Origin: Lodderomyces elongisporus
Taxonomy: Eukaryota; Ascomycota; Pichiomycetes; Serinales; Debaryomycetaceae
Direction: 5' to 3'
Length of the DNA: 64,000 bases
Assembly: GCF_030384665.1 (NCBI RefSeq)
Contig: NC_083677.1
Location: forward strand, 248,001 to 312,000
Shown: positions 1-64,000 of the stretch, in pieces
How positions within the stretch are numbered: the first letter of the stretch is position 1
Layout of the letters: each line of letters begins with the position of its first letter
Position numbers and translations under genes: made by a program
Notes under the pieces: generated by a model
Database searches by the model: none
What the model saw: only the letters and a program-made list of their open reading frames with translations
What the model was told of the DNA's origin: nothing

Positions 1-606
1 TATCCACGAATTAATAGCTTCACTATTGTGAACTACAGTTTAAAGGAGGAGCTACTCCTCATTGGAGAACTATGCGAGTTTAGTCCAATGGAACATAATG
101 CATCGTAGTCATCGGGACGTATCCGAGACTACACCAGAAAATATCAAATAGCGTATACTGTCAACACTTTATGATGGAATATTCACCCATCAGTTGACAA
201 AGGGCGAAGGTTGTAGACGTTAGACAGAGTGCAACTATAGACCGAATAGAGTCGTGTCTGCTGACTTGGCTATAGTTTGAAGGCTGTACGTGTGATAGGC
301 ATGGCGTTGAAACGAGTACCGAAGATTGCACGGGTATAGGTGGCTACCCTCAATTGGTGCAAAGATCGAGGAAAGTATTTTTAGGATAATGACCACATCC
401 CTAATTTGGGTTTATATCATTTTTTTAAAAAAGACTTATTACATTCTAGAAGGTAAATAAGCACCGTTAAAGCAGCGTTTAAGAAATCATCATTACTGTC
501 TACGGACTCATCTGAGTATGATGGTAGCAGACTAAACAAACTACACGGGTTATCGGTGAGGTAGAATTACACCAGATAAAAACGGCGGAGATGGTAACTA
601 CCGAGG

Positions 607-678
607 GAAAGACTAAATTGCATCTCGCAAGAAAGACTATATAGCATCTTGAGAGAAAGACAGAATTGCATCCCGAAA
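607..678. repeat. Three tandem 24-nt imperfect repeats
   Basis: Three consecutive units of exactly 24 nt begin with GAAAGAC at 607, 631 and 655 and share a central GCATC block. A fourth unit decays after a few bases. Units differ at several positions, so the array is not recent. A unit of eight codons would permit a repeat peptide on the minus strand, but that frame has no ATG start. Confidence 0.75.
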
Positions 679-848
679 GAAGCAACCAATTATTATTATG
701 AAACTACAGTGTTTCAATAGGTCGTTCAATCATCACTTTATTAGAGATACTGACTTAGCGCCTGCTATATAGGAGGAGTCAAATCCGAGGCACTCATTTA
801 TTGTCGACAAAATTTTTAAGATGAGGCCAGGATACACGACTATGCGCT

Positions 849-885
849 GGTGAAAAATTTTCACCCTACTCAACAAAAATTGTTG
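849..885. repeat. Two adjacent perfect palindromes
   Basis: Positions 849-865 form an inverted repeat with 8-nt arms (GGTGAAAA / TTTTCACC) around a single base. Positions 871-885 form another with arms CAACAA / TTGTTG around three A residues. Only five bases separate them. They could be hairpins in a retroelement leader RNA or simply AT-rich symmetry; function unknown. Confidence 0.6.
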
Positions 886-1076
886 TCCACGACCTCTTAC
901 TCGCGTGACGAGAACTATAAGTATTCCCGAGATTGATTGAACGAAACCCTTGATAATTTGGAACAAAGGGTTTATCTACCATAAAAACATTTCACCAAAA
1001 AGTTTAACACCAAGTATATCACATATTACATTCAAGCAAAATATTATTCCAAAAACTTGAAAAACTTCTACTACAA

Positions 1077-2846
1077 ATGTCATCTTCAACAAAAGATTCT
1101 AAGACCTCTAATCCTACTCCAAGGAGTATCAACCCTGGTCCAAGTAAACCAGACCTTGCTGGTGTCGACTCATCTTCAATTTCCGGGCAGTCTATTTCTA
1201 CCTCGGGAAGAGCCGATATGAGCGAAGGTGAAGATGAATCTCCTGGTTTGAAAAGGACAGAAGCTCCTCAAATAAATCAGGTTGAGATTAACGAGATCTT
1301 AGACTTGAAATCTGAGATGATGATGATGCAAGAGCAGATGAAACAAATGACTGCTATGTTTAAAGCCGCTATGATTCAAACAGTCCCGCAACTTAGCACT
1401 CCTGTACCAGCTAGGAACGATGAGGCTAACAAGGCCCAGATTTCGGATGATAACAACAGCATAACCCTGCCAACTGACGTGCAAATGAAAGTTCATCCGG
1501 AAGAACACACATTTTCACCAGGACGTAACTTCCCTATCTCGAGGCCACACTCACTCGCTTCACCCTTGACTCACCAATCCCGTCAAAGTGGTACTCCTAG
1601 TGCTTATGGATCTGATAGATCTGTTGCATCTTACGATGGTATCCTTTACCATGGAGAAGTAGTCCATAGCGGATTCTGGGTTGAAGGCCATGAAGAAGCT
1701 TGTCAAATCATAAACGAGGCAAGACAGAGGTACCCTCATGGGGAAGACGTCAGGGTAATTCCATACATTCGAGTCCCAGACATAGCTGTCGAAAAGGCAT
1801 TCATGGCGTACTACGACAAACTCCTTGCCAAACAAGGGAGAACTCAAAATGACAATATGGCACTCGGTCAGTATGACATTGCAAAACGTGTCCCTTTGAA
1901 GTTCTCCGATGAGGAAGGTTTCATGTTCTGGTTAAAGTCGGTTTTGTGGCACAAACACACCTACGGTGTTCCTGATAAGCTCATCATTAATGAGTTAAGG
2001 AACGGAGCTAATTTGACGAAGTCAGAGTCGTTGAAGGACATGATTGAGATGTCATGTAAGAGTGAGGGCCCCTTTGAACAACCGGTGGTTGATTACTTAC
2101 CTATCTTGGGCAATGGGGGCACTCCTCCAGAAACGAACCAAGTTACTGATGTTATGACTGCTATCCATGATGCTTTGAAAAAGAAACATAATCCTAGAGT
2201 GAAAATGACCATTATTGGTATTGCTGTCAAAAAGTATTTGAGGATCACCAATACATCTCACCTAGCACAGGAAACATGGATCTCAATCTTTAAGACCCTT
2301 TTCGAAAGGATGGGTAGTGTCATGGATCAAATAATCATGTATATGACCCCGGAAGTTAAAATCGAAAAGCCGGGAAGGACTGGACCAATAGTCACGTTTG
2401 AAGATGCGTCGATCATAAAGATTGGCCTTGGACTCCTCAAGAATAAACCTAACGATAAAATCATTCAAGGTGTCAAATCATACGATTTGACATTTGAGAG
2501 GATCTGGGATGCTGTTAATGCAACATTTCAAACGAGGATGCATCTTATCTCAGATGACGAAGAAAAAGATGCCGGTACTACACTGGTGTCTAAAGGTGAC
2601 AAATCACAAAAGACTACTAAATGTAATTTTTGTGGAAAGTACAGACACACTGTTGATAGTTGCCACTTATTGGTGACTGCTTTGGATGAAAAGTTGGTAA
2701 AGAAAGTCGATGGGAAGTATTACTTAGCAAACGGTGAACCGTTGGTCATGGATTTCTATAAGTGTCCCCTTTTAAAACACCAGGGGGGGAGGATGTCACA
2801 GTGCGACACACATTGGACGCTCTGTGCCCTCGTTTCCGCTAAGTGA
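1077..2846 (+). CDS. Gag protein of element 1
   Basis: The 589-residue protein begins at an ATG preceded by an AT-rich leader. Residues about 1-60 are Ser/Thr/Pro rich, and residues about 62-100 carry a Met/Gln/Glu-rich stretch likely to form a coiled coil. A helical capsid-like middle region follows (about 220-500). A nucleocapsid zinc knuckle of the form C-x2-C-x4-H-x4-C lies near residues 515-530. Such proteins form the virus-like particle and bind the RNA. The last 20 or so residues, and the TGA stop, come from an embedded fragment of polypurine tract and LTR (2782-2900), so the original C-terminus has been altered in this copy. Pol follows 74 nt later in the -1 frame. Family membership rests on the knuckle and position before pol; capsid fold is inferred. 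Confidence 0.88.
   Translation: MSSSTKDSKTSNPTPRSINPGPSKPDLAGVDSSSISGQSISTSGRADMSEGEDESPGLKRTEAPQINQVEINEILDLKSEMMMMQEQMKQMTAMFKAAMIQTVPQLSTPVPARNDEANKAQISDDNNSITLPTDVQMKVHPEEHTFSPGRNFPISRPHSLASPLTHQSRQSGTPSAYGSDRSVASYDGILYHGEVVHSGFWVEGHEEACQIINEARQRYPHGEDVRVIPYIRVPDIAVEKAFMAYYDKLLAKQGRTQNDNMALGQYDIAKRVPLKFSDEEGFMFWLKSVLWHKHTYGVPDKLIINELRNGANLTKSESLKDMIEMSCKSEGPFEQPVVDYLPILGNGGTPPETNQVTDVMTAIHDALKKKHNPRVKMTIIGIAVKKYLRITNTSHLAQETWISIFKTLFERMGSVMDQIIMYMTPEVKIEKPGRTGPIVTFEDASIIKIGLGLLKNKPNDKIIQGVKSYDLTFERIWDAVNATFQTRMHLISDDEEKDAGTTLVSKGDKSQKTTKCNFCGKYRHTVDSCHLLVTALDEKLVKKVDGKYYLANGEPLVMDFYKCPLLKHQGGRMSQCDTHWTLCALVSAK
2771..2777 (+). promoter_or_regulatory. Candidate -1 ribosomal frameshift heptamer
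   Basis: T TTA AAA is in the gag zero frame (codons TTA 2772-2774 and AAA 2775-2777) and fits the X XXY YYZ pattern. Pol is in the -1 frame relative to gag, as expected for gag-pol frameshifting. In this copy a frameshifted ribosome would meet a TAA about 20 codons on, inside the LTR fragment, and the pol frame also has TGA and TAA just before its ATG. The site may therefore be a relic or coincidence. Confidence 0.35.
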
Positions 2847-2900
2847 ATATTTGGAGAATATTGCACGACATAGGAAACTTGAAACTTCAAACAAGATGAG
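2782..2900 (+). repeat. Internal copy of polypurine tract plus LTR 5' end
   Basis: These 119 bp match 7628-7746 without difference by eye: an 11-nt purine tract (A, seven G, AGG), then the LTR start TGTCACA and the next 100 bases of U3. Similarity stops exactly where the 3' LTR goes on to its TATA-like sequence (TTTATATAAATAGG, 7747-7760). The fragment therefore lacks the promoter core. It ends the gag frame and separates gag from pol. The likely origin is a template switch during reverse transcription or recombination. Confidence 0.93.
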
Positions 2901-2920
2901 CTTGAAATCTCTAAGTTCTA

Positions 2921-5900
2921 ATGCGAGGCATCGCACGCCCCCAACAAAGTAAGTCCAAGGCAGCACAAGTTATGGAGGTAGAGGTTATTCCTAAGAGTAC
3001 AGTCACTAGTAACTCTAGAGAAAATACCCACCACGAACGATTACCGACAGAAGTGATGCAATCTAATTCTCATATAATGTCTGATTCAATAGATGAAGTG
3101 ATTAAACCCGGACCCATCATGATTGATGACGTCCCGGTTTACTTGGTGCACGCAGCCAATGCTCAATCTGCTAAGAAGGTAGTGAAGGATTGGACTGCGA
3201 AGAAAGCCCATCTCCCTAGCTCGCGAAAAGATGCTCACAATAAGTTGAAGGCTGATAAGGTGAAACAGCAACTCAATGCAGCAGTTAGACAACGGCAGGA
3301 GATGGAGAGAGTGGAGCGTGAAAGCGCACCTAGCCCTGTAACAGAGCAATCTATGCAGGAGTCCCGACGGGAATTAGACACTGAGTCCCCGCCGATCGGA
3401 GAGCAGTCTCCACCCTATGACTCACATTTACCATTCCTGGAACTCCAGTTTCCAGATGAAAACATAGACGTAGACCCAGACTACGAGTATGAAGAACCTA
3501 GCTCGGCTGGTATTCGGTTCGAACCCTCCGCACTGACAATGGATAGGGAATTAGAAAACCTAGCCATGGAGGACACCGTAGATCCTGATGAAGAGTTAAA
3601 GTTATTCCTATCCGAAGGAAAAGGAATTGAACAGACTTCTACGCCACCGGAGAATGGAAACATGATGAGTCACCCTCAAGAAGAAGTGCCTAAGGTGAAA
3701 TCTGACGTTGTTGTTAATGAACCACTTAATGAGGAACAGGCAAATGCTACCGCTGATGATGGAGTTGACTCCCCAGTGGCTGACGATTCAATTAAACTCT
3801 TTAGTGTCGAAGACATCTTGAGAGAGAATCAGCTAGATGAGCTTGCCAAATTAAGTGCAACGTCCGACCAACCACACCACCTTGCTGACGATTCCACTGA
3901 TCCACAGCGGAAAAGTCAGCGCCGAGTACGTACTAGTAAATTGACCATACTAGACAAACAGGCTGCATTCAAAGATGCCATGAAACATAACTTCTTCGTG
4001 TTTATGGATCTTTCGAAGTATTTGGGAATGCACGATGATGCTCGAGCCATGATGAGAGAAAGTACTAAAGCTATGTTGGTTGACAGAGATGTTTTGCAGA
4101 AAGCCCTTAAGGATGGTATTGCCAAGTTCAAGAAGAAACCAGTTGTTACTGAAGTAAATCTGACGACCACTTCGACAGGCTACCACCAACCAGGGGTCAC
4201 TCAAGAACTACTCTGTTTCCCCGCATCCATACATGGCCGTAGGATAGAAATGAAATACGACACCGCGGCCCAGTTGAGTTTGATCAACCCGCAAACACTA
4301 AAAGGGTTACCAATTAAGCCTTTTCCCTTGAGCCAGCCAGTATTTGTTCAAGGTGTTAATAATGACACCAAAGCAATTACTCAGGGAGTGTTTTTAGATG
4401 TTACTGTCCATTTCATCTCCTTACCTGCAATCCTCTATTTGCACGAGCAAATTCCTGTTGGTCAGGTACTACTCGGGTTGCCATTCCAAGATGCGCACAA
4501 ACTCTCCATTGGGTTTACTGATGATGGTGATAAACGAGAGTTACGTTTCCGCGCGAATGGCAACATTCATAAATTCCCTATTCGTTACGATGGGGATTCT
4601 AACTACCACATCGATTCATTTCCAACTGTCCAAGTGAGTCAAACCGTCGTCATTCCTCCCCTTTCAGAGATGCTTCGACCTGCATTTACCGGGTCTAGGG
4701 CGAGCGAAGATGATATTCGGTATTTCGTGGACCAATGTGCTGAGGTGTCTGATGTCTTCTACATTAAAGGTGGAGACCCTGGCAGACTTAAGCCTGAAAT
4801 ACACCCTCCCGTTCGTATCAACTTGCGAGATCCGAATGTTCACTGGCGGATGAAATCGATCCCATTAGGATCTAAACGTACCGCTGCAGTAGAGATTCTC
4901 CAAGAAATGATACGACAGGGGCAATTGGTCTATAGTGATGCGACTTATCGGAACCCATGGTTTCTCATAAGTAAGAAGGATGGAAGGCATCGATTGTTGA
5001 TTGACCTTCGGGAACTCAACAAAAATGTGGAGTTGGAAGGGGGTCACCCACTCTCCGTGGATGATCTCACTACAGAGATTAGTGGTTGTTGGTTTATAAG
5101 TACTATTGATGTGCAGAATGCGTATTTTCAAATACCATTGGATGCTGCTACTAGCGATGTTACCAGTTTTAACAGCCCGTTAGGTTTGTTGAAGTATGCT
5201 GTCCTTCCTCAAGGATATATCAATTCAGTAAGTGAGTTTAGTTCTATCTTACAAAAGATTTTGAGCCCAGTTGCGAAGGATGTGATGTGTTTTATTGACG
5301 ACATTGCCATCGTGGGTCCCAAAGTAGATGAACTTACCGACTCACTGGTTCGAGAACACCTAGATAAGATTGTCGAAGTGTTCCGTCTTCTAACCAATGC
5401 TGGCTTGAAGATTAACCCTGCGAAGTTAAAGATCGCTGTACCTGAATGTGATTTTCTTGGATACCATATTTCACCTGCAGGGAAAACGTTAATTAGGGGT
5501 CAAGTGGATGCATTATTGAATTACCCACTCCCTAACACGGTCAAACAGCTAGAAAGTTTCCTTGGCTTGGTCAATTATTACCGACAGTTGATTGTAGGGC
5601 ATGCTGAGTTGACTGCTCCCCTCTACAACTTAGTCAATCAAGCAAGGAAGGAACCCAAGCATCAGATTCATTGGGATCCTACAACTAAGCGGTTTTTCCA
5701 CCAAATCATCACAGTACTAACCAACCAACCGATTCTCCAACCCCTTAATTTTAAGGACCTCATTACTGTCCACACTGATGCTTCGACAGACTCTTGGGGT
5801 GGTGTGTTGCAAAACACCAATGCGGCTGGAGAATCGAAACTAGTCCTGTGCTATTCTGGAAAGTTCCATGGTTCTGAAAAGAACTATACTATTTACGAAA

Positions 5901-7504
5901 AGGAACTTTTCAGTATTTATAAGACGTTTGATGCAATCCATCCACTCTTGTTTGGATTTACTGGGGTCATTCATTTGTACTGTGACAACAAAGCTCTTGT
6001 CCTTGTGATGAATAAACCACTCGATAATTCACACTTTGTAAATCGGGTTTACAAATGGTTGAACTTCATCAGGACCTTCAACTATCAGATCCATCACATT
6101 GATGGACTGAAAAACATCATTGCCGATGCTCTTAGCCGATGCCACACGTCTACTCCGCAGACTGATCATTATGAGGTCAGAGAAGCTATTGCCGAGTTTA
6201 GGGCGAAGTTGGATCCTAAAGTACTAGCAGAAGTTAATGTTGTTACCATTGAAGCTGAGCCTAATAACAGTTATAAGAAGATCCCACTTCAAGCGCTTAG
6301 AAAGTACCTTGAGGCACGTACCATTCCCGTTTCGCACAACGCACCTGCTGACGCCAGACGTTTCATCAACCGCGCACTAGAGTTCTATTTACATGATGGA
6401 ATCCTTTACAAGTTAGGTCGGACCGGTTCATACACTCGACGCGTCGTTTATGAGAACAATCAGGTTGAACACATATTCAATCTTGCTCATAGAGATCGTG
6501 GTCACCCAGGAGTTGAGACTACGTTCAATCTAATAAATACTGGATTCTACATTCCGAACCTCTATCGCAGACTTGCCGACTATATCAAACGGTGTGTTTA
6601 TTGTCAAAAGGACCAACCTGCAACTAGGCAGCGGGATCCATTGTACTTGAACTACCCGGCTGGTATGTTTCATACAATCGTCTGTGACTGCGTTAAGCTC
6701 CGTGACGCTACTGTTGTCGTTGCACGTGACGAATTTCTGGGATGGCCCGAAGCTCAGGTTTTACCAAAGGTTACTGCAGAGGCAGTAGCCGACTTTATTT
6801 ATTCAAACTTTATTGCTCGTGTAGGAACCTTTAGTGTTTTGAAAACCGACAATGGTCGTGAATTTCACAATGAGGTCCTCCAGCAATTGCTCTCAAATTA
6901 TGGCATTTCTCCATCTTATTCTGTACCGTACCATCCGCAGGGGAATGGGATGATCGAAGCGTCGCACAAACGACTTATCAGATTCATCAAACTGGTTCCA
7001 GAGAATAAGAATTTGAGCAAAGTTTTGAATGCTGCATTGTGGGTGGATCGTACTACGGTTCGTAAACGTACGGGATTCACACCACAATACTTGGTTTTTG
7101 GATTTGAAGGTAATAATCTGCTCCAATCATTGATGCAAACACCATCTGATATACAACAATACACGGAGGACGAACTATTCAAGTTCCGCGTTGGTCAGTT
7201 TTATTTCCGTAAACAACAGGAAGACTCTGCTAAGGAAACTCAACGCCGCGATCGGGATCATCAGAAGGAAGTTTTTGACAAACGTTATGACACTAATGTA
7301 CCGATCAAGAAAGGAGACTTAGTCTTAGTTTACGATGCTGCTACCAACAAGATGGGCTTGAATTGGTCGGGTCCTTTCGTTGTCCGGAAGGTGCTGTCGA
7401 GGATTTACTATCTTAGTAACCTCCAAGGCATTCCCATGAAACGTCAGTATACTAGGGAGATGTTGAAACCGTTTGTTGCCGCTCCGCTTAGTACTACAAA
7501 ATGA
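2921..7504 (+). CDS. Pol polyprotein of element 1 (PR-RT-RNase H-IN)
   Basis: The 1527-residue protein starts at ATG 2921, 74 nt after the gag stop. Residues 1-400 are a charged, low-complexity linker. The aspartic protease has DTAA at residue 447 rather than the usual DTGA/DSGA, followed by a LLGLPF block. Reverse transcriptase carries FIDD at 791-794 in place of the common YVDD/YIDD. RNase H has its first Asp near 953. Integrase has an HHCC zinc region beginning near His1195, then Asp1256, Asp1310 and Glu1346, with exactly 35 residues between the last two (DD35E). No internal stop is present. How Pol is translated in this copy is unclear: frameshift from gag is blocked, so reinitiation or internal initiation would be needed. 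Confidence 0.93.
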   Translation: MRGIARPQQSKSKAAQVMEVEVIPKSTVTSNSRENTHHERLPTEVMQSNSHIMSDSIDEVIKPGPIMIDDVPVYLVHAANAQSAKKVVKDWTAKKAHLPSSRKDAHNKLKADKVKQQLNAAVRQRQEMERVERESAPSPVTEQSMQESRRELDTESPPIGEQSPPYDSHLPFLELQFPDENIDVDPDYEYEEPSSAGIRFEPSALTMDRELENLAMEDTVDPDEELKLFLSEGKGIEQTSTPPENGNMMSHPQEEVPKVKSDVVVNEPLNEEQANATADDGVDSPVADDSIKLFSVEDILRENQLDELAKLSATSDQPHHLADDSTDPQRKSQRRVRTSKLTILDKQAAFKDAMKHNFFVFMDLSKYLGMHDDARAMMRESTKAMLVDRDVLQKALKDGIAKFKKKPVVTEVNLTTTSTGYHQPGVTQELLCFPASIHGRRIEMKYDTAAQLSLINPQTLKGLPIKPFPLSQPVFVQGVNNDTKAITQGVFLDVTVHFISLPAILYLHEQIPVGQVLLGLPFQDAHKLSIGFTDDGDKRELRFRANGNIHKFPIRYDGDSNYHIDSFPTVQVSQTVVIPPLSEMLRPAFTGSRASEDDIRYFVDQCAEVSDVFYIKGGDPGRLKPEIHPPVRINLRDPNVHWRMKSIPLGSKRTAAVEILQEMIRQGQLVYSDATYRNPWFLISKKDGRHRLLIDLRELNKNVELEGGHPLSVDDLTTEISGCWFISTIDVQNAYFQIPLDAATSDVTSFNSPLGLLKYAVLPQGYINSVSEFSSILQKILSPVAKDVMCFIDDIAIVGPKVDELTDSLVREHLDKIVEVFRLLTNAGLKINPAKLKIAVPECDFLGYHISPAGKTLIRGQVDALLNYPLPNTVKQLESFLGLVNYYRQLIVGHAELTAPLYNLVNQARKEPKHQIHWDPTTKRFFHQIITVLTNQPILQPLNFKDLITVHTDASTDSWGGVLQNTNAAGESKLVLCYSGKFHGSEKNYTIYEKELFSIYKTFDAIHPLLFGFTGVIHLYCDNKALVLVMNKPLDNSHFVNRVYKWLNFIRTFNYQIHHIDGLKNIIADALSRCHTSTPQTDHYEVREAIAEFRAKLDPKVLAEVNVVTIEAEPNNSYKKIPLQALRKYLEARTIPVSHNAPADARRFINRALEFYLHDGILYKLGRTGSYTRRVVYENNQVEHIFNLAHRDRGHPGVETTFNLINTGFYIPNLYRRLADYIKRCVYCQKDQPATRQRDPLYLNYPAGMFHTIVCDCVKLRDATVVVARDEFLGWPEAQVLPKVTAEAVADFIYSNFIARVGTFSVLKTDNGREFHNEVLQQLLSNYGISPSYSVPYHPQGNGMIEASHKRLIRFIKLVPENKNLSKVLNAALWVDRTTVRKRTGFTPQYLVFGFEGNNLLQSLMQTPSDIQQYTEDELFKFRVGQFYFRKQQEDSAKETQRRDRDHQKEVFDKRYDTNVPIKKGDLVLVYDAATNKMGLNWSGPFVVRKVLSRIYYLSNLQGIPMKRQYTREMLKPFVAAPLSTTK

Positions 7505-7517
7505 TTTTCTACTTTGC

Positions 7518-7528
7518 AGGGGGGGAGG
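7518..7528 (+). other. Upstream duplicate of the polypurine tract
   Basis: The 11 nt A-G7-AGG, identical to the tract that abuts the 3' LTR 110 bp downstream. It lies 14 nt after the pol stop. A second purine tract can act as an extra plus-strand primer in some LTR elements; here that is inference. The stretch 7529-7627 between the two tracts has no recognised content. Confidence 0.6.
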
Positions 7529-7627
7529 CCACAACGGTTATCATCAATTTGTACAGTTATTTTACCTCAAATCAATTTTTTCCGAAATGCAATGAAAATA
7601 AGGCCGTATCGCTCATTCAGACTCTGA

Positions 7628-7638
7628 AGGGGGGGAGG
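7628..7638 (+). other. Polypurine tract (plus-strand primer) of element 1
   Basis: A-G7-AGG ends one base before the LTR start TGTCACA at 7640, the standard position for the RNase H-resistant plus-strand primer. Copies exist at 2782-2792 and 7518-7528. Confidence 0.85.
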
Positions 7639-7639
7639 A

Positions 7640-8080
7640 TGTCACAGTGCGACACACATTGGACGCTCTGTGCCCTCGTTTCCGCTAAGTGAATATTTGG
7701 AGAATATTGCACGACATAGGAAACTTGAAACTTCAAACAAGATGAGTTTATATAAATAGGAACGAGAAGTGGTAAAATTAACTTATCACTATTATATAGA
7801 AATATCGGTAAAATATAGATTTTATACGGTCAACTACATTGAACACAAATCACTAGGTGAACGTGCAGAGTGTATACTCTCACGATTCTCCTTACTAGTG
7901 ACTTTGTATGAGACAATTTACTCTCTTAACTTATGAGCATTGAGACCTTTATAGGTGCGATCATTGACAATTACACTTAGTTGGAATATAGCCTATCAAG
8001 TCACGAACTCAAACCGCTGGTATCGGTGAGCTACCAGCTCAAACCGATGCTCAGCAGTCGTACACTTGTTACTTGTGACA
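7640..8080 (+). repeat. 3' LTR of element 1 (441 bp)
   Basis: Starts TGTCACA and ends TGTGACA, perfect 7-nt inverted ends with the canonical TG...CA. A TATA-like sequence lies at 7747-7760. Near the 3' end, 8023-8047 can fold as a hairpin (TCGGT-GAGCT, ACC loop, AGCTC-AA-ACCGA), a possible R/U5 RNA structure. The end was set by the inverted ends because no second full LTR is in the window to compare with. Confidence 0.82.
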
Positions 8081-8827
8081 GTGCTATGCGACAACTCGCA
8101 CTTTTTTTTTTATTTGTCTCTTTACATTCTTCTTTTCCGTTTCAAATTTTTTTTTTGTTTGTTTGTTTTGCGCGGTAGTTCAATTTGTTAAGGGGTAGAA
8201 ATGTTACAATGCTTGGTAAGTCATATGTCAGCGGGAGTGTACAAGACAAATGGGAAAAGAGTAGTGAAAAGAAGAAAAGGAATAGACAAACAGTTTGGTA
8301 GAATTGAAAATTGCAAAATTGAATTTGTAGAACCAAGTAAATTAGGACTAAAATAAGAATTTGGCTGTCCTAGCAATATAATAAAGCCTTTCATCCTTTT
8401 TCAAATATTTACATTACCATGATGCCGAGGAACAATTACCGTTACAATATTAGTGGGAACGCGCTTTTGTATCTGAAAGAGGAAGTTGAAAGGAGAAGGA
8501 GAGGTGAACAAAAGAAAATTAATAATAATAAATGGCAAATATATTGGAATTGGACATATATATATATATAATTTGCGCTTTTTTAAGCGCAATTTCGTTA
8601 ATAACAAAACTTAAAAAATAAAAGAAAATAGAAAAGAAAAAAAAAGAAAAAAAAAAAGAGCGAAGAAAGGAGAAATAAAATAATAATAAAAAACAACAGG
8701 AAAAAAGACTGAGCTAAGATTAAGATTTGCACCATACTAGCAAATCCACAGAGATTAAGTGCATGAACTTGCATTGAACATCATCATCATCACCACCACC
8801 TCCATCACCACCATTATTTCTTGCGCA
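8081..8827. other. Intergenic region between element 1 and BUL1-like gene
   Basis: AT-rich, with long T runs at 8102-8112 and near 8147, a (TA)n stretch around 8560-8570 and A-rich sequence at 8600-8700. It presumably holds the BUL1-like promoter. No gene seen. Confidence 0.6.
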
Positions 8828-11485
8828 ATGTCAAATTCACCACGCATTCCAAGATCTACTGACCTCCCACCATCGTATGAAACGTCAGTTTCTGGCAATA
8901 CATCGAGAGTTGCGTCTCCATCACCTACTCGGGCCAATGGGAATAGTCGCTCTGCAAAAAATGTACCTTATCAGCCATCACGAGAGCAACAGCAACAGAT
9001 TAACATATTGACAAATGCACGTAACAACTCATCAGCTACGAATCTAGTGGCAACTACATCAAGCAACACACAAACAGAGTATTTTGATATTCTACCGTCA
9101 TTTGAAATGTTTCAGAGTATTTTGAAAAGAGATGACCAGCAATTCCAGGAAGACCTCACAACTGTTCCCCCGAGATATGGAGATACGGCCCATAGTAGAT
9201 CCAGTCGGCCCACCTCACCACGATTACATGCACAACTGTCAATTGATCAGAACTTACTGCAAGTCTCTAGAAGATTAGAGGATACGTTGCAGATGGAACG
9301 GGATAGACAACAAGAACAGATGCACGAGCATGCGATGGTCTTTGTTGACGAGACAGGGTTGATGCCAGTGACGAGTACTGCTGATGCGAATTCGCAAGTT
9401 CACAATGAGAACTTGGCAATCACTAGTGATAGCTATGGCCACTCACCATTGGACAATATTGATCGGTTGCAAAAGGCAACCAAATCTCCTTTTGATATAC
9501 AAATCTTTGTTACAAAGGATGTGCCCAGACCCAATCAAGAAAACGAACTAGAGACCAAATTAAAAGAGTATACAAATGGTGATCATGTCAATGGATACGT
9601 TATTGTGACCAATACATCGAGTAAACCTGTAAAATTTGGTCTCTTTACTGTGTCATTGGAAGGCACAATCAAGTCTCTAGAGCGAAGTGCAAACCCATTA
9701 CAGCAGAGGTATCGCAAGATCTTGATGAAAAAGATTTTGAAAATGTACGATTTATGTGCCGGGTACAGCTATGGCTATGTACCGAGTAGCGCAGGGATTG
9801 AATTTGTTCCATTTACTGAGGATAGTTACGACGGTTGTGAGATTGGATTACCGGATGATCGAATTTTGCAACCGCACCGCAAATACAAAAAGTTTTTCAC
9901 ATTTAGATTCCCACAAAGGTTACTTGACAATGATTGTCCCGATGCAATATTCCTGCACTTGCTTCCACCGCCATCGGTAGGTGTAGACAAAACATCTTTT
10001 TATAATCGAGGTGAAGGCATTGTCATCAACAAAGCTCTCGGGTATGGATCGTTGAATTTGCGAGGAACACCGATTTTGACCAAGGATTATAGTTTTGAGG
10101 ATATGAGCGTTTCATACGCCGTAGAGGCAAAGATCATTGACAATGTGCGGACAAAGGATGCAGTGTCCCACGATGAGATCAATGATGCAAAGCGACAGGA
10201 CTATGTTATTTCGAAAAGTGCACAATATTATTTGCGCTTTATCCCTGAGCAGATTCCGTTTCAAGGCATTTCAAATGCAAGAAAATTTTTGGAACAGTAT
10301 CAAGATGATCAAACATGGATGTCTATACGAGAGCAAAATAACCGGCTTGAAAAGGATATTGAAAAGAAACTTACAGGTAATGTTTCAGTTGAAGAGATGA
10401 AGATGAAAAACCTTCGAATTAGCGAATCACATAATTCATTGAGAGATGTGAAAACGAAAAAAAGGCAAAGGCCAAGAGGAAGAGGAAGAGGAAGAGGTAC
10501 TAGTGGTGGATTCAACGTTGATGATAATGGAACTAATGTTAATAAGAACAATAGTAACCATAATTATAATAATATTAACAACAATCATGGTAATAATCGC
10601 GAAGGAGAGGAATTAGGAGGAGAAGACGGAGAAGAAGAGGAGGGCGTGTTAGATGAATATGAAGATAATAATAGCGATAGCGATATTGACGATGGCTCAT
10701 ATATCAGTACCAATCATCCTATTGAAATATACGGAAAGAAAAAGAAAATGATGATGTCTTCTTTGGTAAAGATTGGAGAACTGACTATGCGCGTTAAGGT
10801 CCCCAACGGCGTTTTGGCGTATTCGGCTCCGCGTTTACTAATGAAGTATAACGAAGTGTCCATGGAGCGTGTTTACAATCAACATACCGAAGAGGTTTTA
10901 AAACACATTGATGCACAACTTACATTTGAAGGTAATTCCCGACCACAGATTGTTTCTATTGAGACCAACATTGTTATCTGGTCATACTCAACTGATTATC
11001 CTATCCCATTTGACATTGCGTATGATTTCTTTTACAAGAATCACGATGGCACTGTTCCCCTGACTGATCCAGTGGTTACAACTACGAAAAACTTGCAATT
11101 TTTGAAAGATCAAGTTGCTCATTATATCGAGTTTGTCAAGGATAGTGGGATTGAGTTGGACAAAGAGTCATATATATACTTAAAATCTGCACAAAAACTA
11201 CGAGTAAAAAAAGATATTATCCGAGACTATTTCAAGCCAACATCAATCAGTGATGATAAATGGGATGTCCATAAACTAAACAATATTCGTTGGACTCAAA
11301 AATTGAAAATCCCTTTAGTAGTGGAGAATCAAAGAAACGAAAACTTGTTGCCTACATTCCAGAGCTGTCTTACTGGAAGACTCTATTGCTTACAAATTGC
11401 AGTAAAGTTCAAAGGTGCAAGTCAAGAAGCTAATGAGTTTGCACATAATGTCGTTAGTGTCGATGTGCCAATCTTAGTTGGTTGA
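8828..11485 (+). CDS. BUL1: Bul1/Bul2-type arrestin-like Rsp5 adaptor
   Basis: 885 residues from ATG 8828; the frame is open further upstream but only from a GTG, so the first in-frame ATG was chosen. The PPSY motif at residues 14-17 is the PPxY type that binds WW domains of the HECT ligase Rsp5. Residues about 215-480 resemble the Bul1 N-terminal arrestin-like region (a block beginning SPFDIQIFVTKD), and the last 250 resemble the Bul1 C-terminal region. Between them lies a basic Arg/Gly patch and an Asn/Glu/Asp-rich low-complexity insert (about 560-640). Bul proteins direct ubiquitination and sorting of plasma-membrane permeases such as Gap1. Assignment is from recognised sequence character; BUL1 versus BUL2 cannot be separated in a yeast with a single gene. 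Confidence 0.85.
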   Translation: MSNSPRIPRSTDLPPSYETSVSGNTSRVASPSPTRANGNSRSAKNVPYQPSREQQQQINILTNARNNSSATNLVATTSSNTQTEYFDILPSFEMFQSILKRDDQQFQEDLTTVPPRYGDTAHSRSSRPTSPRLHAQLSIDQNLLQVSRRLEDTLQMERDRQQEQMHEHAMVFVDETGLMPVTSTADANSQVHNENLAITSDSYGHSPLDNIDRLQKATKSPFDIQIFVTKDVPRPNQENELETKLKEYTNGDHVNGYVIVTNTSSKPVKFGLFTVSLEGTIKSLERSANPLQQRYRKILMKKILKMYDLCAGYSYGYVPSSAGIEFVPFTEDSYDGCEIGLPDDRILQPHRKYKKFFTFRFPQRLLDNDCPDAIFLHLLPPPSVGVDKTSFYNRGEGIVINKALGYGSLNLRGTPILTKDYSFEDMSVSYAVEAKIIDNVRTKDAVSHDEINDAKRQDYVISKSAQYYLRFIPEQIPFQGISNARKFLEQYQDDQTWMSIREQNNRLEKDIEKKLTGNVSVEEMKMKNLRISESHNSLRDVKTKKRQRPRGRGRGRGTSGGFNVDDNGTNVNKNNSNHNYNNINNNHGNNREGEELGGEDGEEEEGVLDEYEDNNSDSDIDDGSYISTNHPIEIYGKKKKMMMSSLVKIGELTMRVKVPNGVLAYSAPRLLMKYNEVSMERVYNQHTEEVLKHIDAQLTFEGNSRPQIVSIETNIVIWSYSTDYPIPFDIAYDFFYKNHDGTVPLTDPVVTTTKNLQFLKDQVAHYIEFVKDSGIELDKESYIYLKSAQKLRVKKDIIRDYFKPTSISDDKWDVHKLNNIRWTQKLKIPLVVENQRNENLLPTFQSCLTGRLYCLQIAVKFKGASQEANEFAHNVVSVDVPILVG

Positions 11486-11645
11486 TTTTACTGATTGTAT
11501 TTGAGAAAGCGTTTCTTTCTCATATTATTTATTTTTTATTTTTAATTTTATTTAAAAATTGTAGCTAAAACATTTGGTAGTGTACGTATTTAATGTGTTA
11601 ATTTAGTGTACCCATTTAATGTATTTTATAGATATGCATGTGTGA

Positions 11646-11652
11646 TGACTCA
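11646..11652 (+). promoter_or_regulatory. Gcn4-type site upstream of CPA1
   Basis: TGACTCA, a perfect Gcn4/AP-1 consensus, 419 bp before the CPA1 ATG. CPA1 belongs to arginine synthesis, which is under general amino acid control in yeasts. The same bases overlap a 19-codon upstream frame starting at ATG 11645; its peptide does not look like the arginine attenuator peptide. Confidence 0.6.
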
Positions 11653-12070
11653 ATCGCACTGTTGGGCTGAAAAAGGCAATTCAGGTAACAAAAGAAAAAA
11701 TTAAGCGCGCTAATCATTTCTGGCAAATTTTCCTTCTCTTCCCTTTCTCACTCTTTCTCTCTCTTTTTTTTCCCCCTTCTTCTCTTCTTTTAAACTATTC
11801 TTTCAATCATTCTTAAGAAAATTTTTCTTTTTCATAAAAACCCAGTTTTCAAAAAAGATTGAATTCCAGAAGGTCTGACTAATATTTTTTCTCAGTTTAA
11901 TATTTATCAATCCACTTTCTTTCTTTTTTTCCTATCTTTTTTGATTTGGTTTTCATATCCTGTTTTTTTTGTCTTCAATTGTTTGTTTTTGGATTTAACA
12001 TCATCAACCCATTTTTTGCTTTTAGCATCTACAAATACCTTTTTGTCCTTTTATTTTTTTTAAAAAGAAT

Positions 12071-13327
12071 ATGTTCAATTTCAGAAGATGCATGGCCACT
12101 GCTGCCAAATCTTTTACAGATAACAAAAAGCAGTTAGATAGAGCAACACTTACAATCAAGAATGGTCCCGTTTTCAGCGGATACTCATTTGGTGCTAACA
12201 GAAATGTTAGTGGAGAAGCTGTTTTCACTACATCATTGGTAGGATACCCCGAGAGTATGACTGATCCTTCTTATAAAGGTCAAATCTTGTGTTTTACTCA
12301 ACCATTGATTGGTAATTATGGTGTGCCTTCATCTACAGTGAAGGACCAGTTTAATTTATTAAAGTATATGGAGAGTCCCAAGATTCAATGTATTGGTATT
12401 GTTGTTGGTGATGTCGCTTTAGAGTATAGTCATTGGACTGCTGTGGAGAGTTTACAACAATGGTGTCAAAGAAATGGAGTTGCAGCAATTACGGGTGTTG
12501 ATACTAGACAATTGGTTTCGTATTTAAGAGATAAAGGTTCAAGTTTGGGTAAGATTACAATTGGAGAGGAATATGATGCTGACGAGGATGCAGCTTTTGA
12601 AGACCCTGGTGCTGTAAATTTGGTTCATAAAGTTACTACAAAACAACCATTCCATGTTGCATGTCCAAAGGAGTACTCCAAAAATGTTCATGTGGCAGTT
12701 TTGGATTGTGGTGCCAAAGAGAATATCTTGCGTTGTTTGGTTGAGAGAGGCGCTTCATTAACTGTTTTCCCATATGACTACCCTATTGACAAAGTTGCTA
12801 CTAAATTTGACGGTCTTTTCATTTCTAACGGTCCAGGTGATCCAACTCATTGTTCATCTACTGTAGAACACTTGGGCAAGGTTATGGAAAAGCACCCAGA
12901 CTTACCAATCTTTGGTATCTGCTTGGGTCATCAATTGTTAGCATTAGCCAGTGGTGCTAAAACCGTTAAACTCAAATATGGTAATCGTGCCCACAATATC
13001 CCTACCCTTGATCTCATTTCGGGTAAATGCCACATTACTTCGCAAAATCACGGTTATGCCGTTGACTCCGAGACTTTGGGCTCCGATTGGGAACAATTTT
13101 TCATCAACATGAACGATTTGAGTAATGAAGGTATGATTCACAAGCGTAATCCCGTGTTTTCAACTCAATTCCACCCAGAGGCTAAAGGTGGTCCGCAAGA
13201 CACTGCATATTTGTTTGACAAGTTTTTCGAGAATATTGCACACTACAAGGCAAACAATGGTTTAAATTTGCCAAATGTTGACGGCAGTTTGCTCGTTGAT
13301 ATCTTGCCAAAGGAAAGAGTCGAGTAA
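12071..13327 (+). CDS. CPA1: Carbamoyl-phosphate synthase (arginine-specific) small subunit
   Basis: 418 residues. The protein hydrolyses glutamine and passes ammonia to the large subunit Cpa2 to make carbamoyl phosphate for arginine. The N-terminal small-subunit domain covers about 25-165 and the class I glutamine amidotransferase domain about 205-395. The nucleophile Cys284 lies in GICLGHQ, and His368/Glu370 in HPEA complete the triad. The first 20 residues ([14 protein letters not shown]...) are basic, hydroxylated and without acidic residues, like a mitochondrial presequence; the S. cerevisiae protein is cytosolic, whereas in several fungi the arginine enzyme is mitochondrial, so matrix location is a fair inference. 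Met8 is an alternative start. No arginine attenuator uORF was found in the 585-bp upstream region. Confidence 0.97.
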
Positions 13328-13539
13328 ATGGAAAAAAGATGGAAAAAAAGTGGGGAAAAAATGGAGAATAGAAAAAAGGGGGCTTCAAAATTATAGCTTT
13401 ATGCTGCTTGTTTTGTTATTTTGATATCATTATCGAATTAGACAAAATACGTTTTGGTTCTATCTTTTTCGTTTGCATCTTCATTGACATAAGAAGTGTC
13501 TGATTGTTGGTCTGTGATGCTTGATGCGTGATTTGTGAG

Positions 13540-13567
13540 GCGTGGTGCGTGGTGCGTGGTGCGTGGT
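13540..13567 (+). repeat. Four perfect GCGTGGT heptamers in tandem
   Basis: Four head-to-tail copies of GCGTGGT, in a GC-rich patch unusual for this AT-rich spacer. Possibly a short unstable minisatellite; no factor is assigned. Confidence 0.85.
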
Positions 13568-13618
13568 GCTTTATGTTTTCCTTTTTTTTTTGGTCGGATG
13601 TTGTTGAGACTCACTGCG

Positions 13619-13625
13619 TATACGA
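13619..13625 (-). promoter_or_regulatory. Sterol response element (Upc2/Ecm22 core)
   Basis: TATACGA on the plus strand reads TCGTATA on the minus strand, the core bound by Upc2/Ecm22 in sterol biosynthesis promoters. It lies about 500 bp before ERG25, a known type of Upc2 target. Confidence 0.55.
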
Positions 13626-13805
13626 TCGGATAAGAGCGCGCTTAGTCTTTACCTCCTTCTACTTCCTCCTTCTCTCTCTTTCTTTCCATCTGTCTATAAC
13701 TGTTCCTACATGACACAAAAGTAAAGTTATGCGAGCAAAATAAAGAGAGTGAGTGAGAGAGTGAGAGAGAGAAAAGAAAAATAATACTTGCAGTATTTTC
13801 CAGAT

Positions 13806-13812
13806 CATACGA
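13806..13812 (-). promoter_or_regulatory. Near-match Upc2 site
   Basis: CATACGA reads TCGTATG on the minus strand, differing from the TCGTATA core at one base. Its value is that it lies in the same orientation as two better sites in the same promoter. Confidence 0.3.
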
Positions 13813-13831
13813 TCCCAATGTACACCCATTG

Positions 13832-13839
13832 CTAAACGA
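13832..13839 (-). promoter_or_regulatory. Upc2/AR1-type site
   Basis: CTAAACGA reads TCGTTTAG on the minus strand, the Upc2-related form known from anaerobic/sterol-regulated promoters. It lies 285 bp before ERG25, in the same orientation as the other two sites. Confidence 0.45.
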
Positions 13840-14123
13840 TGGGATTCTATAGAGAGAAACAATTGTTTTAATATAAGTTATTATAATTAATATCATCAGT
13901 CATAAAAGGTAAGAAAGGAAGGAACCACTCTGTTGAGATGTATATAAATAAATCAAATATAACCTCTCTTTCTTTCTATTTATCCCTCTTTCCATTAGGT
14001 CTCCATTCTTTTCTTTCAAGCATTTCACCAGTTCATTATATAGTTGTTCGTCAAGCGTAACACAAACACCGATTAAATAAAACCACCACAATTTTTAGTA
14101 CTACTACTACTACTACCAGCAAC

Positions 14124-15053
14124 ATGTCATTGAACGCTAGCAACAGTAGTAATTTTGGTGCTGCTTCGACAAGTATTGATATAACAGTGCTACAATCTGT
14201 GGGGTTGACATATATAGAAAAATTATGGGCACAATGGTATTTGTACTGGCAAAATGATGTATTAGCTACAGGTCTTTTATTCTTTCTTGTTCATGAGCTT
14301 ATGTACTTTAGCAGATGCCTTCCATGGTTCATTATTGACCAGATTCCTTATTTCAACAAATACAAAATCCAACCAAACAAGATTCCCTCGAATCAAGAAC
14401 AATGGGAATGCTTTAAATCTGTGTTGAAATCACATTTTCTAGTTGAAGCCTTACCAATTTGGGCATTCCACCCTATATGTGCAACGCTCAACATTACTTA
14501 TGGTGTTCCTTTTCCTAGTTGGAAAATCCAGTTTGCTCAAATCACATTCTTTTTCATTTGCGAAGATCTTTGGCATTACTCATTTCACAGACTATTCCAT
14601 TGGGGGTGGTTCTACAAGAATATCCACAAGGTCCACCACAAATATGCAGCACCTTTTGGATTAGCAGCCGAGTATGCGCACCCAGCCGAAGTCATGGCAT
14701 TGGGTGTTGGAACGGTGGGATTCCCAATCTTGTACGCGTTTTTGGCCACAAAATACGAGACATTGCCACCAATTCACTTATTTACAATCACTTGCTGGAT
14801 TGTCTTGAGGTTATTCCAAGCAGTCGACTCACATTCGGGTTACGATTTCCCATGGAGCTTGAACAAATTTTTCCCACTATGGGCTGGTGCCGAGCACCAC
14901 GATGACCACCACCATTACTTTATTGGCAACTATGCCAGTTCCTTTAGAGTATGGGATTGGCTATTAAGCACAGAGTGTGGGGATTTGGCCAGAGGCAAGA
15001 GAGTTAAAATTGCCCATGAAAAGAGTGAAAAACAGTATAAAAAGAGTATGTAG
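14124..15053 (+). CDS. ERG25: C-4 methylsterol oxidase
   Basis: 309 residues, the same length as the S. cerevisiae enzyme. It oxidises the C-4 methyl groups of 4,4-dimethylzymosterol in the ER, working with Erg26, Erg27 and Erg28 in ergosterol synthesis. All three histidine clusters of the membrane di-iron hydroxylase family are visible: HRLFH (155-159), HKVHH (168-172) and HHDDHHH (258-264). Hydrophobic membrane segments lie at about 45-65, 110-150 and 190-225. The start follows a (TAC)n leader and gives the usual family N-terminus. Three sterol-type sites upstream fit feedback control by Upc2. Confidence 0.97.
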
Positions 15054-15721
15054 ATCAGATAGATTGATGAAGGAGTAGCGTAAATAAAGATCAAGTTAAT
15101 AAACAAACAAAGAAAGAAAAGGTAAAGCAAAAACAAAACAAAAACAAAAACAAAAACAAAACAACCAGAGAGTAAGTGAACTACCCAAAATACTGGCTAG
15201 TTAATAAGTATTTGTTGAATTACATCTACCCAATACTCTCTTTCATGAACAAGGGCTTATTAGCATGCTGACTTGCAGTTGTTTTAAATTACACCTCTTG
15301 AACCTCACCTTATAACAAATCTTGGTATTTACTTTGAAAGATCTAGTTTGTCGCGCAACACAAAATACCGGGGGGAATGAGGGGAGTAACTTTTCTTTAC
15401 ATTTCGCACATTAGGGTATAAACCCTTTTTAAACAGAAACAAACATGACTTTCTCGCTTTCCTGTAAAAATATTGATTACATAACATAGCGCTAAGCTTT
15501 TGTATAGTCTTACGTAATATACTACAGCTCTATTATCACACACGCACACACTTACACATACACACACACAGAGCTCCCGTCTGGCATCTACGCTCGCGCT
15601 ACACTCAGTTCACACAGTCTCTTCCCAGACTCTGAACAAAACAATTTTTGTTAGGCTCAAAAAAAAAAAATTTCAGTTGAATTAGGTAGAAAAAGGGTAT
15701 ATTCAACACCATCAACGAAGA
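15054..15721 (+). promoter_or_regulatory. ERG25-RPL20 intergenic region and RPL20 promoter/exon 1
   Basis: Contains a tandem AAAACA stretch (15127-15163), the Tbf1-like palindrome at 15411-15427, an (AC)n run at 15540-15570 and the presumed untranslated exon 1 of RPL20 ending at 15721. No other gene is seen. Confidence 0.55.
15411..15427 (+). promoter_or_regulatory. Palindromic Tbf1-type site of RPL20
   Basis: TTAGGG, four bases, then AACCCTTT: two converging TAGGG/CCCT half sites. In CUG-clade yeasts ribosomal protein genes are known to carry palindromic Tbf1 motifs in place of Rap1 sites. It lies about 310 bp upstream of the inferred 5' splice site. No Cbf1 RTCACGTG partner was seen. Confidence 0.5.
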
Positions 15722-16112
15722 GTATGTCAATCAAACAAGATACAAAGGGCATTCATGGAGTTCAAGAACTTACGGTCTATCACGATATGATTGGAAAGCA
15801 TTAGAATATCTGAAGCAAAGAACGGCATTGTCATCATTATAATTATCATTGTTAAAATTACCATCCTCATCCTCATTTTCAATCTCAATCTCATTCTCAT
15901 CATCGCCATTTATTTTCATTACAGTCGTCATCATCTATCTTTCTAACTTTTGTTTAATTCCTATTTGCATTTTGGAGTTTATCGTTTTCTAATTTTCATA
16001 CGAGTACAATCAAGCATCGTGATCGACTTGTCAAGTGTCTGTGGAAACTATCTGTGGTTCTTTATAAAACAGATTTTCAAAGAGGGAACTTAATACTAAC
16101 TTATTGATATAG
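15722..16112 (+). other. Spliceosomal intron in the RPL20 5' UTR
   Basis: GTATGT at 15722-15727, a perfect TACTAAC branch sequence at 16094-16100 and a TAG acceptor ending at 16112 define a 391-bp intron. The acceptor is two bases before the start codon. The inferred exon 1 end has no in-frame ATG close by, so splicing changes only the leader. Ribosomal protein genes are the main intron carriers in yeasts, which supports the call. Confidence 0.8.
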
Positions 16113-16114
16113 AA

Positions 16115-16633
16115 ATGTCTAGATTAAACGAATATCAAGTGATTGGTCGCCGTTTGCCAACTGAGTCCGTCCCGGAACCAAAGTTGTTCCGTATGAGAAT
16201 TTTTGCACCAAACACCGTTGTCGCTAAATCAAGATACTGGTACTTCTTGCAAAAATTGCACAAGGTCAAGAAGACCTCTGGTGAAATTGTTTCAGTAAAC
16301 ATCATCAGCGAGGCTAAGCCAACCAAGGTCAAGACTTTCGGTGTTTGGTTGAGATACGAATCAAGATCTGGTATCCACAACATGTACAAAGAATACAGAG
16401 ATGTCACCAGAGTCGGTGCTGTTGAGACCATGTACCAAGATTTGGCTGCTAGACACAGAGCTAGATTTAGAAACATCCACATCTTGAAGGTTGTTGAATT
16501 ACAAAAGGCTGACGATGTCAAGAGACAATACGTTAAACAATTCTTGTCAAAGGACTTGAAATTCCCATTGCCACACAGAGTCCAAAAACAAACCAAATTG
16601 TTCCAAGCTCACGCACCAACCACCTTCTACTAA
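16115..16633 (+). CDS. RPL20: 60S ribosomal protein L20 (eL20)
   Basis: 172 residues, exactly the family length. It is a cytosolic large-subunit protein. The sequence follows yeast Rpl20 almost throughout: [12 protein letters not shown] near the start, [15 protein letters not shown] at about 41-55, [16 protein letters not shown] in the middle and [12 protein letters not shown] near the end. The codon choice is highly biased (AGA, TTG, GTC, AAC/AAG) and avoids CTG, as expected for a highly expressed gene in a CUG-Ser yeast. The ATG comes two bases after the splice acceptor of a 5' UTR intron. Confidence 0.98.
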
Positions 16634-17169
16634 ATGTACTTTTTGGGCTTCTTGCTAAGTTAGTTGTATAGCATACCAATTTGTCATATATAAAAAAACA
16701 AACTTCAATGTATACATAATTTGAAAAACTAAAACACTATCTAAAAAAAATCGGTAATTGTCGTAAATCTTGTGTTGTCTACAATGTCAGAAGTAGAGTC
16801 TTTGGTTGGAATTTCGACACTGAAGCGCAAACTGAGAAAACGTCTCTATACTTTACATACATTATCGCCAATATGGTTCCGCGGATATTTCCGTTATCGT
16901 CGTTGAACAATACATATATATATATATATGCGAAATTTAAAATGTGTGTATGTAACCTTGCTCGAGTAAATGGACGAAACATAAATTTTCTACCCCACAA
17001 CATTGGTTTGAACTTTCTTGCTCTAATTCTCTTCCACTCGAATCAATTCAATTCTACATAGAACTTGTTTTAAACACCGCAAACTTTAAAAAAAAAAAAA
17101 TTATCTTTGAAAAGATAAAACAAAAATAAAAAACGAAATTAAAAAAGAGTATAGAAAGTTAAGAAAATA
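16634..17169. other. RPL20-TMA29 intergenic region
   Basis: AT-rich 3' flank of RPL20 and promoter of the next gene. A (TA)n run is at 16913-16929 and A-rich sequence just before the next ATG. No gene seen. Confidence 0.6.
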
Positions 17170-17976
17170 ATGTCTCTTGGAAAAGCATCAGCAGAAAGAC
17201 TCCTCAACAAAGTTGTGCTCATTACTGGTGCCACTTCGGGTATCGGTCAAGCGATTGCCAAGGAACTTGCATCAATCAATTCCAACATCAAACTTATTGT
17301 CACAGCAAGAAGATTGGACAAGCTAAATGAACTCAAGGACCTTTTGGAGAAACAACACGAAGGTATAAAGATCCACGCGGAGAGATTGGACGTTTCCAAA
17401 GTTGAAACAATTGCTCCTTTTATCAAATCTCTTCCTGAGGAATTTGCCAATATTGATATTTTGGTAAACAATGCCGGATTGGCACTCGGTAGAGAGGAGG
17501 TTGGTGAAATCGATACTGAGGATATAGAAACAATGTTTCAGACCAACGTTTTGGGATTGATAACAATGACGCAGGCTGTATTGCCCATTATGAAAAAGAG
17601 AAATACCGGTACAATCTTAGGAATAGGTTCCATTGCCTCGAGAGACGGATACCCAGGAGGTTCGGTGTACTGTGCTACAAAAGCCAGTGTGAGAGCTTTT
17701 TTCCAATCGTTGCAAAAAGAAACCATTTCGACAAAGATTCGTGCGTCTCTTTTAGAACCAGGAATGGTGCGTACAAACTTCAGTATGACTAGATTCAAGA
17801 ATGATGCAGAAAAGGAGGAAGCAACTTATAAAGGAGGTGAACCATTGACAGCTGAGGATATTGCTGAGATTGCAGCATTCATCGTCACAAGAAGAGAAAA
17901 CACCGTCATTGCCGAAACTTTGGTATTCCCCACCAACCAAGCTAGTTCTGCTCATATTTACAGAGCTCCAGAGTAA
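17170..17976 (+). CDS. TMA29: NADP-dependent 3-hydroxy acid dehydrogenase (short-chain dehydrogenase)
   Basis: 268 residues, close to the 267 of S. cerevisiae YMR226C/Tma29, which it resembles along its whole length, including the C-terminal block FPTNQASSAHI. Classical SDR features: the TGATSGIG dinucleotide motif at about 20-27, NNAG near 98, and the catalytic Ser154, Tyr167 and Lys171 (YCATK). The yeast enzyme oxidises L-serine, L-allo-threonine and other 3-hydroxy acids with NADP and was found with ribosomes. Soluble, with no signal peptide. Family certain; exact substrate is inferred from the close homologue. Confidence 0.9.
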   Translation: MSLGKASAERLLNKVVLITGATSGIGQAIAKELASINSNIKLIVTARRLDKLNELKDLLEKQHEGIKIHAERLDVSKVETIAPFIKSLPEEFANIDILVNNAGLALGREEVGEIDTEDIETMFQTNVLGLITMTQAVLPIMKKRNTGTILGIGSIASRDGYPGGSVYCATKASVRAFFQSLQKETISTKIRASLLEPGMVRTNFSMTRFKNDAEKEEATYKGGEPLTAEDIAEIAAFIVTRRENTVIAETLVFPTNQASSAHIYRAPE

Positions 17977-18166
17977 ACTACAAATGATCGGTGATAAAAC
18001 CAAAGAAGCAAATTGGTAAACTGGTAAAGAGCAAACAATTGGAAAATGAGTTCACATTGTTGATAGAGATTTTACATTTTCAATTTTTTTATTTCTTTTC
18101 TCTCCTTCCCAAATTTTAAGTTCTTATTCTATAACAACTCTATTTACATTTTCTGTGCTTGTAATT

Positions 18167-19324
18167 CTATGCATCTAGTTTCTTTACTTGATTTCCCCTA
18201 TCCGTGCCAAATATTTCCCCCAACTGCTTTAATGACATTTGATACAATAGCAACATGATTGAACTCTGCACACCTGTCCATATAAATCTTGGGCCCACCC
18301 CAGAAAATGCTCCAAATATTCCTTCATGTTTGTATATCGAGTAAATCGCTCTCAAAGTAGCATTGCTACTGCAAAATCGAACTATCGGGTTTCGCAGTGG
18401 CGTCAAGTTGTGTGTGCTATTGTTATTGCTGAAATCAGCAGTATTTGTTTGTGTTTGTATACGCGTCTTTATCACATCCAATGGCGTGGTAAGCACTCCG
18501 GCCAATCCACCAGCAGCAGCACCAGTAAACATTTCTGCTCCAACAGACAAATCTGTTGAACCGTGGTTATAGTATATTGCCAACAGACGAAAATTCTCAT
18601 AAAATGACAATTGCAACGCGCTAAAAGGCAAGTCTCTATATAAAGTCTCCTTGTAGCCAAAGACAAAAGTCCTTGGTCCATCGGTTTTGTATATGCTCTT
18701 GATTGCGTCCCATAACCCACGGTAGTTGTACCCGCATTCCTTTGTGAATGGATTATTGTATTTTCCTTGTAATTGCAATCTCGTCTTCAACACTTCAGAA
18801 GGAACATAAAACACACTTGACGCCATGTCGCCCAATGTTCCCGCAATGAGATATGCCACTGTCTCGTTCATGTTCCATTTATTAATCATGATTCGTTTAC
18901 TCGATTCATAAGTTGCAAAAAATGCTGCAGTTGATGGGAATGAGCCGAGTGCCGCAGGAGTATAACCACCATAAAGCCCACGAAAAAACCCTTCTTCCTT
19001 CAAGATTGTTCTATATGCTGGGATCATGTTTTTGTATTTGGGATTATTTGGGAAACCTTGCTGTCTAGTCTTAACAGTATCCAACGAGTGCATAGCACTA
19101 TCCCCAACAACACCACCCAAACCTCCAGCTACCATGCATTGCCATATTGGTGCTTGGGATTCTATATCATCGATATCATTCTCGTTACTCTTTTTATCAT
19201 TATTACCGCCTCCATCGCCGTTCGGCGGAGGTTTTTGCTGTAAGTGGTGGTGGTGGTGGTGATGTCGATGATCGTGAGGCTCAAAAGGTATTGGTATCGT
19301 AGATGAAGTGAACAGTTGTGACAT
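18167..19324 (-). CDS. MME1: Mitochondrial carrier family protein, Mme1-like
   Basis: 385 residues with three carrier repeats, each with its signature: SLDTVKTR near 80, VPSEVLKTR near 175 and TPLDVIKTR near 280. The sequence resembles S. cerevisiae YMR166C/Mme1, an inner-membrane carrier implicated in magnesium export. The N-terminal 65 residues are extra and include a histidine run (HDHRHHHHHHH, about 17-27), which could bind metal ions and is an unusual addition. Start is the only upstream ATG, and the ORF is converging on TMA29. In S. cerevisiae YMR166C is the neighbour of MLH1 (YMR167W); here MLH1 lies 4.2 kb further on with QRI7 and NSE4 between. Confidence 0.82.
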   Translation of the reverse strand: MSQLFTSSTIPIPFEPHDHRHHHHHHHLQQKPPPNGDGGGNNDKKSNENDIDDIESQAPIWQCMVAGGLGGVVGDSAMHSLDTVKTRQQGFPNNPKYKNMIPAYRTILKEEGFFRGLYGGYTPAALGSFPSTAAFFATYESSKRIMINKWNMNETVAYLIAGTLGDMASSVFYVPSEVLKTRLQLQGKYNNPFTKECGYNYRGLWDAIKSIYKTDGPRTFVFGYKETLYRDLPFSALQLSFYENFRLLAIYYNHGSTDLSVGAEMFTGAAAGGLAGVLTTPLDVIKTRIQTQTNTADFSNNNSTHNLTPLRNPIVRFCSSNATLRAIYSIYKHEGIFGAFSGVGPRFIWTGVQSSIMLLLYQMSLKQLGEIFGTDRGNQVKKLDA

Positions 19325-19741
19325 TCTTTATGAAAATTTTGACTTCGTTACAGTGAGTATTTCTTCATATAAAATGTGATGGAAAGTTGAAACGAGTGAA
19401 GTAGGTTATGAATATTCTTTCCAGAAGGTAAACGAATTCAAAGAAGAAAAAGAAGAAGAAAAAAAAAATAAACGGGCAGAAATTCTCAAATTCGTTTATG
19501 TTGTTGATGATGGTGGTGTTATTTTTTCTAAGATTGATATCCTCTAACCTAAGTTGTTGTGTCCTCGAAAGAAGGAAAGTAAAAAATTATAAAGAAAGAA
19601 AAGAAGGAAAAAGTTGGTTATGGAACACCAGCAAAAATGAGGGACCTAGGGCAGGAGCTTTGATGGTAGGTGTATGAATTATATGCTTTGCTTTCTTTGT
19701 ATTTGTAAGTCCGATAAGCAGACCAAATTTCAGCAGTGTTC

Positions 19742-19773
<32 letters not shown>

Positions 19774-20419
19774 TGGTCGCTGAAAATCAAATCTTGATGC
19801 CTCAGCTTGTAGACTGCAATTGGGCCTTTTTTTTGGCCTGCTCAAAACACTGCGCAAGAACGTCAATGTGAAAAATTATTATTCTGAGCGATTTACTATA
19901 CGTTAATAATAACAGTCGCTACCATTTGTCAACCGGTTGCAAAAGCAGCCGGAACTTTTTCCCATGTTTTATACCACAACATTACCTTTTGAAAGTGTAA
20001 TATAGAAGATGAGCCTGCCGAGTATATATTGGCTACCTCTTTTTTTTTTTTTTATTTTGCTTGAAAAATTTCTGTGTGCTTAGTTTCTGGATAGAAAATT
20101 GTCCATTTTGATTTTTTAGTGTAGTTAATTACATTTGAGTATTGATAAGCTTCACCATTTCTCTCAAAATTTGTTTGGTTCTCGGTCCAAAAATCCTATT
20201 TTTTCTTTTTCTTTGGAACAACTTAGGCAGAGATGGGGAATAGAAGGAAAGAGAGAGAGAGAGAAAAAAAAGAGAGAGAATGTTTGTACATGTGTGACAA
20301 ACTGATGAGATTTACTTTGGTTTTAGTTTTACCAACTTTATGCGCGATCTGACAATAAAGATATATCTTAGCAAATTTATTTTCACAACATACCTAACTC
20401 TAATATTAAACGATATGCT
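19325..20419. promoter_or_regulatory. Divergent MME1-QRI7 intergenic region
   Basis: 1.1 kb shared promoter region. It holds a (GTT)n run at about 19742-19774, a T-run at 20041-20054 and a GA microsatellite around 20250-20280. Open frames around 19587-19871 read through the GTT repeat and look accidental. A minimal uORF ATG-CTA-TGA at 20415-20423 overlaps the QRI7 ATG. Confidence 0.6.
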
Positions 20420-21769
20420 ATGATATCAAGACTCACAAAGGGAGGCTTTTGGTCCCCATTAAAACAATCCTTGCACTTCTATTGTCCACTTTATCGACTA
20501 CAGCATCATAGAAATTACAGAGTCTTGGCTATCGAATCATCGTGTGACGATTCTTGCTTTGCATTACTAGAACGAAACCATCCAAACGAGACACCGCGGA
20601 TTCTTGATCATGCAAAAAAGACACTTCATTCAGCCGATGTTGGAGGGATTATGCCTACAGTGGCTTTCAACTATCACATGTCTACAATAGCCAATCTTTG
20701 TACGGAATTTTGTCAGCGAAATGGAATAACAGCGCAAACTCCGCCAGATCTAATATGTGTGACTCGAGGGCCAGGCATGTCCGGTTCTTTAAGCAGCTCG
20801 ACTGAATTTGCCAAGGGGTTGAGTGTAGCATGGAACGTACCTTTAGTTGGCGTTCACCATATGTTGGGCCATTTGCTTACATCTTTTTTACCGAAATCAG
20901 AACAACCAAATTCAAAACCACCACAGTATCCATTTCTCAGTTTATTGTGTAGTGGCGGCCACACAATGCTTGTATTATCAAAATCTGTATCGGAGCATGA
21001 AATTATTATAAATGTAAGTGATATTGCCGTGGGCGATTCTCTAGATAAATGTGCTCGAGAGTTGGGACTTTACGGAAACATGTTGGGTCCAGAGTTGGAG
21101 AAATTTGTAGATAGCATACCTCAAGATGAGATAGAGGAGTTTCAGAGCATGGATGTGAGGAAAAGAGGCCAAAACAAGTATGGGTTCAAGATTGCACTAC
21201 CATATATGATGTCCAACATTGAAGATGAAGAAAAGTTATATTTTGCTTTTGCCCACTTTCTAAGTACCATACAAGGCTACAAACTCAAGTATTGCAAGGA
21301 TAGAGGCGAGGGCGTTACAGAGTTTGATGACAAAACTAAACGAATGCTTGCATATTTTACTCAGGAATTTATCTTTGATCACATTATACGTCGGATAAAT
21401 CAGGCAATGAAAAGACATGGATTGAGCATGAGGACCAGCGATGGACTATTTGTTGGGGTCAAGGATTTCGTATGTTCCGGCGGAGTAGCTGCAAACAAGC
21501 GGTTAAGGAATAAACTATTCAACAAAATCAAATATCAAGAAATTAGTGACACTCCACTAAACTTTCATTTTCCAGACCTTCCATTATGTACTGATAATGC
21601 AGTGATGATTGGACTTGCAGGAATGGAAATATTTGAAAAACTTAAACTTAGAACAGATCTTAGTTTCATACCAATTAGAAAATGGCCCTTGAATGAGCTA
21701 TTGACTGCAAACTCATGGGTCAAAGTTGACCAAAAGGAGATTGATAGAGTATGTAAATATAATATATAG
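20420..21769 (+). CDS. QRI7: Mitochondrial tRNA threonylcarbamoyl transferase (Kae1/TsaD family)
   Basis: 449 residues. Qri7 transfers the threonylcarbamoyl group to adenosine 37 of mitochondrial ANN-decoding tRNAs. After an Arg-rich, acid-free leader of about 30 residues that fits a mitochondrial presequence comes LAIESSCDDSC (ATP/metal start of the ASKHA fold), then the metal motif HHMLGH (146-151), a CSGGHT block near 175-185 and CSGGVAANKRLR near 355-365. All are family hallmarks. A two-codon uORF (ATG CTA TGA) ends on the start codon itself, so some ribosomes may terminate and reinitiate there. It converges on NSE4 with 78 bp between stops. Confidence 0.95.
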   Translation: MISRLTKGGFWSPLKQSLHFYCPLYRLQHHRNYRVLAIESSCDDSCFALLERNHPNETPRILDHAKKTLHSADVGGIMPTVAFNYHMSTIANLCTEFCQRNGITAQTPPDLICVTRGPGMSGSLSSSTEFAKGLSVAWNVPLVGVHHMLGHLLTSFLPKSEQPNSKPPQYPFLSLLCSGGHTMLVLSKSVSEHEIIINVSDIAVGDSLDKCARELGLYGNMLGPELEKFVDSIPQDEIEEFQSMDVRKRGQNKYGFKIALPYMMSNIEDEEKLYFAFAHFLSTIQGYKLKYCKDRGEGVTEFDDKTKRMLAYFTQEFIFDHIIRRINQAMKRHGLSMRTSDGLFVGVKDFVCSGGVAANKRLRNKLFNKIKYQEISDTPLNFHFPDLPLCTDNAVMIGLAGMEIFEKLKLRTDLSFIPIRKWPLNELLTANSWVKVDQKEIDRVCKYNI

Positions 21770-21847
21770 ATTCATTGATAGAATTACATGTAATTAGACT
21801 TGAAGTATGTGACTTTCTATAATAAGCATTGGTCTATTTAATCCTTG

Positions 21848-23143
21848 TTAGTCTTCTTCAAAACTTGCTGTCGTTGACGGACTGCTTCCCATGGAGTTTG
21901 GCAAAGAATCTATGCTGTTCGATGCTTTGCCATTTAACATTTCTGCCACCGCAGCCTCTTCTTCTTTTTCTTCTTCTTCTTCTTCAATCTCTCTTCCATT
22001 TCCATATCCATTTTCACTTGCCTCTTCATCTTCTTCTTCAATTAAATCCTCTTCAGGTACCTGGTCTTCATCTTCATCTCGATGTCCCAAAAATGAATCC
22101 TTTATGCCAAATGTCTCGATCAAGTAATGCCATACGTCATAATTGAATGTGGCAATATGGTGCGACGAAAACAAATTACTACCATCGAGTCTGCTTTCTT
22201 CTATCTCTTGCTGACTCACCCTCATTATGCACGGGTACCCGTTTTTCCCTCGGTATAATTTCAATCTGCCATCCTTTACCAAGAAACTAGTGTAAAACAA
22301 ATTTTCAACTGATTGGGCAAATGAAAACGGATCAATGAAAAACTTGTAAAAATTCAACTCCTCACCATCGTCCTTCGTCAAGTAGATTTCGTAAATCATC
22401 CGCACCATATAAGCAGTATTTTTCTCCTCATCGTCTTGAATATCCCGTGCTTCAACTGCTCTAGCAGTTGTCGAAGTACCATTCTTTGTATCATCCACTG
22501 TTCTTGCACGAGGAGCGGCTCGCTTTCGTTCACTAGCCAATGGGCCATGTAAGAAATTTACCGAAATAGCTTTTTTACTAAGTTGATGGTATGATACGCC
22601 CAATTTGAGCCAGTTGATTTTGTTAAATGTGAATTCATCTGCCAAAAGATCATTATCCATTGAAGAATCGTCCGCATCAGAAGCATCGTCATCCGACTCC
22701 TCTCCCTCTACCTCATTTCCATTCCCAGAAGCATCTTGTTTAACAACACCAACCACAGATTCATCTGTAGCAGCCCATCTTTTTAATCTTTTTATAACAT
22801 CCTTCTCATTAAGTGAAACCCCGGTTTCTCCTAGTTGTATATTTCTCGCATTCAATGCCGCAAAGCCCGATGCTTCTTTAAACACTTCTGAGTCTTCAAG
22901 ATGAACTTTTGTATCTCTAACATGATCCTTTTCAACAATTGAGTAGAGCCTAGTCAACTCATCGATGTTATTTAAAGCTAATGAAGTTCCCTGTCCTTTT
23001 GCTGCTTCCTTTAGTTGGTTTTTCATGCGTTGACGGAGTTTATTGTAGGCCTCAAAATGTTGTTCCTTTGTACGCTTCGACGGCTTTGCCACTAAAGACT
23101 GCAGGCGCAATTGCAGGTCTGTTGGTGACAGCAGCTGTGACAT
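21848..23143 (-). CDS. NSE4: SMC5-SMC6 complex kleisin subunit Nse4
   Basis: 431 residues (about 400 in S. cerevisiae). Nse4 bridges the Smc5 and Smc6 heads in the complex that resolves recombination intermediates. The N-terminal helical kleisin part (about 25-130) carries the YNKLRQRM and LNEKDVIKRLKRWA type segments, and a C-terminal winged-helix region (about 245-370) contains the family block NFYKFFIDPFSFAQSVENLFYTSFLVKDG in part. Acidic low-complexity stretches lie at about 148-170 and 365-405. It is divergent with MLH1, so two genome-maintenance genes share a 380-bp promoter. Confidence 0.9.
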   Translation of the reverse strand: MSQLLSPTDLQLRLQSLVAKPSKRTKEQHFEAYNKLRQRMKNQLKEAAKGQGTSLALNNIDELTRLYSIVEKDHVRDTKVHLEDSEVFKEASGFAALNARNIQLGETGVSLNEKDVIKRLKRWAATDESVVGVVKQDASGNGNEVEGEESDDDASDADDSSMDNDLLADEFTFNKINWLKLGVSYHQLSKKAISVNFLHGPLASERKRAAPRARTVDDTKNGTSTTARAVEARDIQDDEEKNTAYMVRMIYEIYLTKDDGEELNFYKFFIDPFSFAQSVENLFYTSFLVKDGRLKLYRGKNGYPCIMRVSQQEIEESRLDGSNLFSSHHIATFNYDVWHYLIETFGIKDSFLGHRDEDEDQVPEEDLIEEEDEEASENGYGNGREIEEEEEEKEEEAAVAEMLNGKASNSIDSLPNSMGSSPSTTASFEED

Positions 23144-23523
23144 ATTTCTTGTTCTTTTCGGTGATATTTGTTGTTGTGGTGATAATCAATGTACAGTATA
23201 CGTTTGTATTTGTCATTTCAAAGAATACTATCTTGATCCACGTCTAGCACTTGAAATGATGCGCAATTATTCATGTGAGCGCGTGTGTTCGTGTTGCAAA
23301 AAAACAAAAAAAAAACAAGTAAAAACAAAAAAAATTAAGACAAAAACAGATAAAAAGTAGAGAATAAAAGGAGAATATAGACAATCAACCAAGTAGTTTC
23401 CCATCATTATTAGCAACGTAAATGCATTAACATCCTGCCCTTCTCACTCCTCGTTACTTTTGACCCTACCACTTATTCTTTCTTCTTTTCTTTTCTTTTC
23501 TTTTCTTTTTTTTTCTTCAAATC
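23144..23523. promoter_or_regulatory. NSE4-MLH1 divergent promoter
   Basis: 380 bp with A-rich (23300-23345) and TTTTC-rich (23475-23515) tracts, typical nucleosome-poor yeast promoter sequence. No perfect MCB (ACGCGT) was seen; a GCGCGTG lies near 23278-23285. Confidence 0.5.
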
Positions 23524-25890
23524 ATGAGTGAAATCAACAACTTTGATCAGCAAAAGAAACAAAAGATCAAAAAGCTTGATGAATCAGTGATAAACAAGAT
23601 TGCTGCAGGTGAAATCATTATCCAGCCAGCCAATGCTTTGAAGGAGATGTTGGAGAACTCAATAGATGCAAAGGCAACTAATATCGAGATTGTGGTCAAG
23701 GAAGGAGGCTTGAAACTACTTCAAATTACTGATAATGGTCAAGGTATTGACAAGAGCGATCTACATTTACTATGTGAAAGATTTGCCACTTCCAAACTAA
23801 CGAAATTTGAGGATCTTGAACTGATTGCAACATACGGATTTCGAGGCGAGGCTCTAAGCAGTATATCGCACATTTCACGACTATCGGTTGTTTCTAAAAC
23901 CAGGGACTCGAATCTTGCATACAAGGCATACTACATCAATGGCAAAATGTGCGCTTCTAATTTTAAACCGGCAACGGGTAATAACAAAATTGAGCCTAAA
24001 CCTATCGCTGGTCGAGATGGTACTCAAATTACCGTTGAGGATCTTTTTTATAACTTGCCATCAAGATTCAAAGGTTTGAAGTCGAAAAGCGACGAGTTTG
24101 CCAAGATTTTAGATATTGTTGGCCGGTATGCCATACACACAGGTCACGTAGGATTCAGCTGCAAGAAATATGGCGATCCATTGCATCAGTTGAACACAAG
24201 AGCCAATTTGTCAATAAAGGAAAGAGTGCGTATTGTTTATGGATCGAACATTGCAAATGAGTTGTTGGAATTTAATTTTGAACCCACAGAAGAAGAAGAT
24301 GGAGGAAACATGGCGTACAAGGTGCCCGACTTGGGTATTCTACGGGTCAAAGGTACATTAACCAATGCTAATTTCAACAACAAGAAAAAAATACAATCAG
24401 TGATTTTTATCAACCATAGATTGGTGTCGTGTGATCCGTTAAGAAGAGCTATGAATTCGGTCTTCCAATTCTTTTTGCCAAAGGGAAGCCATCCTTTTTT
24501 CTATATTAGTTTGGAGATAAAGCCTGAAAATTTAGACGTTAATGTTCATCCTACTAAGAGGGAAGTACGATTTTTGAATGAAGATGAGATTATTGATTTA
24601 ATAGTTGCAAGAGTTCACAAGATTTTGTCTAGTGTTGACACGTCAAGAAAGTTTAAAACACAAACTATTGTGACTAGAAGGAATAATGAGTTGGAGGAGG
24701 AGAAGCTTTCGTTTGGCGATGGTTCGCAAAGTGAAAGTAACAGTCAAGGTGCTAGTCAAGGTGCAAGCCAAGGTGCTAGTCAAAATGCAAGTCAAAATGC
24801 AAGTCAATATACGAATCTGGGCTTTGTCCAAACACAAGAAGCACCCCCTTTAAAGAAATATAGACAGGAAAATAAAATGGTCCGTGTTGATGCATCCCAA
24901 TCAAAGATCAATCCATTTTTGTCGCAACGAGACACTAATAGAAGTTTTTCGGAATTTATTAAAGATGAGTTTGATTACAAAGATGAAACGACGACGCTTG
25001 TTGATCAAGAAGATACAGATTTGTTTGTTAAGGATTTTGATGAAGGATTGACTGATACGCAGAGGATTAACCAAGAGTCGCAGCTCGCGAACAACTCGCA
25101 GCAACTGCTTAATTCACAGCGGACTCAGGTTGAAGTCAACTTGGAGTCCATTAAGGGTCTCAAGAGTGATTTGACTGAGTTTATTGATAAGCAGTTGACC
25201 AATGTGTTTAACCATGCGGTGTTTGTTGGGATCATTGACCCACTAAAGAGACTATGTTGTTTTCAATACGATGTCAAATTGTTTATTTGCGATTATGCTG
25301 CCGTGTTGTTGGAATTTTACTATCAAATTAGTCTCCATGAATTTTGCAATTATGGTGAAATAGAATTTGATGAACCTTTGTCTTTAGATGACTTGTTAGA
25401 GCCATTATACACAATGGAGGGCATGGAAAATGTTTTACTTGCCAAGGAGAAAGTGATAGAAACTATAATCAACATGAAGGATATGTTTCAAGAGTATTTC
25501 CGAATAATAATTGACGATGAAAATAGGCTTGTTGCGATACCCATGATTATGAAGAAAATACAGCCTGATTTTAAAAAGTTGCCGTTTTTCATTTACAGAT
25601 TGGGCACCAAGATAAATTACGATAATGAAAAGGAGTGTTTACAAGGTATCTTGAGACAAATTGCATTGCTATATCTACCAGAACCATTTAGTGATGAAGA
25701 TAATAACGAAGCACGCGAAAAGAGGGATGTTCTTGAACAAGAGTTGGAGAATATATTGTTTCCGGAGTTGAAGAAACAGTTTTTGGCTACAAGAAATCTT
25801 ACGCGCGATGTTGTGCAGATTGCTGATTTGCCTGGGCTATGTCGCATACAGGGCATCTACGTCGTGATTAAGCTCGCTACCAACCTATAA
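23524..25890 (+). CDS. MLH1: DNA mismatch repair protein Mlh1, 3' end disrupted by a retrotransposon
   Basis: 788 residues as it stands: 772 native plus 16 encoded by the LTR (from TGT 25840 to TAA 25888-25890). Mlh1 pairs with Pms1 or Mlh3 in mismatch repair and meiotic crossover. The GHKL ATPase motifs are present: ENSIDAKA near 44-51, DNGQGI near 71-76, TSKL near 89 and YGFRGEAL at 104-111. The C-terminal dimerisation domain covers about 545-772. A Ser/Gln/Gly/Ala 12-bp repeat lies near 408-430. The native ending, YRVFERC, has been displaced to 31586-31609. Codon 100 is CTG and aligns with Ser in human MLH1. The truncated protein may fold and dimerise but lacks the FERC tail that completes the Pms1 endonuclease site, so loss of repair function is inferred. 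Confidence 0.95.
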   Translation: MSEINNFDQQKKQKIKKLDESVINKIAAGEIIIQPANALKEMLENSIDAKATNIEIVVKEGGLKLLQITDNGQGIDKSDLHLLCERFATSKLTKFEDLELIATYGFRGEALSSISHISRLSVVSKTRDSNLAYKAYYINGKMCASNFKPATGNNKIEPKPIAGRDGTQITVEDLFYNLPSRFKGLKSKSDEFAKILDIVGRYAIHTGHVGFSCKKYGDPLHQLNTRANLSIKERVRIVYGSNIANELLEFNFEPTEEEDGGNMAYKVPDLGILRVKGTLTNANFNNKKKIQSVIFINHRLVSCDPLRRAMNSVFQFFLPKGSHPFFYISLEIKPENLDVNVHPTKREVRFLNEDEIIDLIVARVHKILSSVDTSRKFKTQTIVTRRNNELEEEKLSFGDGSQSESNSQGASQGASQGASQNASQNASQYTNLGFVQTQEAPPLKKYRQENKMVRVDASQSKINPFLSQRDTNRSFSEFIKDEFDYKDETTTLVDQEDTDLFVKDFDEGLTDTQRINQESQLANNSQQLLNSQRTQVEVNLESIKGLKSDLTEFIDKQLTNVFNHAVFVGIIDPLKRLCCFQYDVKLFICDYAAVLLEFYYQISLHEFCNYGEIEFDEPLSLDDLLEPLYTMEGMENVLLAKEKVIETIINMKDMFQEYFRIIIDDENRLVAIPMIMKKIQPDFKKLPFFIYRLGTKINYDNEKECLQGILRQIALLYLPEPFSDEDNNEAREKRDVLEQELENILFPELKKQFLATRNLTRDVVQIADLPGLCRIQGIYVVIKLATNL
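25835..25839 (+). other. Left target-site duplication GGCTA
   Basis: GGCTA immediately before the left LTR equals GGCTA at 31581-31585 immediately after the right LTR. A 5-bp duplication is the size expected of Ty3/gypsy integrase. Confidence 0.95.
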
Positions 25891-26195
25891 GTAGCTCCCT
25901 TACTAACCTCTTGTAGAACGCCTGAAACGCCTTAGCATCTTGCCGCCTCGAGTATGTCCGCCTCTGGGCATCAGACTAGCGAACTGCAGATACGATAGCC
26001 AATTAGAGAGCTGATATTTCTCGAGATAAGCTTTGTGCTACGTCTTCTGAGGTTGTCGAGAAGAGCTTAAATAGCCACCAAGATCCCAGTTAGATAGACC
26101 TCCTCTGTACTTACCTCCTTAGATAGTTAATACATTCGAACCCCTATCAACCTTTAGTTTGACACTTACGCTATTTCCCGGATCAAGATGTCACA
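25840..26195 (+). repeat. 5' LTR of element 2 (356 bp)
   Basis: TGTCGCATAC...GATGTCACA, with TG...CA ends. Compared base by base with 31225-31580 I find no difference. Its first 51 bases are read in frame as the aberrant end of MLH1 (TAA at 25888-25890), and its last eight bases contain the ATG of the polyprotein. After it comes TGGAGGTCC..., with the TGG expected of a tRNA primer-binding site; I could not name the tRNA. Confidence 0.96.
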
Positions 26196-29100
26196 TGGAG
26201 GTCCTAACCAGATGGTTAAAACCCGAGCTACTCAAGTTGCGATACGTTTTCAACGTAACGTAGCTTTCACAGCCTTCATTGCCACTCTCTCCGGTCTCGT
26301 TGGATCCCTTCTTTACCAACACGACCCAGAACACTTTGCAGTCGTTCGCCAATGGTCACTATTCATTTTCACGACTTTACAAATCTGGAAACAACAACTC
26401 ATTGTTCCAGACTGGTGGTATAACTCCACCTACACCACACAAGCTGTGGTTACTTCTCTTAGGCTTCCTTGGTACAGGACTCACTACACCACCATTACGT
26501 ACCAATACACCACTCGTTCCTTTCAGGAATTCCACCTTGACGATTTGTTAGGCACTGAACTTGACACCTTCATCAAAAGTGTCAAACTTGACCCTGCTGC
26601 TCCTCACTGGCTCATCACCGCCTTCAATATTATCAAGATTACGATTACCTACTGTTCCCTGTTGTTCCACATACTTTCCGGATGGGCGTTACCTATCATT
26701 ACGTTCATCTTACTTACCACTTCCATTACCTTTTTCAGAATGGTTTGGTCAATCCTTACTTGGCCAATTAGAGCATTCCAACCCAAACGGGTCACTAATC
26801 ACAATACGACCCCAACAGCCAATACACCTGTCACGTCAATACGTACTGAAATCACCCACGGGTCCAACTCACCGACTCGCATAGTAATCGAAACTCTCCC
26901 CGAGTTAGTCGCGCAAATACACGGAAGAGCTCAAATCCCAGCAGGCAGACAACCCTGGCATGCACGCTTGATCACCTTCTGTTGGATGCTCATTCGTTGG
27001 ATCTTCCTATTCCCGTTTCAGCTAACTCGGTGGCTTCGTGAGTCTCGTGCACGAGCACTCACTAGAGACTACAGAGATTATCAACTTGTTGACCTTGACT
27101 TCATTTCCCGTGAAGCTCTTGCTAATTCACTTTTTCCACAAATTCGGTTGGTTCGCTTCGACCCTAAGCGGTTATACGGTGCCATCATCAGAGCAAGCGA
27201 GAACCGGAACTGGAACGACCGTAACACATTCACATCTCGCAGAAGTAAATTCCTTAGGATGACTACCTTATGGCAATTCCAAACTGAGTTCATAAAAATG
27301 GGCCTCTCTAATGATGTCTACAACACCCTCAGTGAACAAGCTAGACAAACAGCTCTTGAGTTCAAAACTCCAGTTCTGGATTATCAGGAAACCTTAGACC
27401 TTCTCCGCGAGCTTGATCAAATCCCCTACCTTCATAAACATTTCAATTCAGTTATGCCAGCCTTACTTAGAACAGCTTTCTCCAAGCCAGCAATACACAA
27501 TGTTATACTGACACTCTACGACACCACACAATCCTACTGGACGTTAATGAGTTTACTTGATTCAAATTGGTATGACCTTGCTGTTAATGTTCCTGAGAGA
27601 CCTTCCACTAGGCCGTACAACAAACACCACTTACGAAATGGTCGCCCTCGACTCGTCACACCCAACATTGTGTCAACTACGACAGAGACAACCACTCCTA
27701 GCAGTATTATTCCAAAGATGCACAGTACAAATTACTCACAGACGGGCTATGTTGCTGCTGCCTTAGCTAACCAAGCCAAACACTCCTTCTTTGTGCCCAT
27801 CCTTTTGCAATCCGCTGACGTTCCAGAGACAATGGGCTACCTTGACCAAGGATCAACATTCTCCTTCATCAGCCCAGCACTTGTGTCTTCCCTTGGACTT
27901 GTCACCTCACCACGAGCACAACGTATTAATCTCGCAGCTTTCGGTCAAGGCGCCCGCACAGTCACTGCTCCTACCGTCGACGTCGACTTCAACATCAAAG
28001 ACCACGATACACCATTTAGCTTCACCTTCGTTGTTCACGAAACCAGGATCGCTCCTATTCTTCTTGGAGCGGATTGGTGGGAAAAGTACGAACTTCTTTG
28101 TGTTGTTGGTAAGAGATTAGAGATAAATGGTCAAACCGTCCCCACCATTCAAGGGGAGGAACACCAACTCATCTTCAGTACCGACGATTTAGACCCACCA
28201 CCTGATCCTACACCACCACTTTTTGCGCATTTGATTCAACAGTATAAGAGTAAAGCGCCCACGCTCACACTCCCTCCGGCGCGCAGTACTGATTACGTCA
28301 TTAACATTCGAAAAGATGCGATTATTAAGCCCAACAGACCACACCCGAAGTACGCAGTTAATGCTGAACAAGCCATCATCAACAACACTCGCGAGCTTCT
28401 CCAACAAGGGTTAATTATCCCATCGAAAGCACGTCACTACTCCATCCCTTCAGCGGTCCCGAAAAAGAATGGTACATACCGTATCGTATATGATTTTCGA
28501 GCAGTCAATGCATTGACGATCCCAATAAATTCCACTTGGAACAATTTTCGCGAATTATTGCCTGGCATCACCGGCGCCACCTGCTTCAGCACCATTGACT
28601 TGTCTAGTGCCTATCACCAATTGCGCATCGCGCCACTGACTCAACCTTGGACTGCCTTTTGGACCCCAATTGGTGTCTTTGAATTCTTGGTTCTTCCCTT
28701 TGGACTCACCGACGCACCTGAGGTTTTTGGCCGCTACATGAAGCAACTTTTTATGGACATGCCTTTTGTCCGAACCTACCTTGATGACATTCTTGTTTTC
28801 TCCGAAAACGAGAAAGTCCACTATAGTCATCTAAAGAAGATCTTTGAACGACTTGTTCAACATCAACACACCATCAATTGGGAAAAATCTGTTTTTGCGC
28901 AACCTGAAATTCAATGGGTCGGTCACCTTCTTACCAAAGACGGGGTCCTGCCTACTGACACCACCAAAGGCCAAATTCAGCTGATTGCAATTCCCAGAGA
29001 CAAAGATGAAGTCCGTCAATTCCTCGGACACGTAGGTTACATTCAAGATCACATTGCCAATTATAGCCATCGCGCTGCCCCGCTCACGGATCTTTTAACC

Positions 29101-31218
29101 AAACACACTCAATTCAATTGGTCACAGAAATGCCAATCTGCCTTTAACGACCTCAAAGCTGCTGTTTTAGAAACCACCAGTCTTCAATTTTTTGACCCCA
29201 AACAACCCATTGCGGTATTCACCGACGCTTCCCACATAGCTATGGCTGCCATTCTCATGCAACCCGACCAAGCTGGTGGCGGAAATTGGCGCCCCATCGA
29301 ATACCGGTCCCGCAAATTCACTGGGGGGGAAGTTAACTGGGACATTTTCTTGAAAGAATTTGCTGCTGTCAAAATGGCCTTTGAAAAGTTCCGCCTTTAC
29401 CTCGAAGGCACCCACTTCTCACTTTTTGTGGATCAGCTTCCCATCAAACAAGTTTTCGAAGCCTTTGGTCGTGGTAAAATACATGGGGATGCTCGTATCC
29501 AACGCTGGATGTCCAAGCTCCTTTGTTACAACTTTGACGTTTTCCACATCAACGGCAACGAGAACTTTATTGCGGATCACATGAGCCGCAACCCAGCACA
29601 CTTTCAGTCATCTACCGCCATTTCCATCATTGGCGCTGTCAACGTACTTCTGGTTCCAGATGAATGGTTCCACCAATTCACTCCGGCCTACGCGGACGAT
29701 CCATTTTTTGCCAACGTGTACGACCTTCTCCAACAAGGACAAACCAATAATGAGGCTACTCAAAATTACTCTCTTGACACAACAACCACGTTGCTTTACT
29801 ACCATGACAAACTCTGCATCCCACATGCTTTGCTTCAACAGTTTCTCATGACCCAACACGACTCCCTTGAGGGTGGTCACTGCGGCATCACTAACTTCTT
29901 CAACAAAGTAGACCCTTACTACTATTTTCCCAAGATGCGTCTCGTAATCCGACAATACGTCGACCTGTGTCTACAATGCCAACGCCACAAACCTCCCAAC
30001 CGGGCACCCAATGGTTTGCTCCAGTCCTTCCCTGATCCAAAGGGAAGATGGACCGACATCAACGTTGACATCATTAGTGGTTACCCCGAAGTTGAATTCA
30101 ACGGACGTTTGGTAAATGCGATTTTAACAATCGTATGTAGATTCTCCCGCAGAGTCCATTTTTACCCCATATCCACGAAGTTCTCAGCTCTGGACTTCAT
30201 CCATGTTTTTCAACACCTTTACATGCCTCTTCATGGCATACCCACCATCATCACCACCGATCGTGGTACTCAATTTACTAGCGAACTTTTCCAAAACTAC
30301 ATGAATTCCCTCAAAATCACTTCCAATATCGCAGTAACCAGCCACCAACAAAGCAATGGTCTCGCAGAGACCAAGAACAAACAAATCGAGCGCTACTTAC
30401 GCCTCTATATTGACCAGAACACCGAATGGCCACAACTTTTACTGATTGGAGAATATGTTATGAACTCCACCCCTACGTCCGCCCTTGACCACAAGTCCCC
30501 ATTTGAGATGGACCTTTCCTACATCCCTCGCTCCCCGGCCACTATTCTTTTTCCTACCCACTCGGGTGCACAGGACAATGCTGCTATTGACATCACTGAG
30601 AAATTGGAACGTCTCACCACAGCTGCTCGCCACGCTCACAAAGCAACGTTCCAACGCCTAAAGGACAACTACGACAGACACCATCGTGACATCGAGTTCA
30701 ACGTTGGTGACGCTGTTCTAGTTCGTACCCCTTTGCTTAAGTCTCACCCTGATGCTGCCAACCATGGCCAACGCCGAAAGTTTTTGTCTGAATTCACTGG
30801 CCCATTCACTATAGCTGCAAAATCTGACAATGGTGTCAACTACACTTTGGAAATGCCTCAATCCTACAAAGGTCATTCTGATTTCCACGTCTCCCAGCTT
30901 AGACTCCTCAAGTCCCTCCCACCTGATGCTATCACCGCCCCTCAACCCGAAGTGGGCTTCAAAGTCTACAAGGACGGATCTCAACTTGTCGAAATCGACG
31001 CCATCGTGGACCACAAACCCCGGAAAACAGGTTTCTTACTCCTTTGTCGTCACACACCTACCACCAAACACCCCGATGGCGAATGCGTCTACTACTCCGC
31101 CTCATCACTTAGACAAACCGCTCGCGATCTTTTATTAGCTTATGCGTGCGAAAAGTCCTTGCCTGCCCTTGTGGCACCCAAGGACCGCCATTTAGTAACT
31201 CCTCCTCAAACAACCTAG
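26188..31218 (+). CDS. Gag-Pol polyprotein of element 2, with membrane segments at its N-terminus
   Basis: 1676 residues in one frame. Hydrophobic segments lie at about 25-44, 141-163, 166-190 and 261-279, which is unusual for Gag. A helix-rich, possibly capsid-like region follows (about 300-460), with no CCHC knuckle anywhere. The aspartic protease has DQGS at Asp553 and LLGADWW near 628. RT has YLDD at 864-867, RNase H Asp near 1013, integrase zinc region from His1231, and Asp1294, Asp1358, Glu1394 with 35 residues between the last two. A C-terminal block (SDFHVSQLRLLK, near 1565) and the region after it resemble the Gag-Pol tails with a chromodomain-like fold; that is uncertain. The first ATG lies within the LTR; Met9 at 26212 is an alternative start. 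Confidence 0.93.
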   Translation: MSHGGPNQMVKTRATQVAIRFQRNVAFTAFIATLSGLVGSLLYQHDPEHFAVVRQWSLFIFTTLQIWKQQLIVPDWWYNSTYTTQAVVTSLRLPWYRTHYTTITYQYTTRSFQEFHLDDLLGTELDTFIKSVKLDPAAPHWLITAFNIIKITITYCSLLFHILSGWALPIITFILLTTSITFFRMVWSILTWPIRAFQPKRVTNHNTTPTANTPVTSIRTEITHGSNSPTRIVIETLPELVAQIHGRAQIPAGRQPWHARLITFCWMLIRWIFLFPFQLTRWLRESRARALTRDYRDYQLVDLDFISREALANSLFPQIRLVRFDPKRLYGAIIRASENRNWNDRNTFTSRRSKFLRMTTLWQFQTEFIKMGLSNDVYNTLSEQARQTALEFKTPVLDYQETLDLLRELDQIPYLHKHFNSVMPALLRTAFSKPAIHNVILTLYDTTQSYWTLMSLLDSNWYDLAVNVPERPSTRPYNKHHLRNGRPRLVTPNIVSTTTETTTPSSIIPKMHSTNYSQTGYVAAALANQAKHSFFVPILLQSADVPETMGYLDQGSTFSFISPALVSSLGLVTSPRAQRINLAAFGQGARTVTAPTVDVDFNIKDHDTPFSFTFVVHETRIAPILLGADWWEKYELLCVVGKRLEINGQTVPTIQGEEHQLIFSTDDLDPPPDPTPPLFAHLIQQYKSKAPTLTLPPARSTDYVINIRKDAIIKPNRPHPKYAVNAEQAIINNTRELLQQGLIIPSKARHYSIPSAVPKKNGTYRIVYDFRAVNALTIPINSTWNNFRELLPGITGATCFSTIDLSSAYHQLRIAPLTQPWTAFWTPIGVFEFLVLPFGLTDAPEVFGRYMKQLFMDMPFVRTYLDDILVFSENEKVHYSHLKKIFERLVQHQHTINWEKSVFAQPEIQWVGHLLTKDGVLPTDTTKGQIQLIAIPRDKDEVRQFLGHVGYIQDHIANYSHRAAPLTDLLTKHTQFNWSQKCQSAFNDLKAAVLETTSLQFFDPKQPIAVFTDASHIAMAAILMQPDQAGGGNWRPIEYRSRKFTGGEVNWDIFLKEFAAVKMAFEKFRLYLEGTHFSLFVDQLPIKQVFEAFGRGKIHGDARIQRWMSKLLCYNFDVFHINGNENFIADHMSRNPAHFQSSTAISIIGAVNVLLVPDEWFHQFTPAYADDPFFANVYDLLQQGQTNNEATQNYSLDTTTTLLYYHDKLCIPHALLQQFLMTQHDSLEGGHCGITNFFNKVDPYYYFPKMRLVIRQYVDLCLQCQRHKPPNRAPNGLLQSFPDPKGRWTDINVDIISGYPEVEFNGRLVNAILTIVCRFSRRVHFYPISTKFSALDFIHVFQHLYMPLHGIPTIITTDRGTQFTSELFQNYMNSLKITSNIAVTSHQQSNGLAETKNKQIERYLRLYIDQNTEWPQLLLIGEYVMNSTPTSALDHKSPFEMDLSYIPRSPATILFPTHSGAQDNAAIDITEKLERLTTAARHAHKATFQRLKDNYDRHHRDIEFNVGDAVLVRTPLLKSHPDAANHGQRRKFLSEFTGPFTIAAKSDNGVNYTLEMPQSYKGHSDFHVSQLRLLKSLPPDAITAPQPEVGFKVYKDGSQLVEIDAIVDHKPRKTGFLLLCRHTPTTKHPDGECVYYSASSLRQTARDLLLAYACEKSLPALVAPKDRHLVTPPQTT

Positions 31219-31224
31219 GGGGGA
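31217..31224 (+). other. Polypurine tract of element 2
   Basis: A-G6-A directly before the 3' LTR. It overlaps the polyprotein stop codon TAG (31216-31218), so coding capacity runs right up to the tract. Confidence 0.85.
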
Positions 31225-31580
31225 TGTCGCATACAGGGCATCTACGTCGTGATTAAGCTCGCTACCAACCTATAAGTAGCTCCCTTACTAACCTCTTGTA
31301 GAACGCCTGAAACGCCTTAGCATCTTGCCGCCTCGAGTATGTCCGCCTCTGGGCATCAGACTAGCGAACTGCAGATACGATAGCCAATTAGAGAGCTGAT
31401 ATTTCTCGAGATAAGCTTTGTGCTACGTCTTCTGAGGTTGTCGAGAAGAGCTTAAATAGCCACCAAGATCCCAGTTAGATAGACCTCCTCTGTACTTACC
31501 TCCTTAGATAGTTAATACATTCGAACCCCTATCAACCTTTAGTTTGACACTTACGCTATTTCCCGGATCAAGATGTCACA
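31225..31580 (+). repeat. 3' LTR of element 2 (356 bp)
   Basis: Same length and, by eye, same sequence as the 5' LTR, and followed directly by the target duplication. Since LTRs are made identical at insertion, lack of differences indicates recent integration. Confidence 0.97.
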
Positions 31581-31585
31581 GGCTA
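31581..31585 (+). other. Right target-site duplication GGCTA
   Basis: Matches 25835-25839. Removing one copy together with the element restores the reading frame of MLH1 through to its stop. Confidence 0.95.
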
Positions 31586-31609
31586 TATAGAGTTTTTGAA
31601 AGGTGTTGA
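31586..31609 (+). pseudogene. MLH1: Orphaned last codons of MLH1
   Basis: TAT AGA GTT TTT GAA AGG TGT TGA encodes YRVFERC and a stop, in the frame that continues from PGL at 25831-25839. FERC is the conserved C-terminus of eukaryotic MLH1 proteins. It has no start codon and is cut off from the gene by 5.7 kb of retrotransposon. Confidence 0.93.
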
Positions 31610-31971
31610 ATACAAGTTGGTTAGTCAATGAGTGAGTAAGTGTGTGATTGAATGTATTTGCTATAATATTGATAATTATATATGTTGAGAGATTTGCAGC
31701 AAAGTTATAAAACAAAGTTATAAAACAAAGTTATACAACAAAGTTATAAAACAAAGTCATTGCAGTACATATATCTTTTATCATCTCTCCTCTTTAGACG
31801 TAGCGTGTAGACAATGACTGTATTGTGGTTAGACGTACAGCACATGTAATTCATCATGCCAGATGAATAGCATATATATAAAGCAAGATATTTGTAGACC
31901 CTGTGTCGTATTTGGATGTGACATTTCACTGTACACATAAAAATGGGGAAAGAGGTGAGGTGAGGTGAAGT

Positions 31972-31985
31972 GGGGGGGGGGGGGG
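31972..31985 (+). repeat. G14 homopolymer
   Basis: Fourteen G in a row, a length that slips easily during replication and that mismatch repair normally polices. It lies 390 bp from the disrupted end of MLH1. Confidence 0.9.
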
Positions 31986-32379
31986 AGTGTGCATAGAGAA
32001 TGGAAATGTACGAAACGGTGATAAGGGAGGTACAGCGGTTTAGGAGAGCCGGAAAAAAGAATTAAGACGAAATATTTTCACAATAAATAATAAAAGAAAA
32101 GAAAAGAAAAGGAAATATTAATAATAATAATAATAGTATATTAATAATAATATATTAATTTGTGTAGGGTGTACATTTAGACTATGGACCACTTGCCTAG
32201 TTTGGGGATACCACAAAAAGAGAAGGTAAATAACAAATTTATTTCTTCACATGGAATTATACAAGATCATGTGAAAACTTTTGATAGATTTCTGTTGTTG
32301 TAGTTACTCTAGAAAAAAGAGAAGTATCTAATAGGAGAAAGAGAGAGAGAGAAAGAAAGAAAGAAAGGAGGAAGAGACA

Positions 32380-32523
32380 ATGTTTGGGCAAAGCTCTTCA
32401 GAATCGTTTGGTGGAAATTGTATCTATACACTACAAGGTCGATGGTTGATAATGGTTTTGCTTATCTTTCTTGCTTCGACTACATGGATTTACAGCCTTG
32501 CGTACGTTTGTTTAAAGAATTGA
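32380..32523 (+). CDS. Possible 47-residue membrane microprotein
   Basis: An ATG-initiated frame of 47 codons after a purine-rich leader. Residues about 26-44 (WLIMVLLIFLASTTWIYSL) form a plausible membrane helix, preceded by a short Ser/Gly-rich N-terminus and followed by a Lys-Asn tail. I do not recognise it. Small single-pass proteins of ER or mitochondrial membranes have this form, but a chance frame in AT-rich DNA is as likely. Comparison with related species would decide. Confidence 0.25.
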   Translation: MFGQSSSESFGGNCIYTLQGRWLIMVLLIFLASTTWIYSLAYVCLKN

Positions 32524-33675
32524 TTTTTAAAACAACAGTTGGGATATCTCCACAAGGTTATTCTGAAAAACAAATTAAAAAAAAGAAAACAAGAAAAAAA
32601 GAAGAAAAGTAAAAGAAGAACAAAAATTGGAAAAGAAAGAATGTATCAACTTGCCTATACATGCCCATATCCGTGGTTCTTGTAGAAGAAATTGTGATTG
32701 CGGGGATAAGGTAAAAAAAAAAAAACAACAACAAAAACAAAAGCGGACGCAAATTATATAGAGTGTGAAAAGTCTATACTTTTCAACGTTCTGTTTTACC
32801 ACTTGGTTTAGTATAGTTAACATCGTCTCTCTTTGGTGCTTTTTCCCCTTTTTTCTTCTTTTCTTTGTCCCCTTTTTTCTTCTTTCTTTTTTCTTTTTTC
32901 TTTTCTTTGCTTTTTTTCTATATTGGCTTCCTATTATTAAGAAACCCCCTGACATATCCTCTCATCTCTCATTGATTAGTTGGGCTTATTTACTATAAAA
33001 GGTGGGGTTATTCTATGAGTGGTAAATCATTTGGTTAATAATTCTCTCTTGTGGCATATTATTCCCGTTTCTGGAAATTTATTTCAGCTTCACATTCGCA
33101 CTAGCACTAGCACTAGCAGTGTACAATAATATTTATATACTTGTATATATAATGGAGAAAGAGAATTAGAGAAAAAGAGAGAGAGAGAAAAAAAAAAAGA
33201 ATCAAAGAGAGAAAGAAAGAGAGAGAGAGAGACTTTATTTGACCACGGGGAAAATTTGACAACCAAAAGGTACCTAACCATTATCCACATTAATATCCAA
33301 CACTTCTGCTTCAACTTCCACTTTTTACTTCCATTGCTACTTCTTCTTCTTTAGTTTTCATTCTTTTTGCTTAACTTTTATCTTTACAAACTTAGTGGGC
33401 CAAACTATATTTTCTCCTCACCAGCACCTCCAACACCAGCACCACCACTATCATCATAGTCATTTCCAGCTTCACCTCCGTCGTGATTAGACATTACCCA
33501 TACCCTTTTCCTAATCTATTTTAATTTCTTTTCTTTTTGTTTTGTTTTGCCTTCTTTTTTTTAAGAAAAAAAAAAGAATAAAAACACTTGGTTATTCTAA
33601 CTTTTCACCAACCAGAGTGTATTTGAAAATTTTGTCATAAATTTCCAACTGAATTTTTCATTAGTTCCATAAACC

Positions 33676-36600
33676 ATGTATATTGAAAATTCCATAAATG
33701 AAAAGTATATCAGATCCTTGAATCTCGGCTGCTTCCCCAAGAATGTTTTGAATTTTCAAGAAAGCCAAGACTATTTTCAACAGTTGATTTTCATAGACTA
33801 CCAATTACAATTGCTTATTCAAAATGAATTGAACAATAAAGAATTAGTCACAATTAATGACTTCCAGCGACTCCAGAAAGATGCCAGAAGTAATGATCCA
33901 AAGGGAAAATTAATCCAATTGATCAACTATACAAATTCAATACACCTCAATTACCAACATGAAACTAATAGTAGAACATACGAGGAGAATCTATACTATA
34001 TAAATTTGATGGCCAACCTATTGTATTTGGATGGCAATTTACCAGAGATGAATAGACTTCTTTCTTCCATAACTGTTAGTCATCAAGTCAACAAGACGTC
34101 ACAACATGCTAATGTCTCGCAAAATGTGTTGGAGTTTATTCAATACCTCACATGTAGGTATTATGTGCTACTTGGATTGAGCTTGTCCAACCACAGCACC
34201 AGCACTAGCAACAATAATAGCAATAGCAACAACACACAGGTGTGGTTTGATTACCTTGCAAAGTTTAACAAACCGTTTTCCAAGTCTCAGGTTGTAGCTA
34301 ACCATTGGCTTGATTTGATGTTTCGCAAATTGGCACTTGCAGTTTCGCAAAACGGTACCATTCCTTTATCATTCACAAGTCAAGTGAGCAATTTACCATT
34401 TTTCAAAAACAAGTTATCGGCAATTGCGTTTTCCAATTTTCTTTTGAGGCCAGAGAATTTGAGATTGACAAACAAGTCATTTAAATCCGATTACGCATCA
34501 TATTTAACTATTGATATCAATGAGTGCATCCACCTGCAGATCCAGTTCCCGAATGCCAGCGATACAAACACACAAGTCAATGATTTTATCAATAATCTTT
34601 ATGAAACAATGAGCTATGTCCCGTTCAACTTGGCCATTTTCAAACCTTCGTTGTCAAAGTCGTTTCTTGTTGATGCAACTAAAAAGACATACCAAAGTAG
34701 AATTGTTTTATCGAATTTAATCTACACATTGATTGACTTGAATGAGTATGATGAGGCTTTGGTTGCATTCAAGACGTATATTGCGTATTTGGAGAAGGAT
34801 GAAGAACAAAAAGATGGATACATTGAAGATATCTTGGCTATTATTGATACGTATAGTACATGCATCATACATTTCAACCCATTGAAATCTTTCAAGAATC
34901 ATAAAAAGTTTAAATATAGCGATGAGCAATTTGTTGTGAATGAATTGCATGAGTTTGCCAAGAGCTTGAAACGGTACATGGACAAATTGGCCGAGTTGAT
35001 TGATTTGACGTATGACGATGAAAACTATGCCGGAGATCGCAATCCATTGTCATTTTTGTACAGAAAGTATAATTTAAATGTGTTGCAATCAGACCATTCG
35101 CAATTTATTGAGTTGATATCAAAAGCATGGCACTCATTAGGGTACTACCATTATTACTTTGCAGTTGAGCAATCAGCAAATCAGAAAATTTTGGATGGAC
35201 ATGTGCGCGAAGTTATGAGAAACTACAAAAATTCTTTGATTGTTAACTCTACGGGTAATGTGCTTTATTTATTCACATATGCGCTTGCATTGGCCAACTC
35301 TGGTGAATTAAAGTCTTCATTAAAGCTTTGTAAACTTATATTGAAGAAGTATCCAGAATCATTCAAGACTTGGAATTTGCTCGTGTTGTTAATTTCATCA
35401 TTTAACAATGACAATGCGGAAGTTATCAAACCAGCTGGTGCTCATAGTAATATCTTACCGGACAATTTATTGAGTGATGAGGAAAAATATAATGGCGTGG
35501 CCAATCTCGATCAAAAGGTTGATTCCTATGTTGCACCAACACCAGAAATCAGGGAACCTGAAAAGTTTATCAACAAGGCATTGAACATTTCAGGATTGTA
35601 CATTTTGAAACATCAGCAAAAAGATATCAAGTTGACTACTGATGCTAAGTATGAGATTTTACAGTTGAAAATGACTCAGTTGGCAGTTTTGGAATCCATC
35701 CATGGTCCTCAATATATGATTGACTACATATCAGAAGTATTTGTGTTGTTTCATGAATTATTCGATGTGAAGCTAGCTTCAAATCTGGCTAACACAAGCT
35801 CATCGAGACAGTATGGTTCTGGAGAGAAATGGTCACATAGACCAAGTGTCATTGACCCCAAGGTAGCCAATGGTGTCAGTACTTCTACCCCAACTCCAAT
35901 CCCAATGCAACCAGAGTCGAAACAGAGTCAAAACCAAAAACAAGGAGACAAAGAAAGTAGTGATACTGGTTTTAATCCACCACGGGCTGCATCACCCGAT
36001 GTTGTATCGGAACACAAGTTGGAGCGTGTTCAAACTTCTAAAAGATCCAATGCAGTTGATAAGTTGAAAAGATTTTCCAAGCTTCCTATGAAGGAAGTCA
36101 AGGATGCAATGATTGTCAGGAGAGATTCAGTGGCGTCATATGGTTCCAATGACTCTGGTCCACGTCATATCCGTAAACCGGATTTCATGAAACGTGGTGG
36201 TGGAACTTCATCACCGCCACCACCATCGCAACGATTTGCAACTACGGGAACCGATGCCACCGCCTATAATGACAAAACAACAACAACAACAACAACAGCA
36301 ACAGCAGCAGCAGCAGCAACATCAAAACCGAAAACAATATTGGCAAATGCTAATGGTACTGGTGCTGGTAATTCCCCTCTAGGTGCCTCTCGCTCTAATG
36401 CAACTTCTGCTCCAGCACATCGTCATGATAACTTGATTGAGCGAAAACTATTGCAGGAAATTTGGTTATGGACTGCACGCATTTTCTTGAAAGTTGGGTT
36501 ACTAGATGAATGTGAGCAAAGTATAATTGAAGCAGAGTTGGTTTACGAACCTAATTACAAGACATTCATTGCCACAGGCAATCTTCACTCCAAGAGCAAG

Positions 36601-36975
36601 AAATTCCTCGCTTTACTGGAATTTGAAAGATCCTTGGAAATACTTGATAAAAATTATAAATTCAACAAAATTGATTATGGCTACGCCATTTTGGGCTTGG
36701 CGAAATTGGTTCTTGTTGATGACAAATTGAGCAATAGTTTATTTATTTCCACGAGAGATATGGATGCAGCAATTATTAGGTTGAAAAATTTGCTTGAACA
36801 ATATTCGATTAGTTGGCCATATGGAGTGAATAACCCTGAAGTTTGGTTTTACCTTTCCAAAATTTACGAAATTATTGATGACAAGATCTTGTTGACCAAG
36901 AGTTTATGGAAATGTATTGAGTTGGAAGATGTGAGACCTGTTAGAGCTTTTGAAATTTGTAATTTCAGTATTTAA
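33676..36975 (+). CDS. YPP1: Ypp1-like TPR protein of the Stt4 PI 4-kinase complex
   Basis: 1099 residues, longer than the S. cerevisiae protein (about 820) because of low-complexity inserts. Ypp1 (TTC7 in animals) helps recruit the PI 4-kinase Stt4 to plasma-membrane patches together with Efr3 and acts in endocytosis. Helical repeat segments are visible at about 520-575 (HSLGYYHYYF..., then a cluster of TPR-like helices) and at 920-1095 (WLWTARIFLKVGLLDECEQS onward), which is the most TTC7-like portion. Between them, residues about 720-910 are disordered, with Gln, Ser, Thr and Ala runs. Start ATG follows a typical A-rich leader. Family call is from the C-terminal TPR block and overall plan. 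Confidence 0.75.
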   Translation: MYIENSINEKYIRSLNLGCFPKNVLNFQESQDYFQQLIFIDYQLQLLIQNELNNKELVTINDFQRLQKDARSNDPKGKLIQLINYTNSIHLNYQHETNSRTYEENLYYINLMANLLYLDGNLPEMNRLLSSITVSHQVNKTSQHANVSQNVLEFIQYLTCRYYVLLGLSLSNHSTSTSNNNSNSNNTQVWFDYLAKFNKPFSKSQVVANHWLDLMFRKLALAVSQNGTIPLSFTSQVSNLPFFKNKLSAIAFSNFLLRPENLRLTNKSFKSDYASYLTIDINECIHLQIQFPNASDTNTQVNDFINNLYETMSYVPFNLAIFKPSLSKSFLVDATKKTYQSRIVLSNLIYTLIDLNEYDEALVAFKTYIAYLEKDEEQKDGYIEDILAIIDTYSTCIIHFNPLKSFKNHKKFKYSDEQFVVNELHEFAKSLKRYMDKLAELIDLTYDDENYAGDRNPLSFLYRKYNLNVLQSDHSQFIELISKAWHSLGYYHYYFAVEQSANQKILDGHVREVMRNYKNSLIVNSTGNVLYLFTYALALANSGELKSSLKLCKLILKKYPESFKTWNLLVLLISSFNNDNAEVIKPAGAHSNILPDNLLSDEEKYNGVANLDQKVDSYVAPTPEIREPEKFINKALNISGLYILKHQQKDIKLTTDAKYEILQLKMTQLAVLESIHGPQYMIDYISEVFVLFHELFDVKLASNLANTSSSRQYGSGEKWSHRPSVIDPKVANGVSTSTPTPIPMQPESKQSQNQKQGDKESSDTGFNPPRAASPDVVSEHKLERVQTSKRSNAVDKLKRFSKLPMKEVKDAMIVRRDSVASYGSNDSGPRHIRKPDFMKRGGGTSSPPPPSQRFATTGTDATAYNDKTTTTTTTATAAAAATSKPKTILANANGTGAGNSPLGASRSNATSAPAHRHDNLIERKLLQEIWLWTARIFLKVGLLDECEQSIIEAELVYEPNYKTFIATGNLHSKSKKFLALLEFERSLEILDKNYKFNKIDYGYAILGLAKLVLVDDKLSNSLFISTRDMDAAIIRLKNLLEQYSISWPYGVNNPEVWFYLSKIYEIIDDKILLTKSLWKCIELEDVRPVRAFEICNFSI

Positions 36976-37483
36976 TTTAATCGTAGAGAATGCATTATTT
37001 AATATTTAATTTTTTTTTCACTTAGACTTTTAAATATATATATATATATAAATATATATAAAATAGAAAGAATGATTTGGATTATGACTGGTAGAAAAAA
37101 AGACTGGGAAATGATGTACAAGTGGGTAGGGAAAAAATGTACAGGTGGATAGGGAAAGGGTGTAAAGGTGGATTGAAGGGGTGGGGAGGGACATTGTGTA
37201 GGTGACAGTGATGTAGTTATGCTGGTGATTAATGGTAGTGAGATATTATGTTTGCCATTTCTCCATTGCGCGCGAGATTGATACTGGTGAACAAAAATTC
37301 TTTATTCAACCTAACAATATATACATCTCTCTCTAGCACTGTAAATTGAACTTTGATTTCTACTACTCTTTTCTTTTTTTCCATTTACAATTTCATTCTA
37401 AATAAAAAATTCAAAGGAAAACCAACACTTACACCATTTAATTTTCCCAAATTTGTCTTATTTCTTTCTCAAGCATAAATACA
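36976..37483. other. YPP1-TMA22 intergenic region
   Basis: 508 bp. A (TA)n run at 37034-37060, then G/A-rich repeats with GTGGATAGGGAAA-like units around 37125-37165, then pyrimidine-rich TMA22 leader. No gene seen. Confidence 0.6.
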
Positions 37484-38137
37484 ATGACTGAATTAGCACC
37501 AAAACAAATCACATACTGCGGAGTTTGTACATGGCCACTAGAATTTTGTGAATTTGGAATCTCTTTGCCACGATGTCAATCATGGCTTGCGTCAAAACAC
37601 CCTGAGCTATTCTCCACTGTATATCCAAATACGCCAAACCCAGAGTCAGTGTCTGCGTCTGCTCCAAGTGCAGATGAGCTTGCTTCCAAATTGGAACTGG
37701 CTACGCTTTCGTCGGATCCTAAGGAGGCCAAAATACAAGCAGAACTTTTGAAGAAGCAGGCTAAGCATCAACTTAAACAGGAAAAGGAGCTTACAAAGAA
37801 GCAGAATAGTAAGATTATTATCAAACGTATTGAAAGAAACAAGAGAAAGCATATTATTTCCATTTCTGGGTTGGAGGTGTTCCAGATTGAGCCTAAGAAA
37901 TTGGCAAAAACATTTGCAAGTAAATTTGCTACGGGTGCAAGTGTTGTGAAGAATGCAGAGAAATTAGATGAAGTTGTTGTGCAAGGAGATGTGAGTGACG
38001 AGGCAAAAGAGTATATCGAGAAATTGTTGAAAGAGCAAGAAGGGTTGGAAAATGTGAAAGTGGAACAAGTTGATGATAAGAAAATCAAAAAGAAACAAGA
38101 GGCTGCTGCTGAAGCCGCAGCAAAAGTGAAGAAGTGA
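37484..38137 (+). CDS. TMA22: Translation machinery-associated protein 22 (DENR homologue)
   Basis: 217 residues (198 in S. cerevisiae). Tma22 pairs with Tma20 (MCT-1) to recycle 40S subunits after termination and to allow reinitiation. The N-terminal cysteine-containing block ITYCGVCTWPLEFCEF (about 9-24) matches the DENR zinc region, and the SUI1/eIF1-like domain covers about 105-180 (IIIKRIERNKRKHIISISGLE). A Lys-rich helical linker joins them, and the tail is Lys/Ala-rich. Cytosolic. Confidence 0.95.
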   Translation: MTELAPKQITYCGVCTWPLEFCEFGISLPRCQSWLASKHPELFSTVYPNTPNPESVSASAPSADELASKLELATLSSDPKEAKIQAELLKKQAKHQLKQEKELTKKQNSKIIIKRIERNKRKHIISISGLEVFQIEPKKLAKTFASKFATGASVVKNAEKLDEVVVQGDVSDEAKEYIEKLLKEQEGLENVKVEQVDDKKIKKKQEAAAEAAAKVKK

Positions 38138-38757
38138 TGATCTCTTTATGTTTGCCTATATATATATATAGCTGTTTATATACACTAGTTTTGTTTATAT
38201 AATGTATTTACATTGAATACTTGGTAGTTGAATTTTCAGTTTATATATTCATTTCAACGTTGCAACCTGAAAGAAAATGAAAATGAGGAACAAAAGTAAA
38301 AAAAGTAAAAAAAAAAAATTCATCAAGACCTTTCAGATTTTCCAACACGATGTAAATTTTCAAACTGCTCTTCTGCAATTGTTTCGTGTATTTGACTGTA
38401 GAATTCAATCTTGGTTTTCTTGACTTCCTTCCTCCCCCCCTGCCCTTCCCCCAATATCTACATTCTTAGAAGTTACATATTTTTGCAACACAAACAAAAG
38501 AAAAGAAAAACAAAAAAAAAAAAAAGTAAATTGCAACATCACTAGTTATTTCTAAATACCAGCTAAAAACCAATACCAATGTTGAAAGTTACAATACAAA
38601 GCGTAGTCACTATATAATCCTCGTCTATTATTTGGATTTTTCTTTTTTCGCCAAGTTCTTTCAGAAATAAAACGTGTAAAATGCATGTATTATATATAAA
38701 GAGTCCTATTTCATAAACAGGTTTAATCTTAAACGTGTCCTTAAATAAATCCATCAC
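38138..38757. other. Convergent TMA22-transcription factor 3' region
   Basis: 620 bp between two stop codons. It holds a (TA)n stretch at 38157-38170 and A-runs at 38311-38320 and 38511-38525. Frames in it lack support. Presumably two 3' UTRs and terminators. Confidence 0.55.
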
Positions 38758-40728
38758 CTAGGTAATCAATTTCAGAATCGAGACTTTTTCCTCGTCATTT
38801 TTTTTCAAACTATTAATTCCTGGCAATTTAATTTTGGAGTCGTTATCCTCGCTGCCACTTTTTTTGTCCAGGATATGTAATCCACCGAATCCGGATACAC
38901 CACTGCTCAGTTTTGGTATTGAGGCCAATGGGGTTAGATTAGTAAGATTTGCTGAATTGGGTCTTGAGAAAGAGTGTGCACCAAGACTATTTGTGCTATT
39001 TGAGCTAGTTGTGCTGTTTGTACTGCTGTTGGAGCTGCTTCCATTCCCACTTCCAAAGTTGTGTGTGCCATTGGTGATTTGAGCAATACTGGGTAAGATT
39101 GGAGACTTTTCTGGAGAGGAAGTAGATGACTTCACTCGTTTATGTATATTCTTTGTTGCCAATTGAGGTGGCTGTGGTGTTCCACTAATTGAATGTATTT
39201 CAATTTTTGGTGGCTGTACTGCCAGGGTCGTCGTCGTCGTTGTTGATGTTGATGATGATGATGATTGTGGTTGTGGGGGTAATGGAGGTGAAGGTGTAAA
39301 TGTTTTGATCGATGGGATGTGTGGGATTTTATGCACAATTGATGGTAATTTGGTACTTTCACGTGGTGATACATTAATAGCTTGTGATGCCATAGTAGCG
39401 GCGTTTGCAGCTGATGATGTGATTGGTGTCGATGATGGTTTCTGCGTAGAGGACGTGGTAGATGGCGACAGTTGTGATGTTGGAGCCAAGGGAGCCAAGG
39501 GCGCTGGAGGTGCTGGCATCAGGTACGACAGGTGTGACAGGTGTATAGATGCCGGAGATGTAGTTGGCAATTGTTGTTGAGTATGTGGTATTTGTAAAGT
39601 TGCTGATTGTTGGAGCGATAATGATTGAGGGTTTGCTGGTGGAGCAGCAACTTGTGAGTGTGAAAGTGGTATCGTTTGAATAGGTTGCTGTGACAAAATT
39701 TGTATATTCTGGGGAGTTGACATTGTTTGTGGTTGTTGTTGCTGTTGTTGCTGTGGTTGTTGCTGTGGTTGTTGCTGTTGTTGCTGTTGTTGCTGTTGAG
39801 GTGGTTGTGGTTGTTGAGGTGGTTGTGGTTGTGTTGTTGTGGTATATACAATGGAACCGGTGGTTGTCAACATTGGAACTAATGGACCATATGGTGATTG
39901 TATTATCGGAGCTGCTGTTGTCACACCAATTGGGCCTGATATTTGTGGCTGTACTTGTGGATGCGCACCTCCAGCTGGTGCCATTACAATAGGTGTGGTT
40001 CCAGTGATTAGAACAGGACCTTGTGGTGTTTGGTGTATTTGCTGATGTGGTATACCCATATTCATATGCTGTTGTAGCTGTCCTGAAGGAAGAGGTGGAC
40101 CTGGCACTGACACTGATGATGGTGCTGGTGCTGGTGCCTGTTGTTGTTGTTGTTGTATTTGTATTTGTTGTTGTTGCTGGTGCTGGTGGTGCAATTCTTG
40201 TGCTGGTGGCATGGGTCTTATTCCTTGTTCTAGTTTATCCTGCCTCATATTTTGGTTATATTGTGCTAATCTTAGAGCCAGTCTTGCGTTATTGTCCAAA
40301 TTGAGGTATGCGCAATGTAGTTTTCCCTTTATACAGTTCATACATGATGGTAATGATTCGTCACACTTGATACGTCTTTTCTTGCATGTTCCACAGCCTA
40401 AATGTGAGTTACGATGTTTACGTCTAGAGTTCTTTTTTCTTCTTGGTATTGAATTTGAGTGTAAATCATGCTTTTGTGGAGAAACTGATGATTGGGGTGT
40501 ATTTTGTTGTGTGTTTGTATTGTTATTGAAGCTTGTGAGTATACCTGGTGGTGGTGGTGGTGTATGTGTAGATTGTGTTTGTGGCTGTGTAAGTGGCTGT
40601 GCAGATGTAGTGGTTATATAATTTGGGTGTGGTTGTTGTTGTTGTTGTTGAGGTTGATGAAGCAAATGAGATGGTGGTGGGGGTGGAGGATAAATTTGTT
40701 GATGGTATACTTGCTGTTGTTGTTGTGG

Positions 40729-40765
<37 letters not shown>

Positions 40766-41085
40766 GGTTGTGGTTGTTGTACTTGGGATAGCAGTGGTAA
40801 ATAATGCTGCTGCGGTGGTTGCTGATACTGGTTTTGGTAATTTGGGTAATTTGGGTAATGGTACATTGTATTGATGTGTGGCTGTTGCTGGTGGTGGTTG
40901 CTGTTGTTTTGTACCAGCAGATTTGACAGTCGTGATGTAGACAGTGGTGGTGGTGGTGGTGGTGTTGAAGTATTTGCAGTTTTTCCAGGAGTAGTACTTC
41001 TTTTAGAGCCTAGTTGTGATGTTGTAGATGATTTCTTAGGTGGATCTGGATTTTTGAGTGCTTTACTGTATATATCCATCATCAT
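38758..41085 (-). CDS. Gln-rich Zn(II)2Cys6 transcription factor
   Basis: 775 residues. One fungal zinc cluster with perfect spacing C-x2-C-x6-C-x6-C-x2-C-x6-C at Cys231, 234, 241, 248, 251 and 258, preceded by a basic patch (PRRKKNSRRKHR, about 214-225). Unlike most of the family it is not at the N-terminus, and there is no recognisable fungal-specific middle homology domain; the rest is Gln, Pro, Ser and Thr tracts, with a conserved-looking KLPSIVHKIPHIPS block near 580. Nuclear, DNA-binding by family. Three ATGs in a row begin the frame. I cannot assign an orthologue. It has 6.6 kb of gene-free DNA upstream, as is seen for morphogenesis regulators in Candida. Confidence 0.88.
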
Positions 41086-44000
41086 TATTTAAGTTCTGGG
41101 GTTGTGTGTGTATAGTAAGTGTAGTTAGTGGTGGTGTGTACAATGTATAATTTGGAGTAAAAAGGGTGGGGGTGATAGGATTATACCGAGGACTGAATGC
41201 TTCTTTAACACTTGATAAAGTAAATAATAAAATGAATATTATTATTATTAATTGCAAATAATAATGTGGATTTTGGACCCTATATAGATGGATAATGTGG
41301 TTTATGTTGTGGTTGTTGTTTTCTTCTTTCTTATTTTATATATATATGTATATATGATGAACTTGGTGTGAAGAAGTGAATAATATTTCTTGATAAAATA
41401 ATATTACAAAAAAAAATGAAAATTAAAATGAAGAAAGGGAACAAAAATAATAATTTATGGTGGATCCTGGATATATATAATAGAATTGTGTTTGGTCTAA
41501 TTTCTCTTTGACCTTGTGTGTAAGTGTGTGTGTGTGTGGGAAGGTGTGTGTGGGTATTTGAGTGTATGATGTTGCTGCTCAAGGATGTATTGAGTCAGTG
41601 GTAAACACAAAAAAGAGAAAAAAGATTTGGGTCAATGGGTGAAATCAGTGATAAAAGTGAAATGTAAAAGGAAAATGTGTGAAATTATAAGGCAGGAAAA
41701 AGGGAAGGGATTGTCTTGGATGTATATATATATAGGTGTGTGTTTGTATGTGTGTGTATGTGTCAGCATGTGTCTGTGCCTGCCTGTACCTGAAAAAAAG
41801 AAACAAGAAACAAGAGACAAGAAAAAATAAAATATAAAAATAATAAGGAAAAAAAAAACAACAACAAGAAGAAGAAGGAAAATAAAGTGGATTTATAGAT
41901 TATTATTTATTTTTTGATATAAAAATAAACAATAAGAAGTAGGGCAAAGTAAAGTAAAGTAAAGTATAATAAGAGAAGAGAAGAGAAGAGAGAGAAAATA
42001 AAAGAGAGATACGATGATGTAATCGGTATTTCATATATACATTGTAAGAAGATAATGTCTGTGAGTACGATAGGTAGAGGTAGTGTGTGTGTGTACAAGT
42101 GTCTCTGTCTGATATACTTACGAAGCAGATCTGTAAAACAATACAAATCAGAACAAAACAATACAAAAAAAGAGGGGGGGGAGGAGGGTTACACTACTTG
42201 TTATATTGCTGTTCTGGTGTCTGGTGTCTGATGTCTGTTGTTGTATCCTTTACTAATTATTATTAATATAATATTTTATTTTATTTGTATTTTTTATTAA
42301 AGTCTCTTTTCTTAAAAGGAAAAAATGTGAATAAATGATGGCTGAGTAAATCCAATGCCCTATATTATAAAATAAAATTGTTTTTAGCACATGGTGCATA
42401 TTTGTTATTTATCTGTATAGCTGCGTAAATGCAATAATGCAGAGGTGCAAATTACGAGACACAGAAAAGAACCAGAATCGAAAAGAAAAGAAAAGAGAGA
42501 AAAAACGACAACCACCACAAAAACAGGAGAACAGAGAGAATGAGCAATATTACCAAGAAACGAAGATGACAAGAAATTAACCTCTTTCTTTTTCTCTGTC
42601 TTTCGTATAAAGGGACTCACACGTACAAGTACAAGTACAAGTATGTACTCAAGGAGAGAGAGAGAGAGGAGAAAGAAGACTAAGAAACTTAAGAACAAGT
42701 AACATTTGAGGAGTCCAAAAGCCGAGGAATGCAACCCCAAAGCATAGCCACAAACAAAAAAACGTATATATACACTATTCACTAGTTTAGTACTAATAGG
42801 AAAAAGAGAAATAGTGGAAAAAGAAAAAGAAAATGGATTGTGAAGAGAGGGGAATCCATTGCAACCTGTGGCTTGTAAATACTATTTATCAAGTACAAAC
42901 AACATCAACATCAACATCACGAACAACAACAAGCACTAAAGAAACATCTTACAGAGAACTCTTCGTATTCTTTACTCTGTTTTTTTTTTGTTGTTTAATG
43001 TCAATATTATAGCTCTTTATTTCTCGGATATAGTGTCTGCTTGCCTCTTTCTTATATAAAAATAGAGTGAAAAAAAATTATATATATAAATTATATATAA
43101 TATATAAATTATATAAATTTATTAGGAAGGGCAAATGCTGCTTGGTTACGAATGACCCTTTGCTTATGGTAAATCCTCGGGTCATAAAAAAATAATATTT
43201 TAAGAAATATAAAAAATATAGAGACTATTTTATATTTAATTATTAACACTCTGTCTTTTTATTTTAAACATAGGAACATTACGATCAAAGTAAAATATAA
43301 ATTATAAAAAATAATTCAGTATGTAGAGTAGTGTACTATCTACAAATATAATACGGATACAGGGTTTTTTATTTTATATCTTATATATATACATATATAT
43401 ATGTATATAACAAATGGAGTCAAGTGGCAAAGGTTATTGAGTAATGTCCCAAGTGTCTCCTTATTGGTGGTTTTAATTTCCTTAATTTTATAGTATTCCA
43501 ATATGACAAACAAAATATACAACAGCTTTTCAAACACTTACTAAACCTGGTCATCTTTGTTGAGTTTATAAATTCTAAGCCATCATTTTTTTAAATATTA
43601 CATGGCTCAGCTTGTTTGAAAATGGAATTTTAAATTCTAATAATACTGCTTTTTCATCATCATCATCATCACCTTCTTCTTCTTTTTCTTCTTTTTCATT
43701 AACTCTATTGCAGATAATAATCATTGTCGCATTGTAAAATCAATACATTTGCAGAAACACTAAAAGTGGTAAACAAAGCAACCAGTAAAATGTTGACTAA
43801 AATAAAGAAAAACAACAACAACAACAAGAGTTATAGAGGATAAGAACAAATAAAGACTTGCAATATACAAGATGGTTCAAAGTGGAGGTTATTATTGAAT
43901 TTGTGTCTCTTCTTACTTTCCATTCTGCTTTTTACCCCCTCTTTATTTTTTTGGTTGAGAATGGAGAGAGAGATAGATGAGGTAAATCAAGTTGAACTTC

Positions 44001-44257
44001 AATCAACAAGGCTTTTATTCTTCATTTGTTCTGTTTTGTTCTAGGACTATATAAACAACAGAGTACTCATTATATGAATTGGTTAAATATAAAAAAAGAA
44101 GAGCCATACACTTGTTCTAGTTGAATATTCTGTATTCTGTTTTGTTGTTGTTGTTGTTTTTCTTTCTTGACAAAATTTCACAAGATCCTTTGTGTGTATA
44201 CATGATGTATCTGTATCATCTAAAATATTTGTATTTCTGCCCCCCCCTTCTCACACT

Positions 44258-44282
44258 CCCCCCCCCCCCCAAAAAAAAAAAA
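44258..44282 (+). repeat. C13-A12 homopolymer pair
   Basis: Thirteen C followed directly by twelve A, shortly after a C8 run (44240-44247). Highly slippage-prone sequence. Confidence 0.85.
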
Positions 44283-45454
44283 TTATTTATTAGCTATTAT
44301 ATTTATATTTAAATTTAAATTTAAATTTATTATTTATTTTATTTATTATTTGCTTTTACTTTACACACGGGGAAGGATCCGATAGCATTTCTATTTTGGT
44401 TCTTTTTTTTGTATTCTTAAAATAAAAGGATGCATCTTGCAGTAGTAAGCCTATTGTTGACAATTTCACTATAAATGAGAATTGTGAAATTAGCTTATAA
44501 TACGAAAAAAAGAAGAGAGAGAGAGAGAGAAATATATATATAAAGATATAGAGGAGACTTATCGGCTCGGATAAATGGATGCACACTCATACGTAATAGA
44601 ACTAATAATATTAAAAGCAAAAAAAAAAAAAAAGAGAAAAAAAAAAAAAACTTAAGATAACTAACCATTGCCTTATTGAAATATATATATATATAGATGT
44701 AGCTACCACCATAGAGTATCGTAAAAACTAAAAACAAAAAAAAGGACGCAAGATGCATAATGCACAGTGATGTCACCGCCGTTGGAAGATGAAGGGAAGA
44801 GGAGAAATGAACAATAATATTAACAATAATATAAACAATAACATAGTGTATAAAACAAATCTGAAACGAAGTTACAAAAGCATCTTAGCGTATCCTTATA
44901 GTAATGTTGAAGAAGAAGAAGAAGAATAAGGATAGAGCAATCAACCTATAAGGAGAATTCCAAAAAAGAAAGAAATACATTTTATAAAGCAAGCAGAATA
45001 CCGTTGGCTTTTCTTTTCCTTAAATATATTAAGCAACATGACAGCAACAAGTACGAGTATACGATTGGTAAAAAATAAGAAAGATAAAAAAAAAACACTC
45101 TTGTTGAGCAAAACAAAACAAGCAGAAAAGGAAGGGAAAGAAATAGACAAGATTACATCACTCTATAGTTCCCAACAAATTGTTAAATATTATACATTAC
45201 AAATAAAAAAGAAAATTAGCAATAGGATTATTATTATTCTGGGAGGTAAAGAGAGAGAGAGAGAGAGAGATGCAGAGTAGAAAGTGGTTGGATACGTAAT
45301 AAGTCATCTCTCTCTTACCATCAACAACAACATATCTCTAGAAATAGTAATGTAAAGACTCAGGAAAATACAATAAATACAATAACAGCATCTAAAGTAA
45401 ACTAAACTATTTTAAAAACTTGCAGTTTAGTTTCAGGATGGACAATAGTCGATG

Positions 45455-45520
45455 CCCAAACTGAAACTGCAATTGAAACTGAAACTGAAACTGGAACTGA
45501 AACTAGAACTGGAACTGGTC
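45455..45520 (+). repeat. AAACTG-type hexamer array
   Basis: About ten imperfect hexamers of the form (A/G)AACTG with a few variants (CAATTG, AACTAG). A degenerate minisatellite within the gene-free region. Confidence 0.75.
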
Positions 45521-46689
45521 CATTCAGAAATATCCTATTGTTGTTTCAAACTTTACTTTAATGTTTCTAGTTACGACTCAAGCAATCGGCACAAGACACC
45601 GTAAAAACAAACAAAAATAAAAATAAAGACAGATATATGTATACATATATATATATGTATATATGACACGGTAACTATAAACTATTTATGAGAAAAAAAA
45701 AAACAACAATTTTGTGTGCTGCTTAAAACAGATGCTATTGTTCAAAGAGAAAAGAACCAAAAGAACAAATTGAATGAAAACAATAATCGACTTCGCCTCT
45801 ATAATGTTCTTCCTGTTCTTCCTTGTCTTTTAGTCCACCAGGTCTAGACCTTTTGATTCTCTGTTCCTCTATTATTATTTATATACATGTGTGTATAGAT
45901 ATAATTCTCTGTTGTCTGTTTGTCCCTATTCTTTTATCTTGGCTTTGAGGCCAGATTCTCGGAAAGATCATAGTCGTCTATTTAGTATACTTTTTTTCAT
46001 TTTTATATTTTTGTCTTTGTTTTTGTGTTTGGATCTTTAGCAATAACAAGGCAGTAGAAAGTGGAACAGAAAAAAAAAAAAGGAAGAATATAAAAAATAA
46101 AAAAAAAAGTGTATACGGAACACTCATAACCAAATTGACACTAACTCCGCAATATACGGATAATACTTTATATGATGGCGAGTACCTGCCGTCTCGCTTT
46201 TATATTATATATATATATATATATATATTTAGTGATTTGGTTCTATTGTTTCTATTTTTTCTTTCCTTCCACTCCCCTCTTTCTCTCTCTTTTTTTTTTT
46301 ATTCGCTACTATTGTTTTACACTTTAATTTTAAGAAATAGACCAAAGGATATTTAACAGTGATGTTAAAAAAAAGGAAAAAAAAAACAAGGGTGCTATAT
46401 CCGAAAATATATAATAGACTGAAAAAAAAAAACTCCTTGGTAAGAATACCTGAAAACTCATTTAGTCACATCTCTTCTCTTTTTTAAAGCCATCAACTCC
46501 AAACTCCGAGCTTACCTCAAATGGTATATTCTGGAATCCATATATGACATCATAGCTTACACATACTTTCCACTTGGGAATTACGATGATGATGATGATG
46601 ATGCTGCTCTGAAACAAGAGTTATAATATTTTATAATCTATAAAAAAAATATTAAATCAAAGGTAGTGCAAGAGTAGAGAAAAAAGCAA

Positions 46690-46724
46690 GACAGACAGAC
46701 AGACAGACAGAAAGACAGACAGAC
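46690..46724 (+). repeat. (ACAG)n tetranucleotide microsatellite
   Basis: About eight ACAG units with one interruption (AAAG). Confidence 0.85.
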
Positions 46725-47673
46725 AAAAAATAATACATCGTAAAACAAAATGTCTGCGTCATAGAAAGAAAAGAAAAAACAAAAGAACATTGCTCGCAAT
46801 TCTTCGGCATTTGAAAAAACAACAACATATTTGACCATTATACCTGTAAAGAGGGATGGAAGAATGAATAGATGGAAAAGAAAAAAAAGACTTGCAAAAG
46901 AAATATTTTTGAAAGAGCACTATGACCAGCACAATCAACCTCTTTTAAAGTCAAACTTATAAGTATGGATTAATATGAGATTTTCATATTATAAACGTAG
47001 CTAAACTTTATAATACTTTACGTGAAAAACAAGCCAAAATTTATACAAATCAAGTAAAGTATGAAAGTAAAGTAATATATATATATATATATATATGTAT
47101 ATACTTATATCTAATTTTCAAATTAGAATATGAACTCCAAGAGACATCTACTGTTGTAAACCACAGAAACCAAAACATACAACTTCAATTACTCACCTCA
47201 TCTCTAAGATAAACTCTTAAATCAATAGTCAATATAAACAACTATTGGACTCTCTACTATTCCGCCTTTAATTTAGTTTTTTCTTTCTTTCTAACTCACT
47301 TTCTTTCCTTCTAACATTATCAAAATGATTAGTTGTCCCATTTTTGCAACCAAACACACCAATATCCCAATTAGGTAATCTACGATGCAATTCACTATAC
47401 ACATTGTATTTATCTTATTTCTTTTTTAATTTTTCTTTCTTTCTTTTTTATTTTTCCGTTAAAACTTTTAAGCCCATATATATTCACATATGTGTATACT
47501 ACTACATATTAAGCACCATGCTGTAAACCATTATATCCATCACTCTCCATCGCATCCACATCAAACCAACTAAACTTATAGACATACACATATATATATA
47601 TACATACACATATATTTATCTTGATTTCACTCATTTTCAACACACAAGAAGAACAAAAAAAACATAGTACAGT

Positions 47674-48255
47674 ATGACAAGTGATAGCACTGCAGATGAA
47701 AATGTAACAAACTTGGAGAACTTGACCATACTGGCGCAAGAGCACCACCCTTCACTAGCACCCTCACTGCCAAACCCTGCTTCAACAAATACAACATCAG
47801 TAACCTCCTACCAACAACAACAACAACAACAACAACCTAAATCTAAAAAGCAGAGGAAACCACAAACTCAAGAAGAATACAATCACCAGCTTCAACTCTG
47901 GCAAAAAACAGGACCACAAATTAACACCGAGACATGGCTATATGAAAACATGGACAATTTAAACGTGGACAATAAAGCAGATAGAACTAAAGCCCTACAT
48001 GCATGCGAAAAGGCATACTACGAAAGAGACTGGACCAAATGTTTGCAAATGTGTAAAGTTGCCGAATTACTATTTGGTGTAGATTTCGGAGAGTTGGAGG
48101 CAGAGGAAGAAGCACTATTACAACAATTTAAAGATGTGAAAAAAAAGAGCAGAATCTGTTCAAAGTTGGAAAAACAAGTTTACGAATTATGGAATATTAA
48201 ACTGCGATGTATCATGAGAGCTAAACAAAGAGATAAAGATAAAGAGGAAGCATAA
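47674..48255 (+). CDS. Unrecognised 193-residue protein
   Basis: I do not recognise this family. Residues 1-45 are Ser/Thr/Pro rich, followed by a Gln run (about 47-54) and a basic segment (KSKKQRKPQ). Residues about 65-190 look like a folded, helix-rich unit: QLQLWQKTGPQINTETWLYE, then paired helices reminiscent of one TPR (ALHACEKAYYERDWTKCLQM) and a charged C-terminal helix ending in a Lys/Asp/Glu tail. No signal peptide or membrane segment. The ATG is preceded by an A-rich leader, and the base composition is gene-like. A nuclear or cytosolic scaffold is possible, but function is unknown. Confidence 0.75.
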   Translation: MTSDSTADENVTNLENLTILAQEHHPSLAPSLPNPASTNTTSVTSYQQQQQQQQPKSKKQRKPQTQEEYNHQLQLWQKTGPQINTETWLYENMDNLNVDNKADRTKALHACEKAYYERDWTKCLQMCKVAELLFGVDFGELEAEEEALLQQFKDVKKKSRICSKLEKQVYELWNIKLRCIMRAKQRDKDKEEA

Positions 48256-48473
48256 ATAAGAATTAAAGAAAAAAATGGAGGTTACTATAGTTGATAAACG
48301 AGGATGACGCGAGAACAAAGCAATAAACCTAATAGAATATATATATATGTATAAAGAAACCATTTTGGTTAAGAGTTTAAGGATTTTTAAATCAAAAAAA
48401 TATATAACATATCCTCTTCGATATCAACAAAACAGGAAAATAGACACATACAAATGCATTTACTTTCTTCATG

Positions 48474-49004
48474 TTAATCTCTGTTGAGCCATATTCGTAC
48501 TTCAACTGTACTGACCATTCTTTTGCGATATATCCTTTCCTCATCGTCAAACACATCATCCTCCTGCATCGTTTCTTTACCCACATCCACATCCACATCC
48601 ACATCCATCTTCTCTTCCTCTTCATCTTCCTCTTCATCTTCATTCTCTAACTTCTCAAATTCATCAATAACTTCAATACTTCCCGTCACAATATCCACAC
48701 GATAGTTCAACTCTTGGAATTTCAACGCCAATTTCAACGTCTTTTCCAAACACTTGCCCATGCCACGAACCTTTATATACTGCAACTTCTTATACTGATC
48801 ATTTTGATATTTCTTGGAACTTGTACTAGTTGCCGCAGATTTGGAAAATTTGTTCAATTGTTTCTGGATTCGCTTCAACGCAGAAATGAATGGTGTCAGT
48901 GACTTGATGAGGATGGTCAGGTTGAACTCCGTCTCATTTTGAAGTTTTTGCACTGGCGAGTGTTTAGTATGACGGATGTTTTTGCCCTGTATTCGCTTTG
49001 CCAT
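48474..49004 (-). CDS. POP7: RNase P/MRP subunit Pop7
   Basis: 176 residues (140 in S. cerevisiae). Pop7 binds the P3 RNA stem of RNase P and RNase MRP as a heterodimer with Pop6, for tRNA and rRNA processing. The Alba-like core matches yeast Pop7 at several places: IKSLTPFISALKRIQKQL (about 33-50), RGMGKCLEKTLKLALKFQE (about 80-98), a GSIEVIDE segment near 107 and the ending KRMVSTVEVRIWL. The extra length is an acidic insert with an Asp-Val repeat (about 118-150). Nuclear/nucleolar. Confidence 0.88.
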   Translation of the reverse strand: MAKRIQGKNIRHTKHSPVQKLQNETEFNLTILIKSLTPFISALKRIQKQLNKFSKSAATSTSSKKYQNDQYKKLQYIKVRGMGKCLEKTLKLALKFQELNYRVDIVTGSIEVIDEFEKLENEDEEEDEEEEKMDVDVDVDVGKETMQEDDVFDDEERIYRKRMVSTVEVRIWLNRD

Positions 49005-49339
49005 TTTATTACAAGTAAGAATTATTTAAACCAAGTAACTGACATGAAAACCACTTTGAAACGCGGTTCGTATATATATATATATATGTTATTGAACTTT
49101 GCCAACAAAAAAAGTATGGGGTAAAAAGATGAAGAAGCGATGCTGTGCTGAAATCTTTGCGCTTGTATCTCTACACTCGTTTTTGGTTTTCCCTCACTCA
49201 GGGTTTTTGTGAAATACACCAAACAAGCAGTTTTCTCGATACGCGTTTTAATGCGGATAATTAAAATTTACTTATTTATATTTATATATATATAAAGGAC
49301 AGGAAGAGAAATACACAACAAAACAACATTCTCATCAAG

Positions 49340-49373
<34 letters not shown>

Positions 49374-49476
49374 TATAACCATTTTGTTTTCGTCAATTGC
49401 AGAAACATCTCCACTTCTACACATTTACAGGCCGTCGCATCTTAGCATTGTCATCGCTTCCTCAATAAAACAATAA
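49005..49476. promoter_or_regulatory. POP7 and 113-residue gene divergent promoter
   Basis: 472 bp with two (TA)n runs (49071-49087, 49345-49372) and one MCB box, annotated separately. No gene seen. Confidence 0.55.
49241..49246 (+). promoter_or_regulatory. MluI cell-cycle box (MCB)
   Basis: ACGCGT, the core bound by MBF, 231 bp before the 113-residue gene and 237 bp before POP7. It is the only clear copy I saw in this intergenic region. It suggests G1/S expression of one of the two. Confidence 0.4.
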
Positions 49477-49818
49477 ATGAGCAGAAAGAGATCTTGGGAC
49501 TCAGATTTAGAGTCTGATAATTTTCATTTCGAAAACACGAGCTCATCAAGCTTACCCTCAACACCACCCTCTTTGTCACAACTTTACTCATCGCCTGTTT
49601 GCAAACGATTCCAAGACCACAAGATCCACACTGAGGTGCATTACAAGACAATAGAAATGATGATGAATGCGCTGCGAAATATAAAGTATAATGAAAATGG
49701 GACTATGGAAAAGGACCTTCAACAGCAGCAGCAGCAACAACAACAACAACAACAACAACAAACGATGGATTTAGAGCTGGATACTGGCTCGAGATATTAT
49801 CAACGACCGCATTGGTAA
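49477..49818 (+). CDS. Unrecognised small protein with Gln tract
   Basis: 113 residues. Not recognised. It begins with a basic-acidic motif (MSRKRSWDSDLESD), then a Ser/Pro-rich stretch (about 20-40) with possible CDK or other Pro-directed phosphorylation sites (TPPS, SSPV), a short helix (HYKTIEMMMNALRNIKY, about 55-71), a run of 14 Gln (82-95) and an aromatic ending RYYQRPHW. An MCB box upstream would fit a small cell-cycle or DNA-damage regulator, but that is speculation. Length and disorder make homology hard to judge. Confidence 0.6.
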   Translation: MSRKRSWDSDLESDNFHFENTSSSSLPSTPPSLSQLYSSPVCKRFQDHKIHTEVHYKTIEMMMNALRNIKYNENGTMEKDLQQQQQQQQQQQQQQTMDLELDTGSRYYQRPHW

Positions 49819-50205
49819 AGACAAGCACAAACACAAATACAAAGAATATAGTGTTTGGAAATGTTGAGTCAAATAAAATTTAAAGAGAAGCTAAGGGCTA
49901 CTTTCAATGCTTGTGTTCCAGCTATGAAGTGACCTCGTTAGACTAGAAATTATACGAAACGTTGAAAGTCAAGAACCAATCAGCTCACATGTGAGCAAGA
50001 TATCCTTTATACTAGCTACAGTTAAATCTTTCAAAGCTAAGGGAATCTTAAAGCTTTCTATTGCTTAAAAAAAACAAATGTTTTTGATAAATCAATACTT
50101 GTTCCCGTACCATCAATATCTACTTTCCCCGATAGATGATAACAAAAACTTTTATTTTATATATATATATATATGTATGTATATGTATTTGTAACCTTTT
50201 TTTTA
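49819..50205. other. Convergent intergenic region
   Basis: 387 bp between the 113-residue gene and the P-loop ATPase stop. AT-rich, with a (TA)n/TATG stretch at 50155-50185 and a T-run just before the ATPase stop. No gene seen. Confidence 0.6.
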
Positions 50206-52338
50206 TTAATCTTCATTGACTCTGTTTAAATCCAAATCGCCCTCCTTGGCATGTCGATCCTTCTCTGGAACAAACAATTGATCGTTCATTCTTCTTTTCC
50301 ACCATTTTCTAGAATCTTTACGGTCGATATCTTCCAAGTAGAGTTCTTCATCATCATCATCATCATCATTTTCAATTTTATCAACACCACCACCAGCACC
50401 ATCACCAGCACCAGCACCGGCACTGTTGTCATTGCCAAGACCTACTCCGCTGCTTCCTGAATGGCTTCCTTTTTCATTAGCAGCATTATTGAACTCGGTA
50501 AAGTCTCCATGCACATCCTTAGTTTTTGCCGATTTAAGCATTGTCATTTTCAACTCAGCTGGACCATATTTCTTCCACAAATATTCACTTCCCATATTCA
50601 AATCCTTCATTACAATCTCCCTAGTTCTTCCAAGCGACTCAATATCAGCAACTCTATCCATTGTGTCCTCCAATAGCTCATCAAAGTGCGGTTGAGAGGC
50701 AATTTCATGGAATGCTCGCATCATCGGTACAGAATCAGCACGCACACGGCTCTCTGAATCAATTGTAAAGATGTTTAAATTGTCATATCTCTGAATATAG
50801 TCTGCCCTAGTCATCACTTGTCTAGCTCTCCAAAGTGGAAGCTCTGGTAAATAATGATCGTGTTGATTCGAATTGTCTTTGCTAAGAATCAAACTATCAG
50901 CTCTTTGTCTATCCATCTCAACAAATTCTCTCATCAACAACATCGCACTCGAGGAAAACTTTCCGCTCTCCATAACATCATCGTCCATTCCTGACCCTAA
51001 TAGCCCACACTGATTTAAATACCAAGTTTTTTCACGGTCAATGATTTCATGACACGCCTTAACGATGTCATTATGGCGAGCCACTTGCGTTATATGTTGC
51101 GGTCTTCCTCCAATCAAATCATAAACTTTGTTACAAACAGCATCATTTAGTACACGGTCTTTGGGGAAAAATCTATGCCTAATGAATTTTAAAGCATTAA
51201 CGGTTTCTTTACGGTTCAAGTCCCTCACATTGATTAGTTCAAGACGAGTACCCAATTGTTTCAATTTCTCATAAACCCAATAATCATCACTATTAAAAAT
51301 CATAGTTAAAAGACCAGCACCACTCAATGCTTCTGCCTTTTGCTGCAACAACTCTAATAGCTTGACACCTTCTTCATTTTCCTTGATCAAGTGCGCGTTA
51401 TTAATAATCATCACCAAAGGTCGTTTGGTTTTAGCAACTCGATTAATCGCCAACTCCTCTAATTTGCTAAAAGCTCTTTCAATGTCCAATAACGCGGTAG
51501 TATCTCTTGGACCTCTGATTGAAAACAACGAGCCAATATAATCTTCACTAAATGTAAAGTTTAAAGCCTTACCCAATCGCAATCTAAATATCTCTGGGTC
51601 TGCATGGGCATCAAATATGCAAACATTCAAGCCATTGACTTTCTTCATGGCCTCCATAATCAAAGATGTCTTACCAGTGCCTTTTTCACCAATAATTAAA
51701 AAGTACCTGCCAATGATTTTCCCAGAAATAATCTCATCCAATAGTTTTTGTTGTGGCCTATCTACCCAGAAATCTTGGATCAGATTATGATTGTGATCAC
51801 CATCTTCCTTATCATTATTCTTACTTTGATCACCTTTATCATCTTCACTATTAGAGGTATGAGCATGAGTCTTGCTGTGCATCGCAATTTGTGCAGCTGG
51901 ATCTTCACCTTTATCAAATGCCTTGTCCATTTTGTATAACACGTGATAGCCATAGAACCTGTGGTATAAAAACCCTGCACCGGCCAAAATACCAACTGAA
52001 GAAATAGTTATGCCAATGGTTTCAAGACATTTCATTAAAAATGACTTGAATCGGTCAAACCTACCACTACTATCACCACCATTATCTTCACCATCATTAT
52101 AATTGTTATTATTGTTCCTTTCGTTATTGTGGTCATTCCTATCATTGTTGCCTAGACTATTCAATCTCCTCGATTTGTTAGATTTTTTGTCGTCCTCTCC
52201 TTCTTCTTTCAAATCATTCAAAAAATTCTCCACAATCGGGTTGAACTGACGACGCAGAGTGTAGTGAAATTGTTTAAAACATGTTTTAGGTACCACAATC
52301 CTGGTTCCAACAGCATTTAATCGTCGGAGCGTAATCAT
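50206..52338 (-). CDS. Mitochondrial membrane-anchored P-loop ATPase
   Basis: 710 residues. The first 40 are rich in Arg, Thr, Phe and Gln and nearly free of acidic residues, like a mitochondrial presequence. Then come an Asn/Asp-rich linker (50-92), one membrane segment (about 103-125), an acidic-His linker, and an AAA/STAND-like nucleotide-binding domain: Walker A GEKGTGKT at 217-224 and a Walker B-like strand PLVMIINNAH near 307-316, where Asn-Asn stands in place of the usual Asp-Asp/Glu. The C-terminal third is helical (winged-helix region likely about 380-460). I know this type from other fungi but not a symbol or function. Probably an inner-membrane protein; which side the ATPase faces is unknown. 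Confidence 0.8.
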   Translation of the reverse strand: MITLRRLNAVGTRIVVPKTCFKQFHYTLRRQFNPIVENFLNDLKEEGEDDKKSNKSRRLNSLGNNDRNDHNNERNNNNNYNDGEDNGGDSSGRFDRFKSFLMKCLETIGITISSVGILAGAGFLYHRFYGYHVLYKMDKAFDKGEDPAAQIAMHSKTHAHTSNSEDDKGDQSKNNDKEDGDHNHNLIQDFWVDRPQQKLLDEIISGKIIGRYFLIIGEKGTGKTSLIMEAMKKVNGLNVCIFDAHADPEIFRLRLGKALNFTFSEDYIGSLFSIRGPRDTTALLDIERAFSKLEELAINRVAKTKRPLVMIINNAHLIKENEEGVKLLELLQQKAEALSGAGLLTMIFNSDDYWVYEKLKQLGTRLELINVRDLNRKETVNALKFIRHRFFPKDRVLNDAVCNKVYDLIGGRPQHITQVARHNDIVKACHEIIDREKTWYLNQCGLLGSGMDDDVMESGKFSSSAMLLMREFVEMDRQRADSLILSKDNSNQHDHYLPELPLWRARQVMTRADYIQRYDNLNIFTIDSESRVRADSVPMMRAFHEIASQPHFDELLEDTMDRVADIESLGRTREIVMKDLNMGSEYLWKKYGPAELKMTMLKSAKTKDVHGDFTEFNNAANEKGSHSGSSGVGLGNDNSAGAGAGDGAGGGVDKIENDDDDDDEELYLEDIDRKDSRKWWKRRMNDQLFVPEKDRHAKEGDLDLNRVNED

Positions 52339-52773
52339 ATCCTTTAAAAATCTATTTCTCTATTTTTGTCCTTGTAAAAATGGTAAATAATAATGCAAAT
52401 GTTTGGATATTGAAAATTTAAAAAAGGAACCAAAAAGAAAAAAGAAACACCGTTGAATTTGGATGCGGCTGAGCTCTTTACTCGAACCACATCTAACCGC
52501 GTAGACCCACCTCGACCCACGTCGTTTCACCTTCTTCTTTCTGACATCCACTCCTTCTATTTTACTTTTCTTCTTTCTTTTTTTACACACACTCTTTTTC
52601 TCGCTCTTTTTCTCTCTATTTACATACGTTCGATACAACAATATAACCAAGCAATGGTTATTAGAATATCTTCTGAAAGAAATGTTAAAAAAACTTATAT
52701 TATTATACATTGAATACTGTTTTATGAGCAAAATGTTTTCTTGCTTTCACCCACGAGAAAAACCTCTTGAGAA
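52339..52773. other. ATPase-RLP24 intergenic region
   Basis: 435 bp of pyrimidine-rich sequence on the plus strand: ATPase promoter and RLP24 3' end. Frames here are low complexity (CTTTTT-type). No gene seen. Confidence 0.55.
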
Positions 52774-53406
52774 TCACCTTCTTGTCTTTCTCTTGTTTTT
52801 CAACAACACTTTTTGTTTGATCTTCTTACCCTCTGTTTCACTTTCACTTTCGCTTTCGCTCTCCATCTCCTCATCTTCATCCATCATTTCCTCGTCCTCT
52901 TCTTCCACATCGTCCTCCTCTTCTTCTTCGTCTTCCTCCTCCATGGCATTTTCCTTAGCAGCTTGTTTCTCAGCCTTTCTTCTCAATTCGACTTCTCTTA
53001 ATCTCAACAATTCAGGGTTCTCCTCAACCAATTTTCTGTCTGCTGCCAAAGCTCTCTCCTTGTTACCTCTCATTCTATTCTTGTAGAATGCTCTTTCTCT
53101 TCTTTGTCTAATCTCCTCGATTCTACTCATACCCTTCAAAGTTGTGGCAACAAGATCTCTATTATACCTAACTGGAACGTTTCTTCTAGCAGCAAAAGTC
53201 AATGTTGAATCCACAACCAACTCCTTACCTGCAGCTTTTCTAAATGCCTTGGTCCATCTCAACTTACGTGGATTACGACGTTGCTTGAATGCTTTATGAC
53301 ATTTGGAACGACAGAATCTAAACTCCTTAGCATCATTACGCACAAATGTGATTCCGTGAAGTGGATATACAGGCGATGAGCAAAAATGACACTGGTAAAT
53401 TCTCAT
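52774..53406 (-). CDS. RLP24: Ribosome biogenesis factor Rlp24
   Basis: 210 residues (199 in S. cerevisiae). Rlp24 holds the place of ribosomal protein L24 on pre-60S particles and is released by the AAA ATPase Drg1 in the cytoplasm. The L24e zinc-ribbon is complete: CHFC at 6-9 and CRSKC at 32-36 ([12 protein letters not shown]). The family block [20 protein letters not shown] follows. Beyond residue 140 is the Rlp24-specific tail, here very acidic (Glu/Asp run about 153-185, with a Ser-Glu repeat) and ending in a basic [16 protein letters not shown], which distinguishes it from L24 itself. Confidence 0.95.
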
Positions 53407-54012
53407 TATTTATCTCTATAGTTTTCTTTTCTCTTTGTTTTTTCTTTGGTTGATCTTTTTTGTTTCGAAAATTTTGTCTTTCTTTACAAGTTTTCTATTC
53501 AACTTTGTAAGTTTTTTTTTTCTGCTAATGTGTAAAGAAGCAAATTAATAGAAAAAAAAGTGGCTAAGTTTCTATACGGGATATCTCTGTTTCTTCAAAG
53601 GACGTGACAGTATATATCTTATTGATGTATGTGTGTATATACCTTTGTATTATTATTTCTTTTCAAACAAGTATGGTATTCGGTATAAAAGTGGAGTTTT
53701 GCTGCTTGAGATCTTGAGATGTGAATATTTTGAGAAGAGCATGGAAATTTTAAATTTCTCTCTCTTTTGTGAAATCTTTTTGACCTCGATTTTTCTTTCT
53801 TTTTTATTTATTTTTTTATTTTATTTTTTATTAGTATTATTCTTTTTTTTTTTTTTTTCAATATTCACTCAATCCTTCCAAAAAAAAAGAAGACTTTGGA
53901 AATATATTCAACTACAAACTTGGATTTTTTGAAAAGTGATCATACCTAGCTTTGCAACGTTTACAGAGACATTAAATTAGCTACTTGCTTATCAAAGAGG
54001 AAAAGAAAAATA
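53407..54012. promoter_or_regulatory. RLP24-PAM18 divergent promoter
   Basis: 606 bp. A GAAAATTTTG element at about 53466-53475 resembles the RRPE motif of ribosome biogenesis promoters, and T-runs occur at 53511-53520 and 53842-53860. No extra gene; the long T-rich frame at 53633-53932 is low complexity. Confidence 0.5.
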
Positions 54013-54498
54013 ATGGCACCTATGGAAGTACCCACGCTAGCTATACCAGGTGAAAACAACTCACAATACCAACAACAACAACAATCACATCCACAGTTCC
54101 AATACACTGGACAGCTCCAGAAGAAACAAGCAGCAGAAGGTTCTGCAGAATGGTATTTTGATCAAGGAGTCAACTGGATGGGTGACCATCCTTGGCTCAC
54201 AGGACTTGGTGGTTTAACCATTGCGTACTTTGCAGCTGGTCTTTTCAAGAAAAACCGTCCTGGTATCAATGGAAAAGCATTTTATACTGGGGGATTTGGC
54301 CAAAAAATGACTGCTAGAGAGGCGTTACAGATATTGAACTTGAAAGAGACAAATTTGAGTAAGATGAAATTGAAGGAACACCACAGAAAATTAATGATGG
54401 CAAATCATCCAGATAAGGGTGGTTCATCATTCTTGGCAACTAAGGTGAATGAGGCAAAGGACTTTTTGGAGAAAAGGGGCGGTATGAAGGCAAAGTAG
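54013..54498 (+). CDS. PAM18: Presequence translocase J-protein Pam18/Tim14
   Basis: 161 residues (168 in S. cerevisiae). Pam18 stimulates mtHsp70 at the TIM23 import motor. A Gln-rich intermembrane-space segment (about 15-45) precedes one membrane helix (about 61-78, LTGLGGLTIAYFAAGLF), then KAFYTGGFGQKMTAREALQIL and a J-domain with the HPD motif at 132-134. It ends just after helix III (KDFLEKRGGMK), as in the family. Confidence 0.96.
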   Translation: MAPMEVPTLAIPGENNSQYQQQQQSHPQFQYTGQLQKKQAAEGSAEWYFDQGVNWMGDHPWLTGLGGLTIAYFAAGLFKKNRPGINGKAFYTGGFGQKMTAREALQILNLKETNLSKMKLKEHHRKLMMANHPDKGGSSFLATKVNEAKDFLEKRGGMKAK

Positions 54499-55331
54499 TT
54501 GAAATCTTAAGAATTTTACTAAAATTCTTTTCTTTTTCCTTGCCTTCTCTGGTTTTGAGAATTTGTCAATTTTTGCAGTTTTGCACCTTTTGGACATTTC
54601 CGCTTTTCACTTTTCACTTTTGGAGCAAGAAAAGCAATGGCAAGATACAGTTTGTAATAACAAGATCAAAAATCAAACGTGGTGATGGCAGGATTAAAGA
54701 AGGATAATGATTATAACGAATAGAAACAAAAATGTAATAGGTTTGTAAATAGAATACCAAGCGTTTAGACTAGAAGAAGTTGATTTTTATTATGTAAAGT
54801 GGAGTATGACTCAATCTTTTGTAGAGAGATTACGGACCTTGCATTAGTAGTGGTGAATGTTGTTAAAGAAATTGAAAAAGAAAAAGAAAAAGAACATCAA
54901 TTTTTGCATAAATCGTTAGTTGAAAGATACAAGAGGGAAGTGAAGAAAACATGGAGGAAACAAATTGAGGAGGAGGTATCATAGTATGAGTTAACACCAC
55001 GTTAGGATTTAGCCAGAAGAAGCAGCAGCAGAAGTAACCCCAACATTAACCCTAACATTACCATCAACATTAACATCAACATCAACATTAATGGAAGGGT
55101 TTGAGGCAAATCTGAATTAAATACTTTGATGGCTGAGTTTAGGCTAATTTTTAATTAATAAAGTATAGAATACTATAGATTACATTGGCAGTACCTACTT
55201 TTGTGTTTAAAAATAGCTTGGTAACAATTGTTCTTAGTTAGAAAAGAAGAAAAAAAAACGACAGAGAGACAAAGAAAAAAACAAACAACAAATGCAGCTG
55301 TGTAATGAACCGAATGAAAGTGCAACAAACC

Positions 55332-55365
<34 letters not shown>

Positions 55366-55735
55366 CTCTCTCTCTCTCCCTCTCTCTCCCTCCCTTTCTC
55401 TATTAGTCGCTTACTCTCGGTCTTACTCTTACTACTCCTTTTAGCCCGGATATTTGTTCAACAACACTTATTATACTTAACCGATTTTACCACCAACTAT
55501 CATAAACAAATCAATTATACCCCAATTTTTCTCCTAATCTCTCTTCTCAATTTCTATCATCATCATCATTATCATTTTTTTTATAACTTTCATTCCTTCT
55601 TCCTTCTTTTACCCATCCAATTGCATTCATTATAAGACTTTAACGGCTTCACCTGACCTCTTCTCACCTCGTCCTCACGCACACTTCACCTCCCACATTT
55701 AGCACAAATTTCACATTCTTTCTACCTAATTAATC
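54499..55735. other. PAM18-YAP180 intergenic region
   Basis: 1.24 kb. It contains an AACATT/ACATCA repeat tract (about 55030-55095), an (AC)n-(TC)n microsatellite (55333-55378) and a pyrimidine-rich leader before the next ATG. A frame at 54799-54984 has no ATG and is rejected. A TGACTCA at 54808-54814 is an isolated Gcn4-like match. Confidence 0.55.
55333..55378 (+). repeat. Compound (AC)n-(TC)n microsatellite
   Basis: About 15 AC units directly followed by about 8 TC units. It lies in the YAP180-like gene promoter. Confidence 0.9.
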
Positions 55736-57769
55736 ATGACGACGTATGAAAAGATTGTCAAGGGAGCGACTAAGCTCAAGGTCGCGGCTCCAAAACCGAA
55801 ATACATAGAGCCCATATTGATGGCAACGTCAACTGACCATTCAATAATATCAAATGATAACTTCAACACAATAATGAGGACATTGCAACATAGATTACGT
55901 GATAGTGCTTGGTCGGTAGTTTACAAAGCATTGATTGTTATCCACTTGATGATCAGGGAAGGAGATAAGGATGTCACATTAAAGTATTTGGCTGACCAAG
56001 GACACTCAATGTTGAATTTGTCTCTGAGTAATATTTCTCATGGCGGAGGTTCCGGTAATACCGACGTACGGTTCATTATCAAGTATTCCAAATACTTGCA
56101 CACAAGGGTGAAGCAGTATGATGCCACAGGGATCGATTATGTACGAGATGAACGGTCAAATAACAGTACCTCTCAACAGGGCGGAAGATTAAGATTTCTC
56201 ACCATCGACAAGGGCTTGTTACGAGAGTGCGAAAGTGTTCAGAAACAGATTGATGCCTTGCTCAAGAATAGCTTTATGGAAAACGATGTCAATAATGAAA
56301 TTGTCCTTACTGCGTTTCGTCTTTTGGTCAATGACTTGCTTGCACTCTTTCAAGAATTGAACGAAGGGGTTATTAACATTTTAGAGCACTATTTTGAAAT
56401 GTCGAAATATGATGCCGAGCGATCCTTGAAGATTTACAAAAAGTTTGTGGATCAGACTAAATTTGTCATTGATTATTTAAGAGTAGCAAAGCACCTAGAG
56501 TACGCAACAAAGTTGCACGTTCCAACGATAAAGCACGCACCTACAGCGTTGACAAGTTCTTTGGAGGAATATTTGGATGATCCAAACTTTGAAGTTAATA
56601 GAAGACAGTACTTGGCTGAAAAAGATGGTAAGAAGAACTTGAATAACAACACTGCAATTGCTAGCAAGGAGGCTCAGCAGCAGCAAAGCAACAACAACCT
56701 GAACAATAATGTCAGTTCTGGTTTTGGTAACAGCTCTATAGGGCAGAGTAATAGTGGTGGAGATGTCAACAGACACGCATCTTTAGTAGTCCAACAAACT
56801 TACAACCCGTGGAGTAACATGTTTGTGCCAGGCCAAGCGCAAGGGTATATGCAATCCCCACAACAGGTACAACAACAGGCACAGCTTCAAGCACAACAGC
56901 AGCAGGAGGCATATCAACAGCAATTGCAAGCACAGCAACAAGCCCAACAACAGGCACAGCTTCAAGCACAACAGCAGCAAGAGGCATACCAACAGCAATT
57001 GCAAGCACAGCAACAAGCCCAACAACAGGCACAGCTTCAAGCACAACAGCAGCAAGAGGCATACCAACAGCAATTGCAAGCACAACAACAGGCGCAACAA
57101 CAAGCACAGCTTCAAGCTCAGCAACAAGCACAACAACAGCTCCAAGCTCAACATACCCAATCTTTCCAACAAAACACGCTTCCATCAATTGCACAAGGCC
57201 AACAATACCAATCACCCAACTCCACCACGCAATTTCAATCTGCATTTACTGGGTTTGGTTTTGGTGGATATGGTCCTACGACAATCCAGCCTCAGAGCAC
57301 AAACCCATTTGCGCAATCACAATCACAATCACAATCACAATCACAACAACCTGCCCCAAACCAATATACTCAACCACAAGGCAGCTTGACAAGAGCAGGT
57401 ACAAATCCATTCTCAGTTATGCAAACAGGTCACCAGACAATTCCTTCATCACAATCGCAACCACAGATCCTGTCACTAATTGGACAACCGCCCCCACCTC
57501 CACAACAACAACAACAACAACAACAACAACAGCCCCATATACTTAATCCTTTGCAACCACAGTCTACCAATCCATTTATGCGCATGGCAACCGGTCAACA
57601 ACAACAACAGCAACAGCAACAGCAACAACAACAACAGCCATTGGCTCCACAGTCCACCAATCCGTTTGCTGCATTCTCTGCTGGCTCAAATCAACAATCT
57701 TCTTTCAATTCATACCCCCAAAGCCAACAGCAAAGGGCATTTAATCCTGTTACCGATAGTCTCATTTAG
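55736..57769 (+). CDS. YAP1802: AP180/CALM-type clathrin adaptor
   Basis: 677 residues. Binds PI(4,5)P2, clathrin and EH-domain proteins at endocytic sites. The ANTH domain spans about 1-280, with the N-terminal lipid-binding helix region KGATKLKVAAPKPKYIEPIL followed by solenoid helices (LRDSAWSVVYKALIVIHLMI). Four NPF tripeptides, each in a TNPF context near residues 523, 557, 612 and 641, are EH-domain ligands for Ede1/Pan1. The region 380-475 is a Gln/Ala repeat with a 25-residue period. No paralogue is in the window, so YAP1801 versus YAP1802 is a matter of naming. Confidence 0.9.
   Translation: MTTYEKIVKGATKLKVAAPKPKYIEPILMATSTDHSIISNDNFNTIMRTLQHRLRDSAWSVVYKALIVIHLMIREGDKDVTLKYLADQGHSMLNLSLSNISHGGGSGNTDVRFIIKYSKYLHTRVKQYDATGIDYVRDERSNNSTSQQGGRLRFLTIDKGLLRECESVQKQIDALLKNSFMENDVNNEIVLTAFRLLVNDLLALFQELNEGVINILEHYFEMSKYDAERSLKIYKKFVDQTKFVIDYLRVAKHLEYATKLHVPTIKHAPTALTSSLEEYLDDPNFEVNRRQYLAEKDGKKNLNNNTAIASKEAQQQQSNNNLNNNVSSGFGNSSIGQSNSGGDVNRHASLVVQQTYNPWSNMFVPGQAQGYMQSPQQVQQQAQLQAQQQQEAYQQQLQAQQQAQQQAQLQAQQQQEAYQQQLQAQQQAQQQAQLQAQQQQEAYQQQLQAQQQAQQQAQLQAQQQAQQQLQAQHTQSFQQNTLPSIAQGQQYQSPNSTTQFQSAFTGFGFGGYGPTTIQPQSTNPFAQSQSQSQSQSQQPAPNQYTQPQGSLTRAGTNPFSVMQTGHQTIPSSQSQPQILSLIGQPPPPPQQQQQQQQQQPHILNPLQPQSTNPFMRMATGQQQQQQQQQQQQQQPLAPQSTNPFAAFSAGSNQQSSFNSYPQSQQQRAFNPVTDSLI
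56881..57130 (+). repeat. 75-bp coding minisatellite in the AP180-like gene
   Basis: The block ACAGCTTCAA recurs at 56881, 56956, 57031 and 57106, exactly 75 bp (25 codons) apart. Three nearly identical units and a partial fourth encode Gln/Ala-rich repeats with a QEAYQQQLQ core. The period keeps the frame, so copy-number change would lengthen or shorten the linker without disrupting the protein. Confidence 0.93.
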
Positions 57770-58047
57770 CCCGAATTAGGTTTGAATTTGGTTTAAACCT
57801 ACTTAAAATTGATAGAAATGCAACACTTGAAATATATTAATGCTATAAATTAATTGTACAATACATCTTAACAAAAAAACACCTATTTTGCTTTTGTAGA
57901 GATTCCTCTAATCACCAATTGCAAGCCAGCAAGCTCGATATGCAATACAGCGAAAGACAAACATGAAAACAAAACGTAAACATAAACAAAACTAAACAAA
58001 GCAAAAAAACTCAAAATCTTGCTCTATCTTTCACATACTCTATTACT

Positions 58048-58506
58048 TCAAGAACCAAATCCCCAAATATCCTCTGCAAAATCTTCAGTCACCTCACTAT
58101 TTGGGCCATACTCTCCAGCCCATTCTGTAAATCCACCTTTCAAAATGTAGACACGCACGTCATCCTGTTGAAAATATCGTTGCATCTCCGGATCTACGAT
58201 ATCATCCAATGATCGAAGGAACTTTAAGGCTGATTTTGGACCCCTTGCTTGAGAAAGCATACAATGAAACACCACATCTTTGATTTTAGCGTCGTATATG
58301 CGTTGCTGCAACTCCAAGATTTTAGAGCCATTGAGATCTGAAGCAGGGTAGTTCCACGACCCGCGGATGTGGCCTCCAACATAGTCTGAGTCTCGCACAT
58401 CTATTACTTGGAAAGTACCATTAGGCGAATGACAAGTGGTAATCCATTTGTAGAGCGTTGCTGGTTTAATTAATTTTATATCTGAAATAGAATATAGACG
58501 ACTCAT
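58048..58506 (-). CDS. YCH1: Rhodanese-fold phosphatase Ych1
   Basis: 152 residues from the ATG at 58506; the frame is open upstream but only from a TTG with a low-complexity Phe-rich extension, so this Met (MSRLYSISDI) was chosen, matching the 148-residue yeast protein. It has the Cdc25/Acr2-like rhodanese fold. The active-site loop HCMLSQARG has Cys82 and Arg88 in the Cx5R form. FQVIDVRDSDYVGGHIRGS is the family's N-terminal block. The yeast enzyme has phosphatase activity; physiological substrate uncertain, and a relationship to arsenate reductases is known for the family. Confidence 0.93.
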   Translation of the reverse strand: MSRLYSISDIKLIKPATLYKWITTCHSPNGTFQVIDVRDSDYVGGHIRGSWNYPASDLNGSKILELQQRIYDAKIKDVVFHCMLSQARGPKSALKFLRSLDDIVDPEMQRYFQQDDVRVYILKGGFTEWAGEYGPNSEVTEDFAEDIWGFGS

Positions 58507-59050
58507 TTCTTTAAAAAAGCTGAAGAGTTTGTAAAAAAAAAACAATGGGGTAAAAAGAAGCAAAGAAAGGAAAAGAAAGGAAAAGAAAAAGAAAAAGAAG
58601 AAAAAGAAAAAGAAACTGAATAGTTGGATCGTAGGATGGTTGAGTTGCGGAATTGAGGGATGGATAGGCGGCTAATTCACTTTCCCCCTTAGAAGAATGC
58701 TGTGAATTTACATTTTTTTTTTTTTTTTTGCTTCTTGCCTTTTCCTTACTTTTAAATTGAAACAATTTATTGAATAAAAAGAATAAAAAAAATTAAAAAA
58801 AAAATAATAAATATAAAATACAACTTAGAAAACAAAAAGCTGAGGAAAAAAAAATAAAACTACAACAAAAAATCAACTTTACCTCACACGTTCTCCATTA
58901 GATCGACATTACATTTCAAGTAGCAATCGTCCCGAAACATCCAATTAAGTCTACACTTTTATTTTTGTCTTTCTTTTTCTTACTAGTACGACAACATTAT
59001 CTTTTGGGTATAACCATAGTATCATTATAGGATTCTTTGATCTTTTTGAA
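58507..59050. other. YCH1-PCT1 divergent promoter
   Basis: 544 bp, with a GAAAAG purine array (58560-58615), T-run (58711-58728) and A-rich leader. No gene seen. Confidence 0.55.
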
Positions 59051-60598
59051 ATGGCCAGATTACCAAGAAGAAAAGCAATTGAGAATGAGCTCAATGGTCA
59101 TGGTGCGCCCTTGACAAGAACTTTATCTATAGAATCAATTTCCTCACTTTTTAAGCGAAATAGAAAAAGGAAATTGGAGGATGACTCTTCGGTCAAGTCA
59201 TCGAGCCCTACCACCGACAACGAAGATGCGGAGCTGTCTAAATATGAAGATGAAGTCGAAGAGAATGACGATGATGATGATGATGATGATGATAATGAAG
59301 AGGAAGAAGAAGATAAAGATAAAGATGGGAACGATCAGGAAGGTCGTGGTGGCAATAGAAGAGCCAAAAAGAGAAGGATAAAAACAAAAGAGGAAGAAGA
59401 GTTTGAAGAAAAAGAGCGGAAATTGGATGAGGAACTACCAGAAGAATATAGAAAATTCAGACCTAGAGGTTTCAGATTCAACATTCCACCAAAGGATAAA
59501 CCAATTAGAATATACGCTGATGGTGTGTTTGACTTATTTCACTTGGGTCACATGAAACAATTGGAGCAAGCTAAAAAGTCTTTTGAGAATGTCGAGTTGG
59601 TTTGTGGAATTCCCTCCGATAAAGAGACACATAAGCGTAAAGGTTTAACTGTTTTGACAGATGAGCAAAGGTGCGAAACTTTAAAGCATTGTAAATGGGT
59701 CGATGAAGTGATTCCCAACGCTCCATGGTGTGTTACCCCAGAGTTTTTAAGGGAACACAATATTGATTATGTTGCACATGATGATTTACCTTATGCAAGT
59801 AGTGATAGTGATGATATCTATAAGCCAATTAAAGAGCAAGGGATGTTTCTCACCACTCAAAGAACAGAAGGTATCTCTACTTCAGACATTATCACCAAGA
59901 TTATCCGTGATTATGACAAATACTTGATGAGGAACTTTGCAAGAGGTGCCACTCGAAAAGAGCTTAATGTGAGTTGGCTCAAGAAGAATGAATTAGAATT
60001 CAAGAAACATATTAATGATTTTAGAACATACTGGATGAGGAACAAGCTGAATATCAACAATGTTAGCCGTGATCTCTACTTCGAAATTAGGGAATTTATG
60101 AGAGGCAAGAAGTTTGACGTGCAACAATATTTGGAAAACCAACAAAAGCAACAACAAAAACACAAGAACCAACAATCAATTACAAATGGAAGTCAAGGGC
60201 CAAGCAGAAGTGGGTCTATTAGTGATTTTGAGGATTCTACTTCGTACAAAGGCGGCTCTCCACTCACAGATTTTGCGTCAAAATATATAGGAAATGCCAA
60301 CAAGGAATTAAATAATGCAGGAAAAGTAATTCTGAAATGGATACATGGCGAGGACGATTCGGATGAGGAGGAGATCAAACCTATAGTGATAAAACCAGTA
60401 CACAAGGCCAGAAGGAGAAGCAGTAGCAGTAACAGTAGCATTAAACCCCGTTTAATCAACAACAGTGCTACCACTAACGCCAACATGAATGCAACAACGA
60501 CAACAACTAAAGGCACACTGAGTGGAGCTGCAGTGAAATCTACGCCTAAAAAAGGATCATCAACACCAAGGAAAACTCCTCAAAAGAAAGCATATTAG
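59051..60598 (+). CDS. PCT1: Choline-phosphate cytidylyltransferase
   Basis: 515 residues (424 in S. cerevisiae). Makes CDP-choline from CTP and phosphocholine, the rate-limiting step of the Kennedy pathway. The catalytic domain covers about 150-285: IYADGVFDLFHLGHMKQLEQ with HLGH at 164-167, and RTEGISTS at 271-278. It is preceded by a long acidic stretch (59-98) and a basic cluster (RRAKKRRIK, 103-111) that looks like a nuclear localisation signal; yeast Pct1 is nuclear-membrane associated. After about 290 an amphipathic M-type region and a Ser/Thr/Lys-rich tail follow. The extra length is low complexity at both ends. Confidence 0.96.
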   Translation: MARLPRRKAIENELNGHGAPLTRTLSIESISSLFKRNRKRKLEDDSSVKSSSPTTDNEDAELSKYEDEVEENDDDDDDDDDNEEEEEDKDKDGNDQEGRGGNRRAKKRRIKTKEEEEFEEKERKLDEELPEEYRKFRPRGFRFNIPPKDKPIRIYADGVFDLFHLGHMKQLEQAKKSFENVELVCGIPSDKETHKRKGLTVLTDEQRCETLKHCKWVDEVIPNAPWCVTPEFLREHNIDYVAHDDLPYASSDSDDIYKPIKEQGMFLTTQRTEGISTSDIITKIIRDYDKYLMRNFARGATRKELNVSWLKKNELEFKKHINDFRTYWMRNKLNINNVSRDLYFEIREFMRGKKFDVQQYLENQQKQQQKHKNQQSITNGSQGPSRSGSISDFEDSTSYKGGSPLTDFASKYIGNANKELNNAGKVILKWIHGEDDSDEEEIKPIVIKPVHKARRRSSSSNSSIKPRLINNSATTNANMNATTTTTKGTLSGAAVKSTPKKGSSTPRKTPQKKAY

Positions 60599-61059
60599 AT
60601 TGGGAAAGAAAAATAAAAGAAATATAACTTGTACTTTAGCGAAAGGGAAACGAAAAACAAATATATACAAAGAACTAGATAATTAACAATTTAACAAGAA
60701 CAGGGGAAAAAAACAGGAAAAAAACAACAACAATTCTGGACAAGGCAGTTTATCTTGTTGATATGTCTTTTGTAAACATTTGTTCTCAACTCTGACTTTG
60801 TATGTTTAAAGTTTGTTCAATGCTCCCTCTTGAGCGGTTCTTTTATCAAAAAATATTTGGTAAACCAAATTATCGTTTTGTGCTTCTTTCCTGTTTTATA
60901 GTTAATTTATATTCCAATAAATGAAAATAATAATAATAGTAAAAAAAATAAAATTAAAAAAATAAAAAAAAAATAAAAAAAATAAAAAAGAAGGCTAAAG
61001 CCATACTGGCTACTCAAGCAAGAAACAACTCGTGTAATCCGTAAAATTTAAACCACGCT
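60599..61059. other. PCT1-MMM1 intergenic region
   Basis: 461 bp. The last 150 bp before MMM1 consist largely of A-runs separated by single T (60930-60990). No gene seen. Confidence 0.6.
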
Positions 61060-62352
61060 ATGACCGAAATTGATCCAAATATCAAAGAACAAGAAATGGC
61101 TGAAGTAATAAACAGTGACAAAGATATTGATAGCGATTCTAACACAGTGGGGCTGACGCTTTTTGCTCAGCTACAGAATCAATTGAGATTACAACAGGAA
61201 GAGCTACTCCAACAACAACGAGAACTACTATCGCAAGAGTCACACTTGCAGCTGCTCCAGTCATCGCACTCTTCTATAAGCAACACATGGAATTTCACAC
61301 AGGGACTTGTGGTTGGCCAATTAAGCGTTATTTTCCTCATTATCATTTTTGTCAAATTTTTTGTCTTTGCTGATTCGTCATCAAGCATACCTTCGAAATT
61401 TGTTGCCAGAGATGGAGCGGGCGTGATTGTGCGGAGAGACAATAAATCTACTACATCACGAGATAGACATAATGGGATTGGTGGCAAAGATTCAAACCTG
61501 GAACCTTCAACCGATGACGAGAGGTTGCAGAACAATAGAGCCAAAGTATCAAGTATTTTGGAAAAGACATATTATGACGTAAACAACCATGCCTCGGAGT
61601 CTCTAGATTGGTTTAATGTGCTTATTGCACAAACAATTTCACATCTTCGTACGGAGGCATTGCTCTCGGACAATATATACCACTCATTAAGCAACTTTTT
61701 GGATAACAGTGAATTGCCTGACTTTTTGGATAAGATAAATCTTACGGAGATTGATGTTGGCGATGATTTTCCCATCTTTTCTAATTGTAGGATCAAGCAC
61801 AGCAAAGAAGATACTGGACGGCTAGAAGCAAAAATAGACGTCGACTTGTCAGATACATTGACTTTGGGTATGGAGACAAAGCTCTTGTTGAACTATCCGC
61901 GTCCATTAACAGCAATATTGCCCGTGGCAATGACTGTTTCCATAGTCCGTTTTTCGGGTTGCCTGACAGTATCATTGGTCAACACCAATGATCAAGAATT
62001 TCAAGCTGATCAAGTTGCGCGACCAAGCAACGGTCACACAAGCACGGATAACGGCAATGACGAAATTGGTAAAGGCTCAAGCTCTGAAGATAAAAAAGGA
62101 GGGACTGCATTAATGTTCTCTTTTGCACCTGATTATCGGCTCGAATTTGTCGTCAAGTCATTGATTGGTTCTAGGGCCAAATTGCAAGACGTTCCCAAAA
62201 TTTCTTCTTTGATTGAAAATAGGTTGAGAACTTGGTTTATTGAAAGATGCGTCGAGCCAAGGTTTCAAGTTGTAAAGCTTCCGTCACTTTGGCCAAGAAC
62301 TAAAAATACACGCGAGCCAGCAAAACCAAAGGATAGCGACGACACATTATGA
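61060..62352 (+). CDS. MMM1: ERMES subunit Mmm1
   Basis: 430 residues, matching the usual length. Mmm1 is the ER-anchored subunit of the ERMES tether that moves lipids between ER and mitochondria with Mdm10, Mdm12 and Mdm34. A luminal N-terminus with a Gln/Leu helix (36-68) and a possible N-glycosylation site (NFT, 78-80) precedes one membrane segment (83-103). The SMP lipid-binding domain covers about 155-405, beginning ILEKTYYDVNNHASESLDWF and containing a Gly/Asp/Ser-rich insert (about 325-345) between strands, as in other Candida-type homologues. No signal peptide; the membrane helix serves as anchor. Confidence 0.95.
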   Translation: MTEIDPNIKEQEMAEVINSDKDIDSDSNTVGLTLFAQLQNQLRLQQEELLQQQRELLSQESHLQLLQSSHSSISNTWNFTQGLVVGQLSVIFLIIIFVKFFVFADSSSSIPSKFVARDGAGVIVRRDNKSTTSRDRHNGIGGKDSNLEPSTDDERLQNNRAKVSSILEKTYYDVNNHASESLDWFNVLIAQTISHLRTEALLSDNIYHSLSNFLDNSELPDFLDKINLTEIDVGDDFPIFSNCRIKHSKEDTGRLEAKIDVDLSDTLTLGMETKLLLNYPRPLTAILPVAMTVSIVRFSGCLTVSLVNTNDQEFQADQVARPSNGHTSTDNGNDEIGKGSSSEDKKGGTALMFSFAPDYRLEFVVKSLIGSRAKLQDVPKISSLIENRLRTWFIERCVEPRFQVVKLPSLWPRTKNTREPAKPKDSDDTL

Positions 62353-62598
62353 TCTAATGTAGATAAAGAAGGAAAGAAAAAAGAAGAAGAGGAAATGACA
62401 ATAGAATGATTTATTAATATAAGTAGATGGAGTGTATATAATTATCACTTAAAAAGTATACAACGTTGTAAGAAAATAGATTTACATATATATATGTACA
62501 ATAATAATACAATTCATTGAAATGAAGAACAAATAATACAATTGACAGCTGCTTAGGCTGAAACATTGTATAAACGCAAGATCCTCTCGTGAATATTA

Positions 62599-64000
62599 TC
62601 ACAATACAAAGCACAGTACAATTGTAGTGATGGTAATTATGAGGAACGTGCCGATAGAAGTGAGTGACGATGCACTACCTTCATACAGAGAAACTGTATT
62701 TTGTGGTAAAGTTAATGATAACGATGACGGTGAAGATGGTGAAGATGGTGAAGATTGTGGTGGCCTAGAAGCCGAGCTTAAAGTGGTTCCATATTTTCTC
62801 AGTGGGACTGGATTTGCAGATGTCAATTGAGCAATACCATTAGTAGTTGATAATGTATCAGGATCAAAAATAGGTAATTCCGATTGTGCATAAGCATCCG
62901 TAGATAAAGCTACTGGAGCAAGCTCTGACTTGCTTGTTTTTTGTAAACCAGTTGTTTTTGTTGTTGTTGTTGTTGAAAAATCATGGTCGTCTTCTTCGTC
63001 TACTAACGATGGATTTACTTGATTTGTTTTAGTACTCTCAATATTCAGAGACTTTTCTGTTGCGCCTTCGTATCCCATAGTTTTGGAAGGCATATTGGAG
63101 TTTGTAGTTTTGGCCTCAGAGCTTAAGTCTTGTTTGGAAGAATTTGAGATATCTGCAGCTAAAGTGTTTCTAGCAGATTCATTAGATTTTGACAGCTCCA
63201 AAAATAACAGTTTTACCGACGTTGGTTTGGTTTTATTGATTGATGAAGCTAAAACTGGCTTATTGAGCAGTTGTATATCCAGTTGAGATGGAAATTCCAT
63301 GATTCCTGTTTGACCAGTAGAGCTCGAACTGGGCACATTCAGATAATCAAGTTGAGTTGTTGGTTGAGTGTTGAAATTTGTAGTTTGTGTGTTTGTTGGT
63401 ACACCTGAGTCACTTTTACTGGGTAAAGAAAGAATGTCTGGTTTAGTTACTGCACGAGTTGACAGTATTAAAGTATTCTTAAAGTCAGAAGGTGAAGCTG
63501 TTGAAATTTTATTTGTCGTGTTAGGAGGAATCTCTGAAACTGTGTTTGAATTAGCAGAACAAGTGCTGCAACGACTTTGGTCATATAAAGCTGGTGTAGA
63601 ATATGTACCTGATTGACTATCAAAAGTGGTTGAGATTAGCTCATGAGAAATCGTCAAACTTTGAGCGGTTAAAATATCCGTATCACCTTTTGTATTTTGA
63701 TCAATATTGTCTGTACTCAAGGAATTTGTTGCAGTGACAACCAGCGCATACGTGGTTGATGTTTGAATTGCTTCAGTGTCTAGAATATTTAAAGTTGAAG
63801 AAGCTAACAATGTGGATTGTAAATCATTTCTGTTTGAGCTCGAGTGAGTGTTTGCATTACTTGAATTCCAATATACTGGACCAGTACTGCTTGCGACTAT
63901 TGAATTTGGAGTACTAGTGGTGGACAAAGACAACTTCAGACTGTATGAAGTGGTCAATAAAGACTCCTTTGTAAGCAATATTGGGCCAGAAGCATAAACT
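62599..64000 (-). CDS. Ser/Thr-rich GPI-anchored wall protein (5' end off the window)
   Basis: The frame is open from the window edge (64000) to its stop at 62599; no in-frame ATG begins it, so the N-terminus and any signal peptide lie to the right. At least 466 codons are present. The product is dominated by Ser, Thr, Asn and Gln with no large folded domain visible; one CSTC pair is seen. The C-terminus has a small-residue GSASS stretch followed by a hydrophobic tail (IGTFLIITITTIVLCFVL), the form of a GPI-attachment signal. This is typical of heavily O-mannosylated yeast wall proteins or adhesin stalks. Family not assigned. Confidence 0.82.
   Translation of the reverse strand, partial: VYASGPILLTKESLLTTSYSLKLSLSTTSTPNSIVASSTGPVYWNSSNANTHSSSNRNDLQSTLLASSTLNILDTEAIQTSTTYALVVTATNSLSTDNIDQNTKGDTDILTAQSLTISHELISTTFDSQSGTYSTPALYDQSRCSTCSANSNTVSEIPPNTTNKISTASPSDFKNTLILSTRAVTKPDILSLPSKSDSGVPTNTQTTNFNTQPTTQLDYLNVPSSSSTGQTGIMEFPSQLDIQLLNKPVLASSINKTKPTSVKLLFLELSKSNESARNTLAADISNSSKQDLSSEAKTTNSNMPSKTMGYEGATEKSLNIESTKTNQVNPSLVDEEDDHDFSTTTTTKTTGLQKTSKSELAPVALSTDAYAQSELPIFDPDTLSTTNGIAQLTSANPVPLRKYGTTLSSASRPPQSSPSSPSSPSSLSLTLPQNTVSLYEGSASSLTSIGTFLIITITTIVLCFVL

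What the first reader, a model, noticed from the sequence alone, without database searches (positions are those of the whole stretch)
25835..31609. Retrotransposon insertion severs the conserved FERC tail of MLH1
Reading across both junctions, MLH1 runs in frame to PGL at 25839, then into the LTR for 16 codons to TAA. On the far side of the element, after the GGCTA duplication, the missing codons and stop (YRVFERC) are intact at 31586-31609. In yeast MutL-alpha the Mlh1 C-terminus, including its terminal Cys, contributes to the Pms1 endonuclease metal site, so this allele is predicted to be defective in mismatch repair. A genome reference strain with a transposon-made mutator allele would matter for interpreting its mutation spectrum, microsatellites and evolvability. 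Whether the allele is homozygous, and whether it is functional, cannot be told here.
Basis: partly seen in the sequence, partly recalled or inferred. Interest (0 to 1): 0.88.

Follow-up and report, generated by a model that had tools for sequence, protein, structure and literature searches.

The report
Jumping gene truncates yeast repair gene
In the reference strain of the yeast Lodderomyces elongisporus, a young mobile element sits inside the DNA-repair gene MLH1 and swaps its strictly conserved last seven amino acids for foreign ones, so the strain may carry a natural high-mutation-rate allele, although the mutation rate and the second gene copy have not been tested.

Summary
A 5,741-bp Ty3/gypsy-type element (25840-31580; identical 356-bp LTRs; GGCTA duplication) lies near the end of MLH1. 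The ORF reads ...LPGL, then 16 LTR codons and TAA; the displaced YRVFERC-stop is intact at 31586-31609. Assembly statistics match L. elongisporus NRRL YB-4239 (GCA_030384665.1, HiFi). No second MLH1 was found in that assembly. A conspecific-like protein (P0003) has the uninterrupted tail, and 120 of 120 listed homologues end in FERC, so the insertion is derived and apparently not fixed. PMS1 and MLH3 have open frames. By published S. cerevisiae genetics the allele should be null for Mlh1-Pms1 endonuclease-dependent repair: mlh1-E767stp, a smaller loss, is null, and C-terminal fusions to Mlh1 fail. Human MLH1 data suggest a truncated tail still binds its partner, so a weak dominant-negative effect is possible. 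Zygosity in this diploid and any mutator phenotype are untested. It is a new example of a known kind, notable for sitting in a species' reference genome.

The parts
23524..25839 (+). Native MLH1 coding sequence, 772 codons, open under code 12
   Evidence: Pfam Mlh1_C 6.5e-72, DNA_mis_repair, HATPase_c_3 (CTG read as Leu there)
25835..25839 (.). Left copy of the 5-bp target-site duplication GGCTA
25840..26195 (+). 5' LTR, 356 bp
25840..25890 (+). Chimeric MLH1 tail: 16 LTR-encoded codons and TAA stop
26188..31218 (+). Single uninterrupted gag-pol ORF, 1676 aa; its ATG lies inside the 5' LTR
   Evidence: RVT_1, RT_RNaseH, Integrase_H2C2, rve, SH3_Tf2-1
26196..26209 (+). Primer-binding-site-like sequence TGGAGGTCCTAACC directly after the 5' LTR (tRNA not identified)
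   Evidence: sequence
31215..31224 (+). Polypurine-tract-like sequence CTAGGGGGGA directly before the 3' LTR
   Evidence: sequence
31225..31580 (+). 3' LTR, 356 bp, identical to the 5' LTR
31581..31585 (.). Right copy of the target-site duplication GGCTA
31586..31609 (+). Orphaned last seven MLH1 codons (YRVFERC) and TGA stop
   Evidence: the same tail in P0003 aligns with YKVFERC of the yeast Mlh1 chains 4fmn_A, 4e4w_A and 6rmn_A

Best explanation
A recently transposed Ty3/gypsy LTR element inserted between codons 772 and 773 of MLH1 in the L. elongisporus type-strain lineage (shown). MLH1 is then translated as a 788-residue chimera with a native ATPase domain and almost all of the C-terminal domain, but with YRVFERC replaced by 16 LTR-encoded residues (shown in DNA; expression inferred). 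The chimera probably still folds and pairs with Pms1 and Mlh3, but lacks the FER residues that complete the Pms1 endonuclease site and carries an extension that this C-terminus does not tolerate. Mismatches would be recognised but not nicked and processed: a null or near-null allele for Mlh1-Pms1 repair, possibly weakly dominant-negative if the other allele is intact (inferred from S. cerevisiae and human MLH1 work).
For: Exact junctions, identical LTRs and target-site duplication. 120 of 120 listed homologues end in FERC (120 listed of 7,989 hits). At the lost positions Y, F, E, R and C are each 120 of 120. The conspecific-like P0003 has the intact tail. Alignment of P0003 to solved yeast Mlh1 chains places the break before YKVFERC. 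Passages of PMC3814310: mlh1-E767stp is null, nicking-defective, accumulates Mlh1-Pms1 foci and is weakly dominant; C-terminal fusions to Mlh1 are non-functional. PMC12064032 passages: stops at human MLH1 745-756 increase abundance; the authors hypothesise stabilisation and stronger PMS2 binding. PMS1 frame and DQHASDEKFNFE / CPHGRP motifs intact; MLH3 likewise. No 5' splice site among the ten hexamers tested at 25500-25890, and no GT-AG removal restores the native tail (0 of 286 that end in FERC).
Against: No mutation rate, transcript or protein was measured. A heterozygous intact allele cannot be excluded, because only primary contigs are held. The rest of MLH1 shows no decay: the frame is open, and P0003 differs from it before the tail by only five substitutions and one 4-residue gap (three further S/L differences there are the reading of CTG). 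That fits a young or heterozygous insertion, but would also fit residual function. One non-consensus GT-AG combination (25841 to 31592) would leave FERC after LPGLF; the donor GTCGCA and the 5.75-kb length make it unlikely.
Confidence: 0.8

Rival explanations
1. The insertion is heterozygous in the diploid type strain: one allele interrupted, one intact. Repair is then nearly normal, with at most a weak dominant-negative effect and easy loss of heterozygosity to a mutator state.
For: The species is diploid (PMC10586162; PMC10294660) and isolates show heterozygosity and loss of heterozygosity. hifiasm primary contigs show one haplotype. Partner genes and the MLH1 body are undecayed.
Against: None direct. 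Only one MLH1 locus is in the assembly, which does not distinguish zygosity.
Confidence: 0.35
2. The chimeric Mlh1 is functional, or function is kept through suppressors or altered splicing, so the strain repairs mismatches normally.
For: In S. cerevisiae loss of the terminal Cys alone is tolerated in PMC3814310. The first three foreign residues (CRI) partly resemble YRV. The MLH1 body is intact. PMC5614558 (passage) reports that suppressors have arisen in the rare natural incompatible MLH1-PMS1 combinations.
Against: mlh1-E767stp, a smaller loss, is null, and C-terminal fusions to Mlh1 are non-functional. F, E, R and C are invariant in 120 of 120 listed homologues. No donor among the hexamers tested.
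Confidence: 0.12
3. Assembly artefact: the element was misjoined into MLH1.
For: Nearly identical sequence exists elsewhere on the same chromosome (C5:492914-498654).
Against: A perfect 5-bp duplication abuts exact LTR ends; the two copies differ at 33 internal sites and have different duplications, GGCTA and CTTAC. The assembly uses HiFi reads longer than 20 kb, which can span 5.7 kb.
Confidence: 0.02

Closest known systems
S. cerevisiae mlh1-E767stp (Smith et al. 2013, PMC3814310, passages seen)
   Same: Loses the end of the FERC tail of Mlh1 while the rest stays intact; null for repair, nicking-defective, weakly dominant
   Different: Engineered stop removing three residues; here a natural insertion replaces seven residues with sixteen foreign ones in another species
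Natural MSH2-defective hypermutator fungi: Cryptococcus deuterogattii VGIIa-like (PMC5614558, passages), C. neoformans (PMC5449657) and MSH2 variants of Candida glabrata (PMC5603725), the last two seen as listing and start of abstract and as cited in PMC5614558
   Same: Natural mismatch-repair allele predicted or shown to raise mutation rate
   Different: Gene is MLH1, not MSH2; the cause is an LTR retrotransposon; here no phenotype has been measured
S. cerevisiae natural MLH1-PMS1 incompatibility (PMC2413424, listing and start of abstract)
   Same: Natural MLH1 variation altering mutation rate
   Different: There alleles act by epistasis (missense nature recalled); here the C-terminal active-site tail is removed
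Lineage-wide losses of mismatch-repair genes in powdery mildews (as told in PMC8875331, passage)
   Same: Natural loss of mismatch-repair capacity in fungi
   Different: Gene losses shared by whole lineages; here one insertion allele not shared by P0003
Single-ORF Ty3/gypsy elements of yeasts (e.g. Clavispora lusitaniae and Metschnikowia Gag-Pol)
   Same: RT/RNaseH about 50% identical, same pol domains listed
   Different: A different family at about 50% identity; no zinc-knuckle or aspartic-protease family matched by Pfam here

Membership tests
MLH1 orthologue | MutL-type ATPase domain plus Mlh1_C domain, best match to yeast MLH1s | tested here: met
   Mlh1_C 6.5e-72; named Candida MLH1s at 57-66% identity in the list
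MLH1 orthologue | Protein ends in FERC with no extension | tested here: not met
   this allele ends in a 16-residue LTR-coded tail; 120 of 120 listed homologues end in FERC
Mismatch-repair mutator allele | Raised mutation rate, above all homopolymer indels | not testable with these tools
   needs reads from several isolates or an assay
Mismatch-repair mutator allele | No second intact copy of the gene in the genome | tested here: inconclusive
   single locus in the assembly; second allele of the diploid not visible
Ty3/gypsy LTR retrotransposon | LTRs with TG...CA ends and a short target-site duplication | tested here: met
   356-bp identical LTRs, 5-bp duplication
Ty3/gypsy LTR retrotransposon | RT-RNaseH-integrase order in pol | tested here: met
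   RVT_1 757-913, RT_RNaseH 1003-1114, Integrase_H2C2 1211-1269, rve 1311-1378
Ty3/gypsy LTR retrotransposon | Retroviral-type aspartic protease and zinc-knuckle Gag | tested here: inconclusive
   no Pfam match at E 1e-3; a DQGS stretch that could be protease-like is visible

The most novel reading that the evidence does not exclude
The type and reference strain of L. elongisporus is homozygous for a retrotransposon-made mlh1 allele and is a natural hypermutator. Its chimeric Mlh1 also acts as a dominant-negative partner trap: it binds Pms1 (and Mlh3) but cannot complete the nuclease site, so even heterozygotes are affected, and reference-based variation in the species is measured against a mutator genome.
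Probability: 0.4. Interest if true: 0.65.

Novelty: new member of a known kind. Interest (0 to 1): 0.52.

Why it matters
PMC5614558 (passage) says few natural eukaryotic hypermutators have been identified; the fungal cases I saw there are mostly MSH2. A transposon-made MLH1 allele in the type strain used as the species reference would affect microsatellite and SNP-based comparisons of isolates, and is a natural test of the FERC-tail model of the composite Mlh1-Pms1 nuclease. It is also checkable from public reads. If the allele is heterozygous or suppressed, it is only an interesting polymorphism.

Tried and rejected
Second MLH1 copy: the weak Mlh1_C hit at C5:607238-607522 (22.4 bits, below the 25-bit cut-off) lies in a Q-rich low-complexity ORF; rejected.

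Splice rescue: enumerated GT-AG removals; none restores the native tail and no donor matched the ten hexamers tested; rejected as likely, not excluded.

Link to a published 'stop_lost' call in a DNA-repair gene (LELG_04316, PMC10294660): I considered that it might be this chimeric stop. The 19 LTR matches all carry TAA or TAG at that codon, and of six locus tags searched (LELG_04313 to LELG_04318) only LELG_04316 occurs in the library, in that one paper. Not established, dropped.

Dating by LTR divergence: zero differences gives only a loose upper bound. A mutation-spectrum test needs DNA of a second genome of the species, which I did not have. Structure prediction of the chimera was not available.

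A direct statement of this insertion in print was not found: searches (Lodderomyces elongisporus + mismatch repair, 4 papers; + retrotransposon, 9 papers; + MLH1, 2 papers) list nothing whose title or start of abstract concerns it. Of these papers only PMC3248453 was opened, for passages. Supplements could not be searched.

Full report
Source. The window is C5:248001-312000 of a 16,086,460-bp, eight-contig genome. Total length, contig number, largest contig (C1, 3,597,007 bp) and N50 (2,328,861 bp, the length of C3) equal those published for GCA_030384665.1, L. elongisporus NRRL YB-4239, PacBio HiFi (PMC10586162, part 1 of 2 of the text read; contig lengths). CTG is read as Ser here (code 12); the Pfam scan read it as Leu. 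The publication calls the species diploid and says that the hifiasm primary contigs were deposited.

Anatomy. MLH1 starts at 23524. The frame is native to 25839 (...QIADLPGL), then enters the LTR for 16 codons and stops at TAA 25888-25890. The element spans 25840-31580: LTRs 25840-26195 and 31225-31580, identical over 356 bp; a primer-binding-like TGGAGGTCCTAACC after the first LTR; a single 1676-aa ORF (26188-31218) whose ATG lies inside the LTR; a CTAGGGGGGA tract before the second LTR; and GGCTA at both outer edges. Pfam finds reverse transcriptase, RNase H, integrase zinc-binding and core domains and a Tf2-1-like SH3 domain. Named yeast RT relatives are Gag-Pol proteins of Clavispora and Metschnikowia at 49-51% identity; the best hit, P0123 at 66%, is unnamed. 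After the right GGCTA come TAT AGA GTT TTT GAA AGG TGT TGA (YRVFERC stop) at 31586-31609. Joining the flanks in a script gives a 779-aa ORF.

Derived and recent. All 120 listed MLH1 homologues, of 7,989 hits among 7,993 scored candidates, end in FERC. The nearest, P0003 (775 aa, 98% identity, sources lgn and ena, unnamed), is L. elongisporus-like and ends LPGLYRVFERC. Apart from the tail and the reading of CTG it differs by five substitutions and one four-residue gap. At one of the five, residue 292, the reference has Ser where 112 of 119 other homologues have Pro and 4 have Ser. The interrupted allele is therefore the derived state, and at least one other sequence from the species or a close sibling lacks the insertion; n is 1. 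A second full-length copy at C5:492914-498654 has the same length, intact frame, CTTAC duplication, and 33 substitutions with no indels, all between the LTRs (24 synonymous and 9 non-synonymous codons). In six LTR pairs of this family (two full-length elements, four of a smaller element) I see one difference in about 2,430 aligned positions, with the LTR ends of the smaller element set by eye, so the family has been active lately. The remaining LTR matches, seven of 19 rows, are not part of these pairs and are 88-92% identical. This does not give a date.

Is there another MLH1? A 240-bp MLH1 probe finds one place. Mlh1_C finds this locus and one sub-threshold hit in a Q-rich ORF. HATPase_c_3 finds MLH1, PMS1 and two loci that I did not identify. 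The second allele of the diploid cannot be seen.

Partners. PMS1 (948 aa, C4) has DQHASDEKFNFE and CPHGRP; MLH3 (702 aa, C3) has DQHASDERVKIE and CAHGRP. That these are the endonuclease motifs, and the names of the two loci, are recalled or inferred from the MutL_C match. Six MutS_V loci and five XPG_I loci have no stops in the matched frames; I did not name each. The pathway is otherwise kept, as expected if the MLH1 break is young, heterozygous or harmless.

Mechanism. Alignment of P0003 to S. cerevisiae Mlh1 chains in PDB 4fmn, 4e4w and 6rmn puts the break just before YKVFERC (the species of these chains is recalled). In the passages of PMC3814310 that I saw, mlh1-E767stp fails to complement mlh1-delta, is defective in nicking, accumulates Mlh1-Pms1 foci and is weakly dominant; mlh1-C769A, -C769S and -C769stp complement fully; and C-terminal fusions to Mlh1 are non-functional. 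The authors add that earlier published results for C769S and C769stp differ from theirs, so the role of the Cys is disputed. The allele here loses seven residues, more than E767stp, and has an extension. It should therefore be null for endonuclease-dependent repair whatever the Cys does. In human MLH1, stop codons at 745-756 gave increased abundance, and the authors hypothesise stabilisation with stronger PMS2 binding (PMC12064032, passages). This suggests that the chimera may still occupy Pms1 and act as a weak dominant negative; the human assay had no foreign extension, so this is inference. Mlh1-Mlh3 would be affected in the same way (inference).

Rescue. In the 25500-25890 stretch no donor matches the ten hexamers tested. 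Of 286 mechanical GT-AG removals that still end in FERC, none restores the native tail; one non-consensus pair would leave LPGLFFERC.

What is known. Natural fungal mutators are documented for MSH2 in Cryptococcus (PMC5614558, passages), with a C. glabrata case seen in listing and abstract start (PMC5603725), and reviewed in PMC9241500 and PMC8875331 (passages). The latter also tells of powdery mildews that have lost many mismatch-repair genes. 'Transposon' does not occur in PMC9241500; its single occurrence in PMC8875331 is transposon sequencing in Vibrio. The Delhi outbreak study (PMC10294660, 12 of 17 passages shown) used this strain as reference and reports many DNA-repair variants relative to it; whether any relates to MLH1 I could not establish.

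Verdict. A loss-of-function reading is likely (0.8). That the strain itself is a mutator is open, mainly because zygosity is unknown.

Noticed in passing
G000 C1:3118396-3122878 (L029): A 4,483-bp element of this family with its two LTRs in inverted orientation, arms mostly 99-100% alike over about 1.3 kb (100-bp blocks; one at 93%, the last at 83%), flanked by a 5-bp repeat (ATATT): looks like an integrated palindromic reverse-transcription product or a rearranged copy.
   Followed up: partly
G000 C3:925010, C1:965476, C3:1319351, C2:1297880 (L015-L018, L020-L023): Four copies of a smaller LTR element (spacing of LTR starts about 2,635 bp, LTR about 430 bp, TGGAGG directly after the first LTR as here). 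Three of four LTR pairs are identical, the fourth has one mismatch near its end; each copy has a 5-bp repeat at its edges by eye. Perhaps a non-autonomous partner.
   Followed up: partly
window 25901-25916 and 31286-31301: The LTR holds TACTAAC followed directly by CTCTTGTAG, a yeast branch-point and acceptor-like arrangement, and a GTATGT (25952, 31337) further on. Coincidence or splicing of read-through transcripts not tested.
   Followed up: no
window 31972-31985: A run of 14 G shortly after the orphaned MLH1 tail; one of 48 mononucleotide runs (A/T of 9 or more, G/C of 7 or more) in the window. These are ready markers for a slippage test.
   Followed up: no
window 41086-47673: About 6.6 kb without an ATG ORF of 120 aa on the listing and rich in A/T runs; of 117 inverted-repeat pairs found there the 25 longest, those shown, have simple A/T-rich arms. 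Nature unknown.
   Followed up: partly
window 26188-27700 (Gag part): The N-terminal part of the element's ORF has several hydrophobic stretches by eye and no Pfam Gag or zinc-knuckle match.
   Followed up: no
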